Notes under the pieces: generated by a model
What the model saw: only the letters and a program-made list of their open reading frames with translations
Databases searched by the model: none
Told to the model about the DNA's origin: nothing
NCBI GenBank assembly: GCA_024709425.1
Contig: JANJWS010000052.1
Location: 1 to 46,545 of the forward strand
DNA length: 46,545 bases
Reading direction: 5' to 3'
DNA from: Thiobacillus sp.
Lineage (GTDB): Bacteria > Pseudomonadota > Gammaproteobacteria > Burkholderiales > Thiobacillaceae
Program-made: the position numbers and the translations under genes
In this document: positions 1-46,545 of the stretch, piece by piece
Numbering within the stretch: position 1 is the first letter of the stretch
How the letters are laid out: each line of letters begins with the position of its first letter

Positions 1-486
1 CTCGATCAACCCCCGCAACGCCGCCGCTACCGCGCGCGAGCGAATTTCGTCGCGGTCGCCGTCGAGGCGGCAGGTGGACGACAGCACGGTGCCGTCTTCC
101 AGCGCCCAGCCGTAGCACACCAGGCCGACGGGTTTTTGTGGGGCGCCGCCGCCGGGGCCCGCGATGCCGGAGATGGCGAGCGTGGCCTGGGCATGGCTGT
201 GCTTGAGCGCGCCTTCCGCCATCGCGGCGGCGGTTTCCTCGGAGACGGCGCCGTGGGCAGCGAGGAGCGATTCCGGTACGCCGAGCATCTCGATCTTGGC
301 GGCGTTGGCGTAGGTGATGAAGCCGCGCTCGTACCATTGCGAGCTGCCGGGCAGCGAGGTGAGCAGGTGCCCGACCCAGCCGCCGGTGCAGGATTCGGCG
401 GTGGCGACCATCCAGCCGCGCGTGCGCAGCTTTTCGCTCAGTTCCACCGCGAGCTGGTGCAGTTCTTCGTCGCTTACACGAGCCAT
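1..486 (-). CDS. pncC: Nicotinamide-nucleotide amidohydrolase PncC / CinA C-terminal domain (partial)
   Basis: The protein starts MARVSDEELHQLAVELSEKL and reads through to the window edge (162 codons, no stop), so only the C-terminal end is missing. It carries the CinA C-terminal family signature TAESCTGG followed by a LLTSLPGSS stretch and a later SGIAGPGGG segment. The family deamidates NMN to nicotinate mononucleotide, salvaging pyridine nucleotides. No CinA N-terminal domain is present, so this is the stand-alone PncC form. The start codon overlaps the end of pgpA by 13 bases, which implies translational coupling and makes it the last visible gene of the riboflavin/nusB/thiL operon. Confidence 0.93.
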   Translation of the reverse strand, partial: MARVSDEELHQLAVELSEKLRTRGWMVATAESCTGGWVGHLLTSLPGSSQWYERGFITYANAAKIEMLGVPESLLAAHGAVSEETAAAMAEGALKHSHAQATLAISGIAGPGGGAPQKPVGLVCYGWALEDGTVLSSTCRLDGDRDEIRSRAVAAALRGLIE

Positions 487-998
487 TGCAGTCCTTTCAG
501 GGCGGCGATCGAATAGATCGCGGCCAGCAGATCGTCGAACATCACGCCGAATCCGTTCTTCAGCCGGGCGTCGGCGATGCGGATCGGCCAGGGTTTCAGG
601 ATATCGAACAGGCGGAACAGTGCAAAGGCCAGCGCGATCGACAACCACCCCGGCGGGGTGAAAACGAGTACCAGCGCGAAGGCGACGATCTCGTCCCACA
701 CGATGCCGCCGTGGTCCGCCACGCCCAGCGCGCGGCCGGCGCGTGCGCTCGCCCATACGCCGACGAGGAAAGCAGCGACAAGGAGGACGATCCGATTCGG
801 CAGGTCGGATGCGGCGGCCTCGATCAGCCAGAAAAGCGGCAGGCCGAGCAGGGTGCCGACGGTGCCGGGGGCCTTCGGTGCGAGGCCGGTGCCGAAGCCG
901 AAGGCGATGAGGTGGGCGGGGTGGGCGACGAGGAAGCGAAAGCTGGCCCTCTCCCCAGCCCCTCTCCCGCTTGCGGGGTCAGGCAGCGAAGTGGTCAT
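474..998 (-). CDS. pgpA: Phosphatidylglycerophosphatase A
   Basis: Inner-membrane lipid phosphatase that dephosphorylates phosphatidylglycerol phosphate in phospholipid synthesis. The 174-aa product has the family's N-terminal FGFGTGLAPKAPGTVGTL segment, membrane helices, the acidic VWDEIVAFALVLVF motif and a C-terminal GVMFDDLLAAIYS motif. It overlaps thiL upstream by 20 bases and pncC downstream by 13. The first about 20 residues (SLPDPASGRGAGERA) are not family-like: they translate a CCCTCTCCC-type repeat that has invaded the 5' end, so the functional protein may effectively begin near FRFLVAHP. Start chosen at the ATG at 998; no better start codon with a ribosome site is visible. Confidence 0.9.
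   Translation of the reverse strand: MTTSLPDPASGRGAGERASFRFLVAHPAHLIAFGFGTGLAPKAPGTVGTLLGLPLFWLIEAAASDLPNRIVLLVAAFLVGVWASARAGRALGVADHGGIVWDEIVAFALVLVFTPPGWLSIALAFALFRLFDILKPWPIRIADARLKNGFGVMFDDLLAAIYSIAALKGLQWLV
940..975. repeat. CCCTCTCCC-family repeat inside the pgpA 5' end
   Basis: The stretch contains CCTCTCCC-type units separated by about 12 bases, followed by CGCTTGCGGGG. The same unit occurs three times in the ribH-nusB spacer (2513-2546). It is read in frame by pgpA and yields a low-complexity N-terminal segment. Interpreted as a dispersed intergenic repeat that has been incorporated into coding sequence. Confidence 0.55.
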
Positions 999-1932
999 AG
1001 CCGGTCTTGTCGATTTGCATGGGCTTGCCGTCGGAGTCGAGGACACCGAGGCCTGCTTCGGCGGTGATGCGGCCGATGCGGGTCGCCGCGACGCCCGACT
1101 GCTGTGCGGCGGCGAGCACCGCGTCGCGGCGTGCGGCAGGGGCGGTGAAGCAGAGTTCGTAGTCGTCGCCGCCGGCGAGCACGCACTCGCGCGCCACGTC
1201 CTCGTGCAGATATTTGTGCAGCACCGGCAGGACGGGCAGCGCCGCGAATTCGATCGTGGCGCCGACGCCGGAACGTTCGAGGATGTGGCCAAGATCGCCC
1301 AGCAGGCCATCGGAAATATCGATTGCGGCGGAGGCGAGGCCGCGCAGCGCGAGACCGAGTTCGACGCGCGGCGTCGGCAGGTACAGCGCCGGCAGCACGC
1401 GGGCGGCGTCGACCTGCTCCATGAACAGGCGTCCCTGGCGGTAGGCGAGTGCGGCGGCGGCCGAACCGATCACGCCCGATACCCAGACGTCGTCACCGGG
1501 ACGCGCGCCGTCGCGGCGCAGCGCCTCACCCGGCGGCACTTCGCCGATGACGGTGACCGACAGCGTGAGCGGCCCGCGCGTGGTGTCGCCACCGACCAGC
1601 TCGATGCCGTACTGCTCGGCGACGCGAAAAAAACCGCGCGTGAACGCCGTGAGCCAGGCGTCATCCTCCGTCGGCAGCGCGATCGCCAGCGTCGCCCAGC
1701 GCGGCGTCGCCCCCATCGCCGCGAGGTCCGACAGGTTCACCGCGAGCGCCTTGTGCCCGAGCCCCGCAGGACTGTCCTGCGGCGCGAAATGCCGACCTTC
1801 GAGCAGCATGTCGGTCGACACCGCGAGCTGCATCCCCGGCGTCGGCGCCAGCAGCGCGCAGTCGTCGCCCACGCCCAGCACCGCGCCGGGCGCGGCGCGG
1901 GTGAAGTGGCGGGCGATGAGGGAGAATTCCAT
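979..1932 (-). CDS. thiL: Thiamine-monophosphate kinase
   Basis: Phosphorylates thiamine monophosphate to thiamine pyrophosphate, the last step of cofactor synthesis. The 317-aa protein begins MEFSLIARHF and shows the family's GVGDDCALL metal/ATP motif near residue 21, a STDMLLEGRHF motif, a VGGDTTRG segment near the middle and a DISDGLLGDLGHI motif, all typical of the PurM/ThiL fold. Length matches the family. The gene lies between nusB and pgpA, the common betaproteobacterial order. No Shine-Dalgarno precedes the ATG; instead the C-rich arm of an inverted heptamer repeat (1937-2052) ends six bases upstream. Confidence 0.96.
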   Translation of the reverse strand: MEFSLIARHFTRAAPGAVLGVGDDCALLAPTPGMQLAVSTDMLLEGRHFAPQDSPAGLGHKALAVNLSDLAAMGATPRWATLAIALPTEDDAWLTAFTRGFFRVAEQYGIELVGGDTTRGPLTLSVTVIGEVPPGEALRRDGARPGDDVWVSGVIGSAAAALAYRQGRLFMEQVDAARVLPALYLPTPRVELGLALRGLASAAIDISDGLLGDLGHILERSGVGATIEFAALPVLPVLHKYLHEDVARECVLAGGDDYELCFTAPAARRDAVLAAAQQSGVAATRIGRITAEAGLGVLDSDGKPMQIDKTGYDHFAA

Positions 1933-1936
1933 TTGA

Positions 1937-2052
1937 TAGGGGTCAGGATTCAGGGGGCGGGGGGCAGGGGGGTTTGTGCGGCTTCGCCGCGCTTGATGAA
2001 TTCACAAATAGTGCTTCTTTCCTGCCCCCTGACCCCTGACCCCTAGCCCCTA
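1937..2052. repeat. Heptamer inverted-repeat element, nusB-thiL junction
   Basis: Two arrays of degenerate seven-base units face each other. In the minus (mRNA) sense a G-rich array starts in the nusB stop codon (2052-2021, units like GGGGTCA) and a C-rich array (1972-1939, units like CCTGACC) ends six bases before the thiL ATG. Between them are a small stem (1978-1982 with 1986-1990, loop TTC) and an outer TTTGTG/CACAAA pair (1973-1978 and 2003-2008). The transcript should fold into a long intercistronic stem-loop. Sister elements: 7031-7117 and 18751-18836. Confidence 0.75.
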
Positions 2053-2480
2053 TTTTTAGCCGCCTCGATCTCCACCGCCCGCACGTCCTGCGCCAGCTTG
2101 TCGAGCACGCCGTTGATGTACTTGTGGCCGTCGGTGCCACCGAATTTCTTCGCCAGTTCGACGCCTTCGTTGATGGCGACGCGCCAGGGTACGTCGGGAC
2201 AGTTGAGGAGTTCGTAGGCGCCGAGTAGCAGGATGCCGCGCTCGATGGGGGAGAGCTCGGCGATGGGGCGGTCCAGCAGGGGGGCGATGCGCGAGCTCAG
2301 CAGATCCTCTTCCTTCAGCACACCGTACAGCAGGGTGCGGAAGTAGTCCTCGTCGGCGCGCTTGAACTGCTCGTCTTCCTTGAGGTTGGCGGCGATGAGG
2401 GTGGCGTCGGCGCCGCCGACCAGCCAGGCGTACAGGCCCTGCAGGGCGAATTCGCGTGCGTGCTTGCGGGAACCGGCCAT
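2043..2480 (-). CDS. nusB: Transcription antitermination factor NusB
   Basis: All-helical RNA-binding protein that, with NusE (S10), binds boxA in rRNA leaders. The 145-aa product starts MAGSRKHAREFALQGLYAW, a typical NusB opening, and contains the family signatures SPIERGILLLGAYEL and NEGVELAKKFGGTDGHKYINGVLDKLA. The ATG at 2480 is preferred over the TTG one codon upstream. The gene sits between ribH and thiL, its usual neighbours. Its last codons and TAG stop lie inside the G-rich arm of the heptamer repeat. Confidence 0.96.
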   Translation of the reverse strand: MAGSRKHAREFALQGLYAWLVGGADATLIAANLKEDEQFKRADEDYFRTLLYGVLKEEDLLSSRIAPLLDRPIAELSPIERGILLLGAYELLNCPDVPWRVAINEGVELAKKFGGTDGHKYINGVLDKLAQDVRAVEIEAAKNRG

Positions 2481-2512
2481 CAATACCCGCCTCGCGAAGA
2501 GAGACCTTGGCT

Positions 2513-2546
2513 CCCTCTCCCTTGAGGGGAGAGGGTGGGGAGAGGG
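2513..2546. repeat. CCCTCTCCC / GGGAGAGGG repeat cluster, ribH-nusB spacer
   Basis: CCCTCTCCC (2513-2521) pairs perfectly with GGGAGAGGG (2527-2535) across a five-base loop, and a second GGGAGAGGG copy follows at 2538-2546. The hairpin lies in the transcribed spacer after ribH. There is no U-tract, so it is more likely a dispersed repeat or RNA-stability element than a terminator. Confidence 0.7.
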
Positions 2547-2580
2547 TGACGCGTGCGACTGGAGTTGGGCACTATGACCA

Positions 2581-3048
2581 TTACAGGCGCTTCAGCAGGT
2601 TGGCCATTTCGATGGCTACGCGCGCCGCATCGCGGCCTTTCTCGCCCATGCGCTTGTGCCCCTGTTCTTCGGTGTCGACGGTGAGGATGGCGTTGGCAAT
2701 GGGCACGCCGGTTTCCAGCTGCACGTCGAGGATGCCACGCGAGGATTCGTTCGACACCACTTCGAAATGGTAGGTGTCGCCCCGAACCACGGCGCCCAGG
2801 GCGATGAGCGCGTCGTATTTGCCGGACTGCGCCATCTTCTGCAGGGCGAGCGGATGCTCGAGTGCGCCGGGGACGTCGACCAGCAGGATGTCGTCCTTCG
2901 CCACGCCGAGACGGGTGAGTTCGATTTCGCAGGCCGACAGCAGGCCCTCGCAGATGTCGCGGTTGAAGCGGCTCATGACGATGCCGATTTTCAGGCCCTT
3001 GCCCTGGTAGACGGGGTCGAGTTCGTTGATGGCGTCGCTGGTGCCCAT
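2581..3048 (-). CDS. ribH: 6,7-dimethyl-8-ribityllumazine synthase
   Basis: Condenses dihydroxybutanone phosphate with the ribitylamino-uracil, the penultimate riboflavin step. The 155-aa protein has the SRFNRDI substrate loop near residue 26, the [11 protein letters not shown] loop, the catalytic-region motif [14 protein letters not shown] with its His, and [11 protein letters not shown] near the C-terminus, where most homologues read VLTxxxxEQ. Length is normal for the icosahedral family. It lies 23 bases after the ribB-type gene and before nusB. Confidence 0.96.
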
Positions 3049-3071
3049 GGGCGTCCCTTTCTTTCAGACAA

Positions 3072-4157
3072 TCAAGTTTTTTCGGAATGGCCGGTGACTT
3101 CGAGGCCGAAGCCGTCCATCGCCGGCATCTTGCGCGGACTGGCGAGCAGGCGCATCTTGCCGACACCGAGGTCGCGCAGGATCTGTGCGCCGATGCCGTA
3201 GTCGCGCAGGTCGTACTTGCGGCTGTCAACCGGCGCGGGGTTGATGCGATCGAGCAGGGCATCCGCCGTTTCCGGCCGGTGCAGCAGGACGATCACGCCC
3301 GACTGTGATTCGGCGATGCGTTCCATCGCGCCCAGGATGGGCCAGGAATGGCCGCCGCCGGTGACGTCGAGGAAGTCCATCACGCTCAAGGGCTCGTGCA
3401 CGCGCACCAGCGTCTCGCGGTCGGCATGGATCTCGCCCTTGACCAGCGCGAGATGGGTTTCGCCGGCGCACTTCTCGCGATAGGCGATGAGGCGGAACGC
3501 GCCATACACCGTCTGGATCAGGCGGTCGGCGGCACGCTCGACCAGGCTCTCGGTCTGGTTGCGGTAGTGGATGAGGTCGGCGATGGCGCCGATCTTGAGA
3601 CCGTGCTCCTGCGCGAACGGCACCAGATCGGGCAGCCGCGCCATGCTGCCGTCGTCCTTGAGGATTTCGCAGATCACCGACGCGGGCTCGAGGCCGGCGA
3701 GCCCGGCGAGGTCGCAGCCCGCCTCGGTGTGGCCGGCGCGCACCAGCACGCCGCCGGGCTGCGCGCGCAGCGGGAAGATGTGGCCGGGCTGGATGATGTC
3801 GGTCGGCTTGGCGTCCTTTTTCACCGCGGCCTGGATGGTGACCGCGCGGTCGGCGGCGGAGATGCCGGTGGTCACCCCCTCGGCGGCCTCGATCGAAACG
3901 GTGAACGCGGTGCCGTGCGGCGTCTGGTTGTCGGACACCATCTGCTTCAGGCCCAGCTGGCGGCAGCGCGCATCGGTGAGCGTGAGGCAGATGAGGCCGC
4001 GGCCATACTTCGCCATGAAGTTGATCGCATCCGGCGTGACGTGCTCGGCGGCCATCACCAGATCGCCCTCGTTCTCGCGGTCTTCCTCGTCGACCAGCAC
4101 GACCATGCGGCCGGCTTTCAGCTCTTCGATGATTTCAAGGGTGGAGGCGAGGCTCAT
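3072..4157 (-). CDS. ribB: 3,4-dihydroxy-2-butanone-4-phosphate synthase with degenerate GTP cyclohydrolase II domain (RibBX type)
   Basis: The N-terminal ~200 residues are a complete DHBP synthase: DEEDRENEGDLV, then RAGHTEAGCDLAGLAGL. This domain makes the four-carbon riboflavin precursor from ribulose 5-phosphate. The C-terminal ~155 residues align with GTP cyclohydrolase II by order and position, but the zinc-binding and catalytic segment (family SECLTGD then RCDC) is replaced by VRVHEPLSVMDFLDVTGG and lacks the ligand cysteines. This is the RibBX arrangement described in Proteobacteria; automated annotation would call it RibBA. A separate active ribA is therefore expected elsewhere. Length 361 aa. 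Its ATG shares one base with the ribE stop. Confidence 0.93.
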   Translation of the reverse strand: MSLASTLEIIEELKAGRMVVLVDEEDRENEGDLVMAAEHVTPDAINFMAKYGRGLICLTLTDARCRQLGLKQMVSDNQTPHGTAFTVSIEAAEGVTTGISAADRAVTIQAAVKKDAKPTDIIQPGHIFPLRAQPGGVLVRAGHTEAGCDLAGLAGLEPASVICEILKDDGSMARLPDLVPFAQEHGLKIGAIADLIHYRNQTESLVERAADRLIQTVYGAFRLIAYREKCAGETHLALVKGEIHADRETLVRVHEPLSVMDFLDVTGGGHSWPILGAMERIAESQSGVIVLLHRPETADALLDRINPAPVDSRKYDLRDYGIGAQILRDLGVGKMRLLASPRKMPAMDGFGLEVTGHSEKT

Positions 4158-4762
4158 CAGTCTTTGTCCGTGGGTTGGGTGAATTGCAGCATGCGCTCGA
4201 CGTAGCGCGCGATCATGTCGACTTCGAGATTGACGCGGCTGCTGGCCTGCAGGTGCTTCAGCGTGGTCATCTGCAGCGTGTGTGGAATGAGGTTCAGGGC
4301 GAAGCGCGTGCCCTCGACGCGGTTCACCGTCAGCGATACGCCGTTCACCGTGATCGAACCCTTGCGCAGGATGTAGCGCGCCAGCTCGCTCGGCGCGTCG
4401 ATTTCCAGCAGGTGCGATTCGCCCGCCGGTACGAAGCGGTGCACCGTGCCGACGCCGTCGACGTGGCCCGACACCATGTGGCCGCCGAGACGGTCGGCCA
4501 GGCGCAGCGCCTTTTCCAGGTTGACCTCGGCGCCGGGCAAGAAGCCTTCGGTGCAGCGCAGGGTTTCCGCCGAGACGTCGACGGTGAAGCTGTCCGGCGT
4601 CAGCGCCACTGCGGTGAGGCACACGCCGTTGACCGCGATGCTGTCGCCGACCGCGACGTCCGCGAAATCCAGGCCTCCGCCGTGGATGGTCATGCGCGCG
4701 TCCGCGCCGCGCGCTTCGAACTCGTGGATGCGGCCGATGGCTTGAATGATTCCGGTGAACAT
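4157..4762 (-). CDS. ribE: Riboflavin synthase, alpha chain
   Basis: Dismutates two 6,7-dimethyl-8-ribityllumazine molecules to riboflavin. The 201-aa protein starts MFTGIIQAIGRI, the near-invariant family opening, which fixes the start codon. Two lumazine-binding half-barrels follow: the first with SIAVNGVCLTAV, the second from about residue 98 with GHMVSGHVDGVG and SITVNGVSLTVN. It is the first gene of the minus-strand operon and overlaps the next gene by one base (TGATG). Confidence 0.95.
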   Translation of the reverse strand: MFTGIIQAIGRIHEFEARGADARMTIHGGGLDFADVAVGDSIAVNGVCLTAVALTPDSFTVDVSAETLRCTEGFLPGAEVNLEKALRLADRLGGHMVSGHVDGVGTVHRFVPAGESHLLEIDAPSELARYILRKGSITVNGVSLTVNRVEGTRFALNLIPHTLQMTTLKHLQASSRVNLEVDMIARYVERMLQFTQPTDKD

Positions 4763-5081
4763 GGCGGCGAATGGGGTTCCTGGGAGAGGCCGGGTTGCGG
4801 CGCGTGCGCGTCGCGGAAGGGCCGGCCGGCAAAGACCTCGCATTGTAGGCGTTTCGCCGGGGCGGGTGAACCCCGGCGGGCGCTGGCGGCGCAATCCACC
4901 ATGGACAAAACCGTGGCGAAAAATTAAGATAAGTATGTCATTTGAAAGGATTCGCCGCCCGGCGGGTCCCGCCCCAGGAACGCCCCATGCTGGTCCCCCC
5001 GCTGCCGATGATTTCCCGCCGGGAATCCCGTTCGCCATTCTCAGGCGGCGCGGCTGCGCGCGCCCGGGCGGGAGGGCTCGC
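4763..5081. other. Divergent intergenic region ribE / radical SAM gene
   Basis: About 320 bases with no supported gene. It should hold the promoters for both directions; an AT-rich patch at 4918-4947 is the most promoter-like part. I looked for the conserved stems of an FMN (RFN) riboswitch on the minus strand upstream of ribE and do not see them. Confidence 0.5.
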
Positions 5082-6032
5082 ATGAACACGCGTGCCGACC
5101 TCATCCACAGCTTTGGCCGCGCGATGCAGGATCGCTACGGCGAACGCGTGCACAAGATTGCGCTCGACGCCGGCTTCACCTGCCCCAATCGCGACGGATC
5201 CAAAGGCATCGGCGGCTGCACCTTCTGCAACAACAAGTCATTCGCGCCTGGCGCGCGTGAGCCGGCCACGCTGGCGGCGCAGTTCGACCGTGCGCGCAGC
5301 CGTATCGGCAACCGCACCGGTGCGCGCCGCTTTCTCGCGTATTTCCAGGCCTACACCAACACCTACGCGCACGTCGACGAGCTGCGCGCGCTGTACGATC
5401 AGGCGCTGGCCGAACCGGGCGTCATCGGGCTGTCCATCGGTACCCGCCCGGACTGCGTGCCGCCGCCGGTGCTCGACCTGCTTGCCGAATACCGCGACCG
5501 CGGCCACGAGGTGTGGCTGGAACTCGGCCTGCAGTCGTCGTTCGACCACAGCCTGGCGCGCGTCAATCGTGGCCACGGCTTCGCCGAATACGTCGAGGCG
5601 ACGCGCGCCGCGCGTGCGCGCGGCATCCCGGTGTGCTGCCATCTCATCGTCGGCCTGCCCGGCGAGGACGAGTCGCACGCCCACGCCAGCCTCGACCGCG
5701 TGCTCGAAGTCGGCGTCGATGGCCTGAAGCTGCATCCGCTGCACGTGGTCAAGCACACGATCCTCGCCATCGAATGGAAACGCGGCGAGTACGTGCCGCT
5801 GGAAGAAGCCGACTACCGGCGCATCGCGGCCGACCTCATCGAGCGCACGCCGTGGGACGTGGTGTATCACCGCGTCACCGGCACTGCGCCGGCTGACATC
5901 CTTCTTGCGCCCGCGTGGTGCGCAAAGAAGTGGGATATCTTGAACGGCATCGCCGACGAACTGGCGCAGCGCGGCAGTCGCCAAGGCGCGCGCGCGGGCC
6001 AACCCTGGAAGGAGCACATCCATGCCGCTTGA
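5082..6032 (+). CDS. TIGR01212/YhcC-family radical SAM protein
   Basis: The 316-aa protein opens MNTRADLIHSFGRAMQDRYG and carries Cys34, Cys46 and Cys49 in CPNRDG...GGCTFCNNKSF, the unusual spaced cysteine set of this radical-SAM family. Downstream TRPDCVPPPVLDLL, LELGLQSSFDHSL and HLIVGLPGED are typical barrel motifs. The family's substrate is not firmly established; homologues resemble tRNA- or Elp3-type radical SAM enzymes. The ATG at 5082 follows a GGAGGG ribosome site. Its end overlaps ubiU by 11 bases, so it is probably cotranscribed with the anaerobic ubiquinone genes. Confidence 0.9.
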   Translation: MNTRADLIHSFGRAMQDRYGERVHKIALDAGFTCPNRDGSKGIGGCTFCNNKSFAPGAREPATLAAQFDRARSRIGNRTGARRFLAYFQAYTNTYAHVDELRALYDQALAEPGVIGLSIGTRPDCVPPPVLDLLAEYRDRGHEVWLELGLQSSFDHSLARVNRGHGFAEYVEATRAARARGIPVCCHLIVGLPGEDESHAHASLDRVLEVGVDGLKLHPLHVVKHTILAIEWKRGEYVPLEEADYRRIAADLIERTPWDVVYHRVTGTAPADILLAPAWCAKKWDILNGIADELAQRGSRQGARAGQPWKEHIHAA

Positions 6033-7023
6033 ACTGGTCTGCCCGGCGGGCAGCCTGATGGCGCTCAAGGCCGCCATCGACCACGGCGCCGACGCCGTCT
6101 ACATGGGCTTTCGCGACAACACCAACGCGCGCGCCTTCCCTGGCCTCAACTTCGACGAGGCGCAGGCAGCCGAAGGCCTGCGCTACGCCCACGACCGCGG
6201 CCGCAAGGTGCTGCTCGCACTCAACACCTATCCGCAGTCCGATACCTGGCAGCGCTGGACCGGCGCAGTCGACCGCGCGGCGAAGCTCGGCATGGACGCG
6301 GTCATCCTCGCCGACGCCGGTCTCATGCGCTACGCGGTGAAGAATCATCCGCAGCTCCGGCTCCACCTGTCGGTGCAGGGCTCGGCCACCAGCTACGAGG
6401 CGGTCAACTTCTACCGTGAGCACTTCGGCGTGCAGCGCGCCGTGCTGCCGCGCGTGCTGTCGTTGCCGCAGGTGGAGGCCGTGGTGAAGAACACCGCGGT
6501 CGAGATCGAACTGTTCGGCTTCGGCGGCCTGTGCGTCATGGTCGAGGGGCGCTGCCTTTTGTCGTCCTACTGCACCGGCGAATCGCCGAACTCGGCCGGC
6601 GTGTGCTCGCCCGCCAAATCGGTGCAGTGGAAGGAAACCCCCACCGGGCTGGAATCGCGCCTGAACGGTGTGCTGCTCGACCGCTACGGCAAGGACGAGA
6701 AGGCGGGTTACCCGACCCTGTGCAAGGGCCGCTTCGAGGTGTCCGGCGAGACCTATTACGCTCTGGAAGAGCCGACCAGCCTCAATACTCTCGACCTCCT
6801 GCCGGAAATGCTCAGGATGGGCATCGCAGCGATCAAGATCGAAGGCCGCCAGCGCAGTCCCGCCTACGTGACGCAAGTGACGAAGGTCTGGCGCGCCGCC
6901 ATCGACGCGGTGAAGAAGAACGCCGAGAGCTTCGCCCCAGCGCCGGCCTGGATGGCCGAATTGAACAAGCTCTCGGAAGGCCAGAGCCACACGCTCGGCG
7001 CCTATCACCGGCCGTGGAAATGA
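6022..7023 (+). CDS. ubiU: Ubiquinone biosynthesis protein UbiU (peptidase U32 family)
   Basis: With UbiV it forms the [4Fe-4S] complex needed for oxygen-independent hydroxylation of the ubiquinone ring. The 333-aa protein begins MPLELVCPAGSLMALKAAID and contains Cys171, Cys178, Cys195 and Cys234, matching within two residues the four cluster ligands known in E. coli UbiU. The U32 signature lies around ELFGFGGLCVMVEGRCLLSS. Starts inside the preceding gene (GGAAGGAG ribosome site) and is followed by ubiV across a heptamer repeat. Confidence 0.94.
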   Translation: MPLELVCPAGSLMALKAAIDHGADAVYMGFRDNTNARAFPGLNFDEAQAAEGLRYAHDRGRKVLLALNTYPQSDTWQRWTGAVDRAAKLGMDAVILADAGLMRYAVKNHPQLRLHLSVQGSATSYEAVNFYREHFGVQRAVLPRVLSLPQVEAVVKNTAVEIELFGFGGLCVMVEGRCLLSSYCTGESPNSAGVCSPAKSVQWKETPTGLESRLNGVLLDRYGKDEKAGYPTLCKGRFEVSGETYYALEEPTSLNTLDLLPEMLRMGIAAIKIEGRQRSPAYVTQVTKVWRAAIDAVKKNAESFAPAPAWMAELNKLSEGQSHTLGAYHRPWK

Positions 7024-7030
7024 TTGTCGT

Positions 7031-7117
7031 GCGTGAGGTGTCGGGCGTGAGGCGTGAGGCGAAACACCTCGGCCCGTGCCTGTCTGCACCTGGCGCCTAA
7101 CCCCTCACGCCTCACGC
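7031..7117. repeat. Heptamer inverted-repeat element, ubiU-ubiV junction
   Basis: GCGTGAGGCGTGAGG (7045-7059) is perfectly complementary to CCTCACGCCTCACGC (7103-7117). Flanking degenerate heptamers extend both arms (7031-7044; CCTAACC before 7103). The C-rich arm ends three bases before the ubiV ATG. A competing stem (GAGGTGT 7035-7041 with ACACCTC 7064-7070) interleaves with the main stem, so two exclusive folds or a pseudoknot are possible. Confidence 0.8.
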
Positions 7118-7120
7118 ATT

Positions 7121-8014
7121 ATGAATCTGTCGATCGGTCCCCTCCTGTACTACTGGTCACGCGAGGACACCTTCGCCTTCTACGAGGCGGCGGCAAGCTG
7201 GCCGGTGGCACGCATTTACCTTGGCGAGACCGTGTGCTCGCGGCGCCACCTGCTGCGCCTGCCGGACTGGCTCGATCTTGCGGAAAAGCTTGCCGCCGCG
7301 GGCAAGGAAGTGGTGCTCTCCACGCAGACGCTGATCGAGTCGGAATCCGATCTCAAGGTGCTGCGCAAGATCGTGCGCGACGGTCGCTTCCTGGTCGAGG
7401 CCAACGAGTGGGGCGCGGTGCGGCTGTTGTCGGAAGCGAAGCGGCCCTTCGTCGCCGGCCCGACGCTCAACATCTACAATCCGGAGACGCTCGACGTGCT
7501 CGCGAGTCTTGGCGCGCGCCGCTGGCTGCCGCCGGTGGAGGTATCGCGTGTGGCGCTGGCGGCGCTGATGGAACGCGCTCCAGCCGGCATGGAAACCGAA
7601 ATCTTCGCCTACGGCCGCCTGCCGCTGGCCTATTCGGCACGCTGCTTCACCGCGCGTCATTACAACCTGCCCAAGGACGACTGCCAGTTCCGCTGCCTCG
7701 ACCATGCCGACGGCTTGTCGCTATCGACGCGCGAGGGTGAACCCTTCCTCACCATCAACGGCATCCAGACGCAGTCGGCCGGGGTCTACAACCTCATCAA
7801 CGAAATTCCGGTCCTGCGCGACATGGGTGTCACCTGCCTGCGCCTGTCGCCGCAGTCGCGCCATATGGAACGCGTGGTCAGGGCCTTCGATGCCGCGCTG
7901 GCAGGCGACACCGCGGCCGCCGCCGGGCTGGCGAAAGTGATGCCGGGGCCTTCGGTGGATGGCTACTGGCACGGCCGCGCCGGCCTCGAACAGGACGCCG
8001 CTCAATATGTCTGA
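7121..8014 (+). CDS. ubiV: Ubiquinone biosynthesis protein UbiV (peptidase U32 family)
   Basis: Partner of UbiU in anaerobic ubiquinone synthesis. The 297-aa product has Cys39, Cys175, Cys188 and Cys192; the first position and the 13- and 4-residue spacings match the [4Fe-4S] ligands of E. coli UbiV. The central YGRLPLAYSARCFTARHYN segment is the U32-type core. No Shine-Dalgarno precedes the ATG; the C-rich arm of the repeat sits there. The 3' end overlaps the queD-like gene by eight bases. Confidence 0.93.
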   Translation: MNLSIGPLLYYWSREDTFAFYEAAASWPVARIYLGETVCSRRHLLRLPDWLDLAEKLAAAGKEVVLSTQTLIESESDLKVLRKIVRDGRFLVEANEWGAVRLLSEAKRPFVAGPTLNIYNPETLDVLASLGARRWLPPVEVSRVALAALMERAPAGMETEIFAYGRLPLAYSARCFTARHYNLPKDDCQFRCLDHADGLSLSTREGEPFLTINGIQTQSAGVYNLINEIPVLRDMGVTCLRLSPQSRHMERVVRAFDAALAGDTAAAAGLAKVMPGPSVDGYWHGRAGLEQDAAQYV

Positions 8015-8456
8015 GACGCGCATCACGCGCCGGCTGGAATTCGACGCCGGCCATCGCATTCCCCATCACGACAGCCAGTGCCGGCACCTGCACGGTCACC
8101 GCTATGCGCTCGAAATCACCCTGTCGGGCGAGATTATCCAGACACCCGAGGTCTCGCAGCAGGGCATGGTGATGGACTTTTCCGAGGTGAAGGCAATCGC
8201 CATGGCCGCGCTGGTGAGCCAGTGGGATCACGCTTTCCTGGTGTACGAGGGCGATCGGGTGGTGGCCGAATTCCTTGCCGTGCTGCCCGGCCACAAGACC
8301 GTCGTGCTGTCAGTGGTGCCGACTGCGGAGAACCTCGCCACGGAAGCCTTCCGCATTCTCGACGCCGCTTACCTCGACCGCTACGGCAACCGCCTGAAGC
8401 TCGAGCAGGTGCGCCTGTACGAAACCCCCAACAACTGGGCGGACGCGTTGCGTTAG
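8007..8456 (+). CDS. queD: 6-pyruvoyl-tetrahydropterin synthase / QueD family protein
   Basis: 149 aa. Zinc ligands are visible as His16 (FDAGHRI), His29 and His31 (HLHGH), with Cys25 (DSQCRHLHGH) at the position of the catalytic cysteine of QueD. The C-terminal PTAENLATEAFRIL and LEQVRLYETPNNWADA segments are typical of 6-carboxytetrahydropterin synthases of queuosine synthesis. The placement between ubiV and ubiT, overlapping ubiV by eight bases, is unexpected because queD has no known role in ubiquinone synthesis. A pterin-related role in this operon is only a possibility. Confidence 0.87.
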   Translation: MSETRITRRLEFDAGHRIPHHDSQCRHLHGHRYALEITLSGEIIQTPEVSQQGMVMDFSEVKAIAMAALVSQWDHAFLVYEGDRVVAEFLAVLPGHKTVVLSVVPTAENLATEAFRILDAAYLDRYGNRLKLEQVRLYETPNNWADALR

Positions 8457-8481
8457 CCCTTCCACCCGCCAAGGAGCCGTC

Positions 8482-8937
8482 ATGCTGAACCTTGCCATTC
8501 CGACCCCCGTCTCCACGCTGGTATCGCGCCTGCCCGACGCGCCGCCGAGCCTCGCTTTCACGCTCGCCGCCAACCGTCTGCTATGGCCCGGCCTGCAGAC
8601 GCTCGACTGGCAGCCGCTGGTGGGGCGGCGCTACGCCATCCGGGTGAAGGATATCGGACTCAGCGTGCGCTTCACCGTCACTTCGGGCGGCTTCACACCG
8701 ACCCAGGGTGCACCGGAACTCACCATCAGCGCGACCGCGCGCGACTTCCTGCTGCTGCTCGGCCGCCGCGAGGATCCCGACACCCTGTTCTTCAGCCGCC
8801 GGCTGGTGAGCGAGGGCGACACCGAGCTCGGCCTCATCGTCAAGAATCTGCTCGACGCGCTCGACCCCGAGTGCGTGTTCAGCCAGCTGCCTGCGCCGTT
8901 GGCGAGCGTTGCGCGGCGCCTGCTTGCCAGCGCCTGA
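8482..8937 (+). CDS. ubiT: Ubiquinone biosynthesis accessory factor UbiT (SCP2 domain)
   Basis: 151-aa small protein with a single SCP2-type lipid-binding domain (LTISATARDFLLLLGRREDPDTLFF near residues 75-100). UbiT is the anaerobic counterpart of UbiJ and binds hydrophobic ubiquinone precursors. The identification rests on the SCP2 pattern, the length and the neighbouring ubiU and ubiV; the three together form the ubiTUV set of oxygen-independent ubiquinone synthesis. An AAGGAG ribosome site lies at 8470-8475. Confidence 0.9.
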   Translation: MLNLAIPTPVSTLVSRLPDAPPSLAFTLAANRLLWPGLQTLDWQPLVGRRYAIRVKDIGLSVRFTVTSGGFTPTQGAPELTISATARDFLLLLGRREDPDTLFFSRRLVSEGDTELGLIVKNLLDALDPECVFSQLPAPLASVARRLLASA

Positions 8938-9005
8938 GCGCGTGGCGCGTCCGCCCACCTCTCCTCCCTTTCGAGGCGGGTGGCCGTCGATTCCGGCAAC
9001 GGTGC

Positions 9006-9181
9006 TGTAGGAGGCCCGCCCTCGGGCCGATTGCCGTGACGTTTCCATCGCCCGACAATCGCGGCGAAGGCGCCGGTGCGTGGTTGTTGCCGCGTGAGCG
9101 GCTTTACAACCACGGCCTGCCCCCTGCGGGTGCTCCTACGGGGGGTCGGTGACGGTGTAGGAGGCCCGCCCTCGGGCCGAT
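9006..9181. repeat. REP-like palindromic repeats between convergent genes
   Basis: A 26-base unit beginning TGTAGGAGGCCCGCC and ending CTCGGGCCGAT occurs identically at 9006-9031 and 9156-9181, exactly 150 bases apart. Each unit is internally palindromic around GGCCCG/CGGGCC. Between them, 9116-9140 contains a related unit in inverse orientation ending GCTCCTAC. The cluster lies between the convergent ends of ubiT and the FmdE-like gene, the usual place for REP elements, which can end transcription or bind gyrase/IHF. Confidence 0.8.
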
Positions 9182-9215
9182 GGGGTGACGGTCGGTCGAA
9201 TCCGATGCGGCAACC

Positions 9216-9818
9216 CTATGCCCGGCACACCACCAGTGCCGGGTCGTCGAAGTGGTCGATCAGCAGGCGCTTCACGCGCATCTGCCACAGGCGGCCGAAC
9301 TCGGCGCGCTCCTGCGCGCGGGCGCTGCCGGACAGCACGGCGGGCATCAGCGCCTGCATTTCGGGCAGCGGCGGCACGATTTGCGGGTGATAGGTGGTGA
9401 CGAGGCTCGCGCCGGTGTCGAGCCGGGTGAAGCGCAGGTCGCCGTCGAACGCGGCGCCGAATTGCAGCAGGTCGCGCCTCGCATACTGTCCCGCCAGGCC
9501 CTTGAAGCCGCCTTCGCCCGCCGCACCGGTGAGCAGTCCGGTGACGCTCGCGGTGACGCCTGCGGTACCGTCGCCCACCGCCGCGGCGAGCTCGACGCGC
9601 ACGCCGCCGCGCTGCGGTCGGCCCTCCGGGTACAGCGCGGTGAGCGCCCGGTGGGTCATCAGGTAGGCGCCGGCAACGGTGGGGCAGGAATGCCCGGCGA
9701 GGCGCACGACATCGGCGTAGCCATATTCGATGAGGCCGTCCCCGGCGCCGAGCAACTCGGCGAGCGGATCGTAAACCACCAGCCGCGGCACGGCGGCGAA
9801 GAATTCCGGAAAGCTCAT
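9216..9818 (-). CDS. FmdE-like domain protein
   Basis: 200 aa, starting MSFPEFFAAVPRLVVYDPLA. The segment VRLAGHSCPTVAGAYLMTHR resembles the GHxCP signature of the FmdE domain, first seen in subunit E of formylmethanofuran dehydrogenase and found in many proteins of unknown role. No signal peptide or membrane segment. It overlaps the upstream membrane-protein gene by four bases (ATGA), and that gene follows a DUF2249 gene divergent from nsrR. A role in nitric-oxide or nitrite stress is inferred from context only. Confidence 0.65.
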   Translation of the reverse strand: MSFPEFFAAVPRLVVYDPLAELLGAGDGLIEYGYADVVRLAGHSCPTVAGAYLMTHRALTALYPEGRPQRGGVRVELAAAVGDGTAGVTASVTGLLTGAAGEGGFKGLAGQYARRDLLQFGAAFDGDLRFTRLDTGASLVTTYHPQIVPPLPEMQALMPAVLSGSARAQERAEFGRLWQMRVKRLLIDHFDDPALVVCRA

Positions 9819-10933
9819 GCGGGTCTCCCTGAAAAATGCGACCGCGCGAGGGCGACGGCCGCTTGAACGCTGAACCAGACAAGGGCGAGGGCGGCGAGCG
9901 GCAGCCCCCATGCCTGACTGCTGCCGGCCGCGAGACCGGCGACGAGGAACAGTGCGGCGCGCATCCCACCGTAGCGGGTGAGGCGCGCGCGCAACGTGGC
10001 GTGCCAGGCATCCTGCGCGCCCGGGCGCAGCCAGGTCGGCAGCAGCTGGCTCGCCGCGCCCGATACCAGCGGCAGCAGGAAGCCGGCGACGAAGGCGGCC
10101 TCCGGATCGCTCGGAATGGCAAGCGCGGCCGCCGCGCCGAAAGCGAGGCTCGCGACGAAGCCCGCCAGCGCGACGGCGAGCGGCGGCGCGGCACCGTGCA
10201 GGGTGAAGATGGCGTGCCTCATGGAACGCCATGCGGCGGCCTGCCGCGCGAGCGGCACCAGCCACAGTGCGGCGCCGACGAAGGCGAGCGGCGCGAACAC
10301 CGCGGCGCCGACAGCGATGGCGAGCGTGCCACCCGCCGCCCACGGCAGGTTGCGGCGCAGTCGCGGCGCAACCTGCGGGTCGGGGGTGGCGGCGGCGGTG
10401 GGAAGCAGCACTGCCAGCGTGCCGACCGCGGTCAGCCCGATGAATCCCAGCGTGTTGAGATGCAGATGCAGGCGGCGCAGCAGGGGCCGGTGTTCCGGCC
10501 ACACCGCACCGGCGAGAATCGCCAGCAGCGCCAGGGCGAGGCAGGCGAGCGCCGCCTCGTACCAGTCCAGCCCGGGGTGGGCGCGGCCGAGCGTCATGCC
10601 GCGGCGCTTGCGGCTCCATACCAGCATCGCCAGGGCCGCGACGGCGCCGAGCGTGGCGCCGAGGTGGCGCGCGCCGAACCAGCCGGGCACGGCGAGCGAG
10701 ACGAGCGCGAGTGCGCCGGCGGCGAGTACCGCCAGCGGCAGTGCAATCAGTAGAGGGGGTGCGGCGCGGGTGCGGGTGAGCACCGGAATGAAGTGGCTCA
10801 TCGCGCCGAAGATCAGCGGCAGCGCGCCCACCGCGAACAGCAGGTGCAGGGTGGCGGCGCGGCCGGCGCCTTGGAATCCCGGCAGGGCCGCGGCGAACGC
10901 GACCAGTGCCAGCAAGACCAGGGCCGGCAGCAT
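9815..10933 (-). CDS. Polytopic membrane protein of unknown function, NnrS-like context
   Basis: 372 aa with about 10-12 hydrophobic helices. Conserved-looking histidines sit in helices: LHLLFAVGALPLIFGAMSHF near residue 30 and RRLHLHLNTLGFIGLT near residue 155, reminiscent of NnrS/haem-copper-like membrane proteins. I cannot assign a function with confidence. It starts nine bases after the DUF2249 stop and overlaps the FmdE-like gene by four, so the three form one transcription unit divergent from nsrR. NnrS-type proteins relieve NO stress, which fits the location but is not proven by the sequence. Confidence 0.6.
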   Translation of the reverse strand: MLPALVLLALVAFAAALPGFQGAGRAATLHLLFAVGALPLIFGAMSHFIPVLTRTRAAPPLLIALPLAVLAAGALALVSLAVPGWFGARHLGATLGAVAALAMLVWSRKRRGMTLGRAHPGLDWYEAALACLALALLAILAGAVWPEHRPLLRRLHLHLNTLGFIGLTAVGTLAVLLPTAAATPDPQVAPRLRRNLPWAAGGTLAIAVGAAVFAPLAFVGAALWLVPLARQAAAWRSMRHAIFTLHGAAPPLAVALAGFVASLAFGAAAALAIPSDPEAAFVAGFLLPLVSGAASQLLPTWLRPGAQDAWHATLRARLTRYGGMRAALFLVAGLAAGSSQAWGLPLAALALVWFSVQAAVALARSHFSGRPA

Positions 10934-10942
10934 CGCCCTGGT

Positions 10943-11197
10943 TCAGACGCGGATGAAGTCGATGACGATGGCGCCCGGCTCGCGCTGCAGGTACTGGATG
11001 TCGACGGCGGCACCGTAGCGGTTGCGCAGCTGGTCGAGCAGCGGCAGCGGGTCGTGGTCGTTGACGAAGCGCATGCGCTCGCCGGGGGTGAGCGCATCCA
11101 GCGCGCCGAAGATGGCGGCATGGCGGAAGCGCTTGGCAATGCCGCGGGCGTCGAACGGGTAGATCTGGTCGGGACTGAGGTGGACGTGGGCATGCAT
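10943..11197 (-). CDS. DUF2249 domain protein
   Basis: 84 aa, MHAHVHLSPDQIYPFDARGIAKR, ending with EPGAIVIDFIRV. The fold is the short SirA/TusA-like alpha-beta type seen in DUF2249 proteins, which commonly neighbour denitrification and NO-response genes. The start at 11197 is supported by an AAAGGAG ribosome site ten bases upstream; the in-frame upstream codons are not needed. First gene of a three-gene unit. Confidence 0.8.
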   Translation of the reverse strand: MHAHVHLSPDQIYPFDARGIAKRFRHAAIFGALDALTPGERMRFVNDHDPLPLLDQLRNRYGAAVDIQYLQREPGAIVIDFIRV

Positions 11198-11299
11198 GGC
11201 CGGCTCCTTTGTAAAGATGTAAGGGGGATGCAAATTATAAACACATCATGACATGATAGGGAATATAATATGCATTTCTTTTACAGCTAATGTGCTGCC
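11198..11299. promoter_or_regulatory. Divergent promoter region with NsrR-like sites
   Basis: AT-rich island in GC-rich DNA. On the minus strand TATAAT (11239-11234) can serve the DUF2249 unit; on the plus strand TATAAT (11264-11269) can serve nsrR. Three operator candidates overlap them: GATGCA-N9-CACATC (11227-11247), a perfect 13-base palindrome ATCATGACATGAT (11245-11257), and AATATGCATTT (11267-11277), which equals one half of the NsrR box (AAnATGCATTT). A full consensus 11-1-11 box is not present, so binding is a prediction. Confidence 0.6.
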
Positions 11300-11746
11300 A
11301 TGCAACTGACTCGCTTCACCGATTTTTCGCTCAGGGTGCTGATCAGCCTTGGCGCGCAGTCCGAAGGGTTGATGACGGTTGCAGCGCTGGCGGAGGCGCA
11401 TGACATTTCGCGCCATCATTTGACGCGCGTGGTGCACCAGCTCGGCATCAAGGGCTATCTTGAGACGATCCGTGGCAAGGGTGGAGGATTTCGTCTCGCG
11501 CGTGCCCCGGAGCAGATTCGCATCGGGGATGTGGTACGCGACATGGAAAGCGGCTTCGAGATCGCCGAGTGCTTCCAGCCGGGGCAGACGGCGTGCCGCC
11601 TGATGCCCGACTGCGCGCTGAAGGGTGTGCTCGGTGAGGCGACGCGGGCGTTTCTCGCGACGCTCGACCGCTACACGCTGGCCGACTTGTTGCCGGCTCG
11701 CGTGAAGGCGGTCAGGCCGGCAGCGCGATCTGTCCGCCGGTGCTGA
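11300..11746 (+). CDS. nsrR: Rrf2-family NO-sensing repressor NsrR
   Basis: 148 aa. The N-terminus MQLTRFTDFSLRVLISLG is the Rrf2 winged helix; the recognition region is ISRHHLTRVVHQLGIKGYLETIRGKGGGFRLA. Cys91, Cys99 and Cys105 (ECFQPGQTACRLMPDC) provide the Fe-S ligands typical of NsrR. NsrR loses DNA binding on nitrosylation and derepresses NO-detoxification genes; its target here is probably the divergent DUF2249/membrane/FmdE unit. The 3' end overlaps the convergent nitronate-monooxygenase-like gene by 35 bases. Confidence 0.9.
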   Translation: MQLTRFTDFSLRVLISLGAQSEGLMTVAALAEAHDISRHHLTRVVHQLGIKGYLETIRGKGGGFRLARAPEQIRIGDVVRDMESGFEIAECFQPGQTACRLMPDCALKGVLGEATRAFLATLDRYTLADLLPARVKAVRPAARSVRRC

Positions 11747-12956
11747 ACTGGTAGTCGCGGAACACGTGCTCCGCGCTGAGGAGTTGGTAGCTGCCATCCT
11801 CCGCGCGGCACGAGGTGTCCTTGAGGCGGTAGGTGTAGTGGCCGCAGGTCCAGATGTCGAAATTGCGCATGTGTGTGCACAGGCAGGTCTTGTCCTGCAC
11901 CGAGATCTTCTTTGCGCCCGGGTGGCGCTCCACTTCGAGGTTGTAGGCGTCGATGTAGGCGCAGCGGCCGTTGGCATCGAGCAGATAGCCGTAGGCCTCG
12001 CAGTTGGGACGGATGCCTGAGCCAATGCCGGGGCTCGCCTTCAGCATGCGCATCGGGTAGCCTGTCGGCGATAGCGAGTTGACTTCGATGTCGGTTTCGC
12101 TCGCCTTGAAGTATTCCTGCTTGACCTTGTCCGGCAGGCCGCATTCCCGCGTGACGGTGAAGCGCGTCGCCACCTGCACGGCTGCGGCGCCGTGTTCGAG
12201 GAAGGCTGCGGCGTCACTGCCGGTGAAGATGCCGCCGGCAGCGATCACGGGAATATCCAGATGCTCCGCCTTCAGCATGGCCATCACATCGGCGACGATG
12301 GCGGCGAGATCGTATTTTGCCCAGTCGAGTCCGAAGCCAAGATGGCCGCCGGCGAGCGGGCCTTCCACTACCACGTAGTCGGGCGCGCGATCGAGGCGCG
12401 CGTTCTTGCGCAGGAACATGCCCAACGCGCGCGCCGACGACACGATGATCCCCAGCTTCGCATCGCGGAAGCGCGGATGGTCCTCGATCAGCGCGAACGA
12501 GCCCAGATGCAGGCCGGCCGCCAGCGTGATGCCGTCGATGCCGGCGTCGAGCGCCGCGGTCAGCCGCACGCGCAGCGTCTCGCGCGGCGCGTTCATGGTC
12601 AGCTTCTCCATGCAGTTGATGAAGATCATGCCCTCGCCGCGCTTCGCTTCCATGGCGCGGCTGACGTGCTGGCGCGTGGCTTCCTCGAGTTCCGCGAGGT
12701 TGAAATGGACGTCGCGTTTGTCGCTGCTGGCGACGTTGGCCTTGTATTTCTTCAACTTCTGGCTGACGTAGTTGGTGTCGTAACGGCGGTCCGACACCGT
12801 CGGCAGCATGGCGTCCGAGATATGGCCGATCCCGCCCAGACGCGCCGCTTCCAGCGCCAGGTCGGCGGTAGAGATGTCGACGCCCATCCCGCCAATGACG
12901 ATCGGTACCAGTTCCTGCTTGCCAAAGCGCAGCCGGAAATCATCCACGCGTTTCAT
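11712..12956 (-). CDS. Nitronate monooxygenase-like FMN protein with Cys-rich C-terminus
   Basis: 414 aa. Residues about 15-300 form the FMN TIM-barrel of the 2-nitropropane dioxygenase family (IGGMGVDISTADLALEAARLGG; VEGPLAGGHLG; IPVIAAGGIFTGSDAAAFLEHGA). The family oxidises alkyl nitronates, but many members have other substrates. The last ~100 residues carry Cys319, Cys332, Cys358, Cys360, Cys371 and Cys383 (CLC ... CGHYTYRLKDTSC), not part of a standard nitronate monooxygenase and suggestive of a metal or Fe-S site. AAGGA precedes the ATG. Converges on, and overlaps, nsrR. Confidence 0.75.
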   Translation of the reverse strand: MKRVDDFRLRFGKQELVPIVIGGMGVDISTADLALEAARLGGIGHISDAMLPTVSDRRYDTNYVSQKLKKYKANVASSDKRDVHFNLAELEEATRQHVSRAMEAKRGEGMIFINCMEKLTMNAPRETLRVRLTAALDAGIDGITLAAGLHLGSFALIEDHPRFRDAKLGIIVSSARALGMFLRKNARLDRAPDYVVVEGPLAGGHLGFGLDWAKYDLAAIVADVMAMLKAEHLDIPVIAAGGIFTGSDAAAFLEHGAAAVQVATRFTVTRECGLPDKVKQEYFKASETDIEVNSLSPTGYPMRMLKASPGIGSGIRPNCEAYGYLLDANGRCAYIDAYNLEVERHPGAKKISVQDKTCLCTHMRNFDIWTCGHYTYRLKDTSCRAEDGSYQLLSAEHVFRDYQFSTGGQIALPA

Positions 12957-13150
12957 TGTGTTCCTTTTGTTTCAGGTTGGCGGCTCACCGGGCGCCGTGC
13001 GCGAAACGCGCCAGGCTTCGCGTCGGGCCGCGTTTCGCTGCTTGGGGTCTGCCATTGTAGCTGACGCGGTCGCTTCACCCGCATGCGCCGCGGATGGCGC
13101 GGTATGGCCGCTCGAAAAATTCTCCTTGCGGGCGTACGCGTGCCGCGATA

Positions 13151-13190
13151 TATAATCCCACGATCACATGATCGGGTGATCATGTGATCG
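13151..13190 (+). promoter_or_regulatory. Promoter -10 and perfect palindromic operator upstream of the cytochrome/FadL genes
   Basis: TATAAT (13151-13156) is followed by CGATCACATGATC (13161-13173), GGGT, and the exact complement GATCATGTGATCG (13178-13190). The 13-base arms cover the expected transcription start, so a bound dimer would block initiation. The TetR regulator encoded at 15352-15966 is the obvious candidate. No good -35 hexamer is visible. Confidence 0.7.
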
Positions 13191-13220
13191 TCCACCCGCA
13201 ACCCCAGTTCTGGAGAAAAC

Positions 13221-13814
13221 ATGAAGAAAGCCCTGCTCACCCCCTTGTTCCTGGCTGGCAGCCTGGCCTCGACCGCGCTTTTTGCCGCTGAGCCGGCGAA
13301 GCCAGCCGCCATGCCCGCCGAGATGCAGCAGATGATGAAGATGTACACGCCGGAGATGCGGCAGAAGGCCATGGCGCTGTCGCCCGAACTGAAGAAGACC
13401 ATCCAGCAGTTGCATGCGCAGCACACCCGGCGCGCCAAGGAAACCACCCTGCGCCAGATCATGCACGAGATCCTCGCTGACTATCAAGCCATCGCTTCGG
13501 CGCTCGCCACCGACAACGCCGAAGCCGCGTCGGAGGCCGCGCGCCGTCTCGCCGGCCATCGCATCCCCAAGGGCGGTCTGCTGCCGTATTTCCCATTGAA
13601 CCAGATCAACGATGCCGACCTCGGCGTGCTCCCGTCGATGAACACCATCGTCGAAGGCAGCGCACTCAAGCTCGCCGATGCCGCAGACGCCGGCAACCTG
13701 CCGCTGGCGGCGACCTACATGAGTGAAGTCATGAACGGCTGCATCGCCTGTCACGCCAAGTTCCGCGGTGTGCCCGGTGTGTCGGCCAACCTGATCAGCG
13801 CCCCTGCCAAGTAA
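13221..13814 (+). CDS. Periplasmic c-type cytochrome, single C-terminal haem
   Basis: 197 aa. Signal peptide MKKALLTPLFLAGSLASTALFA with cleavage near residue 22. The rest is mostly helical and ends with one haem-binding motif CIACH (Cys174-His178) followed by AKFRG, an arrangement like cytochrome c-prime. The Met-rich segment MPAEMQQMMKMYTPEMRQKAM is notable. GGAG precedes the ATG. It is the first gene of a probable operon with a FadL-type porin and a small membrane protein, so it may handle electrons from periplasmic oxidation of an imported hydrophobic compound; that is inference. Confidence 0.82.
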   Translation: MKKALLTPLFLAGSLASTALFAAEPAKPAAMPAEMQQMMKMYTPEMRQKAMALSPELKKTIQQLHAQHTRRAKETTLRQIMHEILADYQAIASALATDNAEAASEAARRLAGHRIPKGGLLPYFPLNQINDADLGVLPSMNTIVEGSALKLADAADAGNLPLAATYMSEVMNGCIACHAKFRGVPGVSANLISAPAK

Positions 13815-13842
13815 TTTCAACAAAGCTCAGAGGAGAATCACG

Positions 13843-15006
13843 ATGCAAAAACAAATCGTCGCCACGGCCGTATCCACTGCCCTGTTTGCCCTGTCCACCG
13901 GCGCTCACGCCACCAACGGCGATCAGATGATCGCCATGTCGGCCGCGCAGGCCGCGATGGGGGGCGCCACCGTTGCGCAGGCACAGGACGCCGCCACCAT
14001 CCTGGTCAACCCCGCCGGCATGGCCGACCTCGGCATGCAGGACGTGCGTATGGACCTGGGTTTCGGCCTGCTGAACCCGCCGCGCGAGGTCAACGGTCAG
14101 GAGAGCGATTCGAACTGGTACATGATGCCGGCCGGTGCCGCGGCGTTCAATGTCAACGACCGACTGTACCTCGGCATGGCGCTGGGGGGCATCGCAGGCA
14201 TGGGCGTCAACGTGCCGGACATCTCCGTGGCGGCGGCAGGCGGCCAGCCCGTGGTCACGACCAAGCAGGTGTTCCGCTTCTCACCCGCCGCGGCGCTCAA
14301 GGTCAACGATGCCCTCACCCTGGGGGCGTCACTCAACGTCGTCAATCAGAGCCTTGCCATGTCCTTTGTTGGTGGCGCGGGGCAGATCGACCTGCCGCAG
14401 AACCAGCAGTTCGGGTTTGGCGCAACGCTGGGCGCGACATACAAGATCAATCCCAAGTTGCAGGCAGGTCTTGTCTACACGACCAAGACAGATGTCTCCA
14501 ACATGGAATATCACACGCCCACCGGGATGACGAGCTTCGACATGGATATTCCGGCCGCGGTTGCGCTTGGCTTTGCTTTCAAGCCGATGCCGGGCTTGTT
14601 GGTGGAATTCGACATCAAGCGCATCTTCTTCAATGACGTGATCGATCGCATCGCCATCACCAATCCGCAGCCCGGGATGCCGGCGGTCCTGCCGTTCGGC
14701 TGGGATGACCAGACTGTCTACGCCATCGGCGTGAAGAAGGAGATGGGGCCCATGGCGATCAGTCTGGGCTTCAACTATGGCAAGTCGCCGATCGGCACCG
14801 AGGACGTCAACTTCAACCTAGGCTCGATGGCGATCGTCGAGAAACACCTGTCGTTCGGCATTACGCGCAAGTTCAGCGACAAGGTGAGTGGTAGCTTCGC
14901 CTATACCCATGCGTTCGAGAACGACCTGACCTCCAGTGTGGCGCCCGCCAATACCATCGAGATCAGCCAGAACCAGTACAACTTCAACGTCGCGTACAAG
15001 TTCTGA
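13843..15006 (+). CDS. FadL/TodX-type outer-membrane transport protein
   Basis: 387 aa, signal peptide ending at THA-type site near residue 23 (GAHATNGDQM). The N-terminal hatch segment AMGGATVAQAQDAATILVNPAGMADL is the OmpP1/FadL signature (cf. NPAxxA). Alternating beta strands run to a terminal Phe (VAYKF), as expected for a BAM substrate. The family imports long-chain fatty acids or aromatic hydrocarbons. AGGAG lies eight bases before the ATG. Shares the operator-containing promoter of the cytochrome gene. Confidence 0.88.
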   Translation: MQKQIVATAVSTALFALSTGAHATNGDQMIAMSAAQAAMGGATVAQAQDAATILVNPAGMADLGMQDVRMDLGFGLLNPPREVNGQESDSNWYMMPAGAAAFNVNDRLYLGMALGGIAGMGVNVPDISVAAAGGQPVVTTKQVFRFSPAAALKVNDALTLGASLNVVNQSLAMSFVGGAGQIDLPQNQQFGFGATLGATYKINPKLQAGLVYTTKTDVSNMEYHTPTGMTSFDMDIPAAVALGFAFKPMPGLLVEFDIKRIFFNDVIDRIAITNPQPGMPAVLPFGWDDQTVYAIGVKKEMGPMAISLGFNYGKSPIGTEDVNFNLGSMAIVEKHLSFGITRKFSDKVSGSFAYTHAFENDLTSSVAPANTIEISQNQYNFNVAYKF

Positions 15007-15068
15007 TCTGCCCGAGGCGCGCCTGAGCGGTTCAGGCGCGCCGCAATCCCCTCAATACGGAGAGCCCC

Positions 15069-15275
15069 ATGACGGTAGACCGCATCGTGCATCTCATGGC
15101 GGGCCTGATGGTGCTCCTGAGCATCGGCTTGGCCCATTTCACCGGCAACGTCGCCTGGCTCTGGCTCACCGCATTTGTCGGCGCCAATCTGGCGCAGAGC
15201 GGTGTGACCGGCTCTTGTCCGCTGGCGTTTGTTCTCAGGAAATCCGGCGTCAAGGAAGGCAGTTGCTGTTCCTGA
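15069..15275 (+). CDS. DUF2892 (YgaP-type) small inner-membrane protein
   Basis: 68 aa. Two hydrophobic helices (IVHLMAGLMVLLSIGLAHF and WLWLTAFVGANLAQSG) followed by TGSCPLAFVLRKSGVKEGSCCS. This is the DUF2892 membrane domain found alone or fused to rhodanese. The Cys at TGSCP and the terminal Cys pair may be functional. GGAG six bases before the ATG. Ends about 75 bases before the tetR-type gene. Confidence 0.8.
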   Translation: MTVDRIVHLMAGLMVLLSIGLAHFTGNVAWLWLTAFVGANLAQSGVTGSCPLAFVLRKSGVKEGSCCS

Positions 15276-15351
15276 ACGGAAAAGCGGACCACGGACGGGG
15301 GGATCGCTCCCCCGGTTCCGCAGCCGTTTCTTTTCCAGGGTACACATTCCA

Positions 15352-15966
15352 ATGGATGCAATGACGCACAAGAAACGCAAGTCCGCAGAAGTCCGTCGTC
15401 ATGACATTGTCGAGGCGGCGATGGCGATCATCCGCGACGAAGGTGTGGCGAAGCTCACCACGCGCTCACTGTCGCGCGCGGTCGGCATCGCGCAGCCGAC
15501 ACTGTTCCTCCACTTCGGCACAAAAAGCCACGTTCTGGTCGCGCTGGTCGACACCATCCAGGAAAATCTGCAGAAGGAAATGGCCGCGCTCGGCCTCGAT
15601 CACCTGGCCCCGATCGATCGCCTGAAGACGGTGATCCGCGCGCATCTCAACTTCATCCAGAAGCAGCCCGGTATTCCGCGATTGCTGTTTTCCGAGGCAC
15701 TGCAGAGTGGCGATCCCTTGTTCCGCGACCGCATGAACGTGCTGGTCCTGAATTTCCTGCAATTCATCGCCGGCCTCATTGCCACCGGCCAGGCGCAAGG
15801 CCAGATACGTCCCGACATCGTGCCGCAGCAGTGCGCCTGCATCCTGATCGCTGCGGTTCAGGGGCTGGCGTTTCGCTGGATTCTTTCTGGCCACCGCTTC
15901 GAACTGGCGGAGCAGGCCGACGCTCTCATTGCCACTTTCATCGACGGCTGGGCTGTCCGCAACTGA
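15352..15966 (+). CDS. TetR-family transcriptional regulator
   Basis: 204 aa. N-terminal HTH: RRHDIVEAAMAIIRDEGVAKLTTRSLSRAVGIAQPTLFLHFGTKSHVL, the standard TetR DNA-binding domain; the remaining ~140 residues are a helical ligand-binding domain. It is the last gene downstream of the cytochrome, FadL and DUF2892 genes, and the perfect inverted repeat at 13161-13190 is a likely operator. An alternative start is the ATG at 15361. Confidence 0.9.
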   Translation: MDAMTHKKRKSAEVRRHDIVEAAMAIIRDEGVAKLTTRSLSRAVGIAQPTLFLHFGTKSHVLVALVDTIQENLQKEMAALGLDHLAPIDRLKTVIRAHLNFIQKQPGIPRLLFSEALQSGDPLFRDRMNVLVLNFLQFIAGLIATGQAQGQIRPDIVPQQCACILIAAVQGLAFRWILSGHRFELAEQADALIATFIDGWAVRN

Positions 15967-16075
15967 GCGCCCGTGGGCGACACGCCCGCGTTCTGATCGG
16001 CTATACAGAAAAGCGAACCCTGTACGACAGGGAGAGTCGAAGCAACACCCGTCCTGACCACATGAGGAGCAGGCA

Positions 16076-17032
16076 ATGCATTGCGTGGTGATGCGATGGA
16101 TGGTATTGCTTCTCGCGTTCGCCGCGACGCCGGCGGCAAGCGGCGACGGGGCACAGGATGGGGCACAGGATGCGGCATGGCGCAGGCAGGTGCTGAAGGT
16201 CGAGGTGATCAGACTGGATGGTGGCATTGAGATCGGTTCGGCCATCGTGCTGGGCGGCGAGCGTGCGGTCACCAACTGTCATGTGCTGCGCGAGGCGGCC
16301 TCGATTCAGGTGCGACGCGGTACGGAGGACTGGCATGGCACGATGGAGGCCGGAGACGAGTACCGCGACCTGTGTTTTCTGCGCGTTACCGGGCTGGTCG
16401 CCGAGCCGCCGCCGATCGCCGAGCCCGATGCGGCGCGGGTGGGCCTTCCGGTTTCAGCGGTCGGGTATTCCAATGGGCGTTTCAGCATATCGAATGGCCG
16501 CGTGAAGGGGCTGTTCAACTGTGCATGCGATGGCGGGCGCGTCATCCAGACCTCCGCGCAGTTTGACCCCGGCGCAAGCGGGGGGGGGCTGTTCGATCGG
16601 GACGGCCGGCTGCTCGGCATCCTGACATTCAAGTCGGGCAGCGGGGGCAATTTTCATTTCGCCGTACCGGTGGGCTGGATGAAGCAACTGGGCCATGTTC
16701 CACCTGAGCGCATTTCCGGCCGCACCACATTCTGGGAGAGCGCGACGCGCGACAGCGGTTATTTTCTGGTGGCCTGCGATTACAGCGCGAAGAAGGATTG
16801 GCAGGGTCTGTTGGCCCTTTCCGACGACTGGATCCGGCAAGAACCCTACAACCCCCAGGCGTGGTTCGCCTGGGGACGGGCAAAACTGAATCTGGGCGAC
16901 ACCGATGCGGCGATCCGGGGATTTCGGCGCGTGCTGACACTCGACTCCACGCATGAAGAAGCGTGGTGGGAACTGCAGAAGCTGGAACTCGACCTGGGGC
17001 GGTCACTGACGGGGGTGGATGACGCACCCTGA
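16076..17032 (+). CDS. Secreted trypsin-like serine protease with C-terminal TPR
   Basis: 318 aa. Signal peptide up to about residue 21 (MVLLLAFAATPAASG). Catalytic triad visible as His69 (AVTNCHVL), Asp98 (YRDLCFLRV) and Ser168 (DPGASGGGLF), a Deg/trypsin S1 arrangement without a PDZ domain. Residues about 240-305 form TPR-like helices (NPQAWFAWGRAKLNLGDTDAAI). AGGAG precedes the ATG by six bases. A tandem 12-base repeat (GGGCACAGGATG at 16149-16160 and 16161-16172) encodes duplicated GAQD just after the signal peptide. Substrate unknown. Convergent with the kinase/phosphatase gene. Confidence 0.85.
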   Translation: MHCVVMRWMVLLLAFAATPAASGDGAQDGAQDAAWRRQVLKVEVIRLDGGIEIGSAIVLGGERAVTNCHVLREAASIQVRRGTEDWHGTMEAGDEYRDLCFLRVTGLVAEPPPIAEPDAARVGLPVSAVGYSNGRFSISNGRVKGLFNCACDGGRVIQTSAQFDPGASGGGLFDRDGRLLGILTFKSGSGGNFHFAVPVGWMKQLGHVPPERISGRTTFWESATRDSGYFLVACDYSAKKDWQGLLALSDDWIRQEPYNPQAWFAWGRAKLNLGDTDAAIRGFRRVLTLDSTHEEAWWELQKLELDLGRSLTGVDDAP

Positions 17033-17067
17033 CCCCCCGGACCCCCCGTGCCGGGGGGCGCCATGCT

Positions 17068-18750
17068 TCAGCTCACCAGCATGATGAGCAGCAGGAAGAT
17101 GTTGAGGCTGATCGACAGCGCGGCCAGCAGGGGCCAGACACCTGCCGGTGTACGCATCGACAACGGTGCGTGGCGGCGCAACAGCGGGCTGGTTTCTCCG
17201 CGTTCGAGTGCCATCCGCAGTGCATCGGAGGTGGCAAAACGATTCGATGGCGCGCGGGCGACGGCTTGCATCAGCGCACTGTCCAGCCAGGGCGGGCAAT
17301 CCGGGCGGTAGCGTGTCGGCGGCACCGGTTCGCCGAAGCGGGGATGCTGGAAGGGTTCGATTTCACCGTAGGGGTACTTGCGCGTGAGCAGGTGATACAG
17401 GGTGACGCCGACTGCATAAAGGTCGGTTGCGGTACTGGCTTCCGTGCCGGTGAACAGCTCCGGCGCCATGAAACTTGGCGTACCCGGCTGGGCCAGATCT
17501 TCGCGCAGATCGAGGGTGGGGCAGCGCGCGGCGCCGAGATCGAGAATGCGCAGTTTGCCCGCGCGGTCCACGTGCAGGTTGCCAGGCTTGATGTCGCGGT
17601 GCACCACGTCGAGCCGGTGCAGGGCGGAAAGGCCCTTCAGCAGGCGGATGCCGAGTGTCGCCACTTCGGCGGGCGTGAAATGGTGACCTGCGTCGAGGCG
17701 CGCCTGGAGCGTGGCGCCCTCGTGGTGGCGTTGCGCGAAATACAGGAAATTCCGCCCCGGCAGGGGCAGTACTTCGGGGAAGTAATGCGAGTGTACGCGC
17801 TTGAGGAACCATTCCTCGGCGAGCAGGCGTGCCGCGGCCTCCGCATCGGCTGCCCGGGCGGGTGGCAGGGTCTTCAGTACCCAGTGCTGGCCAGTGTCGG
17901 CGTGGCGCGCCTGGTAAACGAGGCTTTCACGTCCGCCGTGCAATTCGCTTTCGATGATGAAATCGTCGAGCCGCGCGCCGGGCTGGAGCCGGCCCGGCAA
18001 CGGCAGGTCGCGTGCCTCGGCAAGAGGTGTATCGGCCTCGCCCAGGGCCATGATGCGAACGACGAGAGCGGTGGCATTGTCTTGTCCACCACGCGCTTGC
18101 GCGGCCTCCGTCAGTGCGGCGGCGGCGCGCTCGGGCGCGTCGTGCAGTCTGAGGATTTGGTGCAAGCCAATGTGACCGAGTGGCTCCCATACCCCATCGC
18201 TGGCGATCAGGAAGACGTCATCGCGGGCCATGAGGCCGTCGCCGAAATCAGGCAGCACATGCGTGTCCAGCCCGAGCGCGCGTCTGAGTACGTGCGACAT
18301 GTGCGGTGCGCCCCACACATGGTCGGTGGTCAGGAGCTCCAGGGTTTCGCCGCGCATGCGATACAGGCGGCTGTCGCCGATATGGGCAAAGTGGAAACGA
18401 TGCCCGCGCAGCACCAGCGCAGTGAGCGTGGTCGCCATGCCGCCGGGCTCGGCTCGCGACGCGGTCTGGCCGTGGAGCCAGCGATTGATTGCGCTGAGTA
18501 CCGTCCCCAGCGCGCGGGCGACTTCCCAGGTTTCCGGCGTCGCGTAGTAGTCCGCCAGCAGATTGCGTACCGCCGTCTCTGCCGCCTCGCGCCCGTGCAG
18601 GCCCCCCGAGACACCGTCCGCGACCACCGCGAGCCTGCCCTTGGTGGCGGCCAACTGCAAATCCGACGGTTCCACGAAACCGCCGTAGTCCTCGTTACGC
18701 TCGCGTGGGCCTGTCGCCGTGGCGTAGCCGAATTGCAGGGTGAGGGGCAT
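17068..18750 (-). CDS. Bifunctional PP2C-type phosphatase / Ser-Thr protein kinase, membrane-anchored
   Basis: 560 aa. Residues 1-235: PP2C with RNEDYGG (19-24), VADGVSGG (43-50), IGDSRLYR and IASDGVWE. Residues 263-520: protein kinase with Lys293 (WVLKTL), HRDIKPGN (Asp386), DLG in place of DFG (404-406) and APE (429-431); the glycine loop LHGGRESLVY is atypical. Residues about 539-559: one C-terminal transmembrane helix. Same-order neighbours (transporter, nirB, nirD) are known in Pseudomonas, where the orthologue lies beside nirBD and the nitrate transporter, so it probably modulates nitrate assimilation post-translationally. No Shine-Dalgarno: a heptamer array abuts the ATG. Confidence 0.9.
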   Translation of the reverse strand: MPLTLQFGYATATGPRERNEDYGGFVEPSDLQLAATKGRLAVVADGVSGGLHGREAAETAVRNLLADYYATPETWEVARALGTVLSAINRWLHGQTASRAEPGGMATTLTALVLRGHRFHFAHIGDSRLYRMRGETLELLTTDHVWGAPHMSHVLRRALGLDTHVLPDFGDGLMARDDVFLIASDGVWEPLGHIGLHQILRLHDAPERAAAALTEAAQARGGQDNATALVVRIMALGEADTPLAEARDLPLPGRLQPGARLDDFIIESELHGGRESLVYQARHADTGQHWVLKTLPPARAADAEAAARLLAEEWFLKRVHSHYFPEVLPLPGRNFLYFAQRHHEGATLQARLDAGHHFTPAEVATLGIRLLKGLSALHRLDVVHRDIKPGNLHVDRAGKLRILDLGAARCPTLDLREDLAQPGTPSFMAPELFTGTEASTATDLYAVGVTLYHLLTRKYPYGEIEPFQHPRFGEPVPPTRYRPDCPPWLDSALMQAVARAPSNRFATSDALRMALERGETSPLLRRHAPLSMRTPAGVWPLLAALSISLNIFLLLIMLVS

Positions 18751-18836
18751 GTCAGGGGTCAGGGGTCAGGGGTCAGGAAATTATAGGGGCGCGGCCTTGG
18801 CCGCTCCCCCTGACCCCCGAATCCCGACCCCTGCTC
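18751..18836. repeat. Heptamer inverted-repeat element, transporter-kinase junction
   Basis: Four consecutive plus-strand units GTCAGGG, GTCAGGG, GTCAGGG, GTCAGGA (18751-18778) touch the kinase ATG; the opposing array (about 18806-18834, units CCCTGAC, CCCCGAA, TCCCGAC, CCCTGCT) begins shortly after the transporter stop. A perfect GCGGCC-TT-GGCCGC hairpin (18791-18804) sits at the centre. In the transcript: stop, G-rich array, hairpin, C-rich array, start, as in the 1937 and 7031 elements. Confidence 0.82.
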
Positions 18837-18842
18837 TTTCCA

Positions 18843-20054
18843 CTACACCCGCGCTCCCGCAACCGCCGCGGCGCCCCAGGTGGTACGCCAGCGTGTCTTG
18901 ACGGACGATAAGCCGATGAGGGCGATGATGCACAGGCCCGCGAAGATGAGCAGCCCGAGTTGGTAGCTGCCGGTGGCGCCGCGGATGTAGCCGAGGCTGG
19001 TCGCCAGATAAAAGCCGCCGATGCCGCCGGCCATGCCGACCAGGCCGGTCATCACGCCGATCTCCTTGCGGAAGCGTTGCGGCACCAGCTGGAACACCGC
19101 GCCATTGCCGACGCCGAGGCTGCCCATGCCGAGGATGAACCAGAAGAGGGCTACCCAGGGGCTGGCGGCGCCGAAGCTTACGATGGCGATGAAGATCGAC
19201 GCCAGCACGTACATCGCCAGCAGGGTGCGGATGCCACCGATGCGGTCGGCCAGCGCACCGCCGATGGGTCGCACCAGCGAGCCGGCGAACACACAAGCCG
19301 CGGTGAAGTAGCCTGCTTGCACCGGCGTCATGCCGTACTGGTCGTTGAAATACAGGGTGAGGCTGGAGGCGAGCCCAACGAAGCCGCCGAAGGTGCAGAA
19401 GTAGAAGAACATGAACCACCAGGCGTCCTTGTCCTTCAGCACGTTGAGGTACTGGTGCAGCGATTTCGGCGGCGGGCAGTCCGGCGCGTCCTTGGCGAAG
19501 ACGAGGTAGACGACGAAGGCTGCACCCACAGGGATCAATGCCAGGCCGAACACGTTGCCCCAGCCATAGGCGACAGCCAGGCCGGGTGCGAACAGTGCCG
19601 CCAGCACGGTCCCGGAATTGCCTGCCCCTGCGATGCCAAGCGCGGTGCCCTGGTGTTGCGGCGGATACCAGCGCGAAGCGAGCGGCAGCGCCACCGCGAA
19701 CGCCGCGCCGGCAAAGCCGAGCAGCACGCCGAGCACCAGCACCTCGCGGAAGCTGTGGATACCGGCGAGCCACGCCCAACTCAAGGCGCCGATGACGATG
19801 AGCTGGCCGATCAGCCCGGCCTTCTTCGGCCGAAGATGGTCGACCAGCACGCCCATCACCACGCGCAGCAGCCCGCCGGCCAGCACCGGAGTCGCCACCA
19901 TCAGGCCCTTCTGCGCCTGGGTCAGTTCGAGCGACGTGGCGATCTGCACCGCCAGCGGGCCCAGCACCACCCAGATCATGAAGGCGATGTCGAAGTAGAG
20001 AAACGCGGACAGCAGCGTGGGGGTGTGGCCTGATTGCCAGAATCCTTGGTTCAT
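18843..20054 (-). CDS. narK: Nitrate/nitrite MFS transporter (NarK/NasA type)
   Basis: 403 aa, about 12 membrane helices. Nitrate-signature motifs of the NNP family are present: GIAGAGNSGTVLAALFAPGLA near residue 135 and GMGSLGVGNGAVFQLVPQ near residue 320. Start MNQGFWQSGHTPTL selected because CTGGAG lies eight bases upstream of the ATG at 20054. It follows nirD in the assimilatory nirBD cluster, so nitrate/nitrite uptake for assimilation is more likely than respiratory antiport. Confidence 0.93.
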   Translation of the reverse strand: MNQGFWQSGHTPTLLSAFLYFDIAFMIWVVLGPLAVQIATSLELTQAQKGLMVATPVLAGGLLRVVMGVLVDHLRPKKAGLIGQLIVIGALSWAWLAGIHSFREVLVLGVLLGFAGAAFAVALPLASRWYPPQHQGTALGIAGAGNSGTVLAALFAPGLAVAYGWGNVFGLALIPVGAAFVVYLVFAKDAPDCPPPKSLHQYLNVLKDKDAWWFMFFYFCTFGGFVGLASSLTLYFNDQYGMTPVQAGYFTAACVFAGSLVRPIGGALADRIGGIRTLLAMYVLASIFIAIVSFGAASPWVALFWFILGMGSLGVGNGAVFQLVPQRFRKEIGVMTGLVGMAGGIGGFYLATSLGYIRGATGSYQLGLLIFAGLCIIALIGLSSVKTRWRTTWGAAAVAGARV

Positions 20055-20157
20055 GTTGCGTGCTCCAGAAAAAATCGTGACGTTGGAACGCACGCCTTCG
20101 CACGTGCCCGTCAGGGGGCGCGGTGATGTTGCCTGCGGGGGCGTGAAGGGGCTTGGC

Positions 20158-20499
20158 TTATTCGGCCACGAGCGACAGGCTCACCATGCCGTCGACCACC
20201 CGCACCGGATAGCGCGCGGCGCAGCCTTCGTCGGGGGCGGCAGCAAGCCCGGTTTCCAGGTTGATCTTCCAGTCGTGCATGGGGCAGGCCACGCGCTTGC
20301 CGTGGACGATGCCCTGCGACAGCGGGCCGCCCTTGTGCGGGCACTTGTCGCGCAGCGCGAACACCTCGTCGTCCGCGGTGCGGAAGACGGCGATGTCGCC
20401 GGTGGAGGTGGTGACAACGCGGGCGCCCTGGCGCGGGATGTCTTCGATGCGGCCGATGCTGATCCAGGTGTCAGGTTTTTCCTTGGTTGCGGTTTGCAT
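20158..20499 (-). CDS. nirD: Assimilatory nitrite reductase small subunit NirD
   Basis: 113-aa Rieske-type ferredoxin partner of NirB. Both ligand motifs are complete: C-P-H in RDKCPHKGGPL and C-x2-H in ACPMHDWK. The well-studied E. coli NirD lacks these ligands, so this subunit can bind a [2Fe-2S] cluster whereas E. coli NirD cannot. A TGGAG ribosome site precedes the ATG. An 18-base perfect inverted repeat lies between it and nirB. Confidence 0.93.
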   Translation of the reverse strand: MQTATKEKPDTWISIGRIEDIPRQGARVVTTSTGDIAVFRTADDEVFALRDKCPHKGGPLSQGIVHGKRVACPMHDWKINLETGLAAAPDEGCAARYPVRVVDGMVSLSLVAE

Positions 20500-20528
20500 A
20501 GTGGTTCTCCAGTAAAAAGAATCTCTTG

Positions 20529-20594
20529 TCCGCGAAGGACGCGAAGAGACGCGAAGTCAAAACCCCGCAGATTTTTCTTCGCGTCCTTCGCGGA
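20529..20594. repeat. 18-base inverted repeat in the nirB-nirD spacer
   Basis: TCCGCGAAGGACGCGAAG (20529-20546) is perfectly complementary to CTTCGCGTCCTTCGCGGA (20577-20594), with a 30-base loop. A partial extra unit (GACGCGAAG) follows the first arm. The transcript forms a very stable intercistronic hairpin starting ten bases after the nirB stop. It has no U-tract and the nirD ribosome site is free, so it is more likely an mRNA-processing or stability element than a terminator. Confidence 0.85.
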
Positions 20595-20603
20595 TAGACG
20601 CTC

Positions 20604-23072
20604 TTAAACAATCGTGGCCAGCGGCTCGAATTCGTGCGCCTCGCCGCCTTCGGCGCGCGCCTTCCACGGGTCGATCTGGGCGGGTTTCTGCGAGGCGAGG
20701 AAGCGTTCCGCCAGCGCCTTGCGGTTGGTCGCGTTGTCGACCACCTTCGCCTGGATGTGGGCGAGGCCCACGCGCTCGACCCACGGCGCGGTGCGCTCGA
20801 GGTAGTGCGCCTCTTCCCGATACAGCTGGGTGAAGGCGGCGCAATATTCGAGCACCTGTTCCTCGGTCTCGACCTTGCACAGGAGGTCGGTGACGCGCAC
20901 CTTGATGCCGCCGTTGCCGCCGACGTGCAGCTCGTAGCCGGAATCGACGCAGACCACGCCGAAGTCCTTGATCGTGGCTTCGGCGCAGTTTCTCGGGCAA
21001 CCGGAGACCGCCAGCTTGTACTTGTGAGGCATCCACGAGCCCCAGGTCATCTGCTCCAGCTTGACGCCGAGCCCCGTCGAGTCCTGGGTGCCGAAGCGGC
21101 ACCACTGGCTGCCGACGCAAGTCTTCACGGTGCGCAGCGCCTTGCCGTAGGCGTGACCCGAGACGAAGCCGGCCTCGCTGAGGTCCTTCCACATCGCAGG
21201 CAGGTCTTCCTTTTTTACCCCGAAGAGGTCGATGCGCTGGCCGCCGGTGACTTTCATTTCCGGCACCTTGAACTTGTCTGCCACGTCGGCGATGGCGCGC
21301 AGCTCGCGCGGGTTGGTAAGCCCGCCCCACATGCGCGGCACCACCGAGAAGCTGCCGTCCTTCTGGATGTTGCCGTGCGCGCGCTCGTTGATGAAGCGCG
21401 ACTGCGCGTCGTCCCGGTATTCGTCCGGCCAGGCGCACAAGAGGTAGTAGTTGAGCGCCGGGCGGCATTTGGCGCAGCCGTCGGGTGTCTTCCATTCGAG
21501 GAAGCGCATCGTGTCCGGCATGGTCTTCAGGCCGTGTCCGACGATGGTGGCGCGTACCTCGTCGTGGCTGTGGTCGGTGCAGCCGCACAGCGGCTTCTTC
21601 GACGGCGCGGCGGAGTAGTCGCCGCCCACGGTATGCGCCAGCAGGGCTTCTACCAGGCCGGTGCACGAGCCGCACGACGCCGAGGCCTTGGTGTGCGCGC
21701 GCACTTCCTCCAGCGTGAACAGTTTCTTGTCGCGGATGGCGTTGACGATGTCGCCCTTGCACACGCCGTTGCAGCCGCAGATTTCCGCCGTATCCGGCAG
21801 CGCCGCCACCCGGTCGGCATTACCGTGGCCCGAGTCGCCCAGGTGGCTCTGGCCGAAGAGGATGGTCTTGCGTAGCTGCGAGACGTCGGTGCCCTCGCGC
21901 AGCAAGTCGAAGTACCAGGCGCCGTCCAGGGTGTCGCCGTAAATGCAGGCGCCGACCAGCCGGTTGTTCTTGAGGACGAGTTTCTTGTAGCTGCCGGCCG
22001 CGGCGTCGGAATAGACCAGCGATTCGGTGCCCTCGCCGCCCGCGAAATCGCCGGCGGAAAAGAGATCGATGCCGGTGACCTTGAGCTTGGTCGAGGTCAT
22101 CGAACCGACGTAGCGCGCCACGCCGTGCTCGGCGAGGTGGTTGGCGCACACCTTGGCCTGTTCGAACAGCGGCGCCACCAGGCCGTAGGCGGTGCCGCGA
22201 TGGTTCACGCACTCGCCCACCGCGTAGATGCGCGGGTCGTAGGTCTGCATGGTGTCGTTGACCGCGAGGCCACGGTTGCAGTGCAGGCCCGCGGACTCCG
22301 CGAGCTCGGTGTTCGGGCGGATGCCGACGGCCATCACCACGAGGTCGGCGGGGACGGTTTCGCCGTCCTTGAATTGCACTGCGCCGACGCGCCCCTGCGC
22401 AGAAGGCAGCAGCGCCGCCGTCTGCTTCTGCAACAGGAATTTCAGCCCCTTCGTTTCCAGATTTTGCTGCAAGAGGCGCGCCGCGGGTTCGTCGAGCTGG
22501 CGGTCGAGCAGCCAGGAACCCAGGTGCACCACCGTGACGTCCATGCCGCGCAGCTTGAGGCCGTTGGCTGCCTCCAGGCCGAGCAGGCCGCCGCCGATCA
22601 CCACGGCGTGCCGATACTCGGAAGCTGCGCGGATCATGGCATCGACGTCGGCGATGTCGCGGAAACCGATCACACCGGGCAGGTCGGCGCCGGGGACGGG
22701 CAGCATGAAGGGCTTCGATCCGGTCGCGAGCAGCAGGCGGTCATAGGGCGCGCGGGTGCCGTCTTCCGTTTCCACGCAGCGGTTCCTGCGATCGATCTTG
22801 ACCACCTTTTCGCCGGTATGCAGCGTAATGTCGTTCTGCGCATACCAGTCGCGTCCGTTGAGGACGATCTGCCCCACCGTTTGCTCGCCGGCCAGCACCG
22901 GCGACAGCATGATGCGGTTGTAGTTGGGATGCGGCTCATCGCCGAACACCGTGATGTCATACAGGCCGGGTGCCGCTTTAAGAAGTTCCTCCAGCGTACG
23001 GATCCCGGCCATGCCGTTTCCGACCAGCACCAGTTTCATTTTTTTGCCTGCCGGGGGTGTGCTCATGTCCAT
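20604..23072 (-). CDS. nirB: Assimilatory NAD(P)H nitrite reductase large subunit NirB
   Basis: 822 aa, cytoplasmic, reduces nitrite to ammonium. Order: FAD/NAD(P)H pyridine nucleotide-disulphide domain (LVLVGNGMAGIRTLEEL near 14-30; VIGGGLLGLEAANGL near 158), BFD-like [2Fe-2S] cysteines Cys432, Cys434, Cys467 and Cys470, and C-terminal sulfite/nitrite reductase domain with sirohaem-[4Fe-4S] ligands Cys652, Cys658, Cys692 and Cys696 (CVGSQWC, CPRNC). Start at 23072 has CTGGAG upstream; the ATG at 23039 is an alternative. A consensus sigma-54 promoter and NtrC-type site precede it. Confidence 0.97.
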   Translation of the reverse strand: MDMSTPPAGKKMKLVLVGNGMAGIRTLEELLKAAPGLYDITVFGDEPHPNYNRIMLSPVLAGEQTVGQIVLNGRDWYAQNDITLHTGEKVVKIDRRNRCVETEDGTRAPYDRLLLATGSKPFMLPVPGADLPGVIGFRDIADVDAMIRAASEYRHAVVIGGGLLGLEAANGLKLRGMDVTVVHLGSWLLDRQLDEPAARLLQQNLETKGLKFLLQKQTAALLPSAQGRVGAVQFKDGETVPADLVVMAVGIRPNTELAESAGLHCNRGLAVNDTMQTYDPRIYAVGECVNHRGTAYGLVAPLFEQAKVCANHLAEHGVARYVGSMTSTKLKVTGIDLFSAGDFAGGEGTESLVYSDAAAGSYKKLVLKNNRLVGACIYGDTLDGAWYFDLLREGTDVSQLRKTILFGQSHLGDSGHGNADRVAALPDTAEICGCNGVCKGDIVNAIRDKKLFTLEEVRAHTKASASCGSCTGLVEALLAHTVGGDYSAAPSKKPLCGCTDHSHDEVRATIVGHGLKTMPDTMRFLEWKTPDGCAKCRPALNYYLLCAWPDEYRDDAQSRFINERAHGNIQKDGSFSVVPRMWGGLTNPRELRAIADVADKFKVPEMKVTGGQRIDLFGVKKEDLPAMWKDLSEAGFVSGHAYGKALRTVKTCVGSQWCRFGTQDSTGLGVKLEQMTWGSWMPHKYKLAVSGCPRNCAEATIKDFGVVCVDSGYELHVGGNGGIKVRVTDLLCKVETEEQVLEYCAAFTQLYREEAHYLERTAPWVERVGLAHIQAKVVDNATNRKALAERFLASQKPAQIDPWKARAEGGEAHEFEPLATIV

Positions 23073-23141
23073 CGTGCGACTCCAGTTGCATTGATCGTTG
23101 CCCTGCCCGGACGCGGGTTCACAGGGCTTTGCGAGGAGTTC

Positions 23142-23157
23142 AGCAAGCGCTGTGCCA
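23142..23157 (-). promoter_or_regulatory. Sigma-54 promoter of nirB
   Basis: On the minus strand TGGCACAGCGCTTGCT matches the -24/-12 consensus TGGCAC-N5-TTGCW at every defined position, with GG and GC exactly ten bases apart. Expected start is near 23131, giving a 5' leader of about 60 bases. Confidence 0.87.
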
Positions 23158-23231
23158 GGCTTGCAGTGCCTGTGCAAGGCATTGATTTATTGATGTTTGA
23201 TGCGAGATTGCGGAATTGTGGTGAGGCGCCA

Positions 23232-23267
23232 TGCACCAGCCTGGTGCCGGCTGCACTCCGGTGCAGC
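23232..23267. promoter_or_regulatory. NtrC-type enhancer dyads upstream of nirB
   Basis: TGCACCAGCCTGGTGCC (23232-23248) contains GCACC-N5-GGTGC, the NtrC-site core. It is centred about 108 bases upstream of the predicted sigma-54 start. A second dyad, GCTGCAC-TCCG-GTGCAGC (23250-23267), has the same half-sites but a shorter spacer and may be a weaker or cooperative site. Together with the promoter this predicts nitrogen-limitation control. Confidence 0.75.
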
Positions 23268-23420
23268 GTATGTGAGGGGGCGCAGTGAGCGGGGCGTGCC
23301 ATGCGGGCGCCGACGCTTGGCACACGCCCGTTGTCCCTCCGGCCACTCTCCCGCGAGGGGCCGGAGGGTGCGTCGACCGAATGAATGGTCTGCGTTTATC
23401 GCGGGCGGGCCCGCGCCCCC

Positions 23421-24380
23421 TCAAGCAGCAAGCCCGAAGCCGTCGATGGCGGCGATGGCGCGGGCCTGGTTGAGGTCGTCGGCATAGCCGGCGGCGTAAA
23501 GGCAGACGGCAAGCTGGTTGCGGATCGGCAGCGGCAGCGGCAACTGCCGTTCGAGTACGTCACGGATCCAGGCACCGCTTGCGCGCGCGTCGGGCGAGGG
23601 CAGGCCGGGCGTCGCCGACACGCCTGTCTGTGCGGCATAGGCGTGTTCCGCCGCGCCATCGCGCAGCAGTCGCATGGCGGGGCGTTGCAGGGGGTCGGCG
23701 AAGGCCTCGCCTTCGCATCCTGTCAGCAGCAACGCGTGCCCGCCCTGTGCTGCAAGCACTGGCTCCATTGCGCACATTGAAACGGCATCGGCTGCGGGCA
23801 CCACGCGGACCGCACCGCCCAGAGGATCGGCGAACAGCGCAAGCCGGGTGGCGAGCGTGTCCACCCCCAGTCGCGCGCGCAGCGCGAGGAGGCTCGCCAG
23901 ACCCGGATGCAGCAGTGCCGCCGGTGCGAAAGCCAGGCCCGTGGCGGACAGTTGCGTTGCTACCTGTGCGGCGGATGCGCACGGCATCACGCCCAGCTCA
24001 CGCAGCACGTAGGCGGCAGCCGTGCCGCCGCCCCCATCGAGCACGCCATGGATCAGTACTGGGATGTCAAAGTGACGCAGCAGCAACGCCAGCAGTGGCG
24101 TCAGGTGCGGCCGTGCGCGCACGCCGTGATAGGCAGGCAGCAGCACCGGGCGCAAAGGGCCCGGCGGCAGCGACCAGTGCGGCAGGCGAACTGCCAGCGC
24201 GGCGTGCAGGCCGAGCCAGCCCTCGATGCCGGGGTCGTGCTGGTGCAGCGCCATGACGAACGCGGCCGTTTCGAGCTCCGGTACGCCGTCGTCCAGCAGT
24301 GCCGCGCCGAGCCGGGATGCGTCGTCGAAGCCGAGGCCATTCCCGGCCTCGATCTGGCGGATCAGTGCAGCGTAACTCAC
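23421..24380 (-). CDS. ybiB: YbiB-like anthranilate phosphoribosyltransferase-family protein
   Basis: 319 aa from a GTG start (VSYAALIRQIEAGNG) backed by GGGGAG six bases upstream. The N-terminal helical domain and the glycine-rich GVLDGGGGTAAAYVLRELG segment place it in the TrpD/pyrimidine phosphorylase fold, but the TrpD GTGGD-type PRPP loop is altered. YbiB proteins bind DNA/RNA rather than acting in tryptophan synthesis. A genuine trpD is at 44526. It lies upstream of nirB on the same strand and has its own sigma-54-like promoter, so it may belong to the nitrogen regulon. Confidence 0.78.
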   Translation of the reverse strand: MSYAALIRQIEAGNGLGFDDASRLGAALLDDGVPELETAAFVMALHQHDPGIEGWLGLHAALAVRLPHWSLPPGPLRPVLLPAYHGVRARPHLTPLLALLLRHFDIPVLIHGVLDGGGGTAAAYVLRELGVMPCASAAQVATQLSATGLAFAPAALLHPGLASLLALRARLGVDTLATRLALFADPLGGAVRVVPAADAVSMCAMEPVLAAQGGHALLLTGCEGEAFADPLQRPAMRLLRDGAAEHAYAAQTGVSATPGLPSPDARASGAWIRDVLERQLPLPLPIRNQLAVCLYAAGYADDLNQARAIAAIDGFGLAA

Positions 24381-24427
24381 TCTTGCTCCCCGGGAACAGG
24401 CATGGCGGACTCCTCGTGCAGTCCCGC

Positions 24428-24443
24428 AGCAGGGTCCGTGCCA
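24428..24443 (-). promoter_or_regulatory. Candidate sigma-54 promoter upstream of the YbiB-like gene
   Basis: Minus-strand TGGCACGGACCCTGCT keeps the -24 GG and -12 GC with ten bases between; only the first T of TTGCT is changed to C. Predicted start lies about 35 bases before the GTG start codon. No clear NtrC dyad is seen above it. Confidence 0.6.
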
Positions 24444-24581
24444 GCACTGAAAACATCGCAAAGTCAGATGGTTGGCGAGTTGTCTCTGCGTGCAAGCCCG
24501 GCAGCGTGACCCGACGCAGTGCATCGGCAAGCAGGGTCGCCGCAAATTGGTGCGTCCCGAATGTGCGTGCGTGGTTTCCGG

Positions 24582-24610
24582 CTTGAAATGTCGCGAAGCG
24601 AACCTACATT
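24582..24610 (+). promoter_or_regulatory. Heat-shock (sigma-32) promoter of the hsp20 gene
   Basis: CTTGAAA (24582-24588), 14 bases, then CCTACATT (24603-24610) fits the sigma-32 consensus CTTGAAA / CCCCATnT with two mismatches in the -10. The 5' leader contains a short TCGTCG-N6-CGACGA hairpin (24618-24635). Confidence 0.75.
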
Positions 24611-24672
24611 GAGTGTGTCGTCGATGTTGCGACGAAATCCACAGTCTTCAGTGTCAGTGAAAGGAAATGATC

Positions 24673-25116
24673 ATGGCCAACATTTCGCGTTACGACCCCT
24701 TCAGTCTTGCCCGTCTCGACCCCTTTGGTGATCTGGATGACCTGTTCAAGGGCTTTTTCGTGCGTCCGGTGGCTTTCGAAGGGCAGCCGCAGATACAGAT
24801 CAAGATGGACGTGAAGGAGAACGAGGCAGCCTACACCGTTCACGCCGACATCCCCGGTGCAAAGAAAGAAGACATTCACGTCGACATCGAAGGCAATCGG
24901 GTGTCGATCAGCGCCGAGACCAAAACCGAGAAGGAAGAGAAGGAAGGTGACAAGGTGTTGCGCTCCGAACGCTATGTGGGCAAGGTCGCGCGCAGCTTCA
25001 CGCTGGCGCAGGACATCGACGAAGCCAAGGCGCAGGCGAAGTACACGGATGGCGTGCTGGAACTGACGCTGCCGAAGAAGGCGTCCGGCACGGCACGCAA
25101 GCTCGCCGTGCAATAG
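24673..25116 (+). CDS. Small heat-shock protein, Hsp20/alpha-crystallin family
   Basis: 147-aa ATP-independent holdase chaperone. The N-terminal MANISRYDPFSLARLDPFGDLDDLF is typical of proteobacterial class A Hsp20; the alpha-crystallin domain spans about 40-135 (YTVHADIPGAKKEDIHVDIEGNRVSI; DGVLELTLPKK). AAGGA seven bases before the second ATG at 24673 makes that the preferred start over the ATG at 24667. Preceded by a sigma-32-type promoter. Confidence 0.95.
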   Translation: MANISRYDPFSLARLDPFGDLDDLFKGFFVRPVAFEGQPQIQIKMDVKENEAAYTVHADIPGAKKEDIHVDIEGNRVSISAETKTEKEEKEGDKVLRSERYVGKVARSFTLAQDIDEAKAQAKYTDGVLELTLPKKASGTARKLAVQ

Positions 25117-25136
25117 GGTTTGACGTATTTGCGCCG

Positions 25137-25183
25137 GCGCGGTGCCGAGGGGGTGCCGCGCCATCTGGCCGGAGGCCAGGTGG
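25137..25183. terminator. Hairpins after hsp20
   Basis: GGCGCGG/CCGCGCC, then CCATCTGGCC-GGA-GGCCAGGTGG (25161-25183, one G-T pair). They follow the hsp20 stop by about 20-45 bases and could reduce read-through. No T-tract follows, so intrinsic termination is uncertain. Confidence 0.4.
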
Positions 25184-25273
25184 CGTCGGCGTGAAAATGC
25201 CTTGCATGGGACTTGCAAGCTTCCCGCGCAGGCTGAGAAACTGAGCACTTCGCCTATTCAACGTCAAGCTGCC

Positions 25274-25717
25274 ATGCCCCTGCGTTATCTGTCAGCCATA
25301 CTTTTCGCCACCGTGTTCCTCGCCGTTTCAGCCTGTGGCGACGAACGCGGACCCGCACTCGACGCGCCGCAGGCGCTTGCGCTCGCGCAAGATGGCAAGC
25401 TCGTCCTCATCGACATCCGCCGTCCCGAGGAGTGGCGCCAGACCGGCGTGGCGAGCGGCGCGCTGCGCATCAACATGGCGCATCCGCGTGGCGCTGCGGG
25501 GTTCGTTTCTCAGGTCGAGGCCGAGCTTGGCGGTGATCGTGACAAGCCCATCGGGCTGATCTGCCGCACCGGCAATCGCACCACCCGCATGCAGCAGGCA
25601 CTGCGCGAAGCGGGCTTCACCCAGGTCTACAACATTCGCGAAGGCATGGCCGGCAGCAGTGCCGGGCCGGGCTGGATCGCGCGCGGCCTGCCGGTCGAGC
25701 CGTGCCGCAACTGCTGA
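25274..25717 (+). CDS. Rhodanese-domain lipoprotein
   Basis: 147 aa. Lipoprotein signal MPLRYLSAILFATVFLAVSAC with the acylated Cys at the lipobox (VSAC). A single rhodanese domain follows: LVLIDIRRPEEW, then the active-site loop LICRTGNRTTRM containing the catalytic Cys, and a GFTQVYNIREGMAG ending. Likely a periplasmic sulfur-transfer or thiol protein. The stop codon directly abuts the stop of the convergent corA gene with no spacer. Confidence 0.88.
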   Translation: MPLRYLSAILFATVFLAVSACGDERGPALDAPQALALAQDGKLVLIDIRRPEEWRQTGVASGALRINMAHPRGAAGFVSQVEAELGGDRDKPIGLICRTGNRTTRMQQALREAGFTQVYNIREGMAGSSAGPGWIARGLPVEPCRNC

Positions 25718-26683
25718 TCAGATCCAGCCGCGCCGCTTGAGCCGCCGGTAGAGCACCATGACGGCGACTCCAGTAACGCCGAGCAGGAGCGGGTAGGCCC
25801 ACGGCCATTTCAGCTCCGGCATGAATTCGAAGTTCATGCCGTACAGGCTGAACACCACCGTCGGCAGGGCCAGCAGCGCGCCCCAGCCGGCGAGTTTCTG
25901 CACCGACTCGTTCTGCTTCAGCGACAGCGAGGCGAGATGGAACTGCATCGCGTCCGATGTGGCGATGCGCAGGCGGTCGATGGCCGCCGACACGCGCACC
26001 GCATGGTCGTGGATGTCGCGGTAGTAGGCGCGCAGCTCGCGCGTGCACAGGCTGGGGTGCAGACGGATCAGGTCCTGGGTGATGTCCTGCATCGGTTCGG
26101 CGACGTCGCGCAAGAGCGTGAGGTCGCGCTTCATCGCATAGAGTTTTTCCAGCGTGTCGCGACCGGTCTTCGCGCCACCCGTCAGCTGGCTTTCCAGCGA
26201 CTGGAAGCGATCCTGCATGCCGTCGATCACCGGGCGGAAGCGGTCGACGATGAGATCGAGCAAGAGATACAGCGCGTACGGCGTGCCTGCGGCGATGCCG
26301 GCGGGACGTCGCTGCAGGCGTTCGCTCACGCGCTGGAAGCCGCTGCCGCTGTCGTGGCGGATGGCGACGAGGTAATTGCCACCGACGAACAGGTGTGTCT
26401 CGCCCATTTCCATGCGCGATTGCCACAACTGGACGGTGCGTGCGGCGATGAACACGTGCTGGTCGTATTCCTCCAACTTGGGGCGCTGATGGGTCGAGAT
26501 CGCGTCCTCCAGTGCCAGTGCGTGCAGGCCGAGCTCTTCCCCCAGCCGCTCGATGGTCGCGACATCCGGCGACTTCAACTCGACCCAGATGAAGCGGTCC
26601 GGCTGGTCGACGTGGTCGCTGATGGCGTCAAAAGCGATCGCCTCGGGCTGTGGGCGGTCATCCCGGAAAAGCAGGCAGTCGAT
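25718..26683 (-). CDS. corA: CorA-family magnesium/cobalt transporter, probable AUC start
   Basis: Two-helix CorA channel: YGMNFE (residues 281-286) is the diagnostic GMN loop, followed by a second helix and the basic tail YRRLKRRGWI. Family-like sequence (IDCLLFRDDRPQPEAIAFDA then RFIWVELKSPD) continues upstream of the first ATG/GTG/TTG-type start (TTG at 26578) back to ATC at 26683-26681, where CGGGAG lies six bases upstream; no ATG or GTG occurs in frame between here and the preceding TGA. I therefore place the start at ATC (321 aa, normal length). A TTG start would give 286 aa lacking part of the N-terminal domain. It follows algC by 24 bases. Confidence 0.85.
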   Translation of the reverse strand: MDCLLFRDDRPQPEAIAFDAISDHVDQPDRFIWVELKSPDVATIERLGEELGLHALALEDAISTHQRPKLEEYDQHVFIAARTVQLWQSRMEMGETHLFVGGNYLVAIRHDSGSGFQRVSERLQRRPAGIAAGTPYALYLLLDLIVDRFRPVIDGMQDRFQSLESQLTGGAKTGRDTLEKLYAMKRDLTLLRDVAEPMQDITQDLIRLHPSLCTRELRAYYRDIHDHAVRVSAAIDRLRIATSDAMQFHLASLSLKQNESVQKLAGWGALLALPTVVFSLYGMNFEFMPELKWPWAYPLLLGVTGVAVMVLYRRLKRRGWI

Positions 26684-26707
26684 GTGGGGCTCCCGAAACA
26701 GGGCGCG

Positions 26708-28081
26708 TCAGAACGGCAGTGGGAGATTGGGTGCGGCCTGATGGATGACGCGGCGGAAGTCGGCCTGGATGCGTTCCAGTGCCTCCGCGTTGTCTGCCTC
26801 GAAGCGCAGCACGATCACCGGCGTGGTGTTCGACGGGCGCGCCAGGCCGAAGCCGTCGGCGTATTCCACGCGCAGGCCGTCGAGGGTGATGACCTCCTGC
26901 GCGGTGGGGAAGCTCGCCGTCTTCTGCAGCCGGTCCATCAGCGCGTAGTGCTCGCCTTCGGCCATCTTGATGTTGAGCTCGGGGGTGTTCACCGTGTCCG
27001 GCAGGCCGTGCAGCGTGGCGTCGATGTCCGACTGCCTCGACAGGTATTCGAGCAGGCGCGCACCCGCATAGAGGCCGTCGTCGAAACCGTACCAGCGTTC
27101 CTTGAAGAACACGTGGCCGGACATCTCGCCGGCAAGTAACGCGCCGGTCTCCTTCATCTTCGCCTTGATGAAACTGTGACCCGTTTTCCACAAGAGCGGG
27201 CGGCCGCCGCGTTCGCGGATCCAGCCGAACAGCTTGCGCGTCGACTTCACGTCGAAAATGATCTCGGCGCCGGGGTTGCGCGAGAGCACGTCGTCGGCGA
27301 ACAGCATCAGCTGGCGGTCGGGGAAGATGATGGTGCCGTCCTTGGTGACCACGCCGAGACGGTCGCCGTCGCCGTCGAAGGCCAGGCCGATCTCGGCATC
27401 GCTCGCCTTCACCCGCGCGATCAGGTCCTGCAGGTTCTTCGGTTGCGAGGGATCGGGATGATGGTTGGGGAAATTGCCGTCGACCTCGCAGAACAGCTCG
27501 TCGACCTGGCAGCCCATGTCGCGAAAGAGTTTCGGCGCGAAGGCTCCGGGCACCCCGTTGCCGCAATCGACTGCGATCTTCATCGGCCGTGCGAGCTTGA
27601 CGTCGGAGACGATGCGCGCGAGATATTCGCCGGCGATGTCGTAGGTGCGGTAGCCGCCGGCGCCGTCGGCAAGATCGCCCTTGACCAGCCGCTCGCGCAG
27701 TTTCTGGATGGCGTCGCCCGACAATGTCTCGCCGCCGAGCACCATTTTCAGGCCGTTGTAGTCGGGCGGGTTGTGGCTGCCGGTGACCATGACCGCGCTG
27801 TTCGTGCCGAGCTGGTAGGCGGCGAAATAAGTCATCGGCGTGGCGACCATGCCAAGGTCGACCACGCCGACACCGGCCTTGCGGATGCCGCGCGCCAGCG
27901 CCGCGGCGAGATCGGGGCCCGACAGGCGCCCGTCGCGGCCGATGCAGATTTCCTTCTGCCCGCGTGCGACGGCTTCCGAGCCGATGGCGTGGCCGATCGC
28001 CTCGACGATGGCCGGTGTGAAGGTCTTGCCGACGATGCCGCGGATGTCGTAGGCCTTGAAGATTTCACTGGGGTATTCCAC
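26708..28081 (-). CDS. algC: Phosphomannomutase/phosphoglucomutase (AlgC type)
   Basis: 457 aa from a GTG start (VEYPSEIFKAYDIRG) with GGGAG six bases upstream. Catalytic phosphoserine Ser102 in VTGSHNPPDYNG; metal loop DGDGDR (236-241); sugar loop GEMSGH; C-terminal phosphate-binding RPSNTTPVIVLRFE. Interconverts hexose 1- and 6-phosphates for LPS and exopolysaccharide precursors, which fits the adjacent pga operon. Same strand as pgaA but separated by 100 bases. Confidence 0.95.
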   Translation of the reverse strand: MEYPSEIFKAYDIRGIVGKTFTPAIVEAIGHAIGSEAVARGQKEICIGRDGRLSGPDLAAALARGIRKAGVGVVDLGMVATPMTYFAAYQLGTNSAVMVTGSHNPPDYNGLKMVLGGETLSGDAIQKLRERLVKGDLADGAGGYRTYDIAGEYLARIVSDVKLARPMKIAVDCGNGVPGAFAPKLFRDMGCQVDELFCEVDGNFPNHHPDPSQPKNLQDLIARVKASDAEIGLAFDGDGDRLGVVTKDGTIIFPDRQLMLFADDVLSRNPGAEIIFDVKSTRKLFGWIRERGGRPLLWKTGHSFIKAKMKETGALLAGEMSGHVFFKERWYGFDDGLYAGARLLEYLSRQSDIDATLHGLPDTVNTPELNIKMAEGEHYALMDRLQKTASFPTAQEVITLDGLRVEYADGFGLARPSNTTPVIVLRFEADNAEALERIQADFRRVIHQAAPNLPLPF

Positions 28082-28182
28082 AACACGCTCCCGTTTTGTC
28101 GATGTGCAGATTCTACCCGTGCGGGCCGAGGGGGGCATTACAGTGTGGAGTCCACCGGAGCGGTCGCCCGTTCCGGCGGCAA

Positions 28183-29847
28183 TCAATGGAACGCGATCAG
28201 GCTGGCGCCGAATGTGTTGCGGTTGTAGCCGCTGCCGGTGGCGAGGAAGGCGCCGCTGTCGCTGCCGCCTGCGTTCAGACGCAGCCGCAGCATGGGGGTG
28301 AGGTCGTGCGTTGCCGCCACTTCCCAGGCGTACAGCCCGCTGTCGTTACCCGGTGTTTCCCGCAGTTTGCCGAGCGCCAGACGCGCTTCCAGCAGCCAGC
28401 CTGCCATCTCGTATTCCGCACGCGCGAGGCCTTTCCATTCACGGTAGCGTGCCGGGTTGTAATAGCCGCGGTCGATTTCCGGTTCGGCGTCGTTGAAACC
28501 CATCGCTTCGGCACCGAGCACGAGGCGAGGCTGCGCGGGCCGTACGACGTGCTCGATGCGGCCGACCGCGCGGATGCGGCGGTTGTCATCATCGAAACGC
28601 AGCACCGCCAGGCCTGCCGTGGCACGCCAGCGCGGGGCGAACTGCCAGTCGGCACTAGCGGAGGCGGCGTCGAGCGTTACGTGTTCACCGAGTGCATCGA
28701 CGTTCTCGATCACTTCGTTGCCAGCCTCGAAATCGACGCGCCAGAGGTCGGCCGGCAGCCATTTCGCCTGTAGTTTCCAGACCCCCGTCTGCCAGCCGTC
28801 ATAGTCGCGCACGCCGACCGTGAGGGACGGCCACAGCAGGCCACGTGTGGGGCCGCCGAGGCGGCTGCCGGCGCGGATCAGCAGTTCGCGGCCAGACACG
28901 CGATCGCTGTATTGCTCAACCCGCGCAACGCGAGCGCTGACATCGACGCTGCGGCCCGCATCGAGGCGCCGCGTCCATCCCAGGCGCAGGGCCTGCACCT
29001 TGAGATCGTCGCTGTCGCGCGCGGCATCGTATTCGACGCGCAGCGGATGGGCGGTTTCCTGGGCGAGCCGGGCGCGCAGCGGTGCGGCATCCGTGTCCGC
29101 CGCATCACCGAGGGTTTGCGAGGCGAGGTCTTCCAGGCCGGCCCAGCGCAGCGCGGTCGCGCGTTCGAGCCGGGTTTGGCGGGCCAGCGCTGCATCGTCT
29201 GCCGTCGCCACGGCATAGGCCGTCACTGCATCGAGGTGGCGACCACTGTAGTTGAGCGATCGTGCGAGCCCGAGCCGTGCCTCGCTCGCATCGGGGTGCG
29301 CCGCCAGAATCGAGCGGTAGCGTGCTGCGGCCGCATCGTGGCGGTCCAGCCAGCGCAGCATGCGCGCGGCGCCGAGTTGCGCCTTGAGGTCGTTCGGGTC
29401 GGCGGCGAGGAGGTCGTAGGTGGCGAGCGCGTCGACCAGTTGCGCGTTGGCGGCCTGTGCCTCGGCGAGACCATGCAGTGCCTCGGCGCGCTGCGCCGGA
29501 CGCACGGCGGCAGCTTCGCGGAACAGGGAAATGGCTTCGTCGCTGCGGCCGCCCCAGGCGAGCTGCCAGGCGAGCGCGAGCACGATGTCGGGGCGCCGAA
29601 CCGGCGCCACGTCAATCGCGCTGCGGTACAGGCGCGCGGACTCGCCATGGCGGTCGGCCCAGGCGTTGACGCGCGCAGCCTCGATCAGCAGGTCGGCGTC
29701 GCCCGGGCGGCCGCTGAGCAGGCTGTCGTAGACGGCAATCGCTTCCGCGTAGCGCCCGCCATCGACTAGTCCGCGCGCGTCGTTCAGGCCCGCGCCGTGA
29801 GCAGCGCCCGCAGCCAGCGCGGCAAGCATGAGCGCGATGCGGATCAC
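28183..29847 (-). CDS. pgaA: PgaA-like outer-membrane exopolysaccharide porin with TPR domain
   Basis: 554 aa from a GTG start (VIRIALMLAALAAGAAHG, signal peptide) with GGAG upstream. Residues about 25-260 are TPR repeats (LLIEAARVNAWADRHGESARLY; ALAWQLAWGGRSDEAISLF); residues about 270-554 are beta-barrel strands ending NTFGASLIAFH. E. coli PgaA is about 800 aa; this version is shorter. Its start overlaps the glycosyltransferase stop by four bases (GTGA), fixing both the start choice and the operon. Exports PNAG-type polymer by inference from PgaC and PgaD. Confidence 0.8.
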   Translation of the reverse strand: MIRIALMLAALAAGAAHGAGLNDARGLVDGGRYAEAIAVYDSLLSGRPGDADLLIEAARVNAWADRHGESARLYRSAIDVAPVRRPDIVLALAWQLAWGGRSDEAISLFREAAAVRPAQRAEALHGLAEAQAANAQLVDALATYDLLAADPNDLKAQLGAARMLRWLDRHDAAAARYRSILAAHPDASEARLGLARSLNYSGRHLDAVTAYAVATADDAALARQTRLERATALRWAGLEDLASQTLGDAADTDAAPLRARLAQETAHPLRVEYDAARDSDDLKVQALRLGWTRRLDAGRSVDVSARVARVEQYSDRVSGRELLIRAGSRLGGPTRGLLWPSLTVGVRDYDGWQTGVWKLQAKWLPADLWRVDFEAGNEVIENVDALGEHVTLDAASASADWQFAPRWRATAGLAVLRFDDDNRRIRAVGRIEHVVRPAQPRLVLGAEAMGFNDAEPEIDRGYYNPARYREWKGLARAEYEMAGWLLEARLALGKLRETPGNDSGLYAWEVAATHDLTPMLRLRLNAGGSDSGAFLATGSGYNRNTFGASLIAFH

Positions 29848-31112
29848 GCCGTCTCTCCGCTGAAATCCTTGCGCTGGGTACGCCAGCGGATCGCCTGTCC
29901 GGAGGGTGAGCGCAGCAGCCACGGCAGTGAGACGAAATTGGTCCACGCCAGGATCATCCAGTACACGATCGGGTAATACACTGCATAGGGAAAATACTTC
30001 AGCGTTTCCGGGTCGTAACGGCGATCGAGCAGGGTGCCGGCAAACAGTTGCGCCAGCGCGAGCGTGGCGATGACCATACCCCACAGGTTGGGGATGGGAT
30101 GGGCCCCCACCGGCGGGTAGCCGGCGAGGTAGGACACCAGCCACAGGCTGGTGAGCACCACGAAACAGGCCGACCACAGGATCGACAGCGAGGACTCGAT
30201 AAAGATCGGCCACATACGGCGGTAGCGCCAGTGCAAGATGACGTCGCGGTGCTTGTGCAACACCTGCATCAGACCACGCGACCAGCGACGGCGCTGGTGA
30301 ATGAGCCCGGACAGCGTCGAGGGGACGGTCATCCAAACCAGCGCGCGCGGTTCGTAACGCACATCCCAGAAGCGCCGCTGCAACTTCCAGGTCAGCTCGA
30401 TGTCCTCGGTGGGCATTTCCGGTGAGAAACCGCCGGCATCGATCAGCGCAGACTTGCGGAACGCGGCGACCACGCCGGAGACCGTCATGATGCGCCCCCA
30501 GATGCGTTGCGAGCGGCGCAGCAGGCTGACGATGGAACTGAACTCGATCAACTGCAGTCGGGCGAGGAAGGTGTCGACGTTCTTCACCCGCGGGTTGCCC
30601 GTCACTGCCGCCACCCGAGCGTGCTCAAAGTGAGGCAGCATGTGATGGAGGATGTCGGGCACCGGCTCCGCATCGGCGTCCATGATGAGGACGATCTCCC
30701 CGTTCAGGCAGGGGAGGGCGTCGTTGAGCGCCATCGCCTTGCCTTCGTTCTGCCGCTTCGCGATCAGCCGCACCTCGCCGCGCGCGACGAAGGGTTCCAC
30801 CACCTGACGTGTCGCGTCGGTGGAGCCGTCGTCGACCACCACCACCTCATAGTCCGGATAGTCGATCGCGGTGGCCGCGGCCAGCGCCGCACCGATGACC
30901 CGTTCCTCGTTGTGCGCCGGGATCAGGACCGACACGCGCGGGCAATGGATGAGGGTGGGCGCGGGTTCGCATTTCTCCCAGCGGTTGCGGAAGAACAGCG
31001 ACGTGGTGATCCACATCAGGCTGGTGACGATCGGGTAGGCGGCGAAGAACGCCAGCGCCATCCAGTATGGCCAGCTGTGCTGGATCGTGGCGAGTACGTC
31101 GACGATGTTCAT
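29844..31112 (-). CDS. pgaC: Poly-beta-1,6-N-acetylglucosamine synthase PgaC
   Basis: 422-aa inner-membrane family 2 glycosyltransferase. N-terminal helix, then the GT-A domain with VSVLIPAHNEE, VVVDDGSTD, MDADAEP (DxD), PTEDIELTW (TED) and QRRRWSRG (QxxRW), then three or four C-terminal helices. The motifs are those of processive beta-glycan synthases; the PgaD neighbour points to PNAG rather than cellulose or hyaluronan. Overlaps pgaD and pgaA by four bases each. Confidence 0.9.
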   Translation of the reverse strand: MNIVDVLATIQHSWPYWMALAFFAAYPIVTSLMWITTSLFFRNRWEKCEPAPTLIHCPRVSVLIPAHNEERVIGAALAAATAIDYPDYEVVVVDDGSTDATRQVVEPFVARGEVRLIAKRQNEGKAMALNDALPCLNGEIVLIMDADAEPVPDILHHMLPHFEHARVAAVTGNPRVKNVDTFLARLQLIEFSSIVSLLRRSQRIWGRIMTVSGVVAAFRKSALIDAGGFSPEMPTEDIELTWKLQRRFWDVRYEPRALVWMTVPSTLSGLIHQRRRWSRGLMQVLHKHRDVILHWRYRRMWPIFIESSLSILWSACFVVLTSLWLVSYLAGYPPVGAHPIPNLWGMVIATLALAQLFAGTLLDRRYDPETLKYFPYAVYYPIVYWMILAWTNFVSLPWLLRSPSGQAIRWRTQRKDFSGETA

Positions 31113-31504
31113 GCAGCCTGCACGACGGGGTCCATGGGGCGGAAGCGCTTTGCCCCCGACGCACTGTCGATTTCAATGTGGGAAGCGTACCGCAAGCGAT
31201 CGAACTCGGCCTGCACCGGCCGGCCGGCCCAGTCGCGGACATAGGCAGTTTCCGCCTGCTGGACACGGCGGCGCGGTCCCTTCCGTGCGTAGATGCCGCG
31301 ATTGTGCAATACCCAGTAGAGCGTGCTTACCGGCAGCAGCACCAGCGTCCCGGCGAGCAGCCAGATGATGTTCGAGAGATCGTGCGGACCATCCGACAGC
31401 ACTTGCCACCAGAACACGGCGAACGTCAGCCAGCCAATCAGCACCAGCAGCACGTGCGTCGCAAGGTGAAGTGGCCCGTTCAGGGCCGGGCGCGGGACAG
31501 GCAT
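31109..31504 (-). CDS. pgaD: PgaD-like accessory protein of PNAG synthesis
   Basis: 131 aa. Two membrane helices (HVLLVLIGWLTFAVFWWQVL and IIWLLAGTLVLLPVSTLYWVL) followed by a basic cytoplasmic tail (HNRGIYARKGPRRRVQQAE), the PgaD layout. In E. coli PgaD binds PgaC and is stabilised by cyclic di-GMP. It starts four bases after the PEP-CTERM stop and overlaps pgaC, so it is first among the pga genes here rather than last. Confidence 0.8.
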   Translation of the reverse strand: MPVPRPALNGPLHLATHVLLVLIGWLTFAVFWWQVLSDGPHDLSNIIWLLAGTLVLLPVSTLYWVLHNRGIYARKGPRRRVQQAETAYVRDWAGRPVQAEFDRLRYASHIEIDSASGAKRFRPMDPVVQAA

Positions 31505-31508
31505 GTGC

Positions 31509-32282
31509 TCACCCCCGCGGGCGGGCGCGCAGGGCGAGCAGGCCCAGCCCCGCCAGCATCAATGCCGCCGCCGAGGGCTCCGGGATCGCGCTGGTGAACA
31601 GGTGCGACTGCGGTACGACCGACCAGTCGTTCGTGCCCGGCGTGTACCAGGCAAGCTGCACGGCACCCGCCTCCAGTCGCTCGTAGGCGTCGAGCCGGAA
31701 GCCATACAGGCCGGTGTCGAGCAGGAGGTCTTCGGTGAAGCCGAGGCGGTCGCGGGGATTGAGTCCATCGATGCCGATACTGAGTGACGCGCTGTCCGCG
31801 CCGAACAGGCTGAATCGAAAGCCGTCGTCGTATAGCACGCCGAAGTTGTAGTAACCTGGTGCGGTGATCGCAATGTAGCCCCAGAAGCGGCTCGCCCAGT
31901 TGTCCTGCGACGCGGTGGGGTCGCCGTTGAACGGTGGCGCAAGCGTTGGGTTGCTCCAGGCGGCGCCCCAGTCGTCGATGAAACGCTGGTCGGCGAAATT
32001 GATGTGTGCGACGTGCGTGCTCAGCGTGCGAACCACCGCCGGATCACCCGCGGTCAGGTTCATGACCGCGTCCTGGTCGGCCAGCCCCCAGATACCCGTG
32101 CCCCAGGTTTCGTGGCCCTGCAGGGTGCCGCGCCAGCCGTCATCGACCTGGACCCAGCTGCTGTGGGCACCGTCGCCCCCGAGGAACATGCCCTCGATCT
32201 GTGGTGCGAGGGGAATGGCGTGGGCCTGAAGGCTGCCGTACAGCAGCGCACCCAGCAACAGGGTGGAAGGTCGGGCTGACAT
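31509..32282 (-). CDS. PEP-CTERM sorted exported protein with PA14-like domain
   Basis: 257 aa. Signal peptide MSARPSTLLLGALLYGSLQAHA. The middle (WGYIAITAPGYYNFGVLYDDGFRFSLFG) resembles PA14/GLEYA-type beta-sandwich sequence. The C-terminus from about 233 is a sorting signal: IPEPSAAALMLAGLGLLALRA followed by Arg-Pro-Arg, recognised by exosortase EpsH/XrtA systems. GGAG lies seven bases before the ATG. A consensus sigma-54 promoter precedes it and pgaD follows after four bases, so it leads the pga operon. Confidence 0.9.
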   Translation of the reverse strand: MSARPSTLLLGALLYGSLQAHAIPLAPQIEGMFLGGDGAHSSWVQVDDGWRGTLQGHETWGTGIWGLADQDAVMNLTAGDPAVVRTLSTHVAHINFADQRFIDDWGAAWSNPTLAPPFNGDPTASQDNWASRFWGYIAITAPGYYNFGVLYDDGFRFSLFGADSASLSIGIDGLNPRDRLGFTEDLLLDTGLYGFRLDAYERLEAGAVQLAWYTPGTNDWSVVPQSHLFTSAIPEPSAAALMLAGLGLLALRARPRG

Positions 32283-32328
32283 GAGGATCTCCGAGGTGTT
32301 GTTATCGAACTTTGATGCACGGAGACCA

Positions 32329-32344
32329 AGCAATCACCGTGCCA
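32329..32344 (-). promoter_or_regulatory. Sigma-54 promoter of the PEP-CTERM/pgaDCA operon
   Basis: Minus-strand TGGCACGGTGATTGCT is a full match to TGGCAC-N5-TTGCW with GG and GC ten bases apart. Predicted start near 32318 gives a leader of about 36 bases. PEP-CTERM genes in related bacteria are known to be RpoN- and PrsK/PrsR-dependent, which this supports. Confidence 0.87.
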
Positions 32345-32507
32345 GGGAGTTACTCGCGGCAACGGCACGCGTGGCGCGGCCTTGCGCGAGGTTGGGGGCG
32401 GGGATTGGGAATGGGGTGTTGTGTTGTCGACACCCTCGTCATCGCAGTGACGCGCGTGTCATGCCGCACCCCTGCGGCCCTGCATGGGGGCGTTGGCCCC
32501 GGGGCGT

Positions 32508-32568
32508 GAAGGCGCGTCGTGGCGCGCCTTCGCCTGCGTCAAAGGGCGCTGGCCGCAGCGCGGCCAGC
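32508..32568 (-). terminator. Tandem hairpins downstream of the DUF302 gene
   Basis: GCTGGCCGC-3 bases-GCGGCCAGC (32548-32568) followed, on the minus strand, by GCCCTTTG, and then GAAGGCGCG-6 bases-CGCGCCTTC (32508-32531). Located 5 bases after the stop of the DUF302 gene, so probably the end of the ilvE-zinc finger-DUF302 unit. The U-run is short. Confidence 0.6.
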
Positions 32569-32573
32569 CAGGA

Positions 32574-33092
32574 CTACTCGATGATACCGGCCAGGAGTGC
32601 CTTTTCTTCTGCGGCGAGCTGCTTCAGCAATGGCTCGAAGGCGGGGGTGGCCATCTGCGCCATGAATTCGGTGTTCGGCTTGGCGATGTAGACCTTGCCA
32701 TCGGTGCCTTCGAACACGCTGATGCGGCAGGGCGCGAACGGCATGACCTTTTGCGCGGCCTGCGCCTTGAGCAGGTTTTCGGCGAGATCGCGCTTGCACA
32801 GGCCCATCATCTTGAACGGGCGGGGATTCTTCTGGCCGGCTTTCAGCATGGCTTCCTGCATGTCCACCACTGGGCCGATCTCCCAGCCGCGCTTCCTGGC
32901 CACATCCTGCAGCGTATTGACGGTTTCGTTGAAGCCGAGCCGGCTCTTCCTTTCCGTCACCATGGCGACCATGAGCTTCGCCTGTGCTTCCTGCATCTTG
33001 CGGATTTCCGCCTGGGGGTCGAGTTGCTGGGCATGGGCCACGGCCATTGTGGACAGGGTCAGCAGCGAAACGAGGGTGGCAAGAGCTTTCAT
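32574..33092 (-). CDS. Periplasmic DUF302 domain protein
   Basis: 172 aa. Signal peptide MKALATLVSLLTLSTMAVAHA. The DUF302 domain follows (SRLGFNETVNTLQDVARKRGWEIGPVVDMQEAML), with two Cys, in MGLCKRDLAENLLKA and MPFAPCRISVFEGTDGKVYI. Function unknown; the family occurs in sulfur- and anaerobe-rich genomes. AGGAG precedes the ATG; it follows the zinc-finger gene by 24 bases. Confidence 0.85.
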   Translation of the reverse strand: MKALATLVSLLTLSTMAVAHAQQLDPQAEIRKMQEAQAKLMVAMVTERKSRLGFNETVNTLQDVARKRGWEIGPVVDMQEAMLKAGQKNPRPFKMMGLCKRDLAENLLKAQAAQKVMPFAPCRISVFEGTDGKVYIAKPNTEFMAQMATPAFEPLLKQLAAEEKALLAGIIE

Positions 33093-33116
33093 GCGGATCT
33101 CCTTGGAAAGCGTATT

Positions 33117-33338
33117 TCAGTGTGCACAGGCGCCCGGTTTGCCCTTGAGCCGGTACAACGTGCCGCAGTAGGGACACAGAGCCTCGCCGCGTTCGGCGAT
33201 CGGCAGGTAGACGCGCGGGTGCGCGTTCCAGTCCACGTGCTGCGGCATCGGGCAATGCAGCGGCAATTCGTCATCACGCACTTCGATGACGCGCTGGGTG
33301 TTTTCCTGTTTCGAAGCATTCGCGTTGTGCGGGGTCAT
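33117..33338 (-). CDS. zf-CHCC zinc-finger protein
   Basis: 73 aa, MTPHNANASKQENTQRVIEV. The metal ligands are Cys and His in LHCPMPQHVDWNAHPRVYLP and the pair CPYC in EALCPYCGTLYRL, matching the zf-CHCC family (bacterial relative of mitochondrial NDUFS6). It lies 13 bases after ilvE, an arrangement common in betaproteobacteria. Role unknown. Confidence 0.85.
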   Translation of the reverse strand: MTPHNANASKQENTQRVIEVRDDELPLHCPMPQHVDWNAHPRVYLPIAERGEALCPYCGTLYRLKGKPGACAH

Positions 33339-33351
33339 GCCAGGATTCCGT

Positions 33352-34275
33352 TCAGTTGACCGGGGTGAGCCATTCGGTGTGTTTCGGCGCGCGGCCGTGC
33401 ACGCAGTCGAAATACATCGCCTGCAGCTTTGCCGTGACCGGGCCGCGCGTGCCTTCGCCGATGGCGCGATTGTCGAGTTCACGAATCGGCGTCACTTCGG
33501 CAGCGGTGCCGGTGAAAAACGCCTCGTCCGCAGTATAGACTTCATCGCGGGTGATGCGTTTCTCGATCACTTGCAGGCCGATCTCGCCCGCCAGCTGCAC
33601 GATGGTGTCGCGCGTGATGCCTTCCAGCGCGCTGGTGAGGTCTGGCGTGTAGAGCTTGCCGTTCCTGATGATGAAGATGTTCTCGCCCGAGCCCTCGGCG
33701 ACGAAGCCGTCGACGTCGAGCAGCAGCGCTTCCTGGTAGCCGTCCATCTCGGCTTCCTTGTGCGCGAGGATCGAGTTCATGTAGTTGCCGTTCGCCTTCG
33801 CCTTGCACATGGTGATGTTGACATGGTGGCGCGAGAACGAACTGGTCTTCACGCGGATGCCCTGGGACAGCGCTTCCTCGCCCATGTAGGCCCCCCATGG
33901 CCAGGCGGCGACGATCACGTGCACCGACAGATTCTTCGCCGAGATGCCCATCGCTTCGGCGCCGAAGAAGGCCATCGGGCGGAGATACCCGGATTCGAGC
34001 TTGTTCTCGCGCACGACCATGCGCTGCGCTTCGGAAATCGTCGCCTTGTCGAACGGCATCTTCATGCCGAGGATGTGGGCGGAACGGAACAGCCGGTCGG
34101 TGTGTTCCTGCAGGCGGAAGATCGCCGTGCCCTGTTCGGCCTTGTAGGCGCGCACGCCCTCGAAGACGCCCATGCCGTAATGCAGGGTGTGGGTGAGAAC
34201 GTGGGTGGTGGCGTCGCGCCAGGGGACGAGCTTGCCGTCGTACCAGATGACGCCGTCGCGGTCGGCCATGGACAT
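33352..34275 (-). CDS. ilvE: Branched-chain-amino-acid aminotransferase
   Basis: 307-aa PLP enzyme of leucine, isoleucine and valine synthesis. Starts MSMADRDGVIWYDGKLVPW; GMGVFEGVRAY near residue 35; PLP lysine in CKAKANGNYMNSI; EGSGENIFII; FFTGTAAEVTPI. These are the class IV signatures. Start at 34275 chosen by similarity, as no strong ribosome site is present. First gene of a three-gene minus unit; divergent from the RNase T2-like gene. Confidence 0.95.
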   Translation of the reverse strand: MSMADRDGVIWYDGKLVPWRDATTHVLTHTLHYGMGVFEGVRAYKAEQGTAIFRLQEHTDRLFRSAHILGMKMPFDKATISEAQRMVVRENKLESGYLRPMAFFGAEAMGISAKNLSVHVIVAAWPWGAYMGEEALSQGIRVKTSSFSRHHVNITMCKAKANGNYMNSILAHKEAEMDGYQEALLLDVDGFVAEGSGENIFIIRNGKLYTPDLTSALEGITRDTIVQLAGEIGLQVIEKRITRDEVYTADEAFFTGTAAEVTPIRELDNRAIGEGTRGPVTAKLQAMYFDCVHGRAPKHTEWLTPVN

Positions 34276-34376
34276 GGTGGGGATTCTCTTAAACGAATGA
34301 ACAAAGCCAAATTTTACCGGAATCTTCATCCGGCGAAGTGGCTGTGGCACGATTCGACCTTCCCGGGGAGATTGCG

Positions 34377-35123
34377 ATGAGAGGGGCGACACTCGCCGTC
34401 GCGTTGCTGCTGGCGCCGCTCGTGGGCTGCGCCGAGCCGGCACGCTTCGACCACTACGTGCTGGCGCTTGCCGTGGCGCCTGCCTTTTGCGAGGACGATC
34501 CCGAGCGCAAGCGCGGCTTTGCGCAATGCCGTGCGCTGTCCGGATCGGCCTTCCAGGCGACGCCGCTGACACTCCACGGCCTGTGGCCCAACCGTCTCGA
34601 CCGTCGCCATCCGGCCTGGTGCGGGGGCGAGGCCGGCGGCGCATTCTGCCGCCTGCCGCCAGTCGAACTGCCGCCGCAGACGCGTGCGCGTCTGGAGCGG
34701 GCGATGCCTGCCGTAGCGGATTGCCTCGACCGCTACCAGTGGGCCAAGCACGGCAGTTGCGCCGGCCTGCATCAAGCCGATTATTTTGCCGCCGCAGCCG
34801 CACTCACCGAGCGCGTCAACCGTGCGCTGGGGGACGAAATCGCGCGTCACACGGGGCGTGAAATCGGCCTGGCCGCACTGCTTGAGCGCGTCGCCGCACG
34901 CGACCCCGAGCTCGCCAGAGCGGTCAGCTTCGATTGCCGCACGCCGCACACCCGGGAGCCGTCGAAGCGGCGCCCCATGCTGCGTGAGGTACGCGTGGCG
35001 TTCGAGCGCACCCCGATCACCGGCGCGCCCGGTAAGCCGCTGCCGCGCGCTGCCGCCGGCATCCGGCATTACAACTCGGGCTGTCCGCAGGGCCGTGCCT
35101 ATGTCGATACGCCGCTCGATTGA
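34377..35123 (+). CDS. RNase T2-family lipoprotein with altered active site
   Basis: 248 aa. Lipoprotein signal with lipobox LVGC (Cys18). CAS1 is intact (LTLHGLWPN, His67). CAS2 reads RYQWAKHGSC: Lys124 and His125 are kept, but the usual HEW is YQW, so the catalytic Glu is Gln and the preceding His is Tyr. Several Cys pairs (e.g. Cys82/91, Cys116/128) suit periplasmic disulphides. GGGGAG lies seven bases before the ATG. RNase T2 enzymes cleave RNA through a 2',3'-cyclic phosphate; this one may have reduced or changed activity. Confidence 0.85.
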   Translation: MRGATLAVALLLAPLVGCAEPARFDHYVLALAVAPAFCEDDPERKRGFAQCRALSGSAFQATPLTLHGLWPNRLDRRHPAWCGGEAGGAFCRLPPVELPPQTRARLERAMPAVADCLDRYQWAKHGSCAGLHQADYFAAAAALTERVNRALGDEIARHTGREIGLAALLERVAARDPELARAVSFDCRTPHTREPSKRRPMLREVRVAFERTPITGAPGKPLPRAAAGIRHYNSGCPQGRAYVDTPLD

Positions 35124-35164
35124 ACTTGCGTGGCTCGTTGCCAGCGCCTGCGCCTACGGCGGGG

Positions 35165-35824
35165 TCACGGCGTGTTGATGCGCACGAATTCCGGAAAGAA
35201 TTCCGCCCGCACGAAGTAGGTGCCATCGCAATTGTAGGAGGCGCGCACGATGCGCTCCGACAGCGAGATGGCCGCATTGCGCAGGTAATAACCTTCGATG
35301 CCGCGCAGCACGTTGAAGCCTTGCACGATCTCGTCGATGGCCTGCACCGCGAGGGGTTGCCAGGCGTCGCGTTCCGTGTCCATCAGCTTCATCCAGTGGG
35401 CGGGCAGATAGGCGCGCAGGGGGCCGGTCTGCGTCATCGCACGCACCCAGGCGATCGTGCGCATCTTCTCCTCGTAAGGCACGGCGACGAAATGGCGTGC
35501 GGTATAGCCCGGCTTGACCAGGTCCTCGGCATCGTGCACCTCGTAGGCGAAGGGATTGAAGATCGACTCGGTGCGTACTTCGGAACTGTTGAAGCCCACG
35601 TAGATCGCGTACACGCCGGTGTCGCGCAGCAGCGTGGCGCAGGTTTCCAGGACCGCGCCGGCGATCTGGTCGAGGCGTGAGGGCTGGCGCGGGCGCAGCG
35701 GCACCGTCTCGCGCAGGCTCGGGTCGCCCTTGATGCTGACGAAGGGCCGGTCCGCCGGCAGCCCGCTCGCGCCGACGATGGGTTCATGCAGCAGGCAGAC
35801 GTTGGCAGGAGAAATGGTCGTCAT
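35165..35824 (-). CDS. Conserved-looking protein of unknown function
   Basis: 219 aa starting MTTISPANVCLLHEPIVGAS. No signal peptide or membrane segment. Mixed alpha/beta composition, with GVYAIYVGFNSSEVRTESIFNPFAYEVHDAEDL and YEEKMRTIAWVRAMTQTGPLRAYLPAHWMKLMD as the most ordered parts. Codon use is like its neighbours, supporting a real gene. The ribosome site is weak and the start uncertain. I do not recognise a family. Confidence 0.7.
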   Translation of the reverse strand: MTTISPANVCLLHEPIVGASGLPADRPFVSIKGDPSLRETVPLRPRQPSRLDQIAGAVLETCATLLRDTGVYAIYVGFNSSEVRTESIFNPFAYEVHDAEDLVKPGYTARHFVAVPYEEKMRTIAWVRAMTQTGPLRAYLPAHWMKLMDTERDAWQPLAVQAIDEIVQGFNVLRGIEGYYLRNAAISLSERIVRASYNCDGTYFVRAEFFPEFVRINTP

Positions 35825-35951
35825 GGCGCCATTGTCGCACTCCCGGATGACGGTGACGAGACGGTCGGCCCGGCTGGAAGCCACGCGCGGAAGCACGTTC
35901 CCTGCGACGCCTCGTCCATGCCGCCGCCAGGCCATGGCACCATGCGGCGTT

Positions 35952-38900
35952 TCAGCATGTTCGGGAGGTTTTCCTCGTCGCCGCCGGGGCGACAGCGGGT
36001 GCATGTTCGAGGTTTTCCAGGGGCGCCGTGGCGTCATGGCGCTCGAATGCCTGTTGCAGCGCGTCGATGAGCACGGCATCGTCCCATGGTTTGGTGAGGA
36101 ACTTGTAAATCGATCCGCGATTGATCGCAGTGGAGATGCTGTCCGGGTCCGTGTGGGCGGAGAGCACGATGCGTATCGAATGCGGGTAGAGTTCCTTGAT
36201 GCGGCGGAGAAGTTCGGTGCCGCCCATCCTTGGGAGGTGCTGGTCGGACATTACCACCTGGATGGTGTGGCGGGCGAGGAGTGCGAAGGCTTCTTCCGGG
36301 TCGGACGTCGTGAACACCCGCCAGCCGCACGAGCGCAGGGTGTGCCGCAATGCGTGCAGGGTGTCCTGGTCGTCATCCAGCACCAGGAGGGTGCGCTGTG
36401 CCTCCTCGCCGAACAGTGCGGCGACCTTCTCCACGCGCACTCCCCGCAGCAGGCCGCTGGCCAGCGTGTCGGCGGGCAGGGGCTTCGCCACGAAATAGCC
36501 CTGCACCTCGTCGCAGCCCTGGCGACCCAGGTAGGACACGGTCTCGGCCAGTTCTGTGCCCTCGGCAATGGTGTGCATGCCCATCATGCGGGCCATCGCG
36601 ATTACCGTGCGCACGATGGCGGTGTCGTCGGGATCGCGGATTGCGTCGGTGACGAAGGAGCGGTCGATCTTCAGGCGGTCGAAGGCGAAGCGCTTGAGGT
36701 AGCCGAGCGATGAGTAGCCGGTGCCGAAGTCGTCCAGTGCGAGCTGCACCCCGAGTTTCCGGATGGCATCCAGCCGCACGGCGCTCAGTTCCGGGTCGGC
36801 CATCAGGGCGGTTTCCGTGAGTTCCAGTTCCAGGCGCTGGGGTGCGAGACCGGTGCTGTTCAGTACGGCCTGCACCAGCTTGTCGAGTTGCGGATTCGCG
36901 AACTGGCGCGCTGACACGTTCACGCTCATGCGAATTGGTGCGACCCCTGCATGATCCCATTCCACGGCCTGGCGGCAGGCCTCGAACAGCACCCATTCGC
37001 CGATCGGCTCGATCAGGCCGCTATCCTCCGCCAGCGGGATGAAGTGCGCTGGTGGCACCAGCCCCAGTTTCGGATGCTGCCAGCGCACCAGCGCCTCGAC
37101 GCCGCTGATATGCCCGTCCGGCAGCGACACCTGAGGCTGATAATGCAGGCGCAACTCGCCGCGTTCGATGGCGCCGCGCAGTTGACCAAGGAGTTCCAGA
37201 CGCTCCCCCACGCGCGCGTTGAGCGCGGCGGACCAGTACTGGAACTGGTTGCGTCCGAGCGATTTGGCGCGATACATCGCGGCATCGGCATTGCTGAGGA
37301 GTGCCTCGCCGTCGCTGCCGTCGCGGGGAAAAAGCGCGGCACCGATGCTGGCGGTGACGAACAGCTCGCGTTCACCCACCTGCACCGGCTGCGCAATCAT
37401 GTCGAGAACGCGCTGCGCCACCTCGGCGGCTTCGTCATCCTGCGCCGGCTCGGCCAGCACAATGACGAACTCGTCGCCACCGAGCCGAGCGACCGTGTCG
37501 GTTTCACGCACGGTATCGCGCAGGCGGAGGGCGATTTCCTTCAGCAGGACGTCGCCCTGACTGTGGCCGAGGCCGTCGTTGATCAGCTTGAACTGGTCCA
37601 GGTCGATGAACAGGACCGCGGCGATGCCCTCGCGCCTGCGCGCCTGCGCGAGGATCTGGTCGAGGTGCGCGTTCAGCAGAACGCGGTTCGCCAGGCCCGT
37701 GAGCGCGTCGTGGTGCGCGTGCCGCTCCAGTTCTTCCTGGTAGGCGACGCGCTCGCTGATGTCATTCATGATGCCGACATAATGGCTGATGCAGCCCGCG
37801 TCGTCGCGTACGGGTGCGACGTGGAGTTCGTTCCAGAATCGGGTGCCATCCTTGCGGTAGTTGCGCAGGATGACCACGCCGGATTCACCTCGGCTCAGGA
37901 GCTCGCGAAGTTGGGCGAGCCCCGGCTGGTCGCGGTCGTCGCGTTGCAGGAAGGCGAGATTGCCGCCGAGCCCCTCTTCCACGGGGTAGCCGGTGATCGC
38001 GGTGAATCCGGGATTGGCGTAGATCATCGGATAGCCTGGGTGGCTGGCGTCGTGGATCATGATGCCTTCACGGGCGGCTTCCAGCGCACGGGTTCGCAGG
38101 CGCAACTGCGCAGTCCGCGCGCGCCGCGTGCTGATGTCGCGGAAACTGACCACCGCGCCGGCGGGCGCGCCCTGCGCGTCGAGGAGGGCGGCGGCATTGA
38201 GCTCGACCGGGAAGAGGCTGCCATCCGCGCGGCGGAAGGTCTGGTCGCTCGAACTGAAGCGACCGCCCGTCTGCAGCAGGCGGGCGATTCCGCAGTCCTC
38301 GGCCGGGTGCGGCCTGCCGTCCGCGTGGACGTGAACCAGTTCATGCAGGTTGGCACCGTGCAGGCCTTCCGGAGGATAGCCGAGCAGCGCGGAGGCGGAC
38401 TGGTTGGAAAAACTCACCCGGCCTCGGCCGTCCAGACCCACGATGCCCTCTGCCGTGGCGTCCAGGATGAGGCGATGTTCCTGGTTGCGGCGGGCCGCCT
38501 CGTCTGCAAGGGCGTGCAGGTTGCGCACGCGTTCGCGGTCGAAGGCCGTAAGCACCTGCCAGATCGCGAGGCCGGCGACGACCGCGCACAGCGCCCGGAA
38601 CAGCTGCACCGGCAGCCCCGTCTGTTCCGTGAACCAGCCGCTGTTGAGGTGCCGCGCCAGCGGCACGTCGAGCGGCGGCACCACCAGCCCGGCCAGCACG
38701 GCATAGAGGATGAATGCCGTGCCGGTGGTCGCTAGCATGATGCGTACCCGTCGGGTGTCGACCCAGGGCTCGGCGGTGCGGGCGTATTGCAGCAGCCCGG
38801 CGCCGGTGAGCAGGCCACCGGGCAGGGCCAGCGCGTAGCGGCTTGCCAGCAGGGTGTGTTCGACCGACAGGTTGCTGGCAATCGCCGTCGCACCCACCAC

Positions 38901-39236
38901 GCCCAGTGGCAGGGCCAGCATCCAGGGCGCCGTCCAACGACTCAGGCGGGGCTGCATCAGGCGCCGGCCGAATTCCAGAAGCGGCAGGAAAGAGACCGGC
39001 AGCACGACCGTGCGCACGGCATCCAGCAGGGGGTCGCCACCACGGATTACGCGCAGGAAGTCGAGCCATTCGTTGACGCCGTGCAGCAGGCCGAACAGTC
39101 CCAGCAGCGGGATGATGCCGGCGAGCCGGCAATCGTGGGCGAGTCTGGGCTGGCGCAGGATGCTGACGCCCAGAAAAAGGAAGGCGGCGCCATACACGAA
39201 GTAGATCAGCGCCATGTCGGTCGCCCAAGCGGCCAT
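35952..39236 (-). CDS. Membrane PAS-PAS-GGDEF-EAL protein with C-terminal receiver domain
   Basis: 1094 aa. Residues 1-230: about seven membrane helices. About 250-370 and 380-500: PAS domains (SFSNQSASALLGYPPEG; YANPGFTAITGYPVEEG). About 505-670: diguanylate cyclase with intact GGDEF (586-590). About 685-930: EAL domain with intact EAL (714-716), NVSAR, DDFGTGYSSL and EVQGYFVAKPL. About 948-1068: response-regulator receiver with acidic residues DDD (954-956), phospho-acceptor Asp998 (VMSDQHLP) and Lys1049. Both catalytic motifs look functional. A receiver at the C-terminus of a membrane GGDEF-EAL protein is unusual. GAGG lies ten bases before the ATG. Confidence 0.92.
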   Translation of the reverse strand: MAAWATDMALIYFVYGAAFLFLGVSILRQPRLAHDCRLAGIIPLLGLFGLLHGVNEWLDFLRVIRGGDPLLDAVRTVVLPVSFLPLLEFGRRLMQPRLSRWTAPWMLALPLGVVGATAIASNLSVEHTLLASRYALALPGGLLTGAGLLQYARTAEPWVDTRRVRIMLATTGTAFILYAVLAGLVVPPLDVPLARHLNSGWFTEQTGLPVQLFRALCAVVAGLAIWQVLTAFDRERVRNLHALADEAARRNQEHRLILDATAEGIVGLDGRGRVSFSNQSASALLGYPPEGLHGANLHELVHVHADGRPHPAEDCGIARLLQTGGRFSSSDQTFRRADGSLFPVELNAAALLDAQGAPAGAVVSFRDISTRRARTAQLRLRTRALEAAREGIMIHDASHPGYPMIYANPGFTAITGYPVEEGLGGNLAFLQRDDRDQPGLAQLRELLSRGESGVVILRNYRKDGTRFWNELHVAPVRDDAGCISHYVGIMNDISERVAYQEELERHAHHDALTGLANRVLLNAHLDQILAQARRREGIAAVLFIDLDQFKLINDGLGHSQGDVLLKEIALRLRDTVRETDTVARLGGDEFVIVLAEPAQDDEAAEVAQRVLDMIAQPVQVGERELFVTASIGAALFPRDGSDGEALLSNADAAMYRAKSLGRNQFQYWSAALNARVGERLELLGQLRGAIERGELRLHYQPQVSLPDGHISGVEALVRWQHPKLGLVPPAHFIPLAEDSGLIEPIGEWVLFEACRQAVEWDHAGVAPIRMSVNVSARQFANPQLDKLVQAVLNSTGLAPQRLELELTETALMADPELSAVRLDAIRKLGVQLALDDFGTGYSSLGYLKRFAFDRLKIDRSFVTDAIRDPDDTAIVRTVIAMARMMGMHTIAEGTELAETVSYLGRQGCDEVQGYFVAKPLPADTLASGLLRGVRVEKVAALFGEEAQRTLLVLDDDQDTLHALRHTLRSCGWRVFTTSDPEEAFALLARHTIQVVMSDQHLPRMGGTELLRRIKELYPHSIRIVLSAHTDPDSISTAINRGSIYKFLTKPWDDAVLIDALQQAFERHDATAPLENLEHAPAVAPAATRKTSRTC

Positions 39237-39611
39237 GCAGTAACATCCTCAAGTCAGACGAAAGATCGTCCGGAGCTGGCGCAAGGCGTCACTGCAAGGT
39301 CGTGGCGTGTGCGGGACGGCGGCAGCCGCGGCCTGCCGCATGCGTCGCACCGGTTTGGCAATCCCGCTGTGGTAGCGTCAGGCGCCCGTCGTCCGGCAGC
39401 CTTGCGCCCCGCCTTGCGAAAGGGTTTGCCCTTCGCAGATGCCGGGCACGCGGCAACCGGGAGGCCGGAACTCCCCCTCGATGTCATTTCGGTGCGTGCA
39501 GCGAAATCTTTAGCGAATTGCGGTGCGGTGCGCGGTTTGTACCAGTGTCGTGCGATGGCATCCGGGCCTGCGGCCCGCGCAGGAACGGTACGGCCCCGAA
39601 CGCCGTGATCG
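39237..39611. other. Intergenic region without a supported gene
   Basis: 375 bases between the DsrC-like stop and the GGDEF-EAL start (both minus). A short hairpin CGGGCC-TGC-GGCCCG (39563-39577) lies after the DsrC-like gene but has no T-tract. The promoter of the GGDEF-EAL gene should be here; I see no clear hexamers. Confidence 0.5.
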
Positions 39612-39938
39612 TCAGTAGAGGTAGGCGCGGGCTTCTTCGCCGGGATTGGGCAGGCCGGCAACGCGCCAGGCCTCCCGCGGACCGGGGAAAAGATGTTGCA
39701 TGCAGTCCGCGCTCTGTCCGGTAAGGTGGCAGACGTGGCTCAACGCGATGACACAACCATGGCGCAGGTATTCGCGTCTCAAGGCGTGCAGCAGCCCCAA
39801 CTGCAGGTCGCTGAGCGCGCCCAGACCGTCGTTCTCGGCGATGCGTTCGGCCAGACTCTCGCTCCACATGGCAGGGTCGAGCAGAAAGCCGTCCGGGTCG
39901 AATACCGCGGTGCCGGGCGTGGCGAAGAGTGTGTTCAT
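39612..39938 (-). CDS. DsrC/TusE-like protein lacking the C-terminal cysteine
   Basis: 108 aa. Family features in order: DPDGFLLDPAMWSESLAERIA near the N-terminus, LGLLHALRREYLRHG, then QHLFPGPREAWRVAGLPNPG. DsrC and TusE end with a cysteine arm (AGLPKPxxCV) used for sulfur transfer; here the arm reads AGLPNPGEEARAYLY with no Cys. Three other Cys (62, 70, 79) are not at the DsrC positions. A regulatory (RspA-like) role rather than sulfur carriage is plausible. GGGGA six bases before the ATG. Confidence 0.8.
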   Translation of the reverse strand: MNTLFATPGTAVFDPDGFLLDPAMWSESLAERIAENDGLGALSDLQLGLLHALRREYLRHGCVIALSHVCHLTGQSADCMQHLFPGPREAWRVAGLPNPGEEARAYLY

Positions 39939-40024
39939 GGCGGTCCCCGAGCAAATGACTGATTGAGAAAGCGTCTCCTTCACTACATATAGCATCCCCT
40001 TGCCAATCGGCTAGGGGGCGCGGA

Positions 40025-41083
40025 TCAGCAATGGCCGAGGCGCGCGAGCAGAGTGCGTACGGGGGTCGGCAGTGCGGCGTCGACCGCGTCTTCCAGTGCG
40101 AGCCAGTGCTGTCCGGGAGGCGTGTCGTGCCGCTGGGCAACGCGAATTTCCAGTGGTTCGATGTGCAGAAGGAAATGGGTGAAGCTGTGGCGCAGCGGCG
40201 GCAGCGAGCGTGGCGTCCGGATGTCGAACCCGTACCGCATATGGCAGTGTGCGGCCGGATCGTTCCCGGGAGCGAGTTCGGGCAGGCTCCACAACCCCCC
40301 CCAGATGCCACGGGGGGGGCGTTTCTCCAGCATCACTTCATCGCGATCGCGCAGCATCAGCATCGTCACGGTTCTTTCGGGCAGCGCCCGGCGCGGGCGC
40401 GGTGCCGGTAGTTCCGCAATGCGATCGGTTTGCCGCGCAACGCAGTCGGCGTGCACCGGGCAGTCGTCGCAAGCCGGGCGTGTGCGGGTACATATCAGGG
40501 CCCCCAGGTCCATCAGCCCCTGCGTGTAGGGCTCGACGTCCCGCTGCGGCATACGCGCCTCAGCAAGCGTCCACAGCGTCGCTTCGACCGTACGTTCTCC
40601 CGGCCAGCCGGCGACGCCGCCGTGGCGCGCCAGTACGCGTTTCACGTTGCCGTCGAGGATGGCGCAGGGTCGCCCAAAGGCCAGCGCGGAAATCGCCGCG
40701 GCGGTCGAGCGGCCGATACCCGGCAGTGTGGCCAGTGCGTCGGCCATGGCGGGAAAGCATCCGTCGTGTTGCGCAATCACCATGCGCGCTGCCGCGTGCA
40801 GGTTGCGCGCGCGGCTGTAATAGCCAAGCCCGCTCCAGAGTGCCAGCACTTCGTCTTCACTTGCTGCGGCAAGTGCGGCGACGTCGGGGAAGCGCGCAAC
40901 GAAACGGGCGAAATACGGGATGACCGTGGCGACCTGCGTCTGCTGCAACATGATTTCCGACAGCCAGACCCGATAGGGGTCACGCTCGATTTGCCAGGGC
41001 AGGCCATGGCGACCGTGACGGCATTGCCAGCGCACGACGCGCGCGGCGAACGAATCCGCAGAAGCCGTATCGGGAGCGGTCAT
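40025..41083 (-). CDS. mutY: A/G-specific adenine DNA glycosylase
   Basis: 352 aa. Removes adenine opposite 8-oxoguanine. HhH-GPD domain with catalytic Glu43 (LSEIMLQQTQV) and Asp144 (AILDGNVKRVLAR), LPGIGRSTAAAI hairpin, and [4Fe-4S] loop Cys198, Cys205, Cys208, Cys214. C-terminal NUDIX-like 8-oxoG recognition domain from about 235 (HSFTHFLLHIEPL). Starts 16 bases after the sigma-54 activator stop, so probably cotranscribed. Confidence 0.96.
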   Translation of the reverse strand: MTAPDTASADSFAARVVRWQCRHGRHGLPWQIERDPYRVWLSEIMLQQTQVATVIPYFARFVARFPDVAALAAASEDEVLALWSGLGYYSRARNLHAAARMVIAQHDGCFPAMADALATLPGIGRSTAAAISALAFGRPCAILDGNVKRVLARHGGVAGWPGERTVEATLWTLAEARMPQRDVEPYTQGLMDLGALICTRTRPACDDCPVHADCVARQTDRIAELPAPRPRRALPERTVTMLMLRDRDEVMLEKRPPRGIWGGLWSLPELAPGNDPAAHCHMRYGFDIRTPRSLPPLRHSFTHFLLHIEPLEIRVAQRHDTPPGQHWLALEDAVDAALPTPVRTLLARLGHC

Positions 41084-41099
41084 CGCCTCGGCTTGCCGT

Positions 41100-42398
<1,299 letters not shown>

Positions 42399-42410
42399 GG
42401 CAGCGCCGAG

Positions 42411-42454
42411 TGTCATGACATGCGCCAAAATGACATGACAGGGTGGTCATGTCA
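42411..42454. promoter_or_regulatory. Upstream activator dyads between the sigma-54 activator and sqr
   Basis: A perfect palindrome TGTCATGACA (42411-42420), then TGACATGA-8 bases-TCATGTCA (42431-42438 and 42447-42454), a perfect inverted repeat. Four TGTCA half-sites in 44 bases lie about 75-115 bases upstream of the predicted sqr start, the normal enhancer position for a Fis-type activator. Confidence 0.75.
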
Positions 42455-42501
42455 AATGCGCCATCGTTGCCGGAAGCCCCTGGCTGCGTGGGAAGCGCCT
42501 C

Positions 42502-42517
42502 TGGCATGTATGTTGCT
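42502..42517 (+). promoter_or_regulatory. Sigma-54 promoter of sqr
   Basis: TGGCATGTATGTTGCT has the invariant -24 GG and -12 GC with ten bases between, and TTGCT intact; only the last base of TGGCAC differs. Predicted start near 42528, about 25 bases before the sqr ATG. Confidence 0.83.
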
Positions 42518-42552
42518 TTTCATTTGCTTCATTTTCCAACGGAGGGGAGACA

Positions 42553-43821
42553 ATGGCACATATCGTGGTTTTGGGGGCGGGCGTGGGTGGCATGACCATG
42601 GCCTATGAAATGCGCGAATCAGCACGCGCGGAGGACAAGGTCACCGTCGTTTCCAACGCGTCCTATTTCCAGTTCACCCCGTCCAACCCCTGGGTGGCGG
42701 TCAACTGGCGCACCCGTGATGACATCACGCTGTCGGTGGCGCCCTACCTTGGCAAGAAAAACATCGATTTCATCCCGGTGGGCGCCGCGCGCGTGCACCC
42801 GGAAAAAAACCAGCTTGAACTCACTGACGGCCGCACCGTCGATTACGACTATCTCATCATCGCCACCGGCCCCAAGCTCGCGTTCGACGAAATCCCCGGC
42901 CTCGGACCGGCGGGCCATACCCAATCGATCTGCCATGTCGATCACGCCGAAACGTCGGGCAAGGTGTGGGACAGTTTCGTGAAGCAGCCCGGCCCCATCG
43001 TCGTGGGCGCCGTGCAGGGCGCGTCGTGCTTCGGCCCCGCCTACGAATTCGCCATGATCATGGACACCGACCTGCGCCGCCGCAAGATCCGCAGCCAGGT
43101 GCCGATGACCTTCGTCACCTCCGAGCCCTACATCGGCCATCTCGGCCTCGGCGGAGTCGGCGACTCCAAGGGCATGCTCGAATCGGCCATGCGGCAGCGC
43201 CACATCAAGTGGATCTGCAACGCCAAAGTGACCAAGGTCGAGGAAGGCAAGATGTTTGTCGCCGAGCACAACGACAAGGGCGAGGTCATCAAGGAACACG
43301 AGCTGCCGTTCGCCTACTCGATGATGCTGCCGGCCTTCAAGGGCATCGATGCCGTGTTCGGTGTCGAGGGGCTGACCAACCCGCGCGGCTTCATCAGCAT
43401 CGACGCGCACCAGCGCAACCCCAAGTATCCCAACATCTTCGCCGTGGGCGTGTGCGTCGCCATCCCGCCCGTCGAAGCGACGCCGGTGCCCACTGGCACG
43501 CCCAAGACCGGCTACATGATCGAGTCCATGGTCACCGCCACCGCGCACAACATCCGCGCCCTGCTCGATGGCCGCGACCCCGACGAAAAAGCCACCTGGA
43601 ACGCCATCTGCCTCGCCGACTTCGGCGACTCCGGCGCCGCCTTCGTCGCCCTGCCGCAAATCCCCCCGCGCAACGTCAACTGGTTCAGCGAGGGCAAGTG
43701 GGTGCACCTCGCCAAGGTCGCGTTCGAGAAGTATTTCATGCGCAAGATGAAGAAAGGCTCCACCGAGCCCCTCTATGAAAAATACGTGCTCAAACTGATG
43801 GGCATCGGCAAGCTCAAGTAA
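42553..43821 (+). CDS. sqr: Sulfide:quinone oxidoreductase
   Basis: 422-aa FAD flavoprotein, membrane-associated, oxidising sulfide and passing electrons to quinone. N-terminal dinucleotide fold VVLGAGVGGMTMAYEMRE; second GxGxxx-type region near 150; DYDYLIIATGPKL. Cysteines 127 (SICHVD), 159 (GASCFGPAYEF) and 353 (AICLADFGDSG) correspond in position to the three catalytic cysteines of characterised SQRs. The amphipathic C-terminal KVAFEKYFMRKMKKG may bind the membrane. GGAGGGGAG ribosome site. Flavocytochrome c-type dehydrogenase is a less likely alternative. Confidence 0.88.
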   Translation: MAHIVVLGAGVGGMTMAYEMRESARAEDKVTVVSNASYFQFTPSNPWVAVNWRTRDDITLSVAPYLGKKNIDFIPVGAARVHPEKNQLELTDGRTVDYDYLIIATGPKLAFDEIPGLGPAGHTQSICHVDHAETSGKVWDSFVKQPGPIVVGAVQGASCFGPAYEFAMIMDTDLRRRKIRSQVPMTFVTSEPYIGHLGLGGVGDSKGMLESAMRQRHIKWICNAKVTKVEEGKMFVAEHNDKGEVIKEHELPFAYSMMLPAFKGIDAVFGVEGLTNPRGFISIDAHQRNPKYPNIFAVGVCVAIPPVEATPVPTGTPKTGYMIESMVTATAHNIRALLDGRDPDEKATWNAICLADFGDSGAAFVALPQIPPRNVNWFSEGKWVHLAKVAFEKYFMRKMKKGSTEPLYEKYVLKLMGIGKLK

Positions 43822-43854
43822 CCCCTCAAACCTCTCCTCGAGGCTCCTGCCTTA

Positions 43855-43881
43855 AAGCGCCTTCGGGCGCTTCTTTTTTTT
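43855..43881 (+). terminator. Intrinsic terminator of sqr
   Basis: AAGCGCC-TTCG-GGCGCTT (43855-43872) followed by C and eight T residues. A textbook Rho-independent terminator with a stable UUCG tetraloop, 33 bases after the sqr stop. Confidence 0.95.
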
Positions 43882-43890
43882 CAGGGCGGC

Positions 43891-43896
43891 TATAAT
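43891..43896 (+). promoter_or_regulatory. -10 element of the trpGDC promoter
   Basis: TATAAT, 66 bases before the trpG ATG and just after the sqr terminator. The -35 region falls in the terminator T-tract and is a weak match. Confidence 0.5.
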
Positions 43897-43956
43897 CGCA
43901 CGCTTCCGGCAGCGCGCCCGAAGCCATCAGGGCGTGGTCGTGCCGAGGGGTTTGCC

Positions 43957-44529
43957 ATGCTTTTGATGATCGACAATTACGACAGCTTCACCTACAACAT
44001 CGTCCAGTATTTCGGCGAACTCGGGCAGGATGTCCGGGTGTTCCGTAACGATGCCATCACGCTGGCCGAAATCGCCCGGCTCAAACCCGACTATCTGGTG
44101 ATTTCCCCCGGCCCCTGCGCACCGGCCCAGGCCGGCGTTTCACTGGCCGCGATCAAGGAATTCGCCGGCAAGATTCCGCTGCTCGGTGTCTGTCTCGGCC
44201 ACCAGTCCATCGGCGAAGCCTTCGGTGGCAAGATCGTGCACGCCAAGCAGCTGATGCACGGCAAGGTGTCGCCCGTGCATCACAAGGATATCGGCGTCTT
44301 CAAGGGCTTGCCCAACCCGTTGACTTGCACGCGCTACCACTCGCTGGCTATCGAGCGCGAATCGCTGCCCGATTGCCTGGAGATCACCGCCTGGACGGAC
44401 GATGGCGAGATCATGGGCGTTCGCCACAAGACGCTGGCGGTCGAGGGCGTCCAGTTTCACCCCGAATCCATCCTGACCGAGCGCGGTCACGACCTGTTGA
44501 AGAACTTCCTCGAGGAACACCAGAAATGA
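43957..44529 (+). CDS. trpG: Anthranilate synthase glutamine amidotransferase subunit
   Basis: 190-aa class I glutaminase of anthranilate synthase. [19 protein letters not shown] opening; catalytic Cys79 (GVCLGHQ), His168 and Glu170 (QFHPES). The same protein often serves aminodeoxychorismate synthase (PabA). Overlaps trpD by four bases (ATGA). trpE, usually directly upstream in betaproteobacteria, is not present; sqr and a terminator are there instead. Confidence 0.95.
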
Positions 44530-45551
44530 CCCCGCAAGCCGCCCTGCAGCGTGTCATCGAGCACCGCGAAATCTTCCATGATGAAATGATCTCCCTGATG
44601 CGCCAGATCATGGGCGGCGAGGTGTCGCCGGTCATGATCGCCGCCATCATCACCGGGCTGCGCGTCAAGAAGGAAACCATCGGCGAAATTGCCGCCGCCG
44701 CCAGCGTCATGCGGGAGTTGGCGACGCCGGTCAAGGTGTCCTACGACAAGCATTTCGTCGACATCGTCGGTACCGGCGGCGATGCGGCCCATACCTTCAA
44801 CATCTCCTCGACCTCGGCCTTTGTTGTTGCCGCGGCCGGCGGCAAGGTGGCCAAGCATGGCGGACGCAGCGTCTCCTCCAGTTCCGGTGCGGCTGATGTG
44901 CTGGAGGCACTCGGCGCCAACATCATGCTGTCGCCGGAACAGGTTGCCGCCTGTATCGCGGAAACCGGCTTCGGCTTCATGTTTGCGCCCAATCATCACA
45001 GTGCTATGAAGCATGTGGCGCCGGTGCGCCGCGAGATGGGGGTGCGCACCCTGTTCAACATCCTCGGCCCGCTGACCAATCCGGCCGGCGCGCCCAACAC
45101 GCTGATGGGTGTTTTCCACCCCGATCTGGTCGGCATCCTGGTGCGCGTCATGCAGCGCCTCGGTGCCGAGCGCGTGCTGGTCGTGCATGGCAAGGATTGT
45201 CTCGACGAAATTTCCCTCGGCGCCGCCACCCTGGTCGGCGAGTTGAAGGATGGCGAAGTCCGCGAATACGAAATCCATCCGGAAGATTACGGTCTGCAGA
45301 TGCAGTCCTTGCGCCAGTTGCGCGTCGGCAGCGCCGGGGAGTCCCGGGAAGTGCTGCTCGGCGTTCTTGCCAACCAGCCCGGCGCGGCACGCGAAATCGT
45401 CTGCCTCAACGCCGGCGCCGCGCTCTATGTCGCCAACGTGGTGGATAGCATCGGCGATGGCATCGCCAAGGCCCGCGAAGCCATCGCCAGCGGTGCGGCA
45501 CGTGCCAAGCTCGACCAGTTCGTGCAATGCACGCAACGCCTGGCGGCATAA
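44526..45551 (+). CDS. trpD: Anthranilate phosphoribosyltransferase
   Basis: 341 aa. PRPP-binding [21 protein letters not shown] near residue 80, [21 protein letters not shown], and [35 protein letters not shown], all diagnostic TrpD motifs. Second step of tryptophan synthesis. Translationally coupled to trpG. Confidence 0.97.
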
Positions 45552-45581
45552 TCATCCACATTCAAAACTCAGGAGGCGATC

Positions 45582-46175
45582 ATGGCGCTGCCGCAGCAAA
45601 AACAGGTTTTTGATGCCACGGCCTATCTCGCCTGGGAGGCAGAGCAGCCCGACCGCAACGAGTTCATGGCGGGTGAGGTCTTTGCCATGGTTGGCGTGCG
45701 CCAGGCGCACAACGTCGCGACACTGAATCTGGCCAGCCAGTTGCGCACTGAGCTAAAAGGTTCGCCCTGTCGTGTATTCATCGAATCGGTCAAGACCCGC
45801 ATCGAAGCTGCCGATTGCTTCTTCTATCCGGATGTGGTGGTCACCTGCGATGCACGTGACCGGGCCACGCCGGAATACCTCAGCCATCCGCTGCTCGTTG
45901 TCGAAGTGCTCTCCGACTCCACGGCTGCCTTCGACCGCGGCAACAAGTTCGCCGCCTACCGCAAGCTGGAAAGCCTGCAGGAATACGTGCTCGTCGACCT
46001 GGCCGCCCGGCGCATCGAACTGTTCCGGCGCAATGCGGAGGGCCATTGGGTGCTGTATGAATACAACGCAGGCGACACCATCGAGTTCGCCTCGCTCTCC
46101 CTGAGGGTGCCGGTTGCCCTCATTCTTGAAGACACCGAAGAAGAAACGGAAAAACCGGGGTCAGACCCCGTTTAA
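45582..46175 (+). CDS. Uma2-family (DUF820) endonuclease-like protein
   Basis: 197 aa. Restriction-endonuclease-like fold with the acidic signature [22 protein letters not shown] and [18 protein letters not shown], i.e. a PD-(D/E)xK arrangement. Uma2 proteins are abundant in cyanobacteria and scattered in other bacteria, mostly of unknown role. AGGAGG lies 5' of the ATG. It interrupts the trpD-trpC pair on the same strand, and its last codons and TAA are supplied by a CGGGGTCAGACCCCG palindrome, suggesting recent insertion. Confidence 0.87.
46156..46170. repeat. GGGGTCAGACCCC palindrome at the Uma2 3' end
   Basis: CGGGGTC-A-GACCCCG, perfect 7-base arms around one base. This short palindrome recurs in many proteobacterial genomes. 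It encodes the final Gly-Ser-Asp-Pro of the Uma2 protein. Confidence 0.8.
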
Positions 46176-46183
46176 GCAAAGCC

Positions 46184-46545
46184 ATGTCCGACATCCTCAA
46201 TAGAATCATTACCACCAAGCACGAAGAAATCGCCGCCGCACGGGCCGTCAAACCGCTTGCCGCAGTCGAAGCTGAAGCGGTAGCCCAGGCGGCACCGCGC
46301 GATTTCGTTGGCGCCATCCGCAGCAAGATTGCCGCCGGCCAGCCTGCCGTGATTGCTGAAATCAAGAAGGCCAGCCCCTCCAAGGGCGTCATTCGCCCGG
46401 ATTTCAAACCGGCCGACATCGCCCGCAGCTACGCGCAGCACGGCGCGGCCTGCCTGTCGGTGCTGACCGACCGCCAGTATTTCCAGGGTTGCCCGGAATA
46501 TCTGCAGCAAGCCCGCGCCGCCTGCGCCTTGCCGGTGCTGCGCAA
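46184..46545 (+). CDS. trpC: Indole-3-glycerol phosphate synthase (partial)
   Basis: First 120 codons; cut by the window end. [21 protein letters not shown] opening and [24 protein letters not shown], containing the conserved catalytic Lys (KKASPSKG), followed by [15 protein letters not shown]. Closes the indole ring in tryptophan synthesis. Begins eight bases after the Uma2 stop, with no strong ribosome site. Confidence 0.95.

Follow-up and report, generated by a model that had tools for sequence, protein, structure and literature searches.

The element that separates a nitrate/nitrite transporter gene from a kinase gene in the window (the whole 46,545-nt stretch of Thiobacillus sp. DNA that was analysed) is, on balance, probably a dispersed heptamer foldback repeat that is rapidly rewritten by replication errors or by copying between loci and is tolerated in gene gaps, rather than a purpose-built switch. 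At orthologous junctions from up to 44 genomes of one genus, the two arms of an element agree with each other, while the seven-base words differ between species even where the flanks are nearly identical. Prior readings of paired or start-adjacent heptamers, in the parts of those sources that were available, treated them as quadruplexes, regulator sites or translation signals and gave no account of their origin. Arm agreement together with word differences across species makes it directly testable why the unit has seven bases and why the arrays face each other.

Heptamer elements at three junctions, across the genome and inside genes

On the minus strand, the narK/kinase junction runs from the narK stop (18843-18845) through a degraded G-rich arm, an inner hairpin, a TATAAT sequence and four TGACCCC-type units to the kinase ATG (Table 1). 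The sequence-only reading had placed four seven-base units directly against this ATG, and TRF bore this out, with 3.9 copies of period 7 at 100% matches (18751-18777). The perfect GCGGCC-TT-GGCCGC centre that it described is likewise exact. Its four complementary heptamers after the narK stop held in part: the arm is present but consists of 3-4 degenerate units, not four exact complements. Of the 14 orthologous gaps that span 40 nt or more, 10 kept the -10-like TATAAT although their arm words vary, and one more (L162) has TATACT. A consensus scan reached no -35 partner for it, and a promoter at this position is only a suggestion. Among the best 80 of 334 kinase relatives, the closest were at most 76% identical, in records named Thiobacillus, Hydrogenophilales, Sulfuriferula and similar, and one kinase junction (L164, genome G002) is identical in sequence to the corresponding junction of Thiobacillus denitrificans RG (L061).

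Table 1. Coordinates of the three heptamer elements and their neighbouring genes in the window.
Feature	Positions	Strand	Basis or remark
thiL	979..1932	-	NCBIfam TIGR01379 above cut-off
Element at nusB/thiL	1936..2053	-	arms 1936-1968/2021-2053, 82% complementary
nusB	2043..2480	-	NCBIfam TIGR01951 above cut-off
ubiU	6022..7023	+	NCBIfam NF047963 above cut-off
Element at ubiU/ubiV, GTGAGGC units	7030..7118	+	arms 7030-7059/7089-7118, 77% complementary
ubiV	7121..8014	+	NCBIfam NF047965 above cut-off
Downstream gene, PP2C phosphatase / Ser-Thr kinase fusion	17068..18750	-	NCBIfam NF033484 and NF033483, both below curated cut-offs
C-rich arm at narK/kinase, four TGACCCC-type units abutting kinase ATG (18748-18750)	18751..18778	-	TRF and sequence
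TATAAT (-10-like) between narK/kinase arms	18780..18785	-	gap comparison
Inner hairpin GCGGCC-TT-GGCCGC (minus strand GCGGCC-AA-GGCCGC)	18791..18804		sequence, exact
G-rich arm 3' of narK stop, made of 3-4 degenerate heptamers; complementarity to C-rich arm 84%	18809..18833	-	25 nt; 31 nt between arms
Upstream gene, NarK-type nitrate/nitrite transporter, stop 18843-18845	18843..20054	-	NCBIfam TIGR00886, 283.7 bits, below cut-off of 311.7

The same plan had been reported at nusB/thiL and ubiU/ubiV with different units at each. The plan itself was found at both junctions, but the nusB/thiL units belong to the same GGGGTCA/GGATTCA family as those at narK/kinase, and only the GTGAGGC units of ubiU/ubiV differ. 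At nusB/thiL, the outer repeat unit (GGGGCTAG, minus strand, 2043-2053) provides the nusB stop codon, so that the array overlaps the 3' end of nusB. At the gathering score, Rfam had no match over the three elements. Its sole match in the window was V_AS9, a Vibrio antisense RNA (3957-4060, plus strand, 63 bits), which lies opposite a predicted minus-strand gene (3072-4157) and may be conserved coding sequence instead of RNA.

Heptamer arrays are in strong excess in the host genome (a 2.71-Mb draft, 90.5% complete), and this excess is not due to chance. The three-unit pattern TGANNNNTGANNNNTGA gave 151 matches compared with 5 for its reversed control, the array-start pattern 42 compared with 2, two CCTGANN units 36 compared with 0, and the GTGA pattern 11 compared with 3. 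Across the 55 other genomes of the genus, the array-start pattern, which detects only TGA-containing words, gave 936 matches in total versus 225 for the control and exceeded the control in 54 genomes. Lag-7 identity was 0.47-0.49, versus 0.24-0.32 at the other lags from 2 to 13.

Placement was determined for 41 arrays. These reached at least 12 matches out of 14 at lag 7 when the window and the regions surrounding pattern matches were scanned; for TGANNNNTGANNNNTGA, these regions came from about the first 100 of the 151 matches. The scan drops degenerate arrays (e.g. C8:15254), the later array patterns miss arrays with a T seven bases ahead of the first unit, and the surrounding genes were called by a small codon-score script instead of a standard gene finder. 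Twenty-eight arrays lay between tandem genes, 2 between convergent genes, none between divergent genes, 9 inside genes and 2 at contig ends. A facing partner (score of at least 12) was present for 19 of the 28 tandem-junction arrays versus none of the 9 inside genes (Fisher p=0.0004). Among junctions whose gap measured 40 nt or more, 27/29 with arrays were tandem versus 32/45 without (p=0.036, for loci chosen around arrays). The proposal of an expanding repeat class, made in the sequence-only reading, was supported; the class is dispersed, with strong predicted stems (see below) and a preference for co-directional junctions. That reading had also noted that the C-rich array directly preceding the start is on the sense strand, which carries no strand information, because an inverted pair with the G-rich array first reads G-rich and then C-rich on both strands. 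Array orientation was therefore dropped as evidence.

One of the nine arrays within called genes lies in a doubtful ORF (L042). Judging from sequence, the hosts of the gene-internal arrays resemble IleS, LipB, MutL, a DnaE-type polymerase, BioC, BioD, NuoJ and PepA (L036, L053, L056, L057, L144, L151, L154). The sense strand was free of stops in all three frames in 9/9 cases, and the antisense strand had stops in two frames (2 cases) or three (7 cases). That these arrays are stop-free and unpartnered follows in part from their placement in an open frame.

We compared the IleS and PepA loops in a sample of 31 genomes, with loops judged by eye; IleS matched in 27 genomes (25 readable) and PepA in 30 (28 readable). 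Depending on the species, the IleS loop holds TCAGGGG-, GGAGAGC- or GTGAGG-type arrays, or another repeat or none, and the PepA loop holds TCAGGGG-type arrays, in one case a GTGAGGG-type array, or is short. All inserts preserve the frame except one in PepA (L327, 46 nt, where the match is in two pieces), and in two GTGAGG-type IleS arrays (L279, L280) TCA replaces TGA in the unit where TGA would fall in frame. Frame constraints shape the coding arrays, and the same repeats supply new sequence to conserved enzymes. Their occurrence inside genes indicates that a start codon is no requirement for the repeats. Rickettsia palindromic elements, which are not known to be heptamer arrays, are repeats tolerated in frame inside genes. 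The IleS gene of one genome (G012, L294) carries a 135-nt in-frame insert of a different GC-rich repeat where its relatives have heptamers.

Arm agreement and word differences between species

We searched 56 genomes for the proteins encoded by the three downstream genes, retrieved additional upstream sequence and excised the stop-to-start gaps, giving 15 gaps at the kinase junction, 44 at nusB/thiL and 33 at ubiU/ubiV, after 8/23, 1/45 and 1/34 loci, respectively, had been dropped. The start is probably mis-set at two nusB/thiL loci (L257 and L260). Many gaps held facing arrays, with the words CCCTGAC, CCCCTAG, CTCACCC, CGCTCAC, CTCTCCG, CGCCTCA and others; the remaining gaps held a single array, a different palindrome or nothing recognisable. 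Three ubiU/ubiV loci (L235, L243, L245) had either just one array or a left arm that was weak.

We scored the left half of each gap against its own right half and against the right halves from other species at the same junction, entering identical gaps once and using 20,000 permutations. The mean own-arm and other-species scores were 17.1 and 8.9 at the kinase junction (n=14), 11.4 and 8.3 at nusB/thiL (n=39), and 11.8 and 6.5 at ubiU/ubiV (n=18), with p=5e-5, the permutation floor, at each junction. The self match was the top of its row in 8/14, 2/39 and 7/18 cases, respectively, many species having words in common at nusB/thiL. Elements within the host genome showed the same relation (18.6 self versus 15.8 cross, n=26, p=0.007). 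Our results thus showed that the two arms of one element tend toward a common word. The mirror order of unit variants lends weak support; it was positive in 29 of 32 (Wilcoxon 1.6e-8), with the best diagonal picked first and two elements counted twice, and 3 of the 32 reach p 0.05 alone.

At nusB/thiL, the sole junction tested in this way, no phylogenetic signal of unit type was detectable. The tree was a quick one, built from 697 columns of flanking nusB and thiL pieces, and the typing of units relied on simple regular expressions, which left 13 of the 44 junctions as 'other', some of them (L209, L214) resembling CGCTCAC. With six labels, the 44 junctions required 24 changes on the tree versus a shuffled mean of 26.1 (47/300 shuffles were as low), and the 31 typed junctions, with 'other' excluded, required 18 type changes versus 17.0 under shuffled labels. 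Pairs with at least 93% identical flanks had the same type in 5/19 cases, no more often than the more distant pairs (14/59, 28/161 and 65/226). Between the host-genome junction (L190) and a close relative (L193), only 2 of about 55 core positions differ, while their left arms carry mostly TCA versus CTA and their right arms TGA versus TAA/TAG. In a second pair with 94% identical flanks (L216 and L200), both arms are different throughout between conserved flanks.

A typical extragenic element consists of two tandem arrays that face each other and use a single seven-base word, often flanking a GC-rich inner hairpin. To explain these patterns, we propose a dispersed foldback repeat made of heptamers. 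The arrays would expand and homogenise by replication slippage, and the second arm would be created, and kept matching, by inverted template switching within the hairpin, i.e., quasipalindrome correction; alternatively, elements may be overwritten by copies from other loci. Such elements would persist where they are harmless, mainly in co-directional gene gaps and protein loops. We infer slippage and template switching; no such event was observed. Template switching between inverted arms is a documented process and, in the part of the source at hand, is argued to be both maker and mender of hairpins (PMC8794818). Because a mutation process alone may keep the arms matched, co-varying pairs in hairpins of this kind are not necessarily a sign of RNA function.

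The apparent replacement of whole elements, as between L216 and L200, also fits a mobile element. In a MITE- or REP-like scheme, an enzyme acting in trans would cut or copy elements into the same permissive gaps repeatedly, one element replacing another. The facing arms are terminal inverted repeats, as expected of MITEs, and an inner core is common to unrelated loci: CGGC-N2..8-GCCG hairpins occur in 14 of the 26 element gaps of the host genome (letter-shuffled mean 1.3, maximum 6), and GATGAGCGGCC..GGCCGCG was found at the kinase junction (L161), nusB/thiL (L251) and ubiU/ubiV (L223) of three different genomes. Furthermore, the element is present or absent at ubiU/ubiV, where 14 of 33 gaps are 0-7 nt long and element-free and 19 are at least 40 nt, and other palindromic repeats occupy the same junctions elsewhere (L232, L237, L238, L257). 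However, neither fixed ends nor target duplications were seen by eye, the arms are built of tandem units that vary in number and word, and single-arm arrays lie inside genes. We consider mobile DNA of this kind unlikely.

The word differences also bear on a reading of the elements as paired binding sites of a global regulator, as in Geobacter metallireducens. Tandem heptamers paired on opposite strands would suit such sites, and the Geobacter class word MTYCTGA is very close to ATCCTGA units found here. However, none of the 41 arrays lies between divergent genes, and a conserved regulator site is hard to reconcile with a word that differs between sister species at the same gene. We consider regulator sites very improbable.

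Words at separate loci seem not to be independent of one another. Three-unit CCTAG arrays were present in 23 of the 56 genomes and CGCTNAC arrays in 19, with very uneven counts; the reversed control in these counts is not clean, since it also picks up a different heptamer, TGATCCC (38 matches in G000, 55 in G013 and 33 in G001). With junction matches removed and ancestry ignored, CCTAG arrays were present elsewhere in 6/6 genomes with CCTAG at nusB/thiL versus 14/38 others (p=0.0055), and CGCTCAC arrays were present elsewhere in 8/9 genomes with CGCTCAC at that junction versus 8/35 others (p=0.0005). Independent tree pairs gave about 2.1 to 0 and 2.7 to 0, which is the same direction but too small for significance. 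The genomes that have CGCT arrays cluster on the tree (8 changes versus 13.4 shuffled), and for CTAG arrays (13 versus 14.7) such clustering is not clear. The host genome itself contains several heptamer words.

This word dialect could be caused by copying between loci, by a common mutational bias or by common descent. It could also be kept by a genome-wide process that writes or converts arrays, through ectopic conversion or a telomerase-like, template-carrying polymerase, and rewrites both arms. We regard such a process as decidedly unlikely. If it were true, length would be fixed at seven while the word switches within a genus, and a seven-base replicating unit would inhabit gene gaps and protein loops.

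Folding, start codons and translation

The elements at narK/kinase, nusB/thiL and ubiU/ubiV are predicted to form strong stems, with z-scores of -7.6, -4.8 and -3.9, respectively. Among relatives, the mean z at the same three junctions was -4.9, -3.3 and -1.8, and z fell below -2 in 11/14, 28/41 and 8/19 gaps. In the window elements, the predicted unpaired probability of the start codon was 0.69, 0.63 and 0.77, which puts it just past the foot of the stem, and that of the 15 bases 5' of the start was 0.25, 0.28 and 0.15, which puts them mostly within it. The sequence-only reading had predicted a stem that includes the initiation region; this held for most of the 15 bases before the start but not for the start codon, and a start codon hidden in the stem was rejected for the window elements.

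A purpose-built translation element, in which the junction stem regulates or couples translation of the distal gene, would suit these stems, which cover most of positions -15 to -1, as well as the placement of 28 of the 41 arrays at tandem junctions, many of them abutting a start codon. It would also suit the retention of gaps of at least 40 nt at 14/15 kinase and 41/44 nusB/thiL loci. However, in the window elements the stem does not extend to the start codon, and the polarity is common to any such palindrome. In relatives whose gap spans 40 nt or more, the mean unpaired probability at the kinase, nusB/thiL and ubiU/ubiV junctions was 0.57, 0.45 and 0.70 for the start codon and 0.56, 0.55 and 0.41 for the preceding 15 bases. 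Presence/absence comparison among relatives had been called for in the sequence-only reading, and element-free ubiU/ubiV orthologs were found there. In 12 foldable element-free gaps, the start codon was unpaired at 0.69 and the preceding 15 bases at 0.46, so that the element alters little the openness of the ubiU/ubiV start codon (0.70 versus 0.69) and of the 15 bases ahead of it (0.41 versus 0.46).

The downstream genes had been said to lack Shine-Dalgarno (SD) motifs, which is true of the three starts, yet 20/44 other window genes lack one too. An SD-like motif precedes the downstream gene at 9/28 array junctions versus 24/44 other window genes (Fisher p=0.09), and two of the nine calls are doubtful (L045, with the start within the array, and L050, with the start 208 nt away). 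The element ends before an SD in several cases (L023, L033, L147) and elsewhere reaches the ATG. SD loss was dropped as a hallmark in view of these counts.

The claim that the element sets translation of the distal gene thus fared poorly, given a start outside the stem, SD motifs at 9/28 junctions, element-free orthologs and arrays inside genes such as IleS and PepA, away from any start codon. An element that occupies a gap of a few bases necessarily contacts both the start and the stop. Translational control by the heptamer element is weakly supported, and we judge a purpose-built translation element unlikely.

For a tolerated foldback repeat, folding would instead explain why an operon can bear it. 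The predicted stop-to-start path along the folded RNA was 10, 8 and 9 steps for the 92-, 110- and 97-nt gaps at narK/kinase, nusB/thiL and ubiU/ubiV, respectively. A folded stem that leaves the start 8-10 steps from the stop may still allow the operon to be translated, and elements may be tolerated in such tiny gaps because folding draws stop and start together. Across relatives, the median path was 15, 15 and 19 steps at the three junctions and some paths exceeded 50 (54 in L161, 61 in L203), so that the loop-out idea fails for some relatives. The mostly paired state of the 15 bases ahead of the start in the window elements also counts against it.

Strong stems between tandem genes would also be expected of hairpins that stabilise or process mRNA or end transcription, as REP elements do. 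However, the C-rich arm enters the start codon without a T run, and arrays occur inside genes, which makes such a role quite improbable. A terminator scan of the three elements found no terminator-like site (a GC hairpin followed by a T run), its two matches falling within the nusB gene, and an intrinsic terminator was rejected.

Finally, the G-rich arms might act as G-quadruplexes, as was suggested for Xanthomonas and Nostoc heptamers. GGGGTCA arrays with four G-runs can fit the quadruplex pattern, and 10 of the 26 element gaps, including narK/kinase, do so. However, the pattern is absent from the other 16 gaps, including nusB/thiL and ubiU/ubiV, and the GTGAGGC elements have the same plan. 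A quadruplex was rejected as a common property, and we give very little credence to quadruplexes as the basis of these elements.

Known heptamer systems and other inverted repeats

The repeat class is already known. What is new is the matching of arms as opposed to the word differences between species, the lack of a detectable phylogenetic signal in the words at nusB/thiL, and the dialect. Heptanucleotide repeats of the cyanobacterium Calothrix are named STRR. These are tandem heptamers, as cited in the available part of PMC4692102. In the same part of that source, Rehm et al. (2015) described the heptamers GGGAATC and GGGGA(C/T)T of Xanthomonas and Nostoc as tandem, mostly intergenic and under-represented between divergent genes, with the G-rich strand just 3' of stops on the coding strand and just 5' of starts on the non-coding strand. 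Close facing pairs numbered 70 (Xcc) and 75 (Xac), unit number varied between species, and the role of the heptamers was still to be found, with a G-quadruplex being proposed. The arrays described here share with that class the tandem seven-base units (at least 2), the intergenic placement between aligned genes and the rarity of divergent placement. They differ in their words, which are GGGGTCA/GGATTCA, GTGAGGC and others instead of GGGANTN or GGGGA(C/T)T. Furthermore, as far as the available text goes, a single kind of word was studied there, whereas here there are several words per genome, word differences between sister species, arm concordance and many arrays without a quadruplex pattern.

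TAACTGA direct repeats of marine Beggiatoaceae (MacGregor 2015, PMC4679880) are likewise start-adjacent heptamers containing TGA. According to the part of that account at hand, most sets lie 5' of starts, the largest category ending 1 nt before the start, and mostly lack an RBS; 10 ORF-interior sets are in reverse orientation, and one inverted case was found among 170. The words are different from ours, and facing arrays are usual outside genes here (19/28 tandem junctions). In Geobacter metallireducens, class 3 tandem heptamers with the word MTYCTGA are paired on opposite strands and were read as regulator sites (PMC2700814, in the portion available); our arrays resemble these opposite-strand pairs and have nearly the same word. 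That portion contained no arm-to-arm comparison and none between orthologous junctions. In the available parts of PMC4692102, PMC4679880, PMC2700814 and PMC8794818, neither within-element arm agreement set against between-species word change nor a dialect was seen. In the open-licence literature on heptameric repeats with concerted evolution, nothing relevant beyond PMC4692102 was found among the matches listed.

The heptamer array habit extends beyond the genus. Other families of the order have TGA heptamers of their own, AATGACG in genome G109 and GTGATTC/GTGAACC in G080, and in G109 some matches lie on opposite strands about 50-230 bases apart.

Other palindromic repeats were recognised by eye upstream of the kinase (L071, L077, L078, L080, L083, L085, L086, L089, L091), at ubiU/ubiV (L232, L237, L238) and at nusB/thiL (L257), some of their arms being tandem arrays, and these junction gaps seem to be sites where inverted repeats land in general. 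Within the window, TCCGCGAAGGACGCGAAGA, a perfect inverted repeat of 19 bp with tandem 10-mers as its arms, lies at 20529-20594 between predicted minus-strand genes at 20158-20499 and 20604-23072, and the ubiU/ubiV gap of L237 is filled by a palindrome that resembles it.
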